Shown: positions 1 to 45,243 of the stretch, in pieces
Numbering within the stretch: the first letter of the stretch is position 1
Layout of the letters: every line of letters starts with the position of its first letter
Assembly: GCA_017395935.1 (NCBI GenBank)
Contig: JAFQNL010000021.1
Location: forward strand, 1 to 45,243
DNA: 45,243 nucleotides
Source: Oscillospiraceae bacterium
GTDB lineage: Bacteria > Bacillota > Clostridia > Oscillospirales > Oscillospiraceae
Reading direction: 5' to 3'
The notes under the pieces: generated by a model
Told to the model about the DNA's origin: nothing
The model's input: only the letters and a program-made list of their open reading frames with translations
Databases searched by the model: none
Program-made: the position numbers and the translations under genes

Positions 1-1
1 G

Positions 2-2383
2 ACCAAGGACGCTCCCAAGGAGCACTTCACCCTCGGCATCACCGACGACGTGACCTACCTGTCTCTGGAAGAGAAGCCCGCTCCCAACACTGCCGCTGAG
101 GGCACTGTTGAGGTCAAGTTCTGGGGTCTGGGCGGCGACGGTACCGTTGGCGCCAACAAGAACTCCATCAAGATTATCGGCGACCATACCGACAAGTATG
201 TTCAGGCATACTTCCAGTATGACTCCAAGAAGACCGGCGGCGTGACCGTCTCCCACCTGCGCTTCGGCGACAAGCCCATCCGCAGCCCCTACTACATCAA
301 CAAGGCCGACTTCGTCGCCTGCCACAACCCCTCCTACATCACCAAGCACTTCCGCATCGTCAACGACATCAAGGACGGCGGCACCTTCCTGGTCAACAGC
401 CAGTGGACCTTCGAAGAGCTGGAAGCCCAGCTGTCCGCTGAGAGCAAGAAGTACATCTATGATCACAAGATCAACCTGTACATGATCAACGCCATTGACC
501 TGGCTGCCAAGGTCGGCATGGGCAAGCGCACCAACACCGTCCTCCAGTCCGCCTTCTTCGCTCTGGCCAACGTGCTCCCCGCTGAGGACGCCATCCAGTA
601 CATGAAGGACGCTGCCAAGTACTCCTATGCCAAGAAGGGCATGGACGTTGTCCAGAAGAACTGGGACGCCATCGACGCCGGCGCTACCGCTTTCGTCAAG
701 TGCGAGATTCCCGAGTCCTGGGCCAACCCCGCTCCCGATGCCGAGCCCGCCGAGCTGTCCGGCCGTCCCGACACCGTCAAGCTGGTCAAGACCGTCCTGA
801 AGCCCATCAACCAGATGAACGGCTCTCGTCTGCCCGTCTCCGCTTTCGCTGACATGGCCGACGGTACCTTCGCCAACGGTGCTTCCGCTTACGAAAAGCG
901 CGGCGTCGCCGTCAACGTCGTTAAGTGGGATCCCACCAAGTGCGTCCAGTGCAACCAGTGCGCCTTCGTCTGCCCCCATGCTACTCTGCGTCCCTATGCT
1001 CTGGATGCTGCCGAGCAGGCTGCCGCTCCCGAGGGCATGAAGATGGTCGACTTCAAGGTCGGCAAGGGCAAGGGCGTTTACAAGTACGCTCTGGCCGTCT
1101 CCCCTCTGGACTGCATGGGCTGCGGCGTTTGCGTTACCAAGTGCCCCACCAAGAGCCTGGAAATGGTTCCCATGGAGTCTCAGCTGCATGAGCAGCCCGT
1201 CTTCGACTACTGCGTGGACAAGGTCTCCGTCAAGGAAGAGCTGGTCGACACCACCGTCAAGGGCTCTCAGTTCCAGACTCCCCTGCTGGAGTTCTCCGGC
1301 TCCTGCGCCGGCTGCGCCGAGTCTACCTATGCTCGCGTGATCACCCAGCTCTTCGGCGATCGGATGTTCATCTCCAACGCCACCGGCTGCTCCTCCATCT
1401 GGGGCGGCACCGCTGCTACCTCTCCCTACACCGTCAACAAGGAAGGCAAGGGTCCCGCTTGGGCCAACTCCCTGTTCGAGGACAACGCCGAGCACGGTCT
1501 GGGTATGTACTATGGCCAGAAGGCCATCCGTGACGCTCTGAAGGTCAAGGTCGAGGCTCTGGCTGAGACTGCTTCCGACGAGCTCAAGGCTGCCATCGCT
1601 GCCTGGCTGGAGACCTATGACTCCTCCGCCAAGAACCAGGCTCCCACCAAGGCTCTGATCGCTGCTCTGGAAGCTTGCGGCTGCGAGGCCAGCAAGGCTA
1701 TCCTGGCTCAGAAGGACTATCTGAACAAGAAGTCCTGCTGGATCTTCGGCGGCGACGGCTGGGCTTACGACATCGGCTACGGCGGTGTTGACCACGTTCT
1801 GGCTTCCGGCGAGGACGTCAACATCTTCGTCTTCGATACCGAGGTCTATTCCAACACCGGCGGCCAGGCTTCCAAGGCTACCAACATCGGCGCTGTCGCT
1901 CAGTTCGCTGCCGCCGGTAAGGCCATCGCCAAGAAGAGCCTGTCCGAGATCCAGATGCAGTACGGCTACGTCTATGTGGCTCAGGTTGCTATGGGCGCCG
2001 ATCCCAACCAGCTGATGAAGGCTATCGTTGAGGCCGAAGCTTACAATGGTCCCTCCCTGATCATTGGCTACAGCCCCTGCGAGCTGCACTCCATCAAGGG
2101 CGGCATGACCAACTGCCAGAACGAGATGAAGCGCGCCGTTGACTGCGGCTACTGGAACCTGTTCCGCTTCAACCCCGCTCTGAAGGCAGAGGGCAAGAAC
2201 CCCTTCACTCTGGACTCCAAGGAGCCCAAGCCCGGCTATCGTGACTTCATGATGGGCGAGGCCCGCTACGCTGCTCTGACCCGCTCCTTCCCCGAGCGTG
2301 CTGAACAGCTGTTCAAGAAGGCTGAAGAGACTGCCGCTGCTCGCTATGAGCATCTGAAGAAGCTGGGCGACCTGTACGGCTAA
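2..2383 (+). CDS. nifJ: Pyruvate:ferredoxin (flavodoxin) oxidoreductase, 3' part
   Basis: This is the C-terminal 793 residues of an enzyme of about 1,180; the reading frame is open at the left edge of the window, so the true start lies outside. The enzyme oxidatively decarboxylates pyruvate to acetyl-CoA and CO2 in the cytoplasm, with electrons going to ferredoxin or flavodoxin. Two 4Fe-4S clusters are visible as CVQCNQCAFVCPH and CMGCGVCVTKCP. The C-terminal thiamine-diphosphate domain shows SGSCAGCAES, GDGWAYDIGYGG and DTEVYSNTGGQASKAT. Codon use is strongly biased (many GCT, GTT and CTG), as in the thiolase gene at 31.9 kb, which suggests very high expression. A GC-rich hairpin follows the stop codon. 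Acetyl-CoA from this enzyme would feed that thiolase. Identity is secure; only the N-terminal domains cannot be seen. Confidence 0.97.
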   Translation, partial: TKDAPKEHFTLGITDDVTYLSLEEKPAPNTAAEGTVEVKFWGLGGDGTVGANKNSIKIIGDHTDKYVQAYFQYDSKKTGGVTVSHLRFGDKPIRSPYYINKADFVACHNPSYITKHFRIVNDIKDGGTFLVNSQWTFEELEAQLSAESKKYIYDHKINLYMINAIDLAAKVGMGKRTNTVLQSAFFALANVLPAEDAIQYMKDAAKYSYAKKGMDVVQKNWDAIDAGATAFVKCEIPESWANPAPDAEPAELSGRPDTVKLVKTVLKPINQMNGSRLPVSAFADMADGTFANGASAYEKRGVAVNVVKWDPTKCVQCNQCAFVCPHATLRPYALDAAEQAAAPEGMKMVDFKVGKGKGVYKYALAVSPLDCMGCGVCVTKCPTKSLEMVPMESQLHEQPVFDYCVDKVSVKEELVDTTVKGSQFQTPLLEFSGSCAGCAESTYARVITQLFGDRMFISNATGCSSIWGGTAATSPYTVNKEGKGPAWANSLFEDNAEHGLGMYYGQKAIRDALKVKVEALAETASDELKAAIAAWLETYDSSAKNQAPTKALIAALEACGCEASKAILAQKDYLNKKSCWIFGGDGWAYDIGYGGVDHVLASGEDVNIFVFDTEVYSNTGGQASKATNIGAVAQFAAAGKAIAKKSLSEIQMQYGYVYVAQVAMGADPNQLMKAIVEAEAYNGPSLIIGYSPCELHSIKGGMTNCQNEMKRAVDCGYWNLFRFNPALKAEGKNPFTLDSKEPKPGYRDFMMGEARYAALTRSFPERAEQLFKKAEETAAARYEHLKKLGDLYG

Positions 2384-2422
2384 TTGTCCGGACAAGTCCC
2401 TGACTGATCCTTAACTGATCCG

Positions 2423-2448
2423 ACCGCCTCCCCTTCGGGGGAGGCGGT
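2423..2448 (+). terminator. Hairpin after nifJ
   Basis: A perfect 11-bp stem with a TTCG loop begins 40 bases after the nifJ stop. It has no clear T-run, so it may act as a 3'-end-stabilising hairpin or a weak terminator. Confidence 0.55.
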
Positions 2449-2490
2449 TCGTGTATCGGCTGAAATATCGAGAAAGAAGGGCGCTGCCTC

Positions 2491-2847
2491 TTGAAAACCA
2501 TTTTCCAGCGGCTCCACCGCACCGCATGGGTGGCCTTTACCGTCATGACTGTGCTCATGCTCCTCTGCCTGACCATGTTCGGCCACTGGCCAGCTATTAT
2601 GGTCCTTATGTGGGTCATCTCGCTGTCTCTGATGGTCATGGTGCTCATCGGCTGTATCTTCAAAAATGTATACGGCCATTTCCAGCGGGGAGAATACGGC
2701 AAGATCCTCCTGCGCTATCTGATCTCCTGTCTGGCCGTCTTTGGTCTGCTCACCTGTCTGGATATGACGGTGGGCGAGATCGCGTGGCTGGGCAATACTC
2801 AGGCCGCTCTTATCTTCGGCTGTCTGGGTCTGTACGCCCGGCCCTGA
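2491..2847 (+). CDS. Small multi-pass membrane protein, unknown function
   Basis: A 118-residue protein that starts with TTG, with a purine-rich Shine-Dalgarno (AGAAAGAAGG) 10 bases upstream. It is very hydrophobic: about four membrane segments can be seen, roughly at residues 11-32, 34-54, 72-90 and 98-115, separated by a short basic loop (KNVYGHFQRGEYGK). No enzyme or transporter motif was recognised. It sits alone between the nifJ hairpin and a strong terminator. The coding call rests on the RBS, the clean hydrophobic pattern and the exact fit between two hairpins. Function is unknown. Confidence 0.7.
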   Translation: MKTIFQRLHRTAWVAFTVMTVLMLLCLTMFGHWPAIMVLMWVISLSLMVMVLIGCIFKNVYGHFQRGEYGKILLRYLISCLAVFGLLTCLDMTVGEIAWLGNTQAALIFGCLGLYARP

Positions 2848-2865
2848 TGCCCAAACAATTTCTGT

Positions 2866-2913
2866 CGCCTTCCGGAAACGCCCCTATTCAGGCCGATCCG
2901 GAAGGCGTTTTTT
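2866..2913. terminator. Intrinsic terminator between convergent genes
   Basis: A 10-bp perfect stem (CGCCTTCCGG with CCGGAAGGCG) is followed by TTTTTT. It ends the small membrane-protein gene on the plus strand and lies 4 bases from the end of the convergent ZIP gene, so it may serve both. Confidence 0.85.
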
Positions 2914-2917
2914 CTGT

Positions 2918-3664
2918 TCAGCCCAGCGCCACATCCAGCGCCATCATCAGAGTAAAACCCAGCGCGAAGCAGGCCGTTCCTCCGTGGTCCCCCTCCTGTC
3001 GGGCCAGAGCGGGGATCAACTCCTCCACTACTACAAAGAGCATGGCGCCGGCGGCAAAACTGAGCATCCACGGCAGCGTGGGGATGAGCAGCCCGGCCAG
3101 CCAGAGGGTAAGTCCCGCCCCCAGCGGCTCCACCACTCCGGAAAGGGCGCCGGCCAGAAAACCGGACCATCGGCTGGAGCCGGCGCTGGTCATGGGCAGG
3201 GAGATAATGGCTCCCTCCGGGATATTCTGTACGGCAATCCCCAGCGAGAGGGCTACCGTCCCGGCCGAAGAGAGGCCAGGGTCTCCGGCCAGCAGTCCGG
3301 CGCAGACCGCCCCTACCGCCATCCCTTCTGGAAAGTTATGGAGGGTGACGGCAAAGGTGAGCCGGCTGCCGGAAAGGCTCTCCCGGACGGGCACCACCCG
3401 GTCCAGCCCGGCCAGGAAGAGCAGGCCCAGCCAGAATCCGGCCGAGGCGGGAAGAAAGGCCATAGCGCCCAGCTCTGCCGAGCGCTCCATGGCCGGAATG
3501 AGCAGGCTCCAGATAGAGGCTGCCGTCATGACTCCGGCGGCGAAGCCGGAGAGGGCCCGATGCAGGCGGTGGGAGATCCCGCCGGGCAGAAAGAAAACGG
3601 CAGCTGAGCCCAGAACCGTGCCAAGAAGAGGAAGAAGAATACAAAAAGCGACAAATCCAGCCAT
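2918..3664 (-). CDS. ZIP-family divalent metal transporter
   Basis: A 248-residue integral membrane protein of the ZIP (ZupT/GufA-like) family, which imports zinc, iron or other divalent metals. Eight membrane segments fit the hydrophobicity pattern. The two metal-binding signatures are visible: HNFPEGMAVG in TM4 and QNIPEGAI in TM5, where many relatives have HNIPEG. The start ATG has a strong AAAGGAGG 6 bases upstream. The gene is divergent from the flavodoxin-like gene. No metalloregulator box was recognised in the 109-bp divergent region. The family call is firm; the metal cannot be read from the sequence. Confidence 0.9.
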   Translation of the reverse strand: MAGFVAFCILLPLLGTVLGSAAVFFLPGGISHRLHRALSGFAAGVMTAASIWSLLIPAMERSAELGAMAFLPASAGFWLGLLFLAGLDRVVPVRESLSGSRLTFAVTLHNFPEGMAVGAVCAGLLAGDPGLSSAGTVALSLGIAVQNIPEGAIISLPMTSAGSSRWSGFLAGALSGVVEPLGAGLTLWLAGLLIPTLPWMLSFAAGAMLFVVVEELIPALARQEGDHGGTACFALGFTLMMALDVALG

Positions 3665-3716
3665 AAACGGCCTCCTTTTCGGAACAGATCGGAGCCCCCT
3701 TTCTCCCCGGTTCCCC

Positions 3717-3746
3717 TTGCCTTCCCGCCGGTTGAAATGCTATGAT
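3717..3746 (+). promoter_or_regulatory. Sigma-A promoter of the flavodoxin-like gene
   Basis: TTGCCT (3717-3722), an 18-bp spacer and TATGAT (3741-3746). The start codon is 28 bases downstream, behind AGGAGGT. Confidence 0.6.
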
Positions 3747-3773
3747 AAAAGAAAAAGCACAGGAGGTAGTCTC

Positions 3774-4403
3774 ATGAACGTTCTTCTTATCAACGGCAGT
3801 CCCAACGAACGGGGCTGTACCTACACCGCACTGAAGGAAGTGGAAAAAACCCTCAACGCCAACGGCGTCACCACCCAGCTTATCTGGCTGGGAGCCCGGC
3901 CGGTGGCCGGCTGTATTGCCTGCGGCAAGTGCCGGGAGGAGGGGCATCGGGGCCAGTGCGTCTTTGAGGACGCGGTCAACCAGATCTCTGCCCATCTGGA
4001 TCAGGTGGACGGCATGGTGGTGGGCTCCCCTGTATACTATTCCAGTGCCTCTGGCCAGGTGACCGCTTTTCTGGACCGTCTTTTCTATACCTGCGGCAGC
4101 CGGATGGCCGGCAAGCTGGGCGCCTGCGTGGTTTCCTGCCGCCGGGGCGGCGGAACGGCCACCTTTGACCAGCTCAACAAGTACTTTGCCATGAACAATA
4201 TGCCCATCGTCACCTCCCAGTACTGGAATCAGGTCCACGGCAGCAAGCCGGAGGATCTGCTGGAGGATTCCGAAGGTTTGCAGACCATGCGCACGCTGGG
4301 CCAGAACATGGCCTGGCTGCTCAAGTGCATTCAGGCCGGCCGGGAGGCCGGAATCGGTCTGCCGGAATACGAGACCAAGATCTGGACCAACTTTGTCCGC
4401 TGA
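3774..4403 (+). CDS. Flavodoxin-fold NAD(P)H-dependent FMN reductase family protein
   Basis: A 209-residue cytoplasmic protein. The start is the ATG behind AGGAGGT at 3761; the same frame stays open far upstream but that part is not coding. The N-terminus MNVLLINGSPNERGCTYTAL is the FMN phosphate-binding strand-loop of the flavodoxin fold. GSPVYYSSASGQVTAFLDR is the second flavin-contacting loop. GCIACGKC near residue 46 is the cysteine cluster seen in iron-sulfur flavoproteins and related reductases. Such proteins transfer electrons from NAD(P)H or ferredoxin to quinones, nitro compounds or unknown acceptors. It appears monocistronic. The family is secure, the substrate unknown. Confidence 0.88.
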   Translation: MNVLLINGSPNERGCTYTALKEVEKTLNANGVTTQLIWLGARPVAGCIACGKCREEGHRGQCVFEDAVNQISAHLDQVDGMVVGSPVYYSSASGQVTAFLDRLFYTCGSRMAGKLGACVVSCRRGGGTATFDQLNKYFAMNNMPIVTSQYWNQVHGSKPEDLLEDSEGLQTMRTLGQNMAWLLKCIQAGREAGIGLPEYETKIWTNFVR

Positions 4404-4423
4404 GGCCGGGCTCTCCCGGTAAC

Positions 4424-4443
4424 GTTGCAGTATTTGCTGCAAC
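4424..4443. promoter_or_regulatory. Inverted repeat GTTGCAG-N6-CTGCAAC
   Basis: Perfect 7-bp arms 20 bases after the flavodoxin-like stop, with a further half-site-like ATGCAAC just downstream. No T-run follows, so an operator for the lysis cassette is more likely than a terminator. The binding protein is unknown. Confidence 0.35.
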
Positions 4444-4527
4444 TATGCAACTTTGCCCAAATCTCCCTCTCCTTTTGACGGAGTAAACATTTACTTGCAT
4501 ATCGATTTTTTCTCTTATGGCATATGA

Positions 4528-4587
4528 TGAGCCTGCAGGGAGGCCCCGGAGCAGATCCGGACGGCCCTCCCGGCAGGCTCATTTTTT
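4528..4587 (+). terminator. Terminator-like hairpin directly before the holin RBS
   Basis: TGAGCCTGC (4528-4536) pairs with GCAGGCTCA (4573-4581). Further pairing between AGGGAGGCC and GGCCCTCCC lies inside, and TTTTTT follows. It lies 20 bases before the holin start codon, so it either ends transcripts coming from the flavodoxin-like gene or attenuates the lysis cassette. Confidence 0.7.
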
Positions 4588-4607
4588 ATACCAAGGAGGA
4601 AAGACTT

Positions 4608-4850
4608 ATGAACGTAACCATGGACACCATCGTGCGCACCGCCCTTCTGCTGCTGGCGCTGATCAATCAGCTCCTCTCCGCCGCGGGTGTGGCGGTTCTG
4701 CCCATCGAGGACAGTCAGCTGGAGAGTCTCATCACCACTGCCGCCACCATCGCCGCCAGCCTCTGGAGCTGGTGGAAGAACAACAGCTTTACCCGGGCAG
4801 CCTGTCTGGCCGACCAGGAGCTCCGCCGTCTGAAGGAGGCCGGCCTATGA
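4608..4850 (+). CDS. Phage-type holin (SPP1-like family)
   Basis: An 80-residue protein that starts at the ATG behind AAGGAGGA (4593-4600). It has two hydrophobic segments, near residues 8-30 and 42-55, joined by a short acidic turn (IEDSQLES). A WSWWKNNSFT junction and a charged C-terminal tail follow, which is the usual plan of short phage holins. Holins make membrane lesions that release an endolysin. The stop codon overlaps the endolysin start (ATGA), so the two are translationally coupled. No capsid, tail or integrase gene is nearby, so this is an isolated lysis cassette. The family call rests on layout and context and is fairly confident. Confidence 0.8.
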   Translation: MNVTMDTIVRTALLLLALINQLLSAAGVAVLPIEDSQLESLITTAATIAASLWSWWKNNSFTRAACLADQELRRLKEAGL

Positions 4851-5899
4851 GCACGATTTACGGAATCGACGTGTCGGCCTATCAGGGCGTTATCGACTGG
4901 AGACAGGTAAAGCAGGCCGGCTGCCGCCACAGCGTGATCAAGATCACCCGAAAGGACCTGTTGCCCGACCGGCAATTCCGGGCCAATCTGGCCGGCTGCC
5001 GACGAGAAGGCATTGGCTGGTCCGTCTACCGCTATGTCTATGAGCAGACGGAGGCGGAGGCGGAGCGGGCTATGGCAGCTGTCATCCGACTGCTGAGAGA
5101 GGAGGGCGTCACCGGCGGCGTCCGGATCTGGTGGGATGTGGAAGACGAGTCGATCCGGCCCCGGACGGCGGCGGAAAAGGCCGCCTTCTCCCGGAGCATT
5201 CTGGCCGCTCAGCGGAGCGCCGAGCGGGCCGGCTTTTTCTTCGGCGTCTACTGCAATCTCTTCTGGTACCGATCCGTGCTGGATCATCGGACGCTCACCT
5301 GCCCCTTCTGGGTGGCCCGATATCCCCTGTTGGGCCAGGTAGACTTTGGCTCCGTCCCTAACTCGGTGGCCCGACCCGATATTATCCAGCCCCTCTGGGG
5401 CTGGCAGTACAGCAGCAAGGGGAGAATTGACGGCATTGAGGGCAGTGTGGATCTCAACGAGATCTATCTGCAGGAGGACCTGCTCAGCCAGAGCGCCTCT
5501 GACAAGGGCCAGCCCATCCGGCGCTTTCAGCGCTGGATGAAAGAGCAGGGGGAGGCCAGTCTTGCCGCCGACGGTATCTTCGGTCCACAGAGCAGAAAAA
5601 GCGCCATCCGGGTCCTTCAGCGTCAGCTCAACCGGCTCTACCGGGCCCGACTGGCAGTGGACGGTATCTTTGGCCCCAGAACGGAGGCCGCGCTGGTCAC
5701 GCTGGGCCGGGGCAGCCAGGGCGATCTGGTCCTACTGCTGCAGGGTCTGCTCTATGCTGCCGGCGAGGACCCCAGGGGGCTGGACGGCATTTTGGGCCGG
5801 GACACGGAGGCCGCCCTCCGCGCCTTCCAGAAAAAGAGGGGCCTTTCCGTTGACGGTCTGGCAGGCAAAAAGAGCTTCCGGGCCCTGCTGAACGCATAA
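4847..5899 (+). CDS. GH25 muramidase (endolysin) with C-terminal peptidoglycan-binding repeats
   Basis: A 350-residue protein starting at the ATG that overlaps the holin stop. Residues 1 to about 200 are a glycoside hydrolase family 25 lysozyme that cleaves the MurNAc-GlcNAc bond. GIDVSAYQGVIDW carries the first catalytic-site Asp and WWDVED the Asp-x-Glu pair. QYSSKGRIDGIEGSVDLN is the usual end of the catalytic domain. Residues about 210-350 carry PG_binding_1-type repeats, seen three times as DGIFGPQSRKSA, DGIFGPRTEAAL and DGILGRDTEAALRAFQ. There is no signal peptide, consistent with holin-dependent export. The fold call is secure; whether it serves a lost phage or a host function is open. 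Confidence 0.92.
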   Translation: MSTIYGIDVSAYQGVIDWRQVKQAGCRHSVIKITRKDLLPDRQFRANLAGCRREGIGWSVYRYVYEQTEAEAERAMAAVIRLLREEGVTGGVRIWWDVEDESIRPRTAAEKAAFSRSILAAQRSAERAGFFFGVYCNLFWYRSVLDHRTLTCPFWVARYPLLGQVDFGSVPNSVARPDIIQPLWGWQYSSKGRIDGIEGSVDLNEIYLQEDLLSQSASDKGQPIRRFQRWMKEQGEASLAADGIFGPQSRKSAIRVLQRQLNRLYRARLAVDGIFGPRTEAALVTLGRGSQGDLVLLLQGLLYAAGEDPRGLDGILGRDTEAALRAFQKKRGLSVDGLAGKKSFRALLNA

Positions 5900-5905
5900 G
5901 GCAGA

Positions 5906-5929
5906 GGGGGAAGAAGACGCTCTTCCCCC
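5906..5929 (+). terminator. Hairpin after the endolysin gene
   Basis: GGGGGAAGA (5906-5914) pairs perfectly with TCTTCCCCC (5921-5929) just after the stop codon. It has no T-run and probably works together with the terminator at 5946-5990. Confidence 0.5.
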
Positions 5930-5945
5930 AGGCTGGAAGAAAACA

Positions 5946-5990
5946 AGCGCCCATCCCCAGCGGATCGACCGGGGACGGGCGCTGCTTTTT
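5946..5990. terminator. Bidirectional terminator between endolysin and kinase
   Basis: AGCGCCC (5946-5952) pairs with GGGCGCT (5977-5983), extended by TCCCC/GGGGA inside. The plus strand continues with TTTTT and the minus strand with a T-rich stretch, so it can end both convergent genes. Confidence 0.8.
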
Positions 5991-7092
5991 ATTCTGTTGA
6001 CTGCTGCTGGGGAATGACCAGCACAAAGCGGCTGCCCAGTCCCTCCCGGCTGGTAACCTCGATCCAGCCCTTGTGGCGCTGGGCGATCCAGTCGGCGATG
6101 GGCAGGCCCAGACCGGTGCCGCCGGTCTGGCGGTTCCGGGACTTGTCGGCCCGGTAAAAGCGGCGGAAGATCTGGCTCAGCTCCTCCCGGGGGATTCCGG
6201 CGCCGCTGTCGGTAACTGACAGCTGGGCAAGGCCGTTCTCCGCCCGGACACTCAGCTCTACCCGGCCTCCCCGGGGAGTATACTTCACTCCGTTATCCAC
6301 CAGCACCCGGAAGGCCTGCTTGATCAGCCGGGGGTCGGCCTGAGCCACCACCAGGGGCTGAGCCTGAAGGGCAACCTCCCGGCCGGTCTCCAGCAGATTG
6401 GTCTCCCGCCAGACCTCTTCGGCCATGGCGGACAGGTCCACCAGTTCAAAGGACACCGACTGAGTATCGTTGTCTCCCCGAGCCAGAAAGAGCAGCTGCT
6501 CCACCATCTGGGACATGGACTCCGACTCCTGCACAATGGCCTCAATGGCCTCCTGCCGGGTCTCGGGATCGTCCTTGCCCCACCGGTCCAGCAAATTGGC
6601 ATAGCCCCGGACAACCGAGATGGGGGTGCGCAGCTCATGAGAGACGTCGGAGACAAAGCGGGCCTGCGCCTGATAACCCCGGTCGATTCGCTCCAGCATA
6701 GCGTTGATGCTTCGGGTCAGGTCAGCCAGCTCCCGGCTGCCCTGAGGCAGGTTAATCCGCCGGTTCAGATGGGCTACATTGATCTTGTCCAGCCGGTCAA
6801 TCAGCCGGTCCAGATCCTTGGGGTCGGGGCTGGCTCCGGACAGGGCGTCTGCCGTCTCCCCGACCAGAAGCATGGGCTCCAGCATAGAGCGGATGAGCTT
6901 GCTGTTCTGATTCATGAACAGCAGCAGCACAATGAACTCGATCAGTCCCAAAATGGCGTAGGTGGCGGTATTAAATCCAAAAAAGAGGAAGATCAGCGCG
7001 TCCAGCAGGAGGAAACAGGCCAGATTCTGGAAGAAGAATCGGGTGGTAATCTGTCGGACGACGCTGTCCAGCGTTGCTTTTCGGTTGGGCAC
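5989..7092 (-). CDS. Two-component sensor histidine kinase
   Basis: A 367-residue inner-membrane kinase. The GTG at 7092 was chosen because GGAGGTGA lies 5 bases before it; an in-frame GTG three codons earlier overlaps that Shine-Dalgarno. Two adjacent membrane segments (about residues 18-58) come first, with almost no extracellular loop, so it probably senses a membrane or cytoplasmic signal. A HAMP-like linker follows, then HisKA with the phospho-acceptor His in FVSDVSHELRTP. The ATPase domain shows the N box LVDNGVKYTP, the G1 box VTDSGAGIP, the F box FYRADKSR and the G2 box GGTGLGL. It follows its regulator by 37 bases in the same operon. The stimulus is unknown. Confidence 0.93.
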   Translation of the reverse strand: MPNRKATLDSVVRQITTRFFFQNLACFLLLDALIFLFFGFNTATYAILGLIEFIVLLLFMNQNSKLIRSMLEPMLLVGETADALSGASPDPKDLDRLIDRLDKINVAHLNRRINLPQGSRELADLTRSINAMLERIDRGYQAQARFVSDVSHELRTPISVVRGYANLLDRWGKDDPETRQEAIEAIVQESESMSQMVEQLLFLARGDNDTQSVSFELVDLSAMAEEVWRETNLLETGREVALQAQPLVVAQADPRLIKQAFRVLVDNGVKYTPRGGRVELSVRAENGLAQLSVTDSGAGIPREELSQIFRRFYRADKSRNRQTGGTGLGLPIADWIAQRHKGWIEVTSREGLGSRFVLVIPQQQSTE

Positions 7093-7129
7093 AGGCCTCA
7101 CCTCCGGAAGAAAGTTCGGGCAGAGAGAC

Positions 7130-7798
7130 TCAGGTCCGCAGGATATATCCTACGCCCCGGACTGTCTCAATGGCGCGGCTGCCCACCTTATTGCGCAGAA
7201 AGCTGATGTACACGTCTACCGCGTTGGTCTCGCCCACATAGTCGTAGCCCCAGACCTGCTGGAGCAGCTGCTCCCGGGTAAAGACCCGGTTGGGATGCTC
7301 CATGAGAAAGCGCAGCAGATCAAACTCCCGGCGGGTGAGATTGACCGGCTCTCCTCCCTTGGTGAGGATATGGCCCTCCGGATCCATGACCAGATCTCCC
7401 GCCGTCAACAGCTCGGCCGGCTGCTGGCGCGTCTCCCGCTTGCGCAGGGCAGTGCGGATCCGGGCCAGCACCTCTTCTATGGCAAAGGGCTTGGTAATAT
7501 AGTCGTCTGCCCCCATATCCAGTCCGGCCACCTTGTCGGTAACGCCGTCCCGGGCGGTGAGCAGAATCACGGGGGTATAGCTTTTCTCCTCCCGGCGCAG
7601 GCGGCGCAGTACCTCCAGCCCCGACAAGCCCGGCAGCATCACGTCCAGCAGCACCAGATCAAACTCCCCGGACAGCGCCTTACTCAGTCCGGACGGGCCG
7701 TCAAAGCTCTTATCTGTCGCCCAGCCCTCATAGCGCAGCTCCAGCTCCAGCATTCGGGCCAGCTTTTCCTCGTCTTCTACGATCAGAATTCGTGCCAT
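7130..7798 (-). CDS. OmpR/PhoB-family response regulator
   Basis: A 222-residue DNA-binding regulator. The receiver domain (1 to about 118) shows the acidic pair in ILIVEDEE, the phosphorylated Asp in LVLLDVMLPG, the switch Thr in LLTARDGV and the Lys in YITKPF. The C-terminal winged helix (about 125-222) shows LTRREFDLLRFLMEHPNRVF and VWGYDYVGETNAVDVYISFLRNK, typical of OmpR/PhoB proteins. It starts 4 bases after the stop of the UBA/DUF4342 gene and precedes its kinase, so the three are one operon. Regulation of its own operon is plausible but no binding site was recognised. Confidence 0.95.
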   Translation of the reverse strand: MARILIVEDEEKLARMLELELRYEGWATDKSFDGPSGLSKALSGEFDLVLLDVMLPGLSGLEVLRRLRREEKSYTPVILLTARDGVTDKVAGLDMGADDYITKPFAIEEVLARIRTALRKRETRQQPAELLTAGDLVMDPEGHILTKGGEPVNLTRREFDLLRFLMEHPNRVFTREQLLQQVWGYDYVGETNAVDVYISFLRNKVGSRAIETVRGVGYILRT

Positions 7799-7802
7799 AT
7801 GG

Positions 7803-8342
7803 TCACACGTCCTTGTTAAAATTCTTCTTGACGCCGGAGACTACGTCAGAGACAACGTCGGAGGCCTTGTCGTTGATTTTCTCCATGGCGTCGTTGACTT
7901 CCTTCCGGTTCAGGTCGGGCCCGGCCATCCGGTAGCGCCAGCCCAGAAAATAGCCCAGAATCAGCAGCGCCGGTACCATCCAGAAGGCAATGACCAGCAG
8001 GACGATACACACGCCTACCGGCACCTGAAACTCTCGGCCCGACTCACGGTGATAGGCTTCCAGCCGGTTATCAACCAGAAAGCTCTTGATCCGGCCTCCC
8101 CAGTCGTTCTCCTCTTCCTTTTCCTCGGGAACAGGATCGCTCTGGTCGGTCGTGCCCTGCTCCGGCCGGGTCGTATAGGCCCCGGCCCCGGCGTCGGTGA
8201 TCTTTCCCATCTTTTCCAGCCAGAGCAGCGCCTCCAGCAGATCTCCGTCCGCCTGCTCCAGGGCCAGCTTAGCGTCGTAGAAGGAGACGTCGGCATATTC
8301 CTTCAGCTTGGCCACCTGCTCCAGTGTAATCTCTTTTTTCAT
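7803..8342 (-). CDS. UBA/TS-N and DUF4342 domain membrane protein
   Basis: A 179-residue protein; the start is the ATG behind GGGAGG, 9 bases away, not the longer open frame upstream. Residues 1-45 (EITLEQVAKLKEYADVSFYD) look like the UBA/TS-N helix bundle of elongation factor Ts, where it binds a partner protein. An acidic linker (EEKEEEN) follows, then a DUF4342-like segment (RIKSFLVDNRLEAYHRESGR) and one or two membrane segments around residues 120-145. The tail is basic and amphipathic (NDKASDVVSDVVSGVKKNF). It is the first gene of the two-component operon, which suggests it modulates or is modulated by that system. The biochemical role is unknown. Confidence 0.8.
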   Translation of the reverse strand: MKKEITLEQVAKLKEYADVSFYDAKLALEQADGDLLEALLWLEKMGKITDAGAGAYTTRPEQGTTDQSDPVPEEKEEENDWGGRIKSFLVDNRLEAYHRESGREFQVPVGVCIVLLVIAFWMVPALLILGYFLGWRYRMAGPDLNRKEVNDAMEKINDKASDVVSDVVSGVKKNFNKDV

Positions 8343-8476
8343 ATGCAGTATCCTCCCGGTCACGGTTTGTCTTACTGACAGTATAACGCAAACAGATAAA
8401 AGGCGCATGGGTTTTGGCTTAAATTTTGATTAAAGCTGGCGCCTGTGCTGTTATCCGTCCCTTTTCCGGAGAAAAG

Positions 8477-8504
8477 CCCCCTGACTCCCGTGGGGAGCAG
8501 GGGG
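8477..8504 (-). terminator. Terminator of the ECF S-component gene
   Basis: CCCCCTG (8477-8483) pairs with CAGGGGG (8498-8504), with a second stem CTCCC/GGGAG inside. On the minus strand it is followed by CTTTTC. It lies 48 bases past the S-component stop. Confidence 0.75.
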
Positions 8505-8551
8505 TCAGATTTCTCTGTTCAGGTCGTAACCGCTTCCGGCGGCGGAGGCGC

Positions 8552-9088
8552 TCAGTCCCGGCTGATGGCGCCGGTCTTTTCCAGCGCCATGACGATAATG
8601 GGAATCAGCAGCAGCTGGAGCAGGATACCGGGGATGGCGGTGGTAAAGGCGCCGGCCATGAAGGCCGCCCATGTAAAGGCTTCGCCGGCCACGCCGGAGA
8701 GCACCACCCGGACCAGGCCCCAGACCACCCGGCCCACAGCCATGGCGATCAGCAGGGAGAGGTAGATATTTCCTCTCGACTTGGGCAGCTTCCGGTAGAG
8801 CAGGCCGGAAACCAAGCCGTAAGCGGCCAGCTCAAAGGCCATGGCGACTCCCATGGGGAAGATGGGGGGCATACCGAAGAGGGCAAACCGGAGCAGCGGG
8901 GCTACATAGCCTACAGCAGCCGCCCACCAGGGTCCGCAGATATAGCCGGCCAGCAGCACAGGCAGATGCATGGGACAGAGGGCGTTGCCGATCTGAGGGA
9001 TCTGGCCGGTCAAAAAGGGCAGCAGCAGGCACAGCGCCAGACTCAGAGCGGCAGCGGTCAGGTTTTTGATGTGTTTGGAACGAATCAT
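8552..9088 (-). CDS. ECF transporter S component, substrate unknown
   Basis: A 178-residue membrane protein with about six hydrophobic segments. It is recognised by MHLPVLLAGYICGPWWAAAVGY near residues 38-60, the conserved loop and helix of substrate-binding S components that dock with a shared EcfA-A'-T energising module. SRGNIYLSLLIAMAVGRVVW in the second half fits the same family. No EcfA or EcfT gene is in the window, consistent with a group II transporter. No recognisable riboswitch lies in the 107-bp upstream gap, so the vitamin or cofactor carried cannot be named. It lies downstream of DUF3842 on the same strand and may be cotranscribed. Confidence 0.8.
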   Translation of the reverse strand: MIRSKHIKNLTAAALSLALCLLLPFLTGQIPQIGNALCPMHLPVLLAGYICGPWWAAAVGYVAPLLRFALFGMPPIFPMGVAMAFELAAYGLVSGLLYRKLPKSRGNIYLSLLIAMAVGRVVWGLVRVVLSGVAGEAFTWAAFMAGAFTTAIPGILLQLLLIPIIVMALEKTGAISRD

Positions 9089-9195
9089 AGGTATTCAGTC
9101 TCCCTTTCAATTTCTGCCGTCTTGGACGGTATGTGTGCCTTGGGGCACCATTGAACAGGAGAGTCGATATCCGGCTTGGCCGGAGGAACTGCCGG

Positions 9196-9600
9196 TCAGA
9201 GCAGCTGAGCCAGCAGATCCACTGCCTCGTCAATGATTTTGGACAGGGGAAGGGACTGGGTCCCCACAACGATATGGTTGCAAAGGTTCACCGGCAGGAG
9301 CAGTTTGGTCGCCTCGCTCTGCCCCAACGCCACAGCCATGGCCGGAGAGATCTCTCCCATCATGGCATCGGCAGCCAGCAGACCAATCGGACCTACAATC
9401 ACGTCGGCCCGGCGGGCGGCTACCAGCACCGCGTTCTCCCCCGTAGCGCCGGAGGCGGCCCCTGCTTTGAGCATGGCCGAGGTGGCAATGGCATTGGTTC
9501 CGACAGCAATCAGCTGGCAGGAGAGCCCGGCCTTGACCGTTTTTTCCACAAAGAGCTGACCGATCCGGCCGCTTTGTCCGTCGATGACATATACCTTCAT
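9196..9600 (-). CDS. DUF3842 family protein
   Basis: A 134-residue cytoplasmic protein. The N-terminus MKVYVIDGQSGRIGQL resembles a nucleotide-binding glycine-rich strand-loop of a Rossmann-like fold. LIAVGTNAIATSAMLKAG and GPIGLLAADAMMGEISPAMA look like further conserved loops. The ATG follows GAGGAGGG. DUF3842 proteins are widespread in Clostridia and none has a role known to me. The ECF S component follows 107 bases downstream on the same strand, hinting at a link with cofactor supply. Function is unknown. Confidence 0.85.
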   Translation of the reverse strand: MKVYVIDGQSGRIGQLFVEKTVKAGLSCQLIAVGTNAIATSAMLKAGAASGATGENAVLVAARRADVIVGPIGLLAADAMMGEISPAMAVALGQSEATKLLLPVNLCNHIVVGTQSLPLSKIIDEAVDLLAQLL

Positions 9601-9645
9601 GACTGGGTCCCTCCTCTGGCGCTTTGGCGTACTTCACAGTCTAAA

Positions 9646-9674
9646 ATTATAGCAAAACCAGCCCCTCCGCGCAA
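9646..9674 (-). promoter_or_regulatory. Promoter of the DUF3842 gene
   Basis: On the minus strand: TTGCGC (9674-9669), a 17-bp spacer and TATAAT (9651-9646), about 45 bases before the start codon. Confidence 0.65.
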
Positions 9675-9718
9675 GGGGGGAGGGGGGTTGGAAAATCCCT
9701 TCCCCCCTCTTTCCGGAC

Positions 9719-9748
9719 AAAAACCGCCGCCCGGCCGGGCGGCGGTTT
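9719..9748 (-). terminator. Terminator of the NfeD/SPFH operon
   Basis: An uninterrupted GC palindrome (AACCGCCGCCCGG and its complement) is followed on the minus strand by TTTTT. It lies 14 bases past the SPFH stop. Confidence 0.85.
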
Positions 9749-9761
9749 GAACGAACAGGTT

Positions 9762-10664
9762 TTACGCCTGAGGTTCGCCGGAGGCGGCCACAGTGCGCAG
9801 TCCCTCGGCCAGACCAGCGATGGACTGGATCTCGGAGGGGATAATAATCTTGGTGGCCTTGCCGTCAGCGGCGGCAGCAAAGGCTTCCAGACTCTTGAGC
9901 TTGATAATACCTTCGGTGGGAGCAGCCTCGTTGAGCAGGCGAATGGCCTCTGCCTGAGCCCGCTGAATCTTCAGAACGGCCTCTGCCTCAGCCTCAGCCT
10001 CCAGCAGCTTGGCCTCCTTGGCGGCCTCTGCCTGAAGGATGAGCGCCTGACGCTCGCCCTCGGCCACCAGAATCTGGCTCTGCTTCTTGCCCTCTGCCTG
10101 AAGGATGGACTCGCGGCGCTCACGCTCAGCCTTCATCTGGCGCTCCATGGCGTCCTGAATTTCCTTGGGAGGCAGAATATTCTTCAGCTCCACCCGGTTG
10201 ACCTTGATGCCCCAGGGATCGGTGGCCTCGTCCAGAATAGCCCGCATCTTGGCGTTGATAATATCACGGCTGGTCAGCGACTGGTCCAGTTCCAGCTCGC
10301 CGATAATATTACGCAGGGTGGTGGCCGTCAGATTCTCAATGGCGGGCATGGGATGCTCCACGCCGTAGGCATAGAGTTTGGGGTCGGTAATCTGGAAGAA
10401 GAGGACGGTGTCAATCTGAATGGTGACGTTGTCCTTGGTGATCACAGGCTGGGGAGGGAAGTCGGCAATCTGCTCCTTCAGAGAGACCGCCTTGGCCACC
10501 CGCTCGATGAAGGGGAGTTTGAAGTGGATACCGACACCCCAGACATCATGGAAAGCGCCCAGACGCTCGATAACATAGGCCCGGGACTGGCGGACAACAA
10601 CGATGTTCTTGGCCAGCACCAGCAGAACCAGAACAACCAGAACAATGATGGGGATAAATTCCAT
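9762..10664 (-). CDS. SPFH/band 7 (stomatin-like) membrane protein
   Basis: A 300-residue protein anchored by an N-terminal membrane segment (residues 3-22, IPIIVLVVLVLLVLAKNIVV). The SPFH domain spans about 25-200, with SRAYVIERLGAF, DNVTIQIDTVLFFQITDP and NRVELKNILPPKEIQDAM. A long Ala/Glu-rich coiled coil follows (about 190-260, with repeated EAEA and QAE). A C-terminal segment (GLRTVAASGEPQA) ends it. Such proteins oligomerise into membrane cages that scaffold proteases and microdomains. The NfeD gene lies 26 bases upstream, the usual partner whose OB domain binds stomatins. Family and pairing are secure; the client process is unknown. Confidence 0.93.
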   Translation of the reverse strand: MEFIPIIVLVVLVLLVLAKNIVVVRQSRAYVIERLGAFHDVWGVGIHFKLPFIERVAKAVSLKEQIADFPPQPVITKDNVTIQIDTVLFFQITDPKLYAYGVEHPMPAIENLTATTLRNIIGELELDQSLTSRDIINAKMRAILDEATDPWGIKVNRVELKNILPPKEIQDAMERQMKAERERRESILQAEGKKQSQILVAEGERQALILQAEAAKEAKLLEAEAEAEAVLKIQRAQAEAIRLLNEAAPTEGIIKLKSLEAFAAAADGKATKIIIPSEIQSIAGLAEGLRTVAASGEPQA

Positions 10665-10690
10665 ATTATTTGCTCCTTTCTCTTTTCCCC

Positions 10691-11125
10691 TCAGGGACGG
10701 GGAGAGACATATACCTTAACGCCTTCAATGCTCTGGATCACCACGACGGCACCCTTGGAGATATTCTCCTCTCCGACGCTACGGGCGGCCCATTCCTGGC
10801 CCATAACCTTGATCCGGCCGCGGTTTTCCAGATTACAGATTTCCTCCAGCACCACCGCCTCCTTGCCCACAATCCGGTCGGCGTTGGTGGGCTGATGGTC
10901 CTTTTTGGAGAAGTAGCGGGCAGCGATCGGCCGCAGAGCCAGCAGCGTCAGCAGAGACACGATCAGGAAGATCCAGATCTGAGTCCAGATGCCCTTGATG
11001 AAAAAGCTGGCAATCATACTCGCCAGGGCGCCCAGGGCAAACCAGATCGAGGTAAGACCCACAGTCGCCCCCTCTGCCACTGCAAAGGCGACCACCAGAA
11101 GGGCCCAGATTAAAGTCACACTCAC
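10691..11125 (-). CDS. NfeD family protein (short form)
   Basis: A 144-residue protein beginning with GTG, with GGTGAT five bases upstream. Three membrane segments lie roughly at residues 4-22, 27-45 and 48-66 (IWTQIWIFLIVSLLTLLAL). After a cytosolic KKDHQPTNADRIVG linker comes a small OB-fold domain (about 85-143), with GKEAVVLEEICNLENRGRI and VMGQEWAARS. This is the short NfeD type, without the protease domain, that accompanies stomatin-like proteins. It is the first gene of a two-gene operon with the SPFH gene. Confidence 0.92.
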   Translation of the reverse strand: MSVTLIWALLVVAFAVAEGATVGLTSIWFALGALASMIASFFIKGIWTQIWIFLIVSLLTLLALRPIAARYFSKKDHQPTNADRIVGKEAVVLEEICNLENRGRIKVMGQEWAARSVGEENISKGAVVVIQSIEGVKVYVSPRP

Positions 11126-11157
11126 AGCATATCACCAACTTTCTTCAGGATGGAAAA

Positions 11158-11186
11158 ATGATATCATATCAAAAAAGATTTGTAAA
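11158..11186 (-). promoter_or_regulatory. Promoter of the NfeD/SPFH operon
   Basis: Minus strand: TTTACA (11186-11181), a 17-bp spacer and TATCAT (11163-11158), about 33 bases before the GTG start. Confidence 0.65.
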
Positions 11187-11212
11187 CGACCTTTCTGAAT
11201 TGTCAGAATTAT

Positions 11213-11713
11213 TCACAGTCCCTGTTTCCGGGCCCGGACCAGCTCAATGGCCTCCTTGCCGGTCATGTGCTCTACCAGAATTTCCACCACGCAGACCGGT
11301 TTCCACTCCCGGTCAATGGCCTGATGGTGGCTGTCCATGGTCATGTCAGGAGAGTATTTTTCAGCCAGCTTGAGCAGGGCAGCCCGCTTTTCTCCGTCGT
11401 CGGTGAGCACCCGGGCTCTGCCGAAGGCGATCGCGCTGCGGAAATGGGTGGTATAGGTCTCCTGAATGACCCGGTCCTGATCTACGACGCAGAAGGAGAC
11501 CTTATCGCAGGCCCGGATGGCGTCCAGCTTATGGCCGGTCTTTGCCCCGTGAAACCAGATTTTTCCCTCCTCATAGACATAGCTGATGGGCACGGCATAA
11601 GGATAGCCCTCGTCTCCGGCCACCGCCAGAACACCGTTGCTGCCGGATTTCAGGACGGCCTCTGTCTCCTCCCGGGAGAGAAGCTGGGGATAGCGGCGCA
11701 TGGAACGAAACAT
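11213..11713 (-). CDS. Pyridoxamine 5'-phosphate oxidase family (NimA-like) flavoprotein
   Basis: A 166-residue FMN-binding split-barrel protein. The N-terminus MFRSMRRYPQLLSREE and the block GVLAVAGDEGYPYAVPISYVYE match the NimA-related branch. GKIWFHGAKTGHKLDAIRA holds the usual flavin-binding His/Gly segment. TTHFRSAIAFGRARVLTDDGEKRAALLKLAEKY-type text fills the second half, as in family members of about 155-170 residues. Some NimA proteins reduce 5-nitroimidazoles; most members have no proven substrate, so resistance should not be assumed. It has its own promoter and AAAGGAGGAGG Shine-Dalgarno. Confidence 0.9.
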   Translation of the reverse strand: MFRSMRRYPQLLSREETEAVLKSGSNGVLAVAGDEGYPYAVPISYVYEEGKIWFHGAKTGHKLDAIRACDKVSFCVVDQDRVIQETYTTHFRSAIAFGRARVLTDDGEKRAALLKLAEKYSPDMTMDSHHQAIDREWKPVCVVEILVEHMTGKEAIELVRARKQGL

Positions 11714-11744
11714 AGCAAAGTTCCTCCTCCTTTATTTTTCCTCA

Positions 11745-11773
11745 ATTATAGGTCACTCTGCCCCCCAATGCAA
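11745..11773 (-). promoter_or_regulatory. Promoter of the NimA-like gene
   Basis: Minus strand: TTGCAT (11773-11768), a 17-bp spacer and TATAAT (11750-11745). Confidence 0.7.
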
Positions 11774-11828
11774 GAACAACCTGCGTCCCCTCCCCTGCGG
11801 CCGCGTCGGAGGCGCATGAAAAAACCCT

Positions 11829-11857
11829 TTGACAAAGCGGGAGATCTGTGGTATCCT
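11829..11857 (+). promoter_or_regulatory. Strong promoter of the Cys-rich peptide gene
   Basis: TTGACA (11829-11834), a 17-bp spacer and TATCCT (11852-11857). The predicted transcription start falls at the beginning of the palindrome at 11864. Confidence 0.8.
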
Positions 11858-11863
11858 GTCTAT

Positions 11864-11879
11864 GTTAGATATAACTAAC
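11864..11879. promoter_or_regulatory. Palindromic operator GTTAGATATAACTAAC
   Basis: A 16-bp near-perfect palindrome (arms GTTAG and CTAAC around an AT core) just downstream of the -10 box, where a bound repressor would block initiation. GTTAG/CTAAC arms recall DtxR/IdeR-type boxes for iron- or manganese-dependent repressors. That assignment is inference from the sequence and from the cysteine-rich product. Confidence 0.55.
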
Positions 11880-11904
11880 TTTAACGAGAAAGGCGGTAGA
11901 TTGT

Positions 11905-12081
11905 ATGGGTCTGAATGGACTGCTGGCTATCGTCCTGCTCCTGCTCCTGTTTGTTCTGGCCGGCGTCTATCTCTGCTGGGCCCAGAAGCAGGACCCCAGC
12001 CGTGACCCCCAGCGGGCAAAGAGGCCGGGCGGCAAATGCAGGGGCAGCTGCCAGAGCTGCGGCGGACGGTGCGGAAGCTGA
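11905..12081 (+). CDS. Small Cys-rich membrane peptide, FeoB-associated type
   Basis: A 58-residue protein behind AAAGGCGGT. Residues 5-24 form one hydrophobic helix (GLLAIVLLLLLFVLAGVYLC). A short polar, basic linker follows (QKQDPSRDPQRAKRP), then a cysteine cluster CRGSCQSCGGRC with spacing Cx3Cx2Cx3C. This plan resembles the FeoB-associated Cys-rich membrane proteins that accompany ferrous-iron transporters, but no feoA or feoB is present here. It is monocistronic, with a strong promoter, an operator and its own terminator. A role in handling a metal ion at the membrane is inferred; the cluster could also simply bind zinc or an Fe-S centre. Confidence 0.75.
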   Translation: MGLNGLLAIVLLLLLFVLAGVYLCWAQKQDPSRDPQRAKRPGGKCRGSCQSCGGRCGS

Positions 12082-12093
12082 ATAGAATAAAGG

Positions 12094-12122
12094 AACAGGG
12101 CAGGTTATCCTGTCCTGTTTTT
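12094..12122 (+). terminator. Terminator of the Cys-rich peptide gene
   Basis: AACAGGGCAGG (12094-12104) pairs with CCTGTCCTGTT (12109-12119), one G-T pair, loop TTAT, followed by TTTTT. Confidence 0.9.
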
Positions 12123-12126
12123 CTCT

Positions 12127-12154
12127 TTGCCTTTTTCTACTTGTGTGCTATACT
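12127..12154 (+). promoter_or_regulatory. Promoter of the first ABC-F operon
   Basis: TTGCCT (12127-12132), a 16-bp spacer and TATACT (12149-12154), about 80 bases before the ABC-F start codon. Confidence 0.6.
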
Positions 12155-12234
12155 ATAATTGGAAGAAAAGGGCTTGCTTTTTGCCCTTTTGGAATAGAAA
12201 ACGAAACACAAGGACCATTGAGAAGGAGAATCCC

Positions 12235-13833
12235 ATGATCACTGTTACCGACCTGAGCCTCCAGTACACCGGACAGAGCCTGTTCAAGGATGTAGACCTG
12301 CAGTTCGTTAAGGGCAACTGCTACGGCATTATCGGTGCCAACGGCGCGGGCAAGTCCACCTTTCTGAAGATCCTCTCCGGCCAGCTGGAGCCTACCAGCG
12401 GCGAGATTTCCATCCTGCCCAATACCCGGATGTCCATCCTGAAGCAGGATCAGAACGCCTACGACGCCTACAACGTGATGGACACGGTCATTATGGGCAA
12501 TCAGCGGCTGTATGATATCGGCCAGCAGAAGGACGCCCTCTACGCCAAAGAGGAGATGACCGACGAGGACGGCATGCTGGCCTGCGAGCTGGAGGCTGAG
12601 TACGCCGATCTGGGTGGCTGGGAGGCCGAGAGCGACGCCAGCCGGATTCTTCAGGGTCTTGGAATCGGCACCGAGTACCACTACAGCGACATGGCCACGC
12701 TGGACGCCCGGCTGAAGGTGAAGGTGCTGCTGGCGCAGGCCCTCTTCGGCAATCCCGATATCCTGATGATGGACGAGCCCACCAACAACCTGGATATTGA
12801 CGCGGTGAACTGGCTGGAGGACTTCCTGCTGGATTTCGAGGGCACAGTCATCGTCGTCAGCCATGACCGCCACTTCCTGAATACCGTCTGCACCCATATT
12901 GTGGATATCGACTACAATAAAATCAAGATGTATGTGGGCAACTACGACTTCTGGTACGAATCCTCCCAGCTGGTCCAGCAGCTGGTTAAGAACCAGAACA
13001 AGCGTAACGAGGAGAAGATCCGGGAGCTGCAGGACTTTATCTCCCGCTTCTCGGCCAACAAGTCCAAGAGCAAGCAGGCGACCGCCCGCCGGAAGCTGCT
13101 GGACAAGCTGACGCTGGCCGAGATCCCCGCCTCCTCCCGCCGGTATCCCTTCGTGGGCTTCTCCCCTGACCGGGAGGTGGGCAAGGATATCCTCTTTGTC
13201 ACCGACGTGAGCAAGACCATTGACGGTGTCAAGGTGCTGGACAAGGTCTCCTTTATCGTTGAGCACGGGGACAAGATTGCCTTCGTCGGCGACAACGAGA
13301 ACGCCCATACCGCCCTGTTCAAGATTCTGGCCGGCGAGATGGAGCCGGATGAGGGCACGGTCAAGTGGGGTCAGACCGCTACCCACTCCTATTTCCCCAA
13401 AGACAACAACGCCTACTTTGACGGCTGCGACGACGATCTGGTTCAGTGGCTGCGCCAGTTCTCCCGGGATCCTCAGGAGCAGTATCTCCGGGGCTTCTTG
13501 GGCCGGATGCTCTTCTCGGGTGACGAGGTGAACAAGCCGGTAAAGGTCCTCTCCGGCGGCGAGAAGGTTCGGTGTATGCTCTCCCGGATGATGCTGTCAG
13601 GAGCCAATGTGCTTATGCTGGATCAGCCCACCAACCATCTGGATCTGGAGTCCATCGCCGCGCTGAACAAGGGTCTGGAGGCGGTCAATTGCAATATCCT
13701 GCTGGCCTCCCATGACCACCAGCTCATTGAGACCGTCTGCAACCGGGTCTTTGACTTTACCAACGATGGCAAACTCATTGACCGGAAGATGAGCTATGAC
13801 GACTATCTGGCCAGCCAGGTGAAGAAGAGCTGA
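12235..13833 (+). CDS. ABC-F ATPase (YbiT/YkpA-like) with one degenerate ATP site
   Basis: A 532-residue soluble protein with two ABC domains and no membrane part; ABC-F proteins act on the ribosome. The start is the ATG behind AGAAGGAG. Domain 1 has Walker A GANGAGKST and Walker B LMMDEPTNNLD, but the expected LSGGQ signature is replaced by TLDARLKVKVLL. Domain 2 has an intact LSGGEK signature, but Walker A is GDNENAHT (His for the catalytic Lys) and Walker B ends LMLDQPTN (Gln for the catalytic Glu). ABC sites pair Walker A of one domain with the signature of the other. So site 1 is intact and site 2 has lost its three key parts together. Switch histidines are kept (VVSHDRHF, LASHDHQL). An interdomain linker rich in Lys/Arg (ANKSKSKQATARRKLL) is present. 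A methyltransferase gene follows closely. Confidence 0.93.
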   Translation: MITVTDLSLQYTGQSLFKDVDLQFVKGNCYGIIGANGAGKSTFLKILSGQLEPTSGEISILPNTRMSILKQDQNAYDAYNVMDTVIMGNQRLYDIGQQKDALYAKEEMTDEDGMLACELEAEYADLGGWEAESDASRILQGLGIGTEYHYSDMATLDARLKVKVLLAQALFGNPDILMMDEPTNNLDIDAVNWLEDFLLDFEGTVIVVSHDRHFLNTVCTHIVDIDYNKIKMYVGNYDFWYESSQLVQQLVKNQNKRNEEKIRELQDFISRFSANKSKSKQATARRKLLDKLTLAEIPASSRRYPFVGFSPDREVGKDILFVTDVSKTIDGVKVLDKVSFIVEHGDKIAFVGDNENAHTALFKILAGEMEPDEGTVKWGQTATHSYFPKDNNAYFDGCDDDLVQWLRQFSRDPQEQYLRGFLGRMLFSGDEVNKPVKVLSGGEKVRCMLSRMMLSGANVLMLDQPTNHLDLESIAALNKGLEAVNCNILLASHDHQLIETVCNRVFDFTNDGKLIDRKMSYDDYLASQVKKS

Positions 13834-13847
13834 AGGATGTGAGTGAA

Positions 13848-14969
13848 ATGACCAAGCTTCAATATATGATCCCCTGCCTGCTGGGTCTGGAGTCCATCGT
13901 GGCCGAGGAGCTCCGGCGGCTGGGTCTCTCCGACGTCAGAGCAGAAAACGGCCGGGTCTTCTGTGCCGGTACCATGGCTGACCTTCCCCGAATGAATATC
14001 AATCTTCGCTGCGGCGCCCGGGTACTGCTGGTCCTCGGCAGCTTTAAGGCAGTCAGCTTTGAAGAGCTCTTTCAGGGTGTGCTGTCCATTCCCTGGGAAG
14101 AGATCATTCCCGCCGACGGCGAGTTCCCGGTAAAAGGCTACTCCATCAACTCTCAGCTTCACTCGGTACCCGCCTGCCAGTCTATCGTCAAAAAGGCGCT
14201 CTCCCAGCGTCTGGGCACTGCCTACGGCACCGAATGGCTTCCCGAAACCGGCGACCGGTATCAGGTCCAGTTTTCCATTATGAAGGATCTGGTCCATGTC
14301 TGTCTGGACACCTCCGGTCAGGGCCTGTATAAGCGGGGCTACCGGGCCGTTGGTGTAGAGGCGCCTCTCCGGGAGACGCTGGCGGCGGCGCTGGTGCTGC
14401 TGTCCAAGTATCGGGGTCTGGACCCCTTCTGCGATCCCTTCTGCGGCTCGGGCACCATCTGTATTGAGGCCGCCCTCATTGCCCGGAACCGGGCTCCCGG
14501 TCTGAACCGGAGCTTTGCCGCCCAGAAGTGGAAGCTGGTGGACTCCGGCCTCTGGATGGAGGCGGCAGAGGAGGCCATGGACAAGGAATACGACCGGGTC
14601 TATGATATCTGGGGCGGCGATATTGATCCCAATGCCGTCCGGATCGCTCAGGAGAACGCCGTCAAGGCAGAGGTGGAGGATACTGTCCGCTTCGAGGTGG
14701 CCGATGCCGGCCGGTTCTACGGCCATGAGCCTTATGGCCGGGTGGTAACCAATCCCCCCTACGGCGAGCGGCTGCTGGAAAAGCAGGAGGCTTCCCAGCT
14801 CTACCATACCTTTGGCGCCGCCATGCGACGGCTGCCTGAGGGCTGGCGGGTCAGTATCCTGTCCTCCCATACCGAGTTTGAGGAGGCCTACGGTCAGAAG
14901 GCAAAGAAGAAGCGCAAGCTCTATAACGGTATGCTCAAGTGCGACCTGTTTATGTACGGCAAGGTCTGA
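13848..14969 (+). CDS. THUMP-domain RNA guanine N2-methyltransferase (RlmL/YpsC-like)
   Basis: A 373-residue class I SAM-dependent methyltransferase. The ATG at 13848 is preferred because AAGGA lies about 10 bases upstream; an in-frame GTG at 13839 is too close to it. The N-terminal part (about 1-155) is a ferredoxin-like/THUMP RNA-binding unit (IPCLLGLESIVAEELRRLG). The Rossmann domain shows the SAM motif PFCDPFCGSGTICIEAAL and the catalytic NPPYGERL, the N/D-PP-Y/F motif of base amino-methyltransferases. GGDIDPNAVRIAQENA is the adenosine-ribose loop. Relatives make m2G in 23S rRNA. It is downstream of an ABC-F gene, so the operon may serve ribosome function. The exact nucleotide is not decidable. 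Confidence 0.9.
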   Translation: MTKLQYMIPCLLGLESIVAEELRRLGLSDVRAENGRVFCAGTMADLPRMNINLRCGARVLLVLGSFKAVSFEELFQGVLSIPWEEIIPADGEFPVKGYSINSQLHSVPACQSIVKKALSQRLGTAYGTEWLPETGDRYQVQFSIMKDLVHVCLDTSGQGLYKRGYRAVGVEAPLRETLAAALVLLSKYRGLDPFCDPFCGSGTICIEAALIARNRAPGLNRSFAAQKWKLVDSGLWMEAAEEAMDKEYDRVYDIWGGDIDPNAVRIAQENAVKAEVEDTVRFEVADAGRFYGHEPYGRVVTNPPYGERLLEKQEASQLYHTFGAAMRRLPEGWRVSILSSHTEFEEAYGQKAKKKRKLYNGMLKCDLFMYGKV

Positions 14970-14986
14970 GAAAGGAGAGGACGTCT

Positions 14987-15865
14987 ATGATCCGGCTGAA
15001 TCCCGAATGTATCCGTTGTCTCACCCAGCAGTATCTGGGCAAGGACATCAGCGCCTACTCCAAAGAGGAGCAGATCAAATACCTCCAGATCATCCTCTCC
15101 CATGTGGCCAAGGCTCCGGCCAGCCATCCGGCTCCTGTCATCGTCCACGCCATCGACGAGCAGCTGCGCCGGGAGTTTGGTATCTGGAAGGACTATACCG
15201 ATATCAAGCACCACTTCAACCGGCTCATGCTGGAGCGGGAGGAGCAGTTCCGCCGGAATCTGGCTCAGGCAGAGGACCCTCTCCGGCTGGCGCTGCAATA
15301 TGCCATGATCGGCAACTATATTGACTTTGGCGCCCGCTATCAGGTGAAGGAGGAGGAGCTGTCCCGGCTGATTGAGACGGCCGGTGAGCAGCCGCTGCCT
15401 GAGGAGTCCTTCCGGGAGATGACAGAGGATCTGGCCCGGAGCCGGAAGATGGTTTTCCTCACAGACAACTGCGGCGAGATTGTCTTTGACAAGCAGCTTC
15501 TCTCGGTCATCCGGCAGCGCTGGCCTCAGCTGGAGATCACCGTCATCGTCCGGGGCGGTCCCGCCTCCAACGACGCCACCATGGAGGACGCCCGGCAGGT
15601 GGGGCTGACCGAGCTCTTCCCTGTTATCGGAAACGGCAATACCATCGCCGGCAGCTGGCTGGAGGACTTCTCCCCTCAGGCGCTGGAGGTGATGGATCAG
15701 GCAGATATTGTTCTGGCCAAGGGTCAGGCCAACTTCGAGACCATGCGGGGCTGCGGACGGAATATCTACTATATTTTCCTGTGCAAGTGCCCCATGTTTG
15801 CCAGAAACTTCGGCGTAGCCAGATTCACCGGAATGCTGATCAACGACCGTGACTGCGGGGAGTAA
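14987..15865 (+). CDS. DUF89/ARMT1-like damage-control phosphatase family protein
   Basis: A 292-residue cytoplasmic protein starting at the ATG behind AAAGGAGAGG. The N-terminus IRLNPECIRCLTQQYLGK has the CxxC typical of bacterial DUF89 subfamily members. The catalytic centre is visible as FLTDNCGEIVFDK (metal-binding Asp-Asn), RGGPASNDATMEDARQVGL and IVLAKGQANFETM. Characterised DUF89 enzymes are metal-dependent phosphatases that clear damaged or overflow phosphometabolites such as 4'-phosphopantetheine and sugar phosphates. It lies 17 bases after the methyltransferase gene, so it is third in the ABC-F operon. The family is secure; the substrate is unknown. Confidence 0.88.
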   Translation: MIRLNPECIRCLTQQYLGKDISAYSKEEQIKYLQIILSHVAKAPASHPAPVIVHAIDEQLRREFGIWKDYTDIKHHFNRLMLEREEQFRRNLAQAEDPLRLALQYAMIGNYIDFGARYQVKEEELSRLIETAGEQPLPEESFREMTEDLARSRKMVFLTDNCGEIVFDKQLLSVIRQRWPQLEITVIVRGGPASNDATMEDARQVGLTELFPVIGNGNTIAGSWLEDFSPQALEVMDQADIVLAKGQANFETMRGCGRNIYYIFLCKCPMFARNFGVARFTGMLINDRDCGE

Positions 15866-15870
15866 GAGAA

Positions 15871-15902
15871 GGACGCATTGCAGCGCAATGCGTCCTCTTT
15901 TT
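15871..15902 (+). terminator. Terminator of the ABC-F/methyltransferase/DUF89 operon
   Basis: A perfect 11-bp stem, GGACGCATTGC with GCAATGCGTCC, loop AGC, then CTTTTT. The convergent mazF gene ends at its 3' edge. Confidence 0.9.
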
Positions 15903-16269
15903 ATACCTCTTTGTCCCTTCCCCTCAGCCCGAAGCTGACGGCAATGGCAGCGTCCACCTCGGCCATCCGCTCCTCTTCCAGGTGGCCGATCTTTTCCCGC
16001 AGCCGCCGTTTATCCAGCGTCCGCACCTGTTCCAGCAGGATCACTGAGTCCCGGGTCAGACCGCATTGAGGGTCCAGGATCTCGATATGGGTGGGCAGCT
16101 TGGCCTTATTGAGCTGGGATGTGATGGCCGCGGCAATGACGGTGGGGCTGTGACGGTTGCCCATATCGTTTTGAACGATCAGCACCGGGCGCACACCGCC
16201 CTGCTCACTTCCCACCACCGGACTCAGGTCGGCGTAATAGATATCGCCTCTTTTTACGTTGGTATCCAC
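15901..16269 (-). CDS. ndoA: MazF/PemK-type endoribonuclease toxin (EndoA/NdoA-like)
   Basis: A 122-residue protein with a GTG start. [21 protein letters not shown] and RPVLIVQND are the diagnostic first half of MazF toxins, with the active-site Arg/Thr region. [26 protein letters not shown] and [18 protein letters not shown] complete the SH3-like barrel. EndoA enzymes cut mRNA at short sequences (UACAU in Bacillus). In Bacillus and relatives the antitoxin gene lies directly upstream; here the 262 bases upstream contain no plausible antitoxin ORF, and the only nearby genes belong to other families. The C-terminal tail ([11 protein letters not shown]) is slightly extended. The identity is secure; the missing antitoxin is the odd point. 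Confidence 0.93.
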
Positions 16270-16483
16270 AAAACTTCACACTCCGCCGAAAGAATCTGCA
16301 CCCGTCACATCCTATGTAACGAGCTGCCTTCATTTTTCCCTTCGGACGGAGGAATATACCCGAAAGAAAAAAGAAGGCGGAAGACCTGGAGAGAGTCTCC
16401 CTGTCCCTTCAGTCTATGTTTCAGCCTTCGACGGGGTGTGGGCAGATGAACGTTAAGCAGCGTTTCCCTCTCTTTTCAGGCGC

Positions 16484-16513
16484 AAAATACCGCGGCAGAA
16501 GTCTCTGCCGCGG
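16484..16513 (-). terminator. Terminator of the uracil-DNA glycosylase gene
   Basis: A 10-bp perfect stem (CCGCGGCAGA with TCTGCCGCGG) followed on the minus strand by TATTTTG. It separates the glycosylase gene from mazF. Confidence 0.8.
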
Positions 16514-16531
16514 CGGTCAGTTTCAGTATGT

Positions 16532-17089
16532 CTATCCACAAACTTCCCGGATTTTATCCCGGATCGACAGCAGGTCATCAAACGTCTCCGGCCGTTTGGA
16601 TTCGTCCCGAAGCAGGGCCGAGGGATGATAGATGGCGGTCATCCAGATATTGCCCTTTTTCACCCATTGGCCATGTTCCCGGGTAATCCGATAGTCATTG
16701 CGGATCAGGCGCATAGCAGCGATCCGGCCCAGACAGACAATGATCTTGGGTTGGATCAGTCGGGTCTGTTCCCGGAGGTAGCCAATACAGGCATCCTGCT
16801 CGGCAGCCTGAGGGTCCCGGTTCCGGGGCGGACGGCATTTGACAATATTGGCGATATAGTACTTTTCCCGATCCAGATCTATGATCTCCAGCATCTGATC
16901 CAGCAGCTTTCCGGCCGGGCCTACGAAGGGAATTCCGGTCAGGTCCTCCTGTTCCCCCGGTCCTTCGCCGATCAGCATGATCTCCGCCTTGGGATTTCCG
17001 TCCCCAAAGACCAGATTGGTCCGGCTCTCGCCCAAAGGACAGCGCTGACAGCCCTCGCACTGCCTGCGCAGCAGCTCCAGTTGCTCCAT
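16532..17089 (-). CDS. Family 4 uracil-DNA glycosylase
   Basis: A 185-residue iron-sulfur DNA-repair enzyme that removes uracil from DNA. CEGCQRCPLGESRTNLVFGDG at the N-terminus has the first cluster cysteines and the family 4 signature. GEGPGEQEDLTGIPFVGPAGKLLD is motif 1. NIVKCRPPRNRDP and the Cys in DACIGYL supply the remaining cluster cysteines. YHPSALLRD is the C-terminal catalytic/minor-groove loop. Length and all motifs fit thermostable-type UdgA proteins. The ATG follows AAGGAAG. It is transcribed toward mazF but a terminator lies between. Confidence 0.93.
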   Translation of the reverse strand: MEQLELLRRQCEGCQRCPLGESRTNLVFGDGNPKAEIMLIGEGPGEQEDLTGIPFVGPAGKLLDQMLEIIDLDREKYYIANIVKCRPPRNRDPQAAEQDACIGYLREQTRLIQPKIIVCLGRIAAMRLIRNDYRITREHGQWVKKGNIWMTAIYHPSALLRDESKRPETFDDLLSIRDKIREVCG

Positions 17090-17179
17090 CGTCGGCCACT
17101 TCCTTTCCTGTCTTTGTTCCTGTCTCTATTGTAGCACAGAGCCCGGAGAGAAGAAATTAAAAAATCTTCAAAATACCCC

Positions 17180-17207
17180 TTGACAATTTTCTGTTTGTGA
17201 ATATAAT
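17180..17207 (+). promoter_or_regulatory. Promoter of tRNA-Gln
   Basis: TTGACA (17180-17185), a 16-bp spacer and TATAAT (17202-17207), 37 bases before the mature tRNA. Confidence 0.8.
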
Positions 17208-17243
17208 TATATAAGTCGTCAGCCGACGGCGATAAATGAATAT

Positions 17244-17317
17244 AGCGGGATTGTGTAAGGGTAGCACAGCAGACTCTGACTCTGTATGTGAGGGTTCGAA
17301 TCCTTCTCCCGCTGCCA
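17244..17317 (+). tRNA. tRNA-Gln (anticodon CTG)
   Basis: Acceptor AGCGGGA pairs with TCCCGCT, discriminator G and an encoded CCA. The anticodon stem GCAGA/TCTGT encloses the loop CTCTGAC, giving CUG for codon CAG. The T-arm loop is TTCGAAT. It is a single-gene transcript with its own promoter and terminator. Confidence 0.92.
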
Positions 17318-17322
17318 TAATG

Positions 17323-17365
17323 ATTGACTCATAAGTCTACCAAGACTTGTGAGTCAATTTTCTTT
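17323..17365 (+). terminator. Terminator of tRNA-Gln
   Basis: A 16-bp stem with one mismatch (ATTGACTCATAAGTCT with AGACTTGTGAGTCAAT) followed by TTTTCTTTT. Confidence 0.88.
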
Positions 17366-17483
17366 TGCCATTCTGTTGGGAGCAAGCCGGGAATCTGGCG
17401 GCAAGGGTTCGTGCTATCAGGCGGAAAGCCGGCGGGAACGCGGAACCGCGCTCGCCGCAGCGGCTGGGCAGGGCGGGAAGGAA

Positions 17484-17513
17484 TTGACACTCTCCCCCTC
17501 CGCATGATATACT
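17484..17513 (+). promoter_or_regulatory. Promoter of the CplR-like ABC-F leader
   Basis: TTGACA (17484-17489), an 18-bp spacer and TATACT (17508-17513). It predicts a leader of about 220 bases before the ABC-F start. The 118 bases between the tRNA terminator and this promoter hold no gene I can support. Confidence 0.75.
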
Positions 17514-17544
17514 CTGGGCAGAAACCAGAGAAAAGAGTGAGAGA

Positions 17545-17556
17545 ATGCGCAAGTAA
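17545..17556 (+). CDS. Three-codon upstream ORF (Met-Arg-Lys), putative
   Basis: ATG CGC AAG TAA, about 25 bases downstream of the predicted transcription start and overlapping the 5' strand of the leader's closing stem. A purine-rich GAGTGAGAG lies upstream as a weak Shine-Dalgarno. In another frame a GTG-initiated 12-codon ORF (17537-17575, peptide ending KLSFAS) covers the same place and cannot be excluded. Either would put a ribosome on the helix strand at the right moment to alter folding. Coding is inferred from position only. Confidence 0.4.
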   Translation: MRK

Positions 17557-17690
17557 GCTTTCGTTCGCGTCATGAGAAATCTGTGCCGGAAGGCCCATCG
17601 AGCAGATGGGTCCGGGCCGTCGTGACCGAAGGTGAGCTTACTGTGAAGGCGGGAGAAGCGTTTTCTCCTGCCGGCCTTTCGTCACATGGG

Positions 17691-17721
17691 AGCCTGCCTT
17701 CGTTATGAGGGCAGGCTTTTT
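17691..17721 (+). terminator. Intrinsic terminator inside the ABC-F leader
   Basis: AGCCTGCC (17691-17698) pairs perfectly with GGCAGGCT (17710-17717), followed by TTTTT. It lies 12 bases before the AAAGGAG Shine-Dalgarno of the ABC-F gene, so it must be overcome for expression. Confidence 0.88.
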
Positions 17722-17742
17722 GCATCACGAAAGGAGCCATTC

Positions 17743-19284
17743 ATGTTTCAAGTCAAACAGCTCACCATTACACATAAAAAAGACCTGACCACACTGGTGG
17801 AAGATCTCTCCTTCTCCCTGCTTCCCGGAGACCGGGCCGCTCTCATCGGTGAGGAGGGCAACGGCAAGTCCACCCTTCTGCGTCTGTTGGCCGATCCGGC
17901 GCTGGTCAGTGGCTATGCCGACTGGACCGGCCAGCTCCCCTCTCCCCGGCTTCGCCGGGGCTATCTGGCCCAGGAGCTGAGTCAGGAGGAACTGGCTCTG
18001 CCGGTGTATGACTTCTGCTGCCGGTGGGCGGGTTTTTCCGCCGCCGATCCCCGGAGTCTCAGCCGGGCCGGCCGCCAGACCGGCCTCCCCCTTGACCTGT
18101 TTTACGACGGGCGGCCTATGGCTACCCTTTCCGGCGGAGAGCGGGTCAAGCTCCGGCTGGCACTGCTTCTGCTGGAGGAGCCGGATATTCTGCTGCTGGA
18201 CGAGCCCTCCAACGATCTGGATCTTGCCACCCTCCGGTGGCTGGAGTCCTTTCTCCTCTCTCTGTCTGTACCCGTTCTCTTCGTCTCCCATGATGAAGGT
18301 CTGCTGGAGCATACGGCCAATCTGATCATCCATCTGGAGCGGCTCCGTCGCCGGACTAGGCCTCGGTCCGTCCTGATCCGGTCGGGCTACCGGGACTATG
18401 TGGCCCGGCGGAGCGCTGACTTTGATCGTCAGAGCCAGCAGGCCCGGAAAGAGGAGCGGCAGTATCAGCAGAAAATGGACCGATATCGTCAGATCCGCAG
18501 CAAGGTAGAGCATCAGCAGGCTACCATCAGCCGTCAGGACCCCCACGGCGGCCAGCTGCTGAAAAAGAAAATGCACGCGGTAGAGTCCATGGGCCGCCGC
18601 TTTGAACGGGAACGGGAGCAGATGACCCAAATGCCCGAATGGGAGGAGGCTATCGTTACCTTTTTCGACCCTCACCGCTCGGCAATCCCCGCCGGGAAGG
18701 AGGTTCTCCGACTGGAGCTGCCTCGACTGGAGGTGGGTAACCGGCTGCTGGCCCGGAATCTCTCCCTCCATGTAATCGGCCCGGAGCGGATCGGTGTGAT
18801 CGGTCCCAACGGGGTGGGCAAGTCCACTCTGCTCAAGGAGATCGCTCAGCACCTGCTGCCCCGGCAAGACCTCCGCTGCGCCTATATGCCTCAGGACTAT
18901 GGCGACAGTCTGGCGGCTCAGCGCTCGCCGGTAGAGATTCTGGCCCCTTCCGGGCATCGGGAAGAGGTGACCCGGGCCCGAACCCTGCTGGGCGCTATGA
19001 AGTACAAGGCAGAGGAGATGGAGCATCCCGCCTCCGGCCTCTCCGGGGGTCAGCGGGCAAAGCTGCTCTTTCTGTCCATGGTGCTGGCCGGGAGCAATGT
19101 CCTGCTGCTGGATGAACCCACCCGGAACTTCTCTCCCCTGTCGGCCCCGGTGATCCGCCGGGTCCTGGCCGATTTTCCCGGGACGATTATCAGCGTCTCC
19201 CACGACCGGGTCTATCTCCGGCAGGTCTGCACCCGGCTGCTGGAGCTGACGCCGGAGGGACTCCGGGAGGTCGGGGAGCAATAG
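17743..19284 (+). CDS. ABC-F ribosome-protection ATPase, CplR-like
   Basis: A 513-residue soluble tandem ABC protein starting at the ATG behind AAAGGAG. Domain 1: Walker A GEEGNGKST, signature TLSGGERVKL, Walker B LLLDEPSNDLD. Domain 2: Walker A GPNGVGKST, signature GLSGGQRAKL and the unusual Walker B extension LLLDEPTRNFSP. A charged coiled-coil interdomain linker (about residues 240-310, RKEERQYQQKMDRYRQIRSK) would reach the ribosomal exit site and peptidyl-transferase region. The opening QLTITHKKDL and the NFSP motif match, from memory, the clostridial CplR group. CplR proteins dislodge pleuromutilin, lincosamide and streptogramin A drugs from the ribosome. The attenuator leader fits drug induction. 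Both ATP sites look intact. The resistance spectrum is inference. Confidence 0.85.
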   Translation: MFQVKQLTITHKKDLTTLVEDLSFSLLPGDRAALIGEEGNGKSTLLRLLADPALVSGYADWTGQLPSPRLRRGYLAQELSQEELALPVYDFCCRWAGFSAADPRSLSRAGRQTGLPLDLFYDGRPMATLSGGERVKLRLALLLLEEPDILLLDEPSNDLDLATLRWLESFLLSLSVPVLFVSHDEGLLEHTANLIIHLERLRRRTRPRSVLIRSGYRDYVARRSADFDRQSQQARKEERQYQQKMDRYRQIRSKVEHQQATISRQDPHGGQLLKKKMHAVESMGRRFEREREQMTQMPEWEEAIVTFFDPHRSAIPAGKEVLRLELPRLEVGNRLLARNLSLHVIGPERIGVIGPNGVGKSTLLKEIAQHLLPRQDLRCAYMPQDYGDSLAAQRSPVEILAPSGHREEVTRARTLLGAMKYKAEEMEHPASGLSGGQRAKLLFLSMVLAGSNVLLLDEPTRNFSPLSAPVIRRVLADFPGTIISVSHDRVYLRQVCTRLLELTPEGLREVGEQ

Positions 19285-19368
19285 CGCCCCCTTCGGCCTG
19301 ATTGATTGCCTTCTCTCCTCACAGGCGGCTGAGAGCTGCCGGGAGCGGGCAGGAGCGGTCGGACTGAC

Positions 19369-19397
19369 TTGTGTTTCTTTCCGCTCTATGATAGAAT
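19369..19397 (+). promoter_or_regulatory. Promoter of the ComEC-like operon
   Basis: TTGTGT (19369-19374), a 17-bp spacer and TAGAAT (19392-19397), 32 bases before the start codon. Confidence 0.5.
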
Positions 19398-19429
19398 AAC
19401 CACAATATATTGAGAAAGGAGGGTCAGTT

Positions 19430-20467
19430 ATGGCAAAGAAAAAGTCCCGGAACGCTCGCCGCGGACGGTCCCGGAAGGGCTCTGGGGTCTCTGCTCAGGT
19501 CTGGCGGCGCTTTCTGCCTCAGAGCACAGCCGAGTGGATCATTCTGGTCTTTTTCCTGCTCTGCGCCCTCTTTCTCTTCTATCAGCCCCAGCTGGAGCAG
19601 CTGGTGGACCGGGTCTCCCACTCTCCGCTGGCTCCCGACCTCTCCCACCGTCAGCCGGCTCAGGCCCCTCTCCCCGATCAGGAGCTGTCTCTCACCGTCC
19701 ACTTTCTGGACGTGGGGCAGGGAGACGCGACTCTGCTGATCAGCGGAGATGAGCGTATGCTTATCGATGGCGGCGACCGTGCCGCCGGCGAGTCGCTGGT
19801 TTCCGATCTGGACCGGCTGGGTATCACCCATCTGGACTATCTGGTAGCCAGTCATTCTCACGAGGATCATATAGGTGGTCTGCCCCGGGTGCTGGAGGCG
19901 GTGAGTGTGGAGCGATGTATCCTCTCCGATGACGTGGCCGAGACCAATATCTATACCCGGCTGCTGGAGGGGCTGGAGGCTGGCGGCGTGGCCGTTACCA
20001 TCCCTCAGGCAGGAGAGAGCTTTTCCTTCGGAGACTGTACGGTGACCATTCTGGGGCCGCTGCGGGTCTCTGAGGAGCATAACGAGAACTCACTGGTTAT
20101 GATGGTCTCCTGCGGCGAGGCCGACTATCTGTTTACCGGCGACATGGAGGGGCAGGAAGAGGAGGATATGCTCATCTACTGCAACGACCTGAGGGCTGAG
20201 GTGCTCAAGGTGTCCCACCATGGGTCAGAATACACCTGCGGCGAGGACTTTCTGGACTTTGTGGACCCGGAAGTGGCCATTATCTCCTGCGGTGCCGACA
20301 ACAGCTACGGCCACCCCAACCAGCCGCTGCTGGACCGGCTGGCAGATCGGGAGATTGGCGTTTACCGGACCGATCTGCGGGGCGATATCACCCTGACCAC
20401 TACCGTCACCGAAGAGGGGACTGAGACAAGAGTCCGCTGTGAGCGGCAGGAGGAGGCCCGCCCATGA
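19430..20467 (+). CDS. ComEC/Rec2-like metallo-beta-lactamase fold hydrolase
   Basis: A 345-residue protein with a very basic N-terminus (KKKSRNARRGRSRKG), one membrane helix (about residues 36-54, WIILVFFLLCALFLFYQP) and an extracytoplasmic hydrolase domain. The domain resembles the C-terminal part of competence protein ComEC. Motifs: VHFLDVGQGDATLL, the metal-binding ASHSHEDHIGG (HxHxDH), FTGDME, LKVSHHGSEY and GHPNQPLLDRL. Stand-alone proteins of this type are thought to be nucleases or phosphodiesterases outside the membrane. The next gene, DUF3006, overlaps its stop (ATGA), a known pairing. No competence operon is in the window. Confidence 0.9.
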   Translation: MAKKKSRNARRGRSRKGSGVSAQVWRRFLPQSTAEWIILVFFLLCALFLFYQPQLEQLVDRVSHSPLAPDLSHRQPAQAPLPDQELSLTVHFLDVGQGDATLLISGDERMLIDGGDRAAGESLVSDLDRLGITHLDYLVASHSHEDHIGGLPRVLEAVSVERCILSDDVAETNIYTRLLEGLEAGGVAVTIPQAGESFSFGDCTVTILGPLRVSEEHNENSLVMMVSCGEADYLFTGDMEGQEEEDMLIYCNDLRAEVLKVSHHGSEYTCGEDFLDFVDPEVAIISCGADNSYGHPNQPLLDRLADREIGVYRTDLRGDITLTTTVTEEGTETRVRCERQEEARP

Positions 20468-20700
20468 TTTATACCGTAGACCGTCTGGAGGGGAATCTGG
20501 CCTTGCTGGAGAACGAGACCGGGGCCATGGTTTCCGTTCCTCTGGTTCGGCTGCCTCAGCCCCTCTTCGAGGGAGAGAAGCTGGAGGAGACCGACTGGGG
20601 CTATCGCCGCCGCCCCCAGCTCAGGCAGGCGGCACAGGAAGAAAACCGGCGCCGGCTGAATCGGCTGCTGGAAAGGAGGAATACCGATGGCAGAGAGTAA
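20464..20700 (+). CDS. DUF3006 domain protein
   Basis: A 78-residue protein that starts inside the stop of the ComEC-like gene. IYTVDRLEGNLALLENETGAMVSVP is the DUF3006 domain, a small beta-rich unit. A basic helical tail follows (RQAAQEENRRRLNRLLERR). DUF3006 genes often follow ComEC-like hydrolase genes, so the product may act with that enzyme. It overlaps the next gene by 14 bases. Its function is unknown. Confidence 0.85.
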   Translation: MIYTVDRLEGNLALLENETGAMVSVPLVRLPQPLFEGEKLEETDWGYRRRPQLRQAAQEENRRRLNRLLERRNTDGRE

Positions 20701-21622
20701 GACGATCCTGATCTCCGGACTGGTCAATACCGAGACGACGGTCAGTGTCCGCCAGTTCCCTGTCTCCTATTACCCTATCGACTATCCCTTCTTTGGGGTC
20801 AATACCGCCGTTTCCGGAGTGGCCTTCAATCTGGCCAAGAGTCTGGCAGTGCTGGGCGACCGGGTACGTCTGGTCTCCATGACCGGCCGGGATTACGCCG
20901 CCGGCTCCATCCGCCAGGAGCTGGAGGAGCTGGGTATCTCCCCGGAGCATCTGCTCCCCCGGCTGAGTCAGACGCCGGCCTCGGCCGTCCTCTATGCCCC
21001 TGACGGCCGGCGGCAGATCTACTGCGACCTGAAGGATATTCAGGAGACGGACTATCCCTTCTCTTCCCAGCTTCTGGAGGAGACGGATCTGGTAGCCGCT
21101 TGCAATATTAACTTTAACCGGCCCCTGCTGGCCATGGCCCGGGCAGCGGGCAAGACCATCGCCACCGACGTCCATGTGCTCACCCGGCTGGACGACGACT
21201 TTAACCGGGACTTTATGGCTGCCGCCCAGATCCTGTTTCTCAGCGACGAGGGCCTTGGCTGGGACTGGAAGTCCTTCCTCTACGCGCTGGCCGACACCTA
21301 TGGCAGCCAGATCATTGTACTGGGTCGAGGCAGCAAGGGAGCCGCCCTCTATACCCGGGCTTCCGGGACCATTCTGGAGGTGCCTGCCGCCCGGACGGGT
21401 CCGGTGGTCAATACCGTCGGGGCAGGAGATGCCCTTTTCTCCTGCTTTCTCCACTACTTTGCTCAGGGCCATCCTCCTCTGGAGGCTCTGATCCGGGCAG
21501 AGCTCTTCGCCGCCTGCAAGATCGGCGTCAGCGGCGCCGCTCAGGGCTTTGTCTCTCCCCAACAGGTGGAGACGCTCTACGCTCAGCAGGCTCCTGCCCT
21601 CTTCTCCGCCGTCCGGGGCTGA
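20687..21622 (+). CDS. PfkB-family carbohydrate (ribokinase-like) kinase
   Basis: A 311-residue cytoplasmic kinase starting at the ATG behind GAAAGGAGGA. GGVNTAVSG-like text (FFGVNTAVSGVAFNLAKSL) is the sugar-binding N-terminal motif. NTVGAGDALFSCFLHYFAQG is the C-terminal PfkB signature with the anion hole and the catalytic Asp. ATDVHVLTRLDDDFNRDFM precedes the nucleotide-binding half. The family phosphorylates ribose, fructose phosphate, nucleosides and others; the substrate cannot be read from the sequence. It is the last gene of the operon with the ComEC-like and DUF3006 genes, an association without an obvious metabolic logic. Confidence 0.9.
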   Translation: MAESKTILISGLVNTETTVSVRQFPVSYYPIDYPFFGVNTAVSGVAFNLAKSLAVLGDRVRLVSMTGRDYAAGSIRQELEELGISPEHLLPRLSQTPASAVLYAPDGRRQIYCDLKDIQETDYPFSSQLLEETDLVAACNINFNRPLLAMARAAGKTIATDVHVLTRLDDDFNRDFMAAAQILFLSDEGLGWDWKSFLYALADTYGSQIIVLGRGSKGAALYTRASGTILEVPAARTGPVVNTVGAGDALFSCFLHYFAQGHPPLEALIRAELFAACKIGVSGAAQGFVSPQQVETLYAQQAPALFSAVRG

Positions 21623-21636
21623 CCCTCCGGCAGCAG

Positions 21637-21690
21637 AAAAAACAGACCCTCTCCCCGCCTGCAGGCGGACGGAGACGGGTCTGTTCTCTT
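21637..21690. terminator. Bidirectional terminator between convergent genes
   Basis: AACAGACCC (21641-21649) pairs with GGGTCTGTT (21677-21685), with a GC-rich inner stem. An A-run lies on its left side (a T-run for the minus gene) and CTCTTGTTTT on its right. Confidence 0.8.
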
Positions 21691-21787
21691 GTTTTGGTGG
21701 AAAGCAAATGGGCTGCCGCCCAGATCTCGGAAAAACCAGATCGAAGCGGCAGCCCCGAAAGAAGGACAGAGGGAAAGCGGGTTCGCT

Positions 21788-22450
21788 TTACTTCTTCAGG
21801 TACTCGCAAACCTTGGTGATCTGCTCGGCGAAGGTACCGCCAAACTTGCCCTCGAAGAAGGCGCCGCCGATGGTGAAGGCGGCCAGATTGGGCAGCGTCT
21901 TCAGGAAGTCAATCCGCTCAAAGGTATTGACGCTGCCGGCCAGCCGGAAGGGCTTTTCCATGGCAGGGTCCAGAGCCTTCAGCAGCTCGATCGGATCGCC
22001 GTCCACATAGCGGAAGGCAGAGGTGGTAATGCCGGAGGTATTCTTGGCAACGTCGGCCTTGGCCCGCTCCACGATGGACTCAACAGAGCCACGCAGACGG
22101 CTGTCGGGAGACAGAGCGGCGAAGGGAGAGTAGCCGATGCCGTTCTCTTCCAGCAGCTTTGCCACCTTCTCGTTGTAAACGGTGCCCAGAACGTGGTCCA
22201 CGCCGGTCTCGACGCAGATCTGAGCAGCCTTCAGGCTAGTCTCCTCGTCCATGGCCAGAACTTCGATGTAGACAGTCTTGCCGTGCTCCTTCATGCAGCA
22301 GATCAGATCACGCATGCTCTCGGGGGTCGTGCCCTCGATCTTGAAGCCCCAGTGCTTGGCGGGGGCGTCCTTGCACTCCAGGAAGATCTCTTTGGCGTTG
22401 GGGACAGTGACATCGTGCCAGGTCAGCATTACGATCAGTTCAACAGACAT
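21788..22450 (-). CDS. Uncharacterised (beta/alpha)8-barrel-like protein
   Basis: A 220-residue soluble protein; the start at 22450 has AAGGAGGAG upstream, better than an in-frame ATG ten codons earlier. I do not recognise a characterised family. The pattern of alternating strands and helices suggests a phosphate-binding TIM barrel. MLTWHDVTVPNAKEIFLECK opens it, WGFKIEG supplies a candidate catalytic Lys, and VYIEVLAMDEET is a strand with acidic residues. RLAGSV and FTIGGAFFEGKFGG resemble the two C-terminal phosphate-binding loops of ribulose-phosphate-type barrels. It is divergent from the FGGY sugar-kinase gene, across a palindrome-rich region. An epimerase, aldolase or decarboxylase acting on a sugar phosphate is a reasonable guess only. 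Confidence 0.75.
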   Translation of the reverse strand: MSVELIVMLTWHDVTVPNAKEIFLECKDAPAKHWGFKIEGTTPESMRDLICCMKEHGKTVYIEVLAMDEETSLKAAQICVETGVDHVLGTVYNEKVAKLLEENGIGYSPFAALSPDSRLRGSVESIVERAKADVAKNTSGITTSAFRYVDGDPIELLKALDPAMEKPFRLAGSVNTFERIDFLKTLPNLAAFTIGGAFFEGKFGGTFAEQITKVCEYLKK

Positions 22451-22605
22451 TGGTCTCTCCTCCTTCGGATGGTCATTCATAGGTGATAGGATGGATTTTC
22501 CTTATTTTACACCCGCCGGAATCATAGTGTCAATCACATTGCGCAAAAAACGACTAACTTATATAAAATATTTTCATTCTTTTCCAAAGAAGTGGTAGAT
22601 ATCCA

Positions 22606-22647
22606 CTGTTTCATCTGCTATACTATTACAGAACAGCGGTGAAACAG
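22606..22647. promoter_or_regulatory. Inverted repeat around a TATACT box
   Basis: CTGTTTCA (22606-22613) and TGAAACAG (22640-22647) are perfect arms that flank TATACT (22619-22624). An adjoining small palindrome AGTGG-N7-CCACT lies at 22591-22607. It lies in the 321-base divergent region between the barrel-protein and kinase genes. The arrangement suggests a repressor site; no regulator is encoded nearby. Confidence 0.45.
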
Positions 22648-22694
22648 GGGTGTTTTTTGTGCATTTCGCCTCGCCCCCCTTCCCTGTTCCTCCA

Positions 22695-22711
22695 GCTTTC
22701 GAAACGAAAGC
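22695..22711. promoter_or_regulatory. Palindrome GCTTTCGAAACGAAAGC before the kinase gene
   Basis: Perfect 7-bp arms around AAA, 60 bases before the kinase start codon and in its likely leader. This is typical size and symmetry for a helix-turn-helix repressor operator. Confidence 0.5.
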
Positions 22712-22771
22712 CTCCCAAAATGTATTAAACTGTCTTAACTTGTACGAAATTTCCGAAAGGAGCGTTATACA

Positions 22772-24310
22772 ATGGCCCACAACTACTTCCTTGGCGTCGA
22801 TATCGGCACCACTGCCATTAAGGCAGCTCTCTTTGATGACACGGGCAAAAAGGTCCTTCACCATGCGCAGGAATATGACCTGATCAAGCCCTCCGCTCAG
22901 CGGGTAGAGCAGATTCCCAGCGTCTATTGGGAGACCTTCAAGACCTGTGTAAAGAAGGTCATGGAAGGCTCCGGCGTGGACAAGAGTCTGGTTAAGGCCT
23001 TTGCTATGGACTCCTCTGCCGAAACTATCGTCTTCCTGGACGAGCAGATGGAGCCGCTGGACAACTTCTACGTCTGGATGGACAACCGGGCCGAGGAAGA
23101 GGCCGTTGAGATCAACGCCCGCTTTACGCCCGACGAGATCATTCACGCTACCGGCCAGTGCCCCATTGATCCGGTCTATCCGGCCACCAAGATTCTCTGG
23201 TTCAAGAAGAACAAGCCGGAGCTGTTTCAGAAGATCCGGATGATGTTCATGTGTGACGACTACATCCTCTGGCATATGTGCCATCAGTCGGTGAGCCACG
23301 GCTCCAGCTGGTGCACCAGCTATCTCTGGGATATCGTCCGGAAGGACTGGTGGCCTGAGATGCTGGACTATCTGGGCATTACCGCCGATCAGCTCCCGGC
23401 CATCAAGGAGTCGGGCACTCCCATCGGTACCATCGACCCCGACGTGGCCGACGAGCTGGGTCTGCCCCACGATCTGCTGCTGGTAGTGGGCGGTCAGGAC
23501 CAGTGCTCCGGCGCCATCGGCGTTGGCAACGTGGTTCCCGGTATCTTCTCCGAGTCCACCGGCGGCGCCCTCATGGTCTGCACCAGCGCCCCCGCTCCTG
23601 TCTTTGACGACAACGGCTGCGTCCCCTGCAACTACAATATGATCGCCGACTCCTATATGATTCAGGCCGGCGCCAAGGGCGGTATCCTGCTGCGCTGGCT
23701 CCGGGACACCCTCTGCCGGGAAGAGATGGCCAAGGAGGCCGCCGGCGAGGGCAACGCCTACGACCTGATGGATCAGCTGGCCGCCGCCACGCCCGCCGGC
23801 GCCGAGGGTCTGTTCCTGATGCCTTTCTTTGGCGGCGCCGGCAGCCCCCACCCTGATATCTATGGCCGGGGCACCCTCTACGGCCTCTCTCTGGGCCACA
23901 CCAAGGGCCATATTATCCGGGCCTTTATGGAGGCGCTGGCCTGCAATATTACCAAGATGCTGGAATACGTTGAAGGCCTCACCGGCGTCAAGGTCACCCA
24001 GATCCGTTCTCTGGGCGGCGGCTCTCTGAGCCCCCTGTGGTGCCAGATCAAGGCCGACGTCACCGGCCGCCAGGTGGTTACCATGAAGAACACGCAGGAC
24101 GCCGCCTGTCTGGGCGCCGCCATTATTGCCGGCTACGGCTACGGCCAGTGGGACTCCATCGCCGAGACCGCCCTCAAGTTCGCTCAGATCGACAAGACCT
24201 ATAATCCCAACCCTGAGCACCGGAAGGTCTATGACCAGCTGCTGAAGAAGTACGACGTCTTTATTCAGGCCACCCACGGCTATACCGAGGAGCTGTCCAA
24301 GCTGGAGTGA
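22772..24310 (+). CDS. FGGY-family carbohydrate kinase (xylulokinase-like)
   Basis: A 512-residue cytoplasmic sugar kinase of the actin-like ATPase fold, starting at the ATG behind GAAAGGAG. FLGVDIGTTAIKAALFDD is the phosphate-1 motif. MDSSAETIVFLDE and VWMDNRAEEEA are in the sugar-binding half. VVGGQDQCSGAIGVGNV contains the catalytic Asp of FGGY kinases. ESTGGALMVCTS is the phosphate-2 region, and IRSLGGGSLSPLWCQIKADVTG plus DAACLGAAIIAGYGYG form the adenosine site. Length and order fit xylulokinases, but FGGY substrates (xylulose, ribulose, glycerol, erythritol) are hard to separate by eye. It is divergent from the barrel protein and may share its pathway. Confidence 0.88.
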   Translation: MAHNYFLGVDIGTTAIKAALFDDTGKKVLHHAQEYDLIKPSAQRVEQIPSVYWETFKTCVKKVMEGSGVDKSLVKAFAMDSSAETIVFLDEQMEPLDNFYVWMDNRAEEEAVEINARFTPDEIIHATGQCPIDPVYPATKILWFKKNKPELFQKIRMMFMCDDYILWHMCHQSVSHGSSWCTSYLWDIVRKDWWPEMLDYLGITADQLPAIKESGTPIGTIDPDVADELGLPHDLLLVVGGQDQCSGAIGVGNVVPGIFSESTGGALMVCTSAPAPVFDDNGCVPCNYNMIADSYMIQAGAKGGILLRWLRDTLCREEMAKEAAGEGNAYDLMDQLAAATPAGAEGLFLMPFFGGAGSPHPDIYGRGTLYGLSLGHTKGHIIRAFMEALACNITKMLEYVEGLTGVKVTQIRSLGGGSLSPLWCQIKADVTGRQVVTMKNTQDAACLGAAIIAGYGYGQWDSIAETALKFAQIDKTYNPNPEHRKVYDQLLKKYDVFIQATHGYTEELSKLE

Positions 24311-24348
24311 TCTCCTGTTTTCCTTTGAATTCAGACCGGAAATAACAC

Positions 24349-24380
24349 AGACCGGACTTCCCACGGGAAGTCCGGTCTTT
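24349..24380 (+). terminator. Terminator of the FGGY kinase gene
   Basis: AGACCGGACTTCCC (24349-24362) pairs with GGGAAGTCCGGTCT (24365-24378), followed by TTTCC. It also lies just past the end of the convergent cysK gene. Confidence 0.82.
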
Positions 24381-24403
24381 CCTGTTCTCTTCCGGTCATC
24401 TCC

Positions 24404-25333
24404 TCAGCCAAAAAGGCTGGTGGACAGATAGCGGTCGCCGGTATCCGGCAGCAGGGCCACGATGGTCTTGCCTGCCCACTCCGGCTCTCTGGCCAGCAGC
24501 AGGGCGGCGTGCAGGGCGGCGCCGGAGGTAATTCCGCAGAGGACACCCTCCTCACGGCCCAGACGGCGTCCGGCGGCATAGGCCTCCTCTTCGGTGACCG
24601 GGATTACCCGGTCATAGATCTCCCGGTCCAGCACCTGGGGGATGAAGTTGGCTCCAATTCCCTGCAGGCCGTGGGCTCCCGCCTTGCCGCCGCTGAGCAG
24701 TGGGGAGGCTGCCGGCTCCACCGCCACCACCTGAATGGCAGGGCAGCGCTCCTTCAGGTAGCGGCCGACGCCGGTAATGGTGCCTCCGGTTCCCACACCG
24801 GCCACAAAGCAGTCCACTGCGCCGTCGGTGTCGGCCCAGATCTCCGGCCCGGTGGTCTCATAGTGCGCTTTGGCGTTGGCCGGGTTTTCAAACTGGCCGG
24901 GGATAAAGCTGTTGGGGATCTCCCGGGCAAGCTCCTCCGCCTTGGCAATGGCGCCGGACATCCCCTGTTCTCCGGGGGTAAGTACCAGCCGGGCGCCGTA
25001 GGCGCTCATCAGCTTCTGCCGCTCCAGACTCATGGAGTCGGGCATAACGATAATCGCCTCATAGCCCCGGGCGGCAGCCATAACCGCAAGGCCAATACCG
25101 GTATTACCGCTGGTCGGCTCGATAATGACAGCTCCGGGCCCGATCAGGCCCCGGGCCTCGGCGTCCTCAATCATGGCCGCGCCCACCCGGTCCTTGGCCG
25201 AGCCCGCCGGATTCATGCTCTCCAACTTGACCAGCACCCGGGCCTTTAATCCGTCCTTCTCTTCCATATGGGTCACTTCCAGCAGGGGCGTATTGCCGAT
25301 CAGCTGCCGGACAGAGGTATAGATCTTTGCCAT
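24404..25333 (-). CDS. cysK: Cysteine synthase A (O-acetylserine sulfhydrylase)
   Basis: A 309-residue PLP enzyme that makes cysteine from O-acetylserine and sulfide. The start is the ATG behind GGAGGG; the frame runs far upstream but that part is antisense to trk[17 protein letters not shown] is the family opening, [11 protein letters not shown] contains the PLP Lys, and [12 protein letters not shown] is the substrate loop. [17 protein letters not shown] binds the PLP phosphate, and GITSGAAL is the C-terminal motif. Length fits the CysK subfamily better than cystathionine beta-synthase. It is monocistronic with its own promoter; no T-box or S-box was seen upstream. Confidence 0.94.
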
Positions 25334-25371
25334 CGCTTGAATCCCTCCGCTCGATTGGATGTTCTTTCTGC

Positions 25372-25401
25372 ATGATACCTCTCCCGGGCGGCAGCTGTCA
25401 A
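25372..25401 (-). promoter_or_regulatory. Promoter of cysK
   Basis: Minus strand: TTGACA (25401-25396), an 18-bp spacer and TATCAT (25377-25372), about 40 bases before the start codon. Confidence 0.75.
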
Positions 25402-25452
25402 TGGAATTTACCGGAAGGGCCAGTCTGTCCCGGTCTCCGGACACTTTTTCAG

Positions 25453-25481
25453 TTGTCACCAGTTCGGTTTTATGGTATGGT
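25453..25481 (+). promoter_or_regulatory. Promoter of the trkA-trkH operon
   Basis: TTGTCA (25453-25458), a 17-bp spacer and TATGGT (25476-25481), 45 bases before the trkA start. Confidence 0.6.
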
Positions 25482-25525
25482 ATTATTAGTGAAATATAGC
25501 TTTTCAAAGGAAAGCGGGTTTGATT

Positions 25526-26989
25526 ATGAATGTTATTATTGTTGGCTGCGGCAAAATCGGCGCGGCTCTGGCTGAGCAGCTCAGCCAGGAACAGTTCAAT
25601 ATCACCATGGTCGATATCAACCGGCATAAGCTCCAGAACGTCACCGACAACGCCGACGTCATGGGTCTGGCCGGCAACGGCACCAGCTTCCAGCTGCTGG
25701 AGGAGGCCGGTCTCCGGACGGCAGACGTGCTCATTGCCGTCACCGGCTCGGATGAGGTCAACCTCCTCTGCTGCATTGTGGCCCGGAAACTGGGCAGCAA
25801 TATTACCACCATCGCCCGTGTCCGAGACTTCACCTACTATCAGGAGCGGGTCTATCTCCAGCAGAGTTTGGGCATCAATATGATCCTGAATCCCGAGCTG
25901 ACGGCGGCCACCGAAATCGCCCGTCTGCTGCGCACGCCCAAGGCCATCGAGATCTCCACCATCGCCGGCGGTCAGGCAGAGCTGCTTACCTTTACCGTCG
26001 AGGGGAACTCTCCTCTGGTCAACCTCCCTCTGTCCCGCATGAATCAGAAGCTGGGCACCGATGTTCTGGTCTGCGCCGCCATCCGGGACAATAAGGCCAT
26101 GATCCCCAGAGGTGACTTTGTCTTCCGGACGGGCGATCTGATCTCTATTGTCGGCGCTCCCCGAAACACATCCCACTTCTTCCACCGGATCGGTATCTCC
26201 TCCGGACAGGTTAAGGACGTAATGATCATTGGCGGCAGCCAGATTGCCTATTATCTGGCCTATCAGCTGGAGCGGATGAAAAACTGCTCGGTAAAGATTC
26301 TGGAGGCCGATCGGGATCGGTGCAGAGCGCTGAGCGAGCTGCTGCCGGACACCATGATTATCCGGGGCAGCAGCCATAAGCGCGAGGTGCTTATGGAGGA
26401 GGGTCTGCCCCATACCGAGGCTGTGGTGGCCCTGACGAATATGGACGAGGAGAACCTGATGCTGGGTATGCTCACCTCCATCTACAACCCCAAGGCCAAA
26501 CTGGTCACCAAGGTCTCCCACCTGCCCTATAAGGAGATCTCCCAGCGTATGAGCGCCGGCAGTCTGGTCTGCCCCAAGGAGCTGGCTGCCCGGACGATCA
26601 CCCAGTTTGTCCACGCCACCCACAGCTCCATGGGCACTAATGTAGAGTGCAGCTATCCCATTATGGACGGTCAGCTCCGGGCACTGGAATTCAACGTGAC
26701 GGGTCTCTCGCCGGTACTGGATGTGCCGCTGAAGGATCTGCCTCTGCGCAAGGAGCTGCTGCTGTCCATCGTGATCCGCGGCGGCCGGGCCTTCAACCCC
26801 GGCGGCAACGACCGGATCCTTCAGGGCGACCGGGTCGTGATTGTCACCAGCTACGGAGATATCCGGGAGCTGGAGGATATTCTGGAGCGGGGCTCCTTCC
26901 CCCGGGGCGGCAAGACCCTTCGTTCCGGCGGCGTCACCGCCTTCACCCATCAGCCTGAACAGATACTGGCCGGAGGTCTCAACGGATGA
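25526..26989 (+). CDS. trkA: Trk potassium-uptake regulatory subunit TrkA
   Basis: A 487-residue cytoplasmic gating subunit built as two tandem RCK units. The first begins [19 protein letters not shown] (GxGxxG nucleotide-binding loop), with [11 protein letters not shown] and a TrkA-C segment near residues 140-220. The second begins [18 protein letters not shown] near residue 231, where the glycine motif is degenerate (GGSQIA). TrkA binds NAD(H)/ATP and opens the TrkH channel. The ATG at 25526 is preferred over an upstream in-frame TTG. The stop overlaps the trkH start (ATGA), so both are translationally coupled. Secure call. Confidence 0.95.
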
Positions 26990-28461
26990 ACTTTTCCATG
27001 ATCATCTATGTTTTGAGCTGGGTTGTCTTCTTTTCCGGTCTCTTTCTGCTCCCCTCCTGTGTGGTGGCCATCATCTATCAGGAGCCGGAGGGCTTTGCCT
27101 TTCTCTTCTGCGCGCTGGTCTATCTGGCCGCAGGCTGGCTGCTGACCAGAAGAAAGCCTCGCTCCTCCCTTTTCTATGCCCGGGAGGGTTTTGTCACCGT
27201 CGCCCTCACATGGGTGCTGATCAGTCTGCTGGGCGCCCTGCCCTTCACTCTGGCTGGGGATATCCCCTTCTATGTAGACGCCTTTTTTGAGACCGTCTCC
27301 GGCTTTACCACCACCGGCTCCACCATTCTGACGGACATCGAAGTGCTCAGCCACTGCTCCCTCTTCTGGCGCAGCTTTACCCACTGGCTGGGCGGTATGG
27401 GCGTTCTGGTCTTCGTCATGGCCATTCTTCCCATGGGCGGCGGCAATACCATCCACCTTATGCGCGCCGAGTCCACCGGCCCGTCGGTAGAGAAGCTGGT
27501 GCCCAAGATCCGGGAGACGGCGGCTACGCTGTACAGTATCTATGTGGTACTGACGCTGGCCGAGCTCTTCCTGCTCCTGCTGGGCGGCATGAACTTCTTC
27601 GAGGCCATTACCGCCTGCTTCTCTACAGCCGGTACCGGCGGCTTCGCCGTGCTCAACTCCAGCATGGCCAGCTACAGCCCCTATATCCAGTATGTGGTCA
27701 TCCTCTTCATGTTCCTCTTTGGCGTCAGCTTCAACGTCTACTTCCTGATCTATATGAAAAAGATTAAGGCGGCGCTGGGCTATGAGGAGCTGAAATGGTA
27801 CGCTCTTGTGGTAGTCCTTGCCACCGCCGCCATCGTGACAGATATCCGCCATCTCTATCCCACTCTGGAGGAGGCTTTCCGGCAGGGTCTGTTCCATGTG
27901 ACCTCTATTATCACCACCACCGGCTATGTCTCCTTTGACTTCGAGCTCTGGCCGGTCATGAGCAAGTCTATTCTGGTCCTGCTCATGTTTATCGGCGCCT
28001 GCGCCGGCTCTACCGGCGGCGGCATGAAGGTCTCCCGCTGGCTCATCATGGGCAAGTTTATGCGCTCTGAGCTCCGGCGCTTCCGCCACCCCCGGCTGGT
28101 GGAGCAGATCCGGCTCAACGGCGGACTGGTCAGCAGCGACCTGCTCCGGTCGGTGCTGGTCTATCTGGTGTCCTATCTGCTGATCTTTATTATCTCCATT
28201 TTTATCGTCACTCTGGAAGGCCACGATCTGGTCACCAACTTCACCGCCGTAGCCACTACCTACAATAACGTAGGCCCCGGCCTGAGTATGGTCGGCCCGG
28301 TATGCAACTTCAGCTTCTTTACCCCCCTGTCCAAGCTGGTCCTCAGCTTTGATATGCTGGCCGGCCGGCTGGAGGTGCTGCCTCTGGTGGTCACTATCTC
28401 TGCCATGGGCTCCGAACTCAGCCACCGCTGGAAGCGGCTTCGTCGGGCAAGTCTGGACTAA
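26986..28461 (+). CDS. trkH: Trk potassium-uptake channel subunit TrkH
   Basis: A 491-residue integral membrane protein, the K+-translocating partner of TrkA. The four pore repeats with their selectivity-filter glycines are visible: [35 protein letters not shown] and [32 protein letters not shown] follows the first pore helix. [18 protein letters not shown] is the conserved intracellular gate region before the last repeat. Length fits TrkH/KtrB-type proteins. A strong terminator follows, shared with the convergent NUDIX gene. Confidence 0.95.
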
Positions 28462-28475
28462 CCGGTATACAAAAC

Positions 28476-28515
28476 AAAGACCCCCCATCCCGTTCTTCCG
28501 GGATGGGGGGATTTC
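28476..28515. terminator. Bidirectional terminator after trkH
   Basis: CCCCCCATCCCG (28481-28492) pairs with CGGGATGGGGGG (28499-28510). The plus strand continues with ATTTCTT and the minus strand with a CTTTGTTTT stretch. Confidence 0.85.
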
Positions 28516-28536
28516 TTATTGCTGTCGGACCGGCGA

Positions 28537-29082
28537 TCAGAGCCGTCCGGCCTTAACCAGCGCGTAGGTCCGGAGAACGCCGATCTGGGTCTTGGCGTCG
28601 GGGAGCTGGTTATTCAGGGCCATCTGGTAGGCCTCCTCCAGAGGGATCTTCTCCACCTCCAGAAATTCATCCTCATCCAGATCCATCTTGGTATAGCCGG
28701 CCACCCGGCAGGCCCAGAGCCGGAGGATCTCGGCGCAGTAGCCGGGGGTGGGATAGACCTCGCCCAGGAAGATATATTCCTCCGACCAGGTGCCGGTCTC
28801 CTCCCGCTGCTCCCGCTTCATGGCCTCAAAGGGATCCTCTCCCCGTTCCAGCTTGCCGGCAGGCAGCTCCAGCGTCTCGGCCATAAAGGGATAGCGGAAC
28901 TGACGGACAAAGAAGAGCTCGTCCTTGTCGGTCAGGGCGGCCACAGTGACGCCGCCGGGATGCTCCACTACTTCACGGATGGCCTGATTGCCGTCAGGGA
29001 GCAGGCACTGGTCTACACGGGTATTGATGATCTTTCCGTAGAATTTATAGTCGCTGGAGATCCATTTTTCTGCAAGCTTCAT
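28537..29082 (-). CDS. NUDIX hydrolase, ADP-ribose pyrophosphatase type
   Basis: A 181-residue cytoplasmic hydrolase. The Nudix box is GKLERGEDPFEAMKREQREE followed by TG, with the metal-binding REQREE; a Gln takes the usual hydrophobic place in REUxEE. HPGGVTVAALTDKDELFFVRQFRYP and AETLELPAGKLE are the ADP-ribose pyrophosphatase-type lead-in, and EVYPTPGYCAEIL is the downstream loop with the typical proline. The probable reaction is ADP-ribose to AMP and ribose 5-phosphate. Its start overlaps the stop of the radical SAM gene (ATGA), making it the last gene of the operon. Confidence 0.9.
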   Translation of the reverse strand: MKLAEKWISSDYKFYGKIINTRVDQCLLPDGNQAIREVVEHPGGVTVAALTDKDELFFVRQFRYPFMAETLELPAGKLERGEDPFEAMKREQREETGTWSEEYIFLGEVYPTPGYCAEILRLWACRVAGYTKMDLDEDEFLEVEKIPLEEAYQMALNNQLPDAKTQIGVLRTYALVKAGRL

Positions 29083-29972
29083 TTCGCTTCCTCCTCTACC
29101 CCCGTCAGATCAAAGGGGGGAATATACTGGCTTTGGGCCGACTCGGTCTGTTGGGCAAAGCCCTCCAGACCCAGATTTTCCATGTACTGCCGGGCTGCCC
29201 GGCTCTCCCCCTTCCGAAGGGGCCGATTTAGCTCGGGAAACTCCCCGGGCACCCTGCCCCAGGGGATATACTGGCTCATGAGGGAGAAGAGCACCGTCCC
29301 CTTGGGGAAGCTCTCCCAGACCCAGTCCATAACCGCCCGGGCGCCGGCCAGCTTGCCGGGAAGGATCAGATGGCGGATTATCACGCCCTTTTTCAAAAGG
29401 CCGTCCTCATCAAACTGACAAGGTCCCACCTGACGGACCATCTCCCGAATGGCCTCAGTAGCCCGCTGGACATAGTCTCCCGCCCCGGAATAGCGCAGGG
29501 CGTCGTCGTTGTCCATATATTTCAGGTCGGGCAGATAGATATCCACCTTACCCTCCATGGCCCGAAGGGTCTCCAGCCGCTCGTAGCCGCCGGTATTCCA
29601 GACCACCGGCACGGGCAGGGGCTCCTCCAGCAGCTGGCGGATAATATGGGCGTAGTGGGTCGGGGTAACGAAATTGATATTATGGGCCCCCTGCTCGATG
29701 AGCTCATAGCAGATAGCCCGGACCCGCTCCACCGTCACCGGCGCCCCAAAGCGCTCCCGGCTGATCTGGTCGTTCTGGCAGAAAACGCACTGGAGGGGAC
29801 AGCCGGAGAAAAAGACCGTACCCGAGCCCCGGCTGCCCGAGATGGGCGGCTCCTCCCACATATGAAGGGCCCCTCGGGCCAAAACCGGCCGTTCCGGCAT
29901 ACCGCAGAAGCCTTCGCCCACCGTATCCGTCCGGAGAGCATGGCACATCCGGGGACAGAGATCACATCTCAC
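29079..29972 (-). CDS. Radical SAM protein (PflA-like activase branch), unknown role
   Basis: A 297-residue iron-sulfur enzyme beginning with GTG behind GGAGGAG. The N-terminus CDLCPRMCHALRTD plus GFCGMPERPVLARG is a second cysteine cluster. FFSGCPLQCVFCQNDQIS is the CxxxCxxC radical SAM cluster. HNINFVTPTHYAHII and VVWNTGGYERLETL fit the branch near pyruvate formate-lyase-activating and AmmeMemoRadiSam proteins. No glycyl-radical enzyme or partner is nearby. It lies between tdk and the NUDIX gene with 3- to 4-base junctions. The fold is secure; the substrate is unknown. Confidence 0.88.
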   Translation of the reverse strand: MRCDLCPRMCHALRTDTVGEGFCGMPERPVLARGALHMWEEPPISGSRGSGTVFFSGCPLQCVFCQNDQISRERFGAPVTVERVRAICYELIEQGAHNINFVTPTHYAHIIRQLLEEPLPVPVVWNTGGYERLETLRAMEGKVDIYLPDLKYMDNDDALRYSGAGDYVQRATEAIREMVRQVGPCQFDEDGLLKKGVIIRHLILPGKLAGARAVMDWVWESFPKGTVLFSLMSQYIPWGRVPGEFPELNRPLRKGESRAARQYMENLGLEGFAQQTESAQSQYIPPFDLTGVEEEAK

Positions 29973-29975
29973 CGC

Positions 29976-30551
29976 TTATTTCTCCTCCGGACCCAGATCG
30001 CCGGCCCGCCAATGGGCCCGGCAGAGGCCAATATATTTGTCGTTGGCGCCCAGCACCACCTGAGCCCCCTCCTTGAGTACCCGGCGGTGCTCGTCAAAGC
30101 GGGCGTTATAGGTGGCCTTCCGGCCGCACCAGCAGATGGTCTTGATCTCCTCGATCACATCCGCCGTGGCCAGCAGGGCCTGGGAGCCGGGGAAGAGATC
30201 CCCTCTGAAGTCGGCCCGGAGTCCGTAGCAGATAACAGGCACCCGCCAGAGATCCACCACCTCGGTCAGATAGCTCACGTCCTCGGGGGAGAGGAACTGG
30301 GCCTCGTCCACAATAATACAGGCATAGCGCCGGACCTCTTCCTCAGACAGGGCCCGGAACTCATGGAAATAGATACAGGGATAGGTCAGGCCGATCCGGG
30401 AGGCGATCACCCGCTCTCCGTCCCGCTGGTCAATGGCCGGCTTGACCATCAGAGCCTCCTGCCCCCGTTCCTCGTAGTTATAGCGGACCATCAGGGCGTT
30501 CGCCGTCTTGCTGGAGCCCATGACGCCGTAGCGGAAGTAGAGTTTTGCCAT
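29976..30551 (-). CDS. tdk: Thymidine kinase, type II
   Basis: A 191-residue salvage enzyme making dTMP from thymidine. LYFRYGVMGSSKTANALM is the P-loop, with Ser in place of the Gly before Lys as in a known clostridial subgroup. CIIVDEAQFL is the Walker B/catalytic-base strand, and VICYGLRADFRGDLFPGSQ is the lid region. CWCGRKATYNAR and LCRAH supply the zinc ligands. RVLKEGAQVVLGANDKYIGLCR is the substrate-closing loop. Secure call. It is the second gene of the mutY operon. Confidence 0.95.
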   Translation of the reverse strand: MAKLYFRYGVMGSSKTANALMVRYNYEERGQEALMVKPAIDQRDGERVIASRIGLTYPCIYFHEFRALSEEEVRRYACIIVDEAQFLSPEDVSYLTEVVDLWRVPVICYGLRADFRGDLFPGSQALLATADVIEEIKTICWCGRKATYNARFDEHRRVLKEGAQVVLGANDKYIGLCRAHWRAGDLGPEEK

Positions 30552-30563
30552 AGTATCCTCTCC

Positions 30564-31631
30564 TCAAGTAAAGTCGATCTGTCCCCGGAGTCCTGCCTCC
30601 GCCTGCTCCCGGAAGCAGGCAAAGGCGTTGGGGATGGGGTAGCGCTCCCGAAGGGCCGTCTCGTCGGCCCAGACCCAGCCCTCAGGCAGCCGGTCAGAGT
30701 CGGCAGCCATACAAAGGGCGGTCATATGCCACTCAATATGGGTAAAGATATGCTTTCCGGCCCCGCCGTCCCGACCGGCAGTGCAGTTCAGGCCCCATTG
30801 CTCCGGCCCCGGCTCTCCGGGGGCGAAGTTGGGATACTCCCAGAGTCCGGCCAGCAGTCCCTCTTCCGGCCGGCGGCGCAGGGCGATCCGGCCCTTGTGG
30901 AAGATCAGGCAGACCTTCCGCTCCTGAATCCGGCGGGCCTTCTTTTTCTCCTTGACCGGGATCTGGTCGATCAGCTCTTCCCGACGGGCCCGGCAGAGCG
31001 CTCTGAGCGGACACTGCCGGCACAGCGGCGCTCCGTTGGGTAGGCAGACCAGTGCCCCCAGCTCCATCAGCGCCTGATTGAACCGGCCGGGAAAGGCAGC
31101 GGGGATGATCTGCTCCAGAGCAGACCGGATGGCCTTTTTTGTCTCCGGCCGGCCGATATCTGACCGGTCGGCTGTCAGCCGGGTAATCACCCGGAGCACA
31201 TTGCCGTCCACTGCCGGGACCGGCTGGCCAAAGGCGATCGAGGCGATGGCGCCGGCGGTGTATTCGCCAATCCCCGGCAGCTCCAGCAGCCGGTCATAGC
31301 TGGAGGGAAAGACACCTTCCAGCTCATCGCAGATCTTCCGGGCCGCCTTCTGCAGGTTCCGGGCCCGGTTATAGTAGCCCAGACCCTCCCAGAGCTTCAG
31401 AAGCTCCTGCTCCGGCACCTTTGCCAATGCCTCCACCGTGGGCAGCCGGTCCAAAAAACGGGCGTAATAGCCCAATACAGCGGCCACACGGGTCTGCTGG
31501 AGCATGATCTCGGAGATCCAGACATGATAGGGTTGGGGATCCTCCCGCCAGGGAAGAGAGCGGGCATGGTCCTGAAACCAGTCCAGCAGGGGCGGGATCA
31601 TGGCCTGCAGCAAGGGCTTTTCTTCCTCCAT
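30564..31631 (-). CDS. mutY: A/G-specific adenine DNA glycosylase MutY
   Basis: A 355-residue repair enzyme that removes adenine opposite 8-oxoguanine. The ATG at 31631 has GAGGTGA eight bases upstream; a GTG four codons earlier at 31643 is an alternative. SLPWREDPQPYHVWISEIML contains the catalytic Glu, the helix-hairpin-helix is LPGIGEYTAGAIASIAF, and the catalytic Asp is in VDGNVLRV. CLPNGAPLCRQCPLRALC holds the 4Fe-4S cysteines. The C-terminal NUDIX-like domain (about 225-350) reads 8-oxoG. It heads a four-gene operon with tdk, radical SAM and NUDIX genes, an apparent nucleotide-quality set. Confidence 0.94.
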   Translation of the reverse strand: MEEEKPLLQAMIPPLLDWFQDHARSLPWREDPQPYHVWISEIMLQQTRVAAVLGYYARFLDRLPTVEALAKVPEQELLKLWEGLGYYNRARNLQKAARKICDELEGVFPSSYDRLLELPGIGEYTAGAIASIAFGQPVPAVDGNVLRVITRLTADRSDIGRPETKKAIRSALEQIIPAAFPGRFNQALMELGALVCLPNGAPLCRQCPLRALCRARREELIDQIPVKEKKKARRIQERKVCLIFHKGRIALRRRPEEGLLAGLWEYPNFAPGEPGPEQWGLNCTAGRDGGAGKHIFTHIEWHMTALCMAADSDRLPEGWVWADETALRERYPIPNAFACFREQAEAGLRGQIDFT

Positions 31632-31660
31632 CTTCCCGGTCACCTCGTTTCCTTTTCTTT

Positions 31661-31689
31661 ATTATACCGTCCCTCCGGCGGAAAAGCAA
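31661..31689 (-). promoter_or_regulatory. Promoter of the mutY operon
   Basis: Minus strand: TTGCTT (31689-31684), a 17-bp spacer and TATAAT (31666-31661), about 30 bases before the start codon. Confidence 0.75.
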
Positions 31690-31770
31690 TCGTCCGGCGA
31701 AAAGGGGCTGACAGTCGCAGAAATGCCAAATCAAAGGGCAGAAAAAGTCCTCAAATGTGCGCTTTGACTA

Positions 31771-31799
31771 TTGCTATTTTTACTTGATAAGTATATAAT
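31771..31799 (+). promoter_or_regulatory. Promoter of the thiolase gene
   Basis: TTGCTA (31771-31776), a 17-bp spacer and TATAAT (31794-31799). A TTGACT at 31764 is an alternative -35 with too long a spacer. The transcription start would fall at the Rex-like site. Confidence 0.75.
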
Positions 31800-31804
31800 C
31801 AACA

Positions 31805-31822
31805 TTGTTAAAGAATGAACAA
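31805..31822. promoter_or_regulatory. Rex operator-like palindrome before the thiolase gene
   Basis: TTGTTAA-AGAA-TGAACAA, one mismatch from the consensus TTGTTAA-N4-TTAACAA of the redox repressor Rex. It begins 6 bases after the -10 box, where bound Rex would block initiation. Rex is released by NADH and controls butyrate-pathway genes in clostridia. Confidence 0.65.
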
Positions 31823-31867
31823 TCTCCAGCCAACCATTCTATCATATTTGAATCGGAGGTCAATTTC

Positions 31868-33121
31868 ATGAAAGATATCTATGTCGTCAATTGCTGCCGT
31901 ACTGCCATCGGCAAGTTCCAGGGCACTCTGTCCAACGTCAAGCCTGCTGATCTGGGCGCTATCGTTGTCAAGGAAGCTCTGAAGCGGGCCAATGTCGCTC
32001 CCGAGAACGTGGACGAGCTGATGTTCGGCTGCATCCTGACTGCTGCTCAGGGCCAGAACGTTGCCCGCCAGGTCTCCCTGAAGGCCGGCATCCCCATGGC
32101 CGTTCCCTCCTACACCGTCGGTATGGTCTGCGGCTCCGGCATGAAGAGCGTCATCGAGGGCGCCCGTGCCATCGCTATGGGCGACGCTGATATCGTCGTT
32201 GCCGGCGGCACCGAGAATATGACCATGGCTCCCTACGCCGTTCCCGCTGCCCGTATGGGCGCCCGCATGGGCAACACCACCATGGTGGACACCATGATCA
32301 ACGACGGTCTCTGGGACGTTTACAACAACTATCACATGGGCTCCACCGCTGAGAACATCAACGACATCTGGGGCATCACCCGTGAAGAGCAGGACGCCTT
32401 TGCCGCCGCTTCCCAGCAGAAGTGCGAAGCCGCTCAGGCCGCCGGCAAGTTCGAGGACGAGATCGTTCCCGTTCCCGTCAAGGTCAAGCGTCAGGTCGTG
32501 GACTTCAAGGTGGACGAGTTCCCCCGCGCCGGCGTCACCGCCGAGGGTCTGGCCAAGCTGAAGCCCTGCTTCCCCACCACCGCTGACGGCAATCTGGAGA
32601 GCGTGGAAATGACCTTCGAGACCTCCGGCATGGTGGAGACCGAGAAGGGTATCGGCCGCGTCACCGCTGCCAACGCCTCCGGCATCAACGACGGCGCTGC
32701 CGCCATCGTTCTGGCTTCCGCCGAGGCCGTTGAGAAGTACGGTCTCAAGCCCATGGCCAAGCTGGTCTCTTGGGGCCAGGGCGGCGTGGATCCCAAGATC
32801 ATGGGCGTGGGCCCCGTTCCCGCTTCCCGTCAGGCTCTGAAGAAGGCCGGTCTGACCATCGAGGATATCGATCTGGTCGAGGCCAACGAGGCTTTCGCCG
32901 CTCAGTCCATCGCTGTTGCCCGTGAGCTCAACTTCGACATGGACAAGGTCAACGTCAACGGCGGCGCCATCGCTCTGGGCCATCCCGTCGGCGCTTCCGG
33001 TGCCCGTATCATCGTCACCCTGCTCCACGAGATGCAGAAGCGTGAGGACGCCAAGCGCGGTCTGGCCACCCTCTGCATCGGCGGCGGCATGGGCGTTGCC
33101 ACCATCTTCGAGAAGTGCTGA
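31868..33121 (+). CDS. thlA: Acetyl-CoA C-acetyltransferase (thiolase)
   Basis: A 417-residue biosynthetic-type thiolase that condenses two acetyl-CoA to acetoacetyl-CoA, the first step of the butyrate route. [15 protein letters not shown] opens it, [14 protein letters not shown] contains the acylated Cys, [17 protein letters not shown] the catalytic His, and CIGGGMGVA the second Cys. The usual family length is about 392-394; the excess is an insert of about 23 residues ([20 protein letters not shown]) just before [11 protein letters not shown]. Codon bias matches nifJ, so expression should be very high. It is monocistronic, with a Rex-like operator and a strong terminator. Confidence 0.94.
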
Positions 33122-33155
33122 GCACGGCTTTGAAGCTCTGCTGAACAAATGATTG

Positions 33156-33191
33156 AACTCCCGGTACTCAAAAGAGTACCGGGAGTTTTTT
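33156..33191 (+). terminator. Terminator of the thiolase gene
   Basis: A perfect 14-bp stem (AACTCCCGGTACTC with its complement), AAAA loop, then TTTTTT. Confidence 0.93.
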
Positions 33192-33195
33192 GTCT

Positions 33196-34446
33196 TTATT
33201 CCGGGAAGAGGGCTTCCAGCACCCGTCCCGCCGCCTCGCCGTCATCCATGGGGGTATAGGTCCGGTTAAAGGCCCGGTATCCCTCGCTGAGAACAAAAGG
33301 CTGGGAGAAGAGGTCCAGAATGGCCTCTTCCAGCTGCTGCTGGGTCTGGAGAATGGGGAAGGGCAGCTCCTTCAGGTCAATATAGAAGTCCCGGAGCTGG
33401 TTCTGGTAGCGGTCCAGATCGTACATGAACAACAGTACCGGCCGCTGGAGAATGGCGTAGTCGAAGAATACGCTGGAGTAGTCGGTAATGAGCAGATCGG
33501 AGATCACATAGAGCTCATTGATATCGTCCACCCCGGACACGTCTATCACCCGGCCGCCATAGCTGGCAAAGTCAAAGCGGCTGGCCACAAAGTAATGGGG
33601 CCGGAAGAGGATCACATACTCCTCCCCAAGGGTCTGGAGCAGATGGTTAAAGTCCATCTCCAGCGTAAAGGAATAGCTGTAGGCCTTGTCCAGCTTCTGG
33701 TCGTCCCGGAAGGTGGGGGCGTAGAGAATGAGCTTCTTGTCTTCCTCCAGTCCCAGCCGGGCCTTGATGGCCCGGGCCTGCTCCGGGGTGCAGCGGCTGA
33801 GAAAGTCGTTTCTGGGATAGCCCTGCTGGATCATCTTCACCCGGCTCCCCTCTCCCTTCAGATCGAAGGCGGAGGTCAGCTTTTCCGTATAGAAATCGGA
33901 GGGGGACAGGAAATGGGTCAGCTGACTGACCCGCTGGCGATAGCGCCGGTGGATCTCTTCCCGGGTATTGACGCTGTTGCTGTCCAGCTGAATATCGCAG
34001 CCCAGACGTTTGAGGGGGGTGCCATGCCAGGTCTCGACCAGCTTCTGGCCGGGGCGAAGCTTGATAATGCCCATGGGCATGGAGTTGGTAATAATGGTAC
34101 CTGCCCGGGCACAGACGGCGTGATGGGCCCGGGTATTATAGGTGACAATCTGGGTCCGCTGGTCGGCGATGGGGTTACGCTTTGCCGCCTCCTCGGTAAA
34201 GACCCAGACAAAGCGGTAGTCGCTGTATTTGGGATCGGCTTTCATCTGCAAATAGAGCGCCTTGGGGGAGCAGGTATACTGCCGGCCCTGAAAGGCCTCA
34301 AAGACCACCAGCCGCTCATCCAGCTTGCTGGTATGGCACATCAGGCTGTAGAGGCAGTCCTGACCAAAACGGTAGGTCTTATAGAGGGTCTGAAAGAGGA
34401 AGGATTCCCGTTTCAGGCTCTTTTTTATCACTTGTTTCAGGTTCAT
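33196..34446 (-). CDS. CDP-glycerol glycerophosphotransferase family protein (copy 2)
   Basis: A 416-residue peripheral membrane glycosyltransferase of the TagF/TagB type, which builds poly(glycerol-phosphate) or related phosphopolyols from CDP-activated units. The diagnostic parts are ETWHGTPLKRLG, LFRPHYFV and TDYSSVFFDYAI, the last being the CDP-ribose/phosphate-binding block. ILYAPTFRDDQ and QQGYPRNDFL are further family motifs. The N-terminus is basic (MNLKQVIKKSLKRESFLF), as expected for membrane association. One base separates it from the upstream paralogue, so the two are coupled. No other teichoic-acid gene is in the window, and donor and acceptor are not known. Confidence 0.9.
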   Translation of the reverse strand: MNLKQVIKKSLKRESFLFQTLYKTYRFGQDCLYSLMCHTSKLDERLVVFEAFQGRQYTCSPKALYLQMKADPKYSDYRFVWVFTEEAAKRNPIADQRTQIVTYNTRAHHAVCARAGTIITNSMPMGIIKLRPGQKLVETWHGTPLKRLGCDIQLDSNSVNTREEIHRRYRQRVSQLTHFLSPSDFYTEKLTSAFDLKGEGSRVKMIQQGYPRNDFLSRCTPEQARAIKARLGLEEDKKLILYAPTFRDDQKLDKAYSYSFTLEMDFNHLLQTLGEEYVILFRPHYFVASRFDFASYGGRVIDVSGVDDINELYVISDLLITDYSSVFFDYAILQRPVLLFMYDLDRYQNQLRDFYIDLKELPFPILQTQQQLEEAILDLFSQPFVLSEGYRAFNRTYTPMDDGEAAGRVLEALFPE

Positions 34447-34447
34447 A

Positions 34448-35707
34448 TCAGTCGTTTCCCTTTCCTGTCACCGCCCGGGCCACCCGCTCCGAGGCGCGAC
34501 CGTCGTCCAGCGGGGCAAAGCGGCGGCGGAAGGCCTCCCAGCCCTCGTCCCAGACGAAGTGCTCGCTCTCCCGGATGGACCGGATCAGCTCCTCCTCCCG
34601 GGTGAGGATGGGGCCGGGGAGCTCGTTGAGGTCAAAGTAGAAGCCCCGGAGCTTATCCCGGTACTGCTCCAGATCGTACATATAAAATAGGATGGGTTTT
34701 CTCAGTACCGAGTAGTCAAACATGGTACTGGAGTAGTCGGTCACCATGAGGTCGGAGGCCAGATAGAGATCATTGATCTCCTCCACTCCGGACACATCCA
34801 GCACAAAGCCTTTCCAGGGGGCGAAATCCAGCTGGGAAGCCACCAGATAGTGGGCCCGGAAGAGGATCACATAGTCCTCTCCCAGCGCCTGACGGAGCCG
34901 GGCAAAGTCCAGCGCCAGCTGATAGGAGTAGCCCTGACCGGAAATATGCTGATCGTCCCGGAAGGTGGGTGTATAGAGAACTGCCCGCTTACCCTCGTCA
35001 ATCCCCAACGCCCGACGGAGCCGGGCCCGTTCCCCGGGTCCCGCGTTGATCAGCCGGTCGTTTCTGGGATAGCCCAGCTCCAGAATGGACGCACCCTTGC
35101 CCCACCGGTCCAGCTGCCAGGCAGAGCGGAAGCACCGGCTGGCAAAGGGGGATGGGGAGAGGAAAAAGTCTACCTTCTGCCCTTCCAGCCGATATTTCCG
35201 GCGGATCTCGGACAGGGAATTCATAGCGTTGCCCTCTTCGGTGATATCATAGCCCAGACGCTTGAGGGGTGTGCCGTGCCAGCACTGAAGGTAGGTCTGT
35301 TCCTTCCCCGGCTGGATATGCTCGGGGAGGGTGGAGTTAAAGATCCAGATTCCCGAGGCAGCCATCGCCTTTTCAAAGGCCGGGCCTCCAAAGGGAACCA
35401 CCCGGGTCCGGCTGTCGGCCTCCAGATGGGCAAAGCGTTCCGGCTCCTTCATGGCCCAGACAAAGCGGTAGTCGGCAAAGTCGGGGGAGGAGCGCATATA
35501 GTCATAGATGGCGCCGGGGGAACAGTCCCGGTTCTTCCCGTGGTAGGAGCAGAAGAGGATCTGCCGGCTGTCCGGCCGGATCGCTCCCGTCCGGAGCCGG
35601 TAGCTGACCCCTTTGGCTCCCCGCAGCAGCCTGCGTACCGCGAGCCGGAGGCCGGGATGATCCTTAATCAGATCATAGGCGCCCTTTTTCAGTTGAGAAC
35701 TGGACAT
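34448..35707 (-). CDS. CDP-glycerol glycerophosphotransferase family protein (copy 1)
   Basis: A 419-residue paralogue of the following gene, with the same order of motifs: QCWHGTPLKRLGYD, ELGYPRNDRLI, VLYTPTFRDDQH, ILFRAHYLVASQLDF and VTDYSSTMFDYSVL. The second motif differs (FRAHY instead of FRPHY), suggesting the copies do not do the same step. The N-terminus is basic (SQLKKGAYDLIKDHPG) and lacks a signal peptide, as expected for a cytoplasmic-face enzyme. It starts at the ATG behind AAGGAGGG and has its own promoter. The pair probably makes or modifies one phosphopolyol surface polymer. Confidence 0.9.
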   Translation of the reverse strand: MSSSQLKKGAYDLIKDHPGLRLAVRRLLRGAKGVSYRLRTGAIRPDSRQILFCSYHGKNRDCSPGAIYDYMRSSPDFADYRFVWAMKEPERFAHLEADSRTRVVPFGGPAFEKAMAASGIWIFNSTLPEHIQPGKEQTYLQCWHGTPLKRLGYDITEEGNAMNSLSEIRRKYRLEGQKVDFFLSPSPFASRCFRSAWQLDRWGKGASILELGYPRNDRLINAGPGERARLRRALGIDEGKRAVLYTPTFRDDQHISGQGYSYQLALDFARLRQALGEDYVILFRAHYLVASQLDFAPWKGFVLDVSGVEEINDLYLASDLMVTDYSSTMFDYSVLRKPILFYMYDLEQYRDKLRGFYFDLNELPGPILTREEELIRSIRESEHFVWDEGWEAFRRRFAPLDDGRASERVARAVTGKGND

Positions 35708-35741
35708 ACTTTGCCCTCCTTTTCCCTTCTGTCGTCCTGAT

Positions 35742-35771
35742 ATTGTACTCTGTCTCTCCCGTTGTTGTCAA
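35742..35771 (-). promoter_or_regulatory. Promoter of the glycerophosphotransferase pair
   Basis: Minus strand: TTGACA (35771-35766), an 18-bp spacer and TACAAT (35747-35742), 35 bases before the first start codon. Confidence 0.75.
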
Positions 35772-35859
35772 GGCGGGGCAGTCTCCGCCGCCGGAGGCGG
35801 CAAGGCAGTCCGGTCCCCTCTGCTCTCAGTATAGCGGAAAGGGGTCGGGAGGGCAAACC

Positions 35860-35889
35860 AAAAAGGCGGAGACTTACGTCTCCGCCTTT
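35860..35889 (-). terminator. Terminator of the giant adhesin gene
   Basis: AAAGGCGGAGAC (35862-35873) pairs with GTCTCCGCCTTT (35878-35889), followed on the minus strand by TTTTTGG. Confidence 0.88.
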
Positions 35890-35928
35890 CGGTGCGTTTG
35901 TTCTCTCAGCGAGAGTGGGGCAGGATGC

Positions 35929-38900
35929 TTACTTGCTGTAGCGCTTCTTGCCGGTGAGCAGAACGACTACGGCGCCGGCGCTGACTGCCATCAGGCAGGC
36001 GTAGAGCATCAGGCTGGACTCATCGCCGGTCTTGGGAGCAGAGTTGTGGCTGTTGGTGACCACGAAGCCCTTCTCGGCGCTGCCGGAGATGACGCTGTTG
36101 TAGCCGTCCACGGCCACCTCGGCCACAGTGTACTCCACCTTCTGGCCGTTCTGGTAGATTTCCAGACCGTCGAAGCTGCCGGACCACTTGTTCTTGGCAG
36201 ACAGGGTCAGAGTCATGTCGGTCTCGGCACCGTCGGCCAGCAGGACGATGGTGACGCTCTCGGGCCGGATGCCGTCGGCGTTATTGCTGTCCTTCCAGCT
36301 CTTGGTGACAGAGATACTGGTCTGTGCGGGCGTGTAGCTGTTGATGACGTCGAAGCCTTCCACGTAGGTGGTGTAGTCCTCAACAGCGTTCTCGCTGATC
36401 GTATAGACGATTTCCTGACCAGCCTTGTTCACAGGCAGGTTCTCGAAGCTCCAGCTCCAGTTATCAGCTTCGGTAACGGCGATGGTATCAATGACCTGGC
36501 CGTCAGCCAGCAGGTTGATGGTGATGGAGTCGGGACGCTTGCCGTCCTGATCGTCGTTGTCGTCCCAGATCTTGGAGCCGGCCACAGTGGTCACCTCGGG
36601 CTCATGGACGTTGGAGACGATGAAGCCGGATTCGCTCTCAGAGATAACGGTGGTGTAGCCATCCACAGTCACCTCTTCAACGGTGTAGTCAATCTCCTGG
36701 CCGCCCTCGAAGACGTAGAGCTCGGAGAAGGTGCCGGTCCAGCTGTTGTCAGCGTTCAGGATCAGGGTTTCGCCGGTGGACTGGCCGTTGGCCAGCAGGT
36801 TGATGGTGACTGCATCGGGACGGATGCCGTCCTGATCGTCGGCGTCCTGCCAGCTCTTGATCACAGTGATGCTGGTCTTGCCGGGGGTATGGGTGTTGGT
36901 CACGTCGAAGCCGTTCACTTCGGAGGAATACTCTTCCACCGTGTCCTCAGCCAGCGTGTAGATAATCTCTACGCCCTGGTTCTTGTACTTGGCCAGATCC
37001 TCGAAGCTCCAGCTCCAGTCGTCGGCCTCGCCCACGGTTCTGGAATCCACTTCCACGCCGTCGGCATAGAGCCGGACCGTGATGGTCTCGGGCCGCTTGC
37101 CGTCCCGGTTGTCCTCGTCCTCCCAAGTCTTGGCGCCTTCCAGGGTGATCAGCTCGGGAGCGTGGGTATTGGTAATGGTGTAGCCCTCGGCGGCAGTGCC
37201 GGTAATGGCCACGGTGTAGTCGGCCACCTCGTCCTCGGTAACGGTGTAGATGATCTCCTTACCGCCGGAGTAGACGTCCAGATCGGTAAAGCTGTCGGTC
37301 CAGTTATTGCCCTCGGAGAGGATCAGGCTCTTGCCGGTGGACCGGCCGTCAGCCAGCAGGTTGATGGTAACGTCATTGGTCCGCAGACCGTCCTGATCGT
37401 TGGCGTCGTCCCAGACCTTGGTCACGGAGACGGTGGTCTTTTCCGGGTTGTGGACGTTGGTCACGTCGAAGCCGTCGGTCTCGGTGGTGTAGTCAGTCAC
37501 GGCATCCTCGGTGACGGTGTAGACGATCTTCTCGCCGTTGGCGTAGACGGGAACCTCCTCAAAGCTCCAGGCCCAGCCGTCGGCCTCGGTAACGGTACGG
37601 GAATCCACTTCCTCGCCGTCGGCCTTCAGGCGGATGGTGATGGAGTCGGGACGCTTGCCGTCCTGATCGTCAGCATCTTCCCAAGTCTTGGCGCCCTCGA
37701 TGGTGGTCAGCTCCACCTCGTGGGTATTGGTGACGGTATAGCCGTCAGCGGCGCTGCCGGTGATAGCTACGGTGTACTCGCTCACCGTGTCCTCGGTAAC
37801 GGTGTAGATAATGTTCTCACCGTCTGCCTTCTGATCCAGATCGAAGAAGGTATCGGTCCAGCCGTTGCTATCGGTCAGGGTCAGGGTGTCGCCGGTGGGC
37901 TGACCGTTGGCCAGCAGGTTGATGGTGACAGACTGAGGACGCTTGCCGTCCTGATCGTCGGCGTCACTCCAGACCTTGGAGACGGAGACCTGAGTCTTCT
38001 CGATCTCGTGGGTATTGGTGACGATATAGCCGTTAGCCATGCTGCCGATGATCTCGGTGGTGTACTCGGCCACGGCATCCTCGGTGACGGTGTAGTCCAC
38101 AGGCTGGCCGGCCTTGTACTCGTCCAGATCGGTGAAGGTATCGGTCCAGTTATTGCTCTCGTCCAGAGTCACGGTCATGCCGGTGGGCTGGCCGTTGGCC
38201 AGCAGGTTGACGGTGACGCTCGCAGTCCGGTAGCCGTCCTGGTTGTCGGCGTCATCCCAAACCTTGGTGACCTGAACACTGGTCTTGCCGGGGGTATGGG
38301 TGTTGGTGATGTCATAGTCGGAGATCTCGGTGGAGTACTCTTCCACGGCATCTTCGGTAACGGTATAGGTGATCTCACTGCCGTTGGCGTAGACGGGCAG
38401 TTCCTCAAAGGTCCAGGCCCAGCCGTCAGCCTCGGTGATGTTCTTGGTGGCCACTTCCTCGCCGTCAGCCAGCAGGCGGACGGTAATGGAGTCGGGGCGC
38501 TTGCCGTCCTGATTGTCAGCGTCGTCCCAAGTCTTGGTGACGGTGATCTCAGTCAGCTCAACCTCGTGGGTGTTGGTCACGTCGAAGCCGGAGACGGAAG
38601 TGGTATAGCCTTCCACAGTGTCCTCGGTAATGGTGTAGACGATCTCCTCACCGGCAGCGTAGACATCCAGATCCTCAAAGGTCCAGGCCCAGTTGTCGGC
38701 CTCGGTAACGGTACGGAAGTCCACTTCCTCGCCGTCAGCCTTCAGGCGGATGGTGATGGAGTCGGGACGCTTGCCGTCCTGATCGTCGGCGTCATCCCAG
38801 GTCTTGGCGCCGGAGATACTGGTCTTTTCGATCTCGTGGGTATTGATTACGTTGTAACCGCGGACGGACGTGGTATAGCCTTCCACAGCGTCCTCGATGA

Positions 38901-41900
38901 TGGTGTAGGTGATCGCTTCGCCGGCCTTGTTAACGGGCAGCTCGTCAAAGCTCCAGGCCCAGCCGTCGGCCTCGGTAACGGTACGGGAATCCACTTCCTC
39001 GCCGTCAGCCTTCAGGCGGATGGTGATGGAGTCGGGACGCTTGCCGTCCTGATCGTCGTTGTCGTTCCAGATCTTGTGGCCTTCCACCTTAGTCAGCTCC
39101 ACCTCATGGGTGTTGGAGACGACAAAGCCGGATTCACTCTCGGAGATAATGGTGGAGTAGCCCTCCACGGAGATCTCGTCGATGGTATAGGTAATCTGAC
39201 TGCCTGCCTCATGGGTGAAGAGGTCGGAGAAGGTGCCGGTCCAGTTGTTGTCAGCGTTCAGAGTCAGGGTTTCGCCGGTCTCCTTGCCGTTGGCCAGCAG
39301 GAGAATGGTGACGGAGTCGGGGCGGACGCCGTCCTGATCGTCGGCGTCATCCCAGTTCTTGACCACAGTGACGCTGGTCTTGCCGGGCGTATAGGAGTTG
39401 ATCACGTTATAGCCGTCGATTTCGGTGGAGTAGTCGTCCACCTTGTCCTCGGTGACGGTATAGCTGATGGGAGAACCGCCGGAGTAGACGTCCAGATCCT
39501 CAAAGGTCCAAGCCCAGCCGTCGGTCTCGGTGACAGTTCTGGAGTCCACCTCCAGACCGTTGGCCAGCAGATGGACGGTGATAGAGTCGGGGCGCTTGCC
39601 GTCCCGGTCACCGTCGTCATCCCAAGTCTTGGCGCCGGAGATACTGGTCTTTTCGATCTCATGGGTATTGGTCACGTCGAAGCCGGAGATGGAAGTGGTA
39701 TAGCCTTCCACAGTGTCCTCGGTGATGGTGTAGACAATCTCCTTGCCGGCGGCGTAGACGGGCAGTTCCTCAAAGGTCCAGGCCCAGCCGTCGGTCTCGG
39801 CAATGGTCTTGGAGTCCACTTCCACGCCGTCAGCCAGCAGGTGGACAGTGATGGAGTCGGGGCGCTTGCCGTCCTGATCGTCAGCGTCGTCCCAGGTCTT
39901 GGTGACGGTGATATCAGTCAGCTCGATCTCGTGAGTATTGGTCACGTCGAAGCCGGAGACGGAAGTGGTATAGCCTTCCACAGTGTCCTCGGTGATGGTG
40001 TAGACGATCTCCTCACCGGCAGCGTAGACAGCCAGATCCTCAAAGGTCCAGGCCCAGTTGTCGGCCTCGGTAACGGTCTTGGAGTCCACTTCCTCGCCGT
40101 CAGCCTTCAGGCGGATGGTGATGGAGTCGGGACGCTTGCCGTCCTGATCGTCGGCGTCATCCCAGGTCTTGGCGCCGGAGACGCTGGTGGTTGCGGGAAT
40201 ATGGGTATTTACAATAGTAGTACCATTGTAGCTTGCGGAGTAGCCTTCCACAGTCTCTTCGGAGAAGGTATACTCGATCTCCTCACCGTTGGCGTACTTG
40301 TCCAGATCGCCAAAGGTCCATGCCCAGTTGTCCTCGGCGGAAACGGTGGTAGACTTCACCTTCTGGCCGTCTGCCAGCAGATGGACGGTGATGGTGGTGG
40401 GACGGATGCCGTCCTGATCGTCGGCGTCCACCCAGACCTTCTGGCCGGAGGCGGAGGTCTTCTCGATCTCGTGGGTATTGGTGACCGTCAGGCCGTCCGT
40501 GCTGTAGGAAGCTTCATAGCCCTCAGGAACATTGGTCTCTTCTACCGTGTAGGTGATGAGCGCACCGGCACTGAGCACAGGCAGATCCTGGAAGGTATGG
40601 GTCCAGTTGTTGGCTTCATTCAGGGTAGCGGTCTGGCCGTTGGCTGTACCGTTGGCCAGCAGCTGAATGGTGATAGAGTCGGGGCGCTTGCCGTCCTGGT
40701 TGTCGTTGTCCTCCCAAACCTTAGAGGCGGTGACCTGAGTGGTCTCCACAGCGTAGCTGTTGGTAAAGGAAGCGGTGGCGGACTCGTTGGCGGCCAGAGT
40801 GCCGGTGGTGTCGGTGCTCTTGGCGTCCAGCTCATAGTAAGCCAGCTCGGCGCCGGACTCGGTGACGGAGAACTCCGAATCGGGGGACAGGCCGCCCAGA
40901 TTGTAGAAGAAGATACCGGTGGCATCATCAATCTCAAAGCTGGACATGGGGATGCTCTGGCTCTCGCCGTTGATGGTGACGTCAAAGCTCAGAGTCTCCA
41001 GCAGGGTGTCGTAGGACTTCTGATCCTCGGCCAGGCCTTCCACCGTCTTCTCGATCCGCAGGGTGGCGGGGGTCAGACGAATGACGGGCTTGGGGAAGTA
41101 CTCGGTTACCGTCTCGCCGTTATAGCGATAGGTGACGGTAGCCTGCTGGTTGGCATACAGGCCCATCTGGCCGGAATACTCGCCGGTATTGGCGTCAGCC
41201 CGGTCGGGATAGGTGCTGCCGGCTTCCCGGAAGTTCTCATAAGCGGTCTCGGTGGGAACGATGGTAGCAATGACGCTGTATTCCCAGTTGGCCTCCAGCT
41301 TATAGTCGCTGGGGAACTGGAGCTTGATCTGACCGTCTTCAAAGACGGCGGTAATGGTAGCAGCGGCGTTGTTATCGGTAGCGGGCAGGGTGACGCTGCC
41401 CTCGCCGGAGAGCTCAGAGTCGTCGGCCTTGGTGATCTTGACGGTCATGGCGGTGGGAGCCACGTTGCCCTCGATGGTCTGGGTGCTTACCTCAACGTTC
41501 TCGCTGAGCGAGTCCACTACAGCCACATTGTCGCAGAGGATCTGGGTCACGTCGGCAGCGATCTGCTGGAACTCGGCAAACAGGGTTTCGGGCGTATCAG
41601 CGTCGATAAATTTACGGGTGGAGGGCCGGCTGGCGCCGGAGGCGGTACCCACATTGTTGACCAGCTGGGTCATGTTGGTCTCCAGCACGCCTGCGCTGCC
41701 GTAACCGACAGCGTAGAAGAAGTTGCAGCTCATGCCCTGGATCTCACCCACTGCAGCGGCCTGGTTGTAGCCGCCGTTGTCGCTTGTGCCGTTGCCCGCC
41801 TCGTCGATCCGGTTGTTGGTGCTGGTCAGACGGAAGGTGGGCTCACCGTCGGTCAGGAAGATGACAACCTTCTGGGCGTCGGCGCGGGCAGAGGTGAGCA

Positions 41901-43545
41901 GATTCTTGCCCAGACGGATACCGGACTGGTAGTTGGTGCCGCCGTTGGCAGGGATATTGCGCACAGCGGTCTCTACGGTAGCGGCATCATCCGTCCAGCC
42001 GCACTCGGTCTTGGAGGCGCGGGCAGGGCCGTCAGCGTTGCTAATATAATCCTGACTGCTGAAGGAGACGACGGCATACCGGGCGTCGATGGCGTCATTG
42101 TCCTCGATGGTGTCAATCAGGCCGTCCTTGGCGGAGGTGCCGTTGATAGCCTCCTTCAGGCCGTTCATCAGGCGTCCGCTCATACTGCCGGAACGGTCAA
42201 CGATCAGCAGAACGTCCAGCTTGACCTTCTGGCTGCTGCTGCCCACGGCACCGGAGATGGTGAGATCCAGCTGGAAGGTGCCGTCGCCGTTGTCCTCAAC
42301 GGTCTTAGTGTGGGTCAGGCTCCGCTCCAGCTCCGGGGTGGAAGGGGTGACGCTGTCGGTCTCATAGACCAGATAGACGTCAGCAGTGCGGGTTTCCTGG
42401 AAGTTGCTTCTGGAGAGCTGGGCAACCTGAGAGCTGCCATTATTAAAGGTAAGATAGCGAGTGGTATTGCCCATGGCGGTACGCTGGGAGGCAACAACAT
42501 TGGTAATCACATTGCCGCTGGCGCTGTTATAACGGGCCTCCTTGTAGCTCAGGCCGGAGACCTCGGGGGCGTAGCTGGCAAAGGTAATGGTCTGACCATT
42601 GGAGACTGTGATGTCTCGGGCGGGAGCGTCGATTTCGTCGCCGTTGGTATTGACAAAGTGGACGGTGACCTCAAAGTAAGTAGCCATCATACCGGACCAG
42701 GTGATGGTAAAGGTAGAGAAGCGGGCCACCTTAAACTCGGCAGCCACAATGGCGGCAGAACTGCTGCCCACCACTTCCACGGAACCATTGGCAGGACCGG
42801 CAAAGTCGGCAACGGTCTCTACTTCCACCGAGCCGTCGGCCTTCTCTTCATGGTGCTGGACTTCGAGGGTGCTCAGATCGGCCTCGTCGGGCAGCAGGTC
42901 GGCGTCCAGTTCAAAGCTGACCTGTACGGTGCCGGAAGCGGGCTCGATCTCCACGCCATCGCGGACAAAGCTGATATCCATGGCGAGGAAGCCTTCATAC
43001 TCCACGCCGCTCTCGTCCAGAGCGTCACGGGCATCGGCATCTTCGCCCAGCAGCTCAACCTTCATGTCAGCGCCTTCCAGTCCGGCCTCAGGGGCGGCCA
43101 CAGCCACCACTTTCAGACCTTCCTTCAGCTTCTGCGTGAAGGTAACCGTCTGGGCTGCGGGAGTCTGCACTTCGGCAGGCTCTTCCGACTGCTCAGCAGG
43201 TTCCTGCGCGGCATCGGGCTGTTCTTCGGCCTCGTCTGCCTCAGGCTCCTGAGCTTCGGGTTCCTGGACAGACTCTTCCGCAGGGGGATCAGAAGGCTCC
43301 TCAGCAGGAGCTTCAGACTCGGTCACTTCCTCGGGCTCGGGCTCCTGGTCCCCGTCCGCGGCAGCCTCGGCAATATCCTCGGCCTGTGCAGCGACCTCTG
43401 CTTCTTCTGCGGTCTCCACGGCCTCAGCTGCCACAGCCTCTTCTTCCGCCTGATCAGCGGCGCTGTCTTCTGCCAGCGCGGCGGCGGGGAAGAGAGTCAG
43501 CAGCATGGCCAGGGCGACCAGCAGCGCAAAGAATCTCTTTTTCAT
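35929..43545 (-). CDS. Giant sortase-anchored adhesin: vWA domain plus 17 Cna-B repeats
   Basis: A 2,538-residue secreted wall protein; the start is the ATG behind GGAGG at 43556. Residues 1-26 are a signal peptide (KKRFFALLVALAMLLTLFP). An acidic Glu/Ala/Pro-rich spacer (about 27-140) and folded N-terminal domains follow. The von Willebrand A domain lies at about 440-660, with the metal-ion site VDRSGSMSG at Asp450. A SpaA-like unit precedes the repeats. Residues about 935-2500 are 17 Cna-B units of 88-96 residues, each opening with KxWxDxxxxDGxRP and closing with a YTVxE...VTNTH pattern, which would supply the Lys, Glu and Asn of a self-formed isopeptide bond. The C-terminus is APKTGD (Ala2503), a hydrophobic helix and KKRYSK, a sortase signal with Ala for the Leu of LPxTG. 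It is a host- or matrix-binding candidate; the ligand is unknown. Confidence 0.93.
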   Translation of the reverse strand: MKKRFFALLVALAMLLTLFPAAALAEDSAADQAEEEAVAAEAVETAEEAEVAAQAEDIAEAAADGDQEPEPEEVTESEAPAEEPSDPPAEESVQEPEAQEPEADEAEEQPDAAQEPAEQSEEPAEVQTPAAQTVTFTQKLKEGLKVVAVAAPEAGLEGADMKVELLGEDADARDALDESGVEYEGFLAMDISFVRDGVEIEPASGTVQVSFELDADLLPDEADLSTLEVQHHEEKADGSVEVETVADFAGPANGSVEVVGSSSAAIVAAEFKVARFSTFTITWSGMMATYFEVTVHFVNTNGDEIDAPARDITVSNGQTITFASYAPEVSGLSYKEARYNSASGNVITNVVASQRTAMGNTTRYLTFNNGSSQVAQLSRSNFQETRTADVYLVYETDSVTPSTPELERSLTHTKTVEDNGDGTFQLDLTISGAVGSSSQKVKLDVLLIVDRSGSMSGRLMNGLKEAINGTSAKDGLIDTIEDNDAIDARYAVVSFSSQDYISNADGPARASKTECGWTDDAATVETAVRNIPANGGTNYQSGIRLGKNLLTSARADAQKVVIFLTDGEPTFRLTSTNNRIDEAGNGTSDNGGYNQAAAVGEIQGMSCNFFYAVGYGSAGVLETNMTQLVNNVGTASGASRPSTRKFIDADTPETLFAEFQQIAADVTQILCDNVAVVDSLSENVEVSTQTIEGNVAPTAMTVKITKADDSELSGEGSVTLPATDNNAAATITAVFEDGQIKLQFPSDYKLEANWEYSVIATIVPTETAYENFREAGSTYPDRADANTGEYSGQMGLYANQQATVTYRYNGETVTEYFPKPVIRLTPATLRIEKTVEGLAEDQKSYDTLLETLSFDVTINGESQSIPMSSFEIDDATGIFFYNLGGLSPDSEFSVTESGAELAYYELDAKSTDTTGTLAANESATASFTNSYAVETTQVTASKVWEDNDNQDGKRPDSITIQLLANGTANGQTATLNEANNWTHTFQDLPVLSAGALITYTVEETNVPEGYEASYSTDGLTVTNTHEIEKTSASGQKVWVDADDQDGIRPTTITVHLLADGQKVKSTTVSAEDNWAWTFGDLDKYANGEEIEYTFSEETVEGYSASYNGTTIVNTHIPATTSVSGAKTWDDADDQDGKRPDSITIRLKADGEEVDSKTVTEADNWAWTFEDLAVYAAGEEIVYTITEDTVEGYTTSVSGFDVTNTHEIELTDITVTKTWDDADDQDGKRPDSITVHLLADGVEVDSKTIAETDGWAWTFEELPVYAAGKEIVYTITEDTVEGYTTSISGFDVTNTHEIEKTSISGAKTWDDDGDRDGKRPDSITVHLLANGLEVDSRTVTETDGWAWTFEDLDVYSGGSPISYTVTEDKVDDYSTEIDGYNVINSYTPGKTSVTVVKNWDDADDQDGVRPDSVTILLLANGKETGETLTLNADNNWTGTFSDLFTHEAGSQITYTIDEISVEGYSTIISESESGFVVSNTHEVELTKVEGHKIWNDNDDQDGKRPDSITIRLKADGEEVDSRTVTEADGWAWSFDELPVNKAGEAITYTIIEDAVEGYTTSVRGYNVINTHEIEKTSISGAKTWDDADDQDGKRPDSITIRLKADGEEVDFRTVTEADNWAWTFEDLDVYAAGEEIVYTITEDTVEGYTTSVSGFDVTNTHEVELTEITVTKTWDDADNQDGKRPDSITVRLLADGEEVATKNITEADGWAWTFEELPVYANGSEITYTVTEDAVEEYSTEISDYDITNTHTPGKTSVQVTKVWDDADNQDGYRTASVTVNLLANGQPTGMTVTLDESNNWTDTFTDLDEYKAGQPVDYTVTEDAVAEYTTEIIGSMANGYIVTNTHEIEKTQVSVSKVWSDADDQDGKRPQSVTINLLANGQPTGDTLTLTDSNGWTDTFFDLDQKADGENIIYTVTEDTVSEYTVAITGSAADGYTVTNTHEVELTTIEGAKTWEDADDQDGKRPDSITIRLKADGEEVDSRTVTEADGWAWSFEEVPVYANGEKIVYTVTEDAVTDYTTETDGFDVTNVHNPEKTTVSVTKVWDDANDQDGLRTNDVTINLLADGRSTGKSLILSEGNNWTDSFTDLDVYSGGKEIIYTVTEDEVADYTVAITGTAAEGYTITNTHAPELITLEGAKTWEDEDNRDGKRPETITVRLYADGVEVDSRTVGEADDWSWSFEDLAKYKNQGVEIIYTLAEDTVEEYSSEVNGFDVTNTHTPGKTSITVIKSWQDADDQDGIRPDAVTINLLANGQSTGETLILNADNSWTGTFSELYVFEGGQEIDYTVEEVTVDGYTTVISESESGFIVSNVHEPEVTTVAGSKIWDDNDDQDGKRPDSITINLLADGQVIDTIAVTEADNWSWSFENLPVNKAGQEIVYTISENAVEDYTTYVEGFDVINSYTPAQTSISVTKSWKDSNNADGIRPESVTIVLLADGAETDMTLTLSAKNKWSGSFDGLEIYQNGQKVEYTVAEVAVDGYNSVISGSAEKGFVVTNSHNSAPKTGDESSLMLYACLMAVSAGAVVVLLTGKKRYSK
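36046..40743 (-). repeat. Tandem array of 17 Cna-B coding repeats
   Basis: Seventeen in-frame units of about 265-290 bp. Two types mix: a shorter one with a GEEVDSRTVTEADGWAW-like middle and a longer one with GQSTGETLTLNADNNW and an extra II(S/G)-ES/GS loop. By reading order from the N-terminus, units 1, 6, 10, 11, 13, 15 and 17 are the longer type. Units 3-4 and 8-9 are near-identical pairs; about 235 bases at 38.58-38.82 kb match 39.95-40.19 kb with few differences. This points to recent duplication inside the array. Confidence 0.9.
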
Positions 43546-43839
43546 TTTGCTTCCTCCAATTCTTACCTTGTTGAATTGCAATCTATTCATGTTCACCCGG
43601 CGGGCTCAGGATACGCCCGAGGGGTGTACACAACAGAGGTTGAAAGAGAATTAGCCGGTATCAGCTATCTCTCTTACTGAGTAAGTACTAAAGAGCGATC
43701 TTCTGCCCCCGCTTTGCCTCCTCTCTCACAGGGGACGAAATAACCGGGAGCCAATCCCCGAAACCGTGTAGGTGACAGGATATTGAGCTTCTCGAAAGTT
43801 GTCCGGGGAGCAAGGGCATGGTACCACCTTATGTTACTC
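43546..43839 (-). promoter_or_regulatory. Long 5' leader of the adhesin gene
   Basis: From the promoter predicted at 43846-43874 to the start codon is about 294 bases without a convincing ORF. Several GC stems can be drawn, such as CGGGC/GCCCG near 43.60 kb, GTCCCC/GGGGGC near 43.71-43.74 kb and CCCCGG/CGGGG near 43.76-43.81 kb. No terminator precedes the RBS. It may be a cis-regulatory RNA or a stability element; I could not assign it to a known class. Confidence 0.4.
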
Positions 43840-43845
43840 TTTAAC

Positions 43846-43874
43846 ATCATAGCACACACGAAAGACCTAGGCAA
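43846..43874 (-). promoter_or_regulatory. Promoter of the adhesin gene
   Basis: Minus strand: TTGCCT (43874-43869), a 17-bp spacer and TATGAT (43851-43846). Confidence 0.65.
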
Positions 43875-44207
43875 CTATTTTTTGAGATAAATTATCTTTT
43901 CTTTCGAAAACGATTGCCCGCCCGCAACATATGCTGCGACGGCGGACAGATTTTTCAGCGCACATTATGTAACCAATATCTGGTGTCTCGAACGCAAAAA
44001 GCAACTATTTCTTGTGCTCTGAACTGTGTTTTGAGCAAAGAAGGTACCGGAACCGCCCGAAGCATTGGGAGGCGGATGATCCCATGGCCACAAACGGGCA
44101 TCCGGGCAGTTCAAGGCCGTGGCAGTCAGATATGCGGTGTTTTCCGACAATGGCTGGGCGGCAGAAGGGCAGCTTCTTCCGGCCCAGGAATTGCTGCCGG
44201 AGAAAGG
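43875..44207. other. Intergenic stretch without supported features
   Basis: About 330 bases between the adhesin promoter and the terminator of the tRNA cluster. Short open frames exist on both strands, but none has a Shine-Dalgarno or a protein-like composition, and no repeat or hairpin stands out. Confidence 0.5.
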
Positions 44208-44237
44208 AAAAACAGCCACTCGAAATGAGTGACTGTT
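44208..44237 (-). terminator. Terminator of the 5S/tRNA cluster
   Basis: AACAG-C-CACTC (44211-44221) pairs with GAGTG-A-CTGTT (44227-44237), one mismatch, followed on the minus strand by TTTTT. It lies 6 bases past tRNA-Thr. Confidence 0.85.
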
Positions 44238-44242
44238 TTATA

Positions 44243-44315
<73 letters not shown>

Positions 44316-44318
44316 ATA

Positions 44319-44395
44319 TGGCGACCCGGAACGGGCTCGAACCGTCGACCTCTAGCGTGACAGGCTAGCGTTCTAACCAACTGAACTACCGGGCC
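44319..44395 (-). tRNA. tRNA-Asp (anticodon GTC)
   Basis: Acceptor GGCCCGG with CCGGGTC, discriminator G and an encoded CCA. Anticodon loop CTGTCAC gives GUC. Only three bases separate it from tRNA-Thr. Confidence 0.95.
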
Positions 44396-44435
44396 ATATA
44401 TATGTAAACGGGAGAGATCCCGAATACAGACGAAA

Positions 44436-44508
44436 CAGGGGCAGAAGGAATCGAACCCTCGGCACGCGGTTTTGGAGACCGCTGCTCTACCTGCTGAGCT
44501 ATACCCCT
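44436..44508 (-). tRNA. tRNA-Trp (anticodon CCA)
   Basis: Acceptor AGGGGTA with TGCCCCT, discriminator G. Anticodon loop CTCCAAA gives CCA. The 3' CCA is not encoded. Confidence 0.95.
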
Positions 44509-44551
44509 ATAAATCAGAGGCCCATCAGGCGCCCCACCGCATACTGCTGAG

Positions 44552-44625
44552 TGGGCCTTCACGGGCTCGAACCGTGGACCGTCCGGTTATGAGCCGGATG
44601 CTCTAACCAATTGAGCTAAAGGCCC
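44552..44625 (-). tRNA. tRNA with CAT anticodon (Ile2 or elongator Met)
   Basis: Acceptor GGGCCTT with AAGGCCC, discriminator A, anticodon loop CTCATAA. The body (CCTTTAGCTCAATTGGTTAGA and GGCTCATAACC) resembles Firmicute tRNA-Ile2, whose C34 is changed to lysidine to read AUA, more than elongator tRNA-Met. The assignment is not certain from sequence. CCA is not encoded. Confidence 0.9.
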
Positions 44626-44645
44626 AAAGGCTTTTACAGAAAAGC

Positions 44646-44673
44646 GCCGCCACGTGGCTGACCGCGTGGCGGC
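44646..44673 (-). terminator. Terminator-like hairpin inside the tRNA cluster
   Basis: GCCGCCACG pairs with CGTGGCGGC, followed on the minus strand by GCTTTTC, between tRNA-Asn and the CAT tRNA. It may be a partial terminator or a processing site. Confidence 0.45.
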
Positions 44674-44684
44674 ACCTTCTGAAG

Positions 44685-44760
44685 TGGCTCCCCAAGTAGG
44701 ACTCGAACCTACGACCCTGCGGTTAACAGCCGCATGCTCGACCGACTGAGCTATTGAGGA
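44685..44760 (-). tRNA. tRNA-Asn (anticodon GTT)
   Basis: Acceptor TCCTCAA with TTGGGGA (one T-G pair), discriminator G and an encoded CCA. Anticodon loop CTGTTAA gives GUU. It directly follows 5S rRNA. Confidence 0.95.
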
Positions 44761-44790
44761 ATATCGAAAGGTTTTACAACCTTTCTGGAT

Positions 44791-44905
<115 letters not shown>

Positions 44906-44977
44906 TACTTCTCTTAAAAGGGAAGTAAACAAAGAAGAAGGTTTCTTCTCTCTTTACCGCTCTTTTCAACAGTAGCT

Positions 44978-45006
44978 ATTGTACTCTTTTCACTCTCACA
45001 TGTCAA
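44978..45006 (-). promoter_or_regulatory. Promoter of the 5S-tRNA transcript
   Basis: Minus strand: TTGACA (45006-45001), a 17-bp spacer and TACAAT (44983-44978), about 70 bases before 5S, between tRNA-Glu and 5S. Confidence 0.75.
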
Positions 45007-45027
45007 GTACTTTTTCAATTTTTTTAA

Positions 45028-45099
45028 TGACCCGTGGGAGAGTCGAACTCCCGTTTGCGGCGTGAGAGGCCGCCGTCTTGACCACTTGACCAACGGGCC
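45028..45099 (-). tRNA. tRNA-Glu (anticodon CTC)
   Basis: Acceptor GGCCCGT with ACGGGTC, discriminator A. Anticodon stem GCGGC/GCCGC around CTCTCAC gives CUC for GAG. No CCA is encoded. Confidence 0.93.
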
Positions 45100-45105
45100 A
45101 TCTAG

Positions 45106-45178
45106 TACACCTTCAGGGACTCGAACCCTGGACACCCTGATTAAGAGTCAGGTGCTCTACCAACTGAGCTAAAGGTGC
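45106..45178 (-). tRNA. tRNA-Lys (anticodon CTT)
   Basis: Acceptor GCACCTT with AAGGTGT (G-U first pair), discriminator A. Anticodon stem CCTGA/TCAGG around CTCTTAA gives CUU for AAG. The 65 bases before it contain a TTGTTCAGTTTTGAG stretch like rRNA-operon spacers, so a larger rRNA gene may lie beyond the window edge. Confidence 0.94.
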
Positions 45179-45243
45179 ATATCCCAAGGCTTCCTGCGCT
45201 GTATCCTCAAAACTGAACAATGAACTTCCTAGCTATCTATCGC

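Follow-up and report, generated by a model that had tools for sequence, protein, structure and literature searches.

Short leader ORFs are described as controlling several ABC-F genes. In Bacillus subtilis, the vmlR leader (219 nt) contains a three-codon upstream ORF (uORF) encoding MIN; the peptide MRK, found in other Bacilli, also functioned as the uORF when tested, though less well than MIN (PMC9226507). Arrest at initiation has been argued for this leader and NusG pausing has been shown (PMC9226507). The leader of lmo0919 (vgaL) in Listeria monocytogenes, Rli53, is reviewed as giving a terminated RNA of 207 nt, with read-through upon addition of lincomycin (PMC8079631). The 212-nt cplR leader of Clostridioides difficile has the uORF MR[I/M] and is described as using transcription and translation attenuation together; a uORF consensus is described in the same paper for VmlR, VmlR2 and LsaA, the LsaA uORF having four codons (PMC10201436). 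For are5sc of Streptomyces coelicolor (uORF MLV), toeprinting placed arrest by lincosamide, streptogramin A and pleuromutilin, but not by erythromycin, at the start codon (PMC12421871). For tiaA, with a uORF of nine codons, a toeprint at the start codon is also reported; the reporters used there gave no support to switching at the level of transcription (PMC12421871).

The window, the whole stretch of DNA analysed here, comprises 45,243 nt from an Oscillospiraceae bacterium. In it, a leader of about 220 nt lies between a tRNA-Gln gene (17244-17317) and a gene for a 513-residue ABC-F ATPase (17743-19284, + strand), identified by translation and by motif and profile searches. In layout, rather than by direct sequence comparison, this leader is like that described for vmlR: it has an anti-antiterminator over the uORF, an antiterminator with an apical hairpin, a terminator and a hairpin hiding the Shine-Dalgarno sequence, its uORF has three codons, and its peptide, MRK, is the variant tested in vmlR. 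With lmo0919/Rli53 it shares a three-amino-acid ORF overlapping an anti-antiterminator/antiterminator arrangement (PMC8079631), with cplR a very short uORF and, on the reading below, the joint use of transcription and translation attenuation (PMC10201436), and with are5sc a three-codon uORF (PMC12421871). The differences from these systems are partly in the proteins. The window ABC-F belongs to a different protein group from VmlR, it scores 195 bits where the cut-off for Vga, the type encoded by lmo0919, is 725, and it reaches 146 of the 780 bits for CplR; are5sc encodes an ARE5 protein, in an actinobacterium. In addition, the terminator hairpin described for cplR holds the Shine-Dalgarno sequence of the gene, whereas the window uses a separate outer helix.

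The features common to attenuators of the vmlR/Rli53/cplR type, namely a mini-ORF, an overlapping helix, an exclusive antiterminator and a terminator, were all found, the antiterminator more clearly in the leader family than in the window alone. To judge from sequence, the window leader appears to work like these attenuators and is grouped with them. An earlier, sequence-only reading of this DNA had matched the architecture to no known riboswitch class; the three-codon ORFs in the leader switches of vmlR, lmo0919/Rli53 and cplR are precedents for it. The literature searched (main texts, with few subscription journals among them) contained no account of such a leader before ABC-F genes of this group, and the relevant passages on uORF4u (PMC10219788) and on premature terminators (PMC2965389) do not mention it. 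This design of resistance control is known; what is new is its place on an ABC-F group that fits no named resistance family.

Parts and predicted folds of the window leader

All parts of the leader are on the + strand. A sigma-A-type promoter with an extended -10 (TTGACA-18-TATACT) is present at 17484-17513 and is the sole promoter-like site found by a scan of 17300-17800, where 0.2 would be expected in shuffles; transcription would start near 17520. The mini-ORF, ATG CGC AAG TAA (Met-Arg-Lys-stop, 17545-17556), has its ATG 31 nt from the -10 and is preceded by a Shine-Dalgarno region (GAGTGAGAGA, 17535-17544), assigned by reading of the sequence and by comparison with relatives, which have a corresponding ORF. 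The Shine-Dalgarno sequence in the window is GAGTGA, of the GTGA type, and many relatives have GGTGA. The promoter, the leader of about 220 bases and the three-codon ORF proposed in the sequence-only reading are thereby confirmed.

Codon 3 and the stop codon of the mini-ORF are covered by strand 1 (17552-17575), the 5' side of the anti-antiterminator, which was delineated from folds and covariation. Roughly half of strand 1 would lie under the footprint (to about +16) of a ribosome held at the mini-ORF start codon. The anti-antiterminator has an apical hairpin of 8 bp (17592-17612, pairing 17592-17599 with 17605-17612), again from folds and covariation. Strand 2, the switch strand (17620-17642), has as its partner either strand 1, giving the anti-antiterminator, or strand 3, giving the antiterminator, according to folds, pairing tests and covariation. 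A stable 10-bp hairpin (17648-17672, pairing 17648-17657 with 17663-17672) stands between the switch strand and the terminator; it lies within the antiterminator and contains a copy of CCTGCC (17667-17672).

The intrinsic terminator (17688-17721) is made up of strand 3 (17688-17701), strand 4 (17707-17720) and a U-tract (17717-17721). It has 14 bp in the fold, and a separately scored form gave -21.9 kcal/mol. A simple terminator scan did not list it, presumably owing to the overlap of its stem and U-tract; that scan gave one site elsewhere, with 0.6 expected. Outside it, the full-length fold pairs an anti-Shine-Dalgarno sequence (CCTTTCGT, 17675-17682) with 17727-17734. The ABC-F gene has the Shine-Dalgarno sequence AAAGGAG at 17730-17736, and the predicted helix 17675-17682/17727-17734 would hide part of this ribosome-binding site.

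The folding energy of the 233-nt leader was -114.3 kcal/mol, compared with -77.7 ± 4.6 kcal/mol for 200 shuffles (z = -7.9). In the free-RNA fold, the long-range stem that had been noticed at 17552-17559/17635-17642 was recovered with one further pair, as a helix of 9 bp (17552-17560/17634-17642) that covers the 3' end of the mini-ORF. This basal helix is extended by 17564-17567/17627-17630 and 17569-17575/17620-17626 and is capped by the hairpin 17592-17599/17605-17612. The 3' part of the fold consists of the hairpin 17648-17657/17663-17672, the terminator 17688-17701/17707-17720 and the outer helix 17675-17682/17727-17734; the further hairpins and the intrinsic terminator of the sequence-only reading were thus found in the folds (17592-17612, 17648-17672 and 17688-17721).

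It is very probable that the leader is a ribosome-mediated transcription and translation attenuator which senses ribosome-blocking antibiotics through arrest at or just after the start codon. We infer from the sequence that the mini-ORF is translated, that a drug can arrest the ribosome on it, which drugs these are, and that read-through follows. Without drug, a ribosome would translate Met-Arg-Lys and depart, strand 1 and the switch strand would pair, the terminator would form and transcription would end before the ABC-F gene; in any RNA arising from leaky read-through, the Shine-Dalgarno sequence would be kept in a hairpin. A pleuromutilin-, lincosamide- or streptogramin A-type drug would halt the ribosome at or just after the start codon, where it would cover strand 1. 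The freed switch strand would then capture the terminator's 5' arm co-transcriptionally, 17627-17638 pairing with 17691-17702. RNA polymerase would then read through, and the ABC-F protein would be made and would clear the ribosome.

Recurrence of the mini-ORF in orthologue loci

With the leader DNA used directly as the query, the window itself was the sole match among 98 genomes, and orthologues were therefore sought via the protein. Protein searches gave ABC-F orthologues of 37-72% identity overall: in 2 of 59 relatives (E 1e-60), in the order (36 of 394 genomes) and the class (23 of 391; both at E 1e-90), and in 52 of 400 genomes of the family (E 1e-120), each count including the window's own genome and the four genome sets overlapping. 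The window ABC-F was absent from all 31 other genomes of the genus (protein search, E 1e-60). Among the 37 loci from a protein search of genome contigs, three are at 49-53% identity, and the named relatives in this search were labelled Clostridiales, Christensenella and Erysipelotrichaceae. Homologues in a plasmid collection were all below 60% identity, and at 27-31% in the 40 matches listed. The comparisons below use 77 orthologue loci, the window included. One of these (L070) begins within the gene, without usable upstream DNA, and was counted as a miss; outside the 77 are 22 further family-set orthologues and six order-set orthologues without a retrieved locus.

Inspection of the upstream DNA revealed a mini-ORF of 3-5 codons at the corresponding place in 57 of the 77 loci and none in the other 20. 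These 57, being picked by eye, are a less neutral count than the 48 of 77 obtained by a strict rule (promoter score, Shine-Dalgarno sequence, ATG or GTG 20-58 nt after the -10, and 3-5 codons); the ORF chosen by the rule differs from that chosen by inspection in three of the 48 (L062, L081 and L103). Under the same rule, distant ABC relatives (34 loci, a few of which may have real leaders) gave a mini-ORF at 7 of 386 promoter-like sites; the figures were 6 of 410 for such sites in the orthologue loci outside the leaders and 0 of 39 in the rest of the window. The background rate at promoter-like sites is 1.5-1.8%; as loci and sites are different units, the enrichment is approximate.

The mini-ORF has three codons in 40 of the 57 leaders, four in 15 and five in two. 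A Shine-Dalgarno-like stretch accompanies these ORFs, most of which follow the -10 by about 25-50 nt; GTG or TTG starts occur in a few. The peptides are of 34 different kinds, MRK being the commonest (11). A variable peptide, with the length and place of the ORF kept, is as expected for arrest at initiation. As for geometry, strand 1, when scanned from +3 on, begins to pair 3-14 nt from the A of the ATG in all 42 leaders used for the pairing tests, and on average half of its pairs fall at or before +16. The toeprint edge reported for vmlR is at about +16 (PMC9226507), and a ribosome with its front there would cover these pairs.

The peptides themselves bear on another explanation, in which stalling on Met-Arg-Lys or on its stop codon would depend on the nascent tripeptide together with a particular drug. 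Macrolides cause peptide-specific stalling of this kind on some longer leaders. The second residue here is most often Arg (19/57) and the last most often Lys or Arg (32/57), and the strength of vmlR induction is reported to vary with the peptide, MRK being weaker than MIN (PMC9226507). Such arrest is nevertheless unlikely, as the 34 peptides at the corresponding place include MIL, MHA, MIG and MII, and the features that are kept are the length of the ORF, its position and the overlapping helix. Arrest at or just after the start codon is the preferred reading, and the 34 natural peptides allow one to ask what the sensor needs beyond ORF length and position.

Some leaders depart from the common form. 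Four (L061, L065, L066 and L068) combine four-codon ORFs (MTNK, MTIK, MFNK) with long terminators that are interrupted by internal loops; they are seemingly another structural type, from other families of the order. The leaders L050 and L052, both from genus g143, have the mini-ORFs MFA and MLK and no recognisable terminator near the gene. By eye, GTGCGCAT in these two could pair with ATGCGCA at the gene start, which suggests translation-only control.

The specificity of the leader was assessed with the pattern GGTGANNNNATGCGCAARTAA (a Shine-Dalgarno sequence plus ATGCGCAARTAA). It matched in 7 of 295 genomes of the order, in all seven cases before ABC-F genes, and the reversed pattern had 0 matches among the rows listed. 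Leaders of this kind, searched here in one exact form that the window's own copy (GAGTGA) does not match, might help to pick out drug-inducible ABC-F genes from sequence. Five of the seven genes are orthologues of the window gene and two are best matched by the Lsa family, with 607.9 and 548.8 bits (cut-off 750) on sequence cut off by the locus end. At these Lsa-type genes (L117:1501-1704, and L119, reverse strand, before the gene at 1303-2), a Shine-Dalgarno sequence and a Met-Arg-Lys-stop ORF are followed by a terminator-like hairpin; one is in another genus of the window's family and the other in another family of the order. Six viral contigs containing the mini-ORF pattern were rejected, as they have one common stretch which by eye holds no leader of this kind.

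Mutually exclusive pairings

Covariation was analysed in nine close leaders (the window, L041, L090, L042, L043, L092, L088, L089 and L091). For the anti-antiterminator, 95.3% of cells are standard pairs, compared with only 31-40% paired cells in slid structures, and 6 of 24 pairs are changed on both sides. Within the basal helix, five sequences have AU and four have GC at one pair, and another pair occurs in four types. The covariation score was 0.317 against 0.217 ± 0.017 in shuffles. On four of five covariation measures none of 500 shuffles, which ignore relatedness, was as high; the fifth, further pair types, gave 19 against 17.2 and was reached by 57 of the 500.

The antiterminator duplex, between the switch strand and the terminator arm, has 16-23 bp in all nine close leaders despite the differing sequence of the arm. 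Between L042 and L092, for instance, a U-to-C change in the terminator arm is accompanied by A-to-G changes in both the switch strand and the 3' arm of the terminator; in the same comparison the switch strand is also without one bulged A. In seven of the nine leaders, cognate duplexes averaged -28.1 for the antiterminator and -27.5 for the anti-antiterminator, where non-cognate duplexes gave -20.0, the cognate partner being the single best in only 3 of 7 and 2 of 7 rows. The attenuator is real and conserved: the sequences show its parts and their recurrence in relatives, the first helix covaries, and the mutually exclusive pairings are visible at sequence level. Both the ORF and the long stem recur in the leaders of orthologues, the stem with compensatory changes, which supports the translation-coupled attenuator that the sequence-only reading had proposed before the ABC-F gene.

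For pairing tests over a wider set, a terminator could be assigned in 50 of the 57 mini-ORF leaders, in eight of them by hand (with no shuffle control), and 42 of the 50 were non-redundant. Left out were seven leaders with no assignable terminator (L050, L052, L069, L071, L084, L085 and L104) and eight near-identical ones (L043, L059, L066, L077, L080, L082, L090 and L097). The mini-ORF-overlapping strand paired with its own middle region at -21.4 kcal/mol, compared with -14.4 kcal/mol for foreign strands, and the terminator arm at -21.0 kcal/mol, compared with -15.9 kcal/mol for foreign arms. When one helix set the switch strand and the other was tested against it, the cognate values were -20.0 and -17.8 kcal/mol against non-cognate values of -12.3 and -10.7 kcal/mol, respectively. 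All four tests gave p = 5e-5, which is the floor of 20,000 permutations. The cognate partner was the single best in few rows (7/42 and 6/42, and 11/42 with the defined switch strand).

Against shuffled middle regions, strand 1 had a mean z of -3.1, with 32 of 42 leaders below -2, and the terminator arm a mean z of -2.1, with only 19 of 42 below -2. The binding sites of the two strands overlap in 35 of 42 leaders; the shuffles gave 23.4 ± 4.3, with a highest value of 33 in 40 runs, and the overlap is only moderately in excess of them. A test of whether strand 3 copies strand 1 gave no support for this (cognate 10.1, otherwise 9.7, p = 0.15).

In the window RNA, the antiterminator formed in the predicted fold when the footprint 17533-17561 was blocked and the RNA was ended at the terminator loop. 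It consisted of 17627-17634/17695-17702 and 17636-17638/17691-17693 and enclosed 17642-17646/17682-17686 and the hairpin 17648-17672. When the whole leader was folded at equilibrium with the footprint blocked, the terminator fold prevailed, so antitermination must be kinetic, following the order of synthesis.

In the window itself, the terminator arm has as its best free duplex partner the hairpin region 17648-17672, not the switch strand, and its z against shuffled middles is only -0.66; the window is also one of the 7 of 42 leaders with less than 5 nt of overlap between the two sites. Tested against the switch strand that strand 1 defines, the window arm pairs at -20.8 kcal/mol, a value that 2 of 41 non-cognate arms equal or better. 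The antiterminator pairing is supported for the leader family and weak in the window taken alone.

A different switch had been suggested from the sequence. CCTGCC does occur both at 17667-17672 and at 17693-17698, and GGCAGG had been proposed to alternate between the two copies. This was set aside because all four folds keep the copy at 17667-17672 within a 10-bp hairpin of its own; the alternative pairing that recurs in relatives corresponds here to 17627-17638 with 17691-17702. In the window, the opposite arm of this hairpin is the best free partner of the terminator arm.

The outer helix allows for the possibility that control is purely translational, with the terminator minor and the Shine-Dalgarno sequence hidden by 17675-17682/17727-17734. 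That helix is present in the full-length fold, and cplR is described as combining transcription and translation attenuation (PMC10201436). With a terminator assigned in 50 of 57 mini-ORF leaders (with no shuffle control), and with a terminator arm that pairs with the switch strand, exclusive control of translation is rather improbable, and the combined transcription and translation attenuator is preferred. It is highly improbable that the leader senses a metabolite or tRNA (as a riboswitch or T-box) with the mini-ORF incidental: its strong structure (z = -7.9) and the tRNA-Gln gene preceding the ABC-F gene would suit such a role, but the covariance-model check put forward in the sequence-only reading gave no match to a known riboswitch or T-box at gathering score in Rfam 15 (the four matches of a permissive search, E up to 10, all being far below it and at chance level), the mini-ORF is found in 48 of 77 leaders against less than 2% of promoter-like sites elsewhere, and the first helix overlaps the mini-ORF.

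The ABC-F protein and its neighbourhood

Walker A, LSGG and DEP motifs can be seen by eye in both halves of the 513-residue protein. Its best sequence match in the PDB (1.9e-52) is 8buu, described as the structure of VmlR2 (PMC10201436). No NCBIfam model exceeded its cut-off among the 25 listed of 186 matching families, the scores in bits (with cut-offs) being ribo_prot_ABC_F 261 (380), Vga 195 (725), EttA 186 (599), Uup 177 (900), CplR (NF043038) 146 (780) and Lsa 116 (750). The sequence-only reading had called the protein CplR-like; ribo_prot_ABC_F and Vga fit better, and that description does not hold. The EttA, Uup and YbiT-type models, at 177-186 bits, are nearly level with Vga, so close that this similarity cannot by itself tell a resistance ABC-F from a housekeeping one.

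On these profile scores the window protein is an ABC-F of no named subfamily. Its control region and its similarity to ribosome-protection models suggest that it may protect the ribosome. We see about even chances that the ABC-F group is a new antibiotic-resistance subfamily, mostly under initiation-arrest sensors of 3-5 codons in which the peptide is almost free. The analysis extends a known control design from the few genes studied to an ABC-F group that is named by no curated model listed. If the proteins do protect ribosomes, surveys that use the current curated models would miss a group of inducible resistance genes in Clostridia-like bacteria.

Some 4 kb upstream lies a second ABC-F gene (12235-13833, + strand), YbiT-like by eye. 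The ribosome-protection model gives 188.8 and 145.1 bits for its two halves, below the cut-off, and no mini-ORF leader was seen by eye in the roughly 100 nt before its start. For the flanking gene at 19430-20467, no empty site was found in its three best relatives (L167-L169, loci of 2.6-3.7 kb): these loci lacked a tRNA, and none of the three other genes compared had a match there. Near the contig end, the window carries seven tRNA genes and a 5S rRNA gene (44243-45178, - strand).
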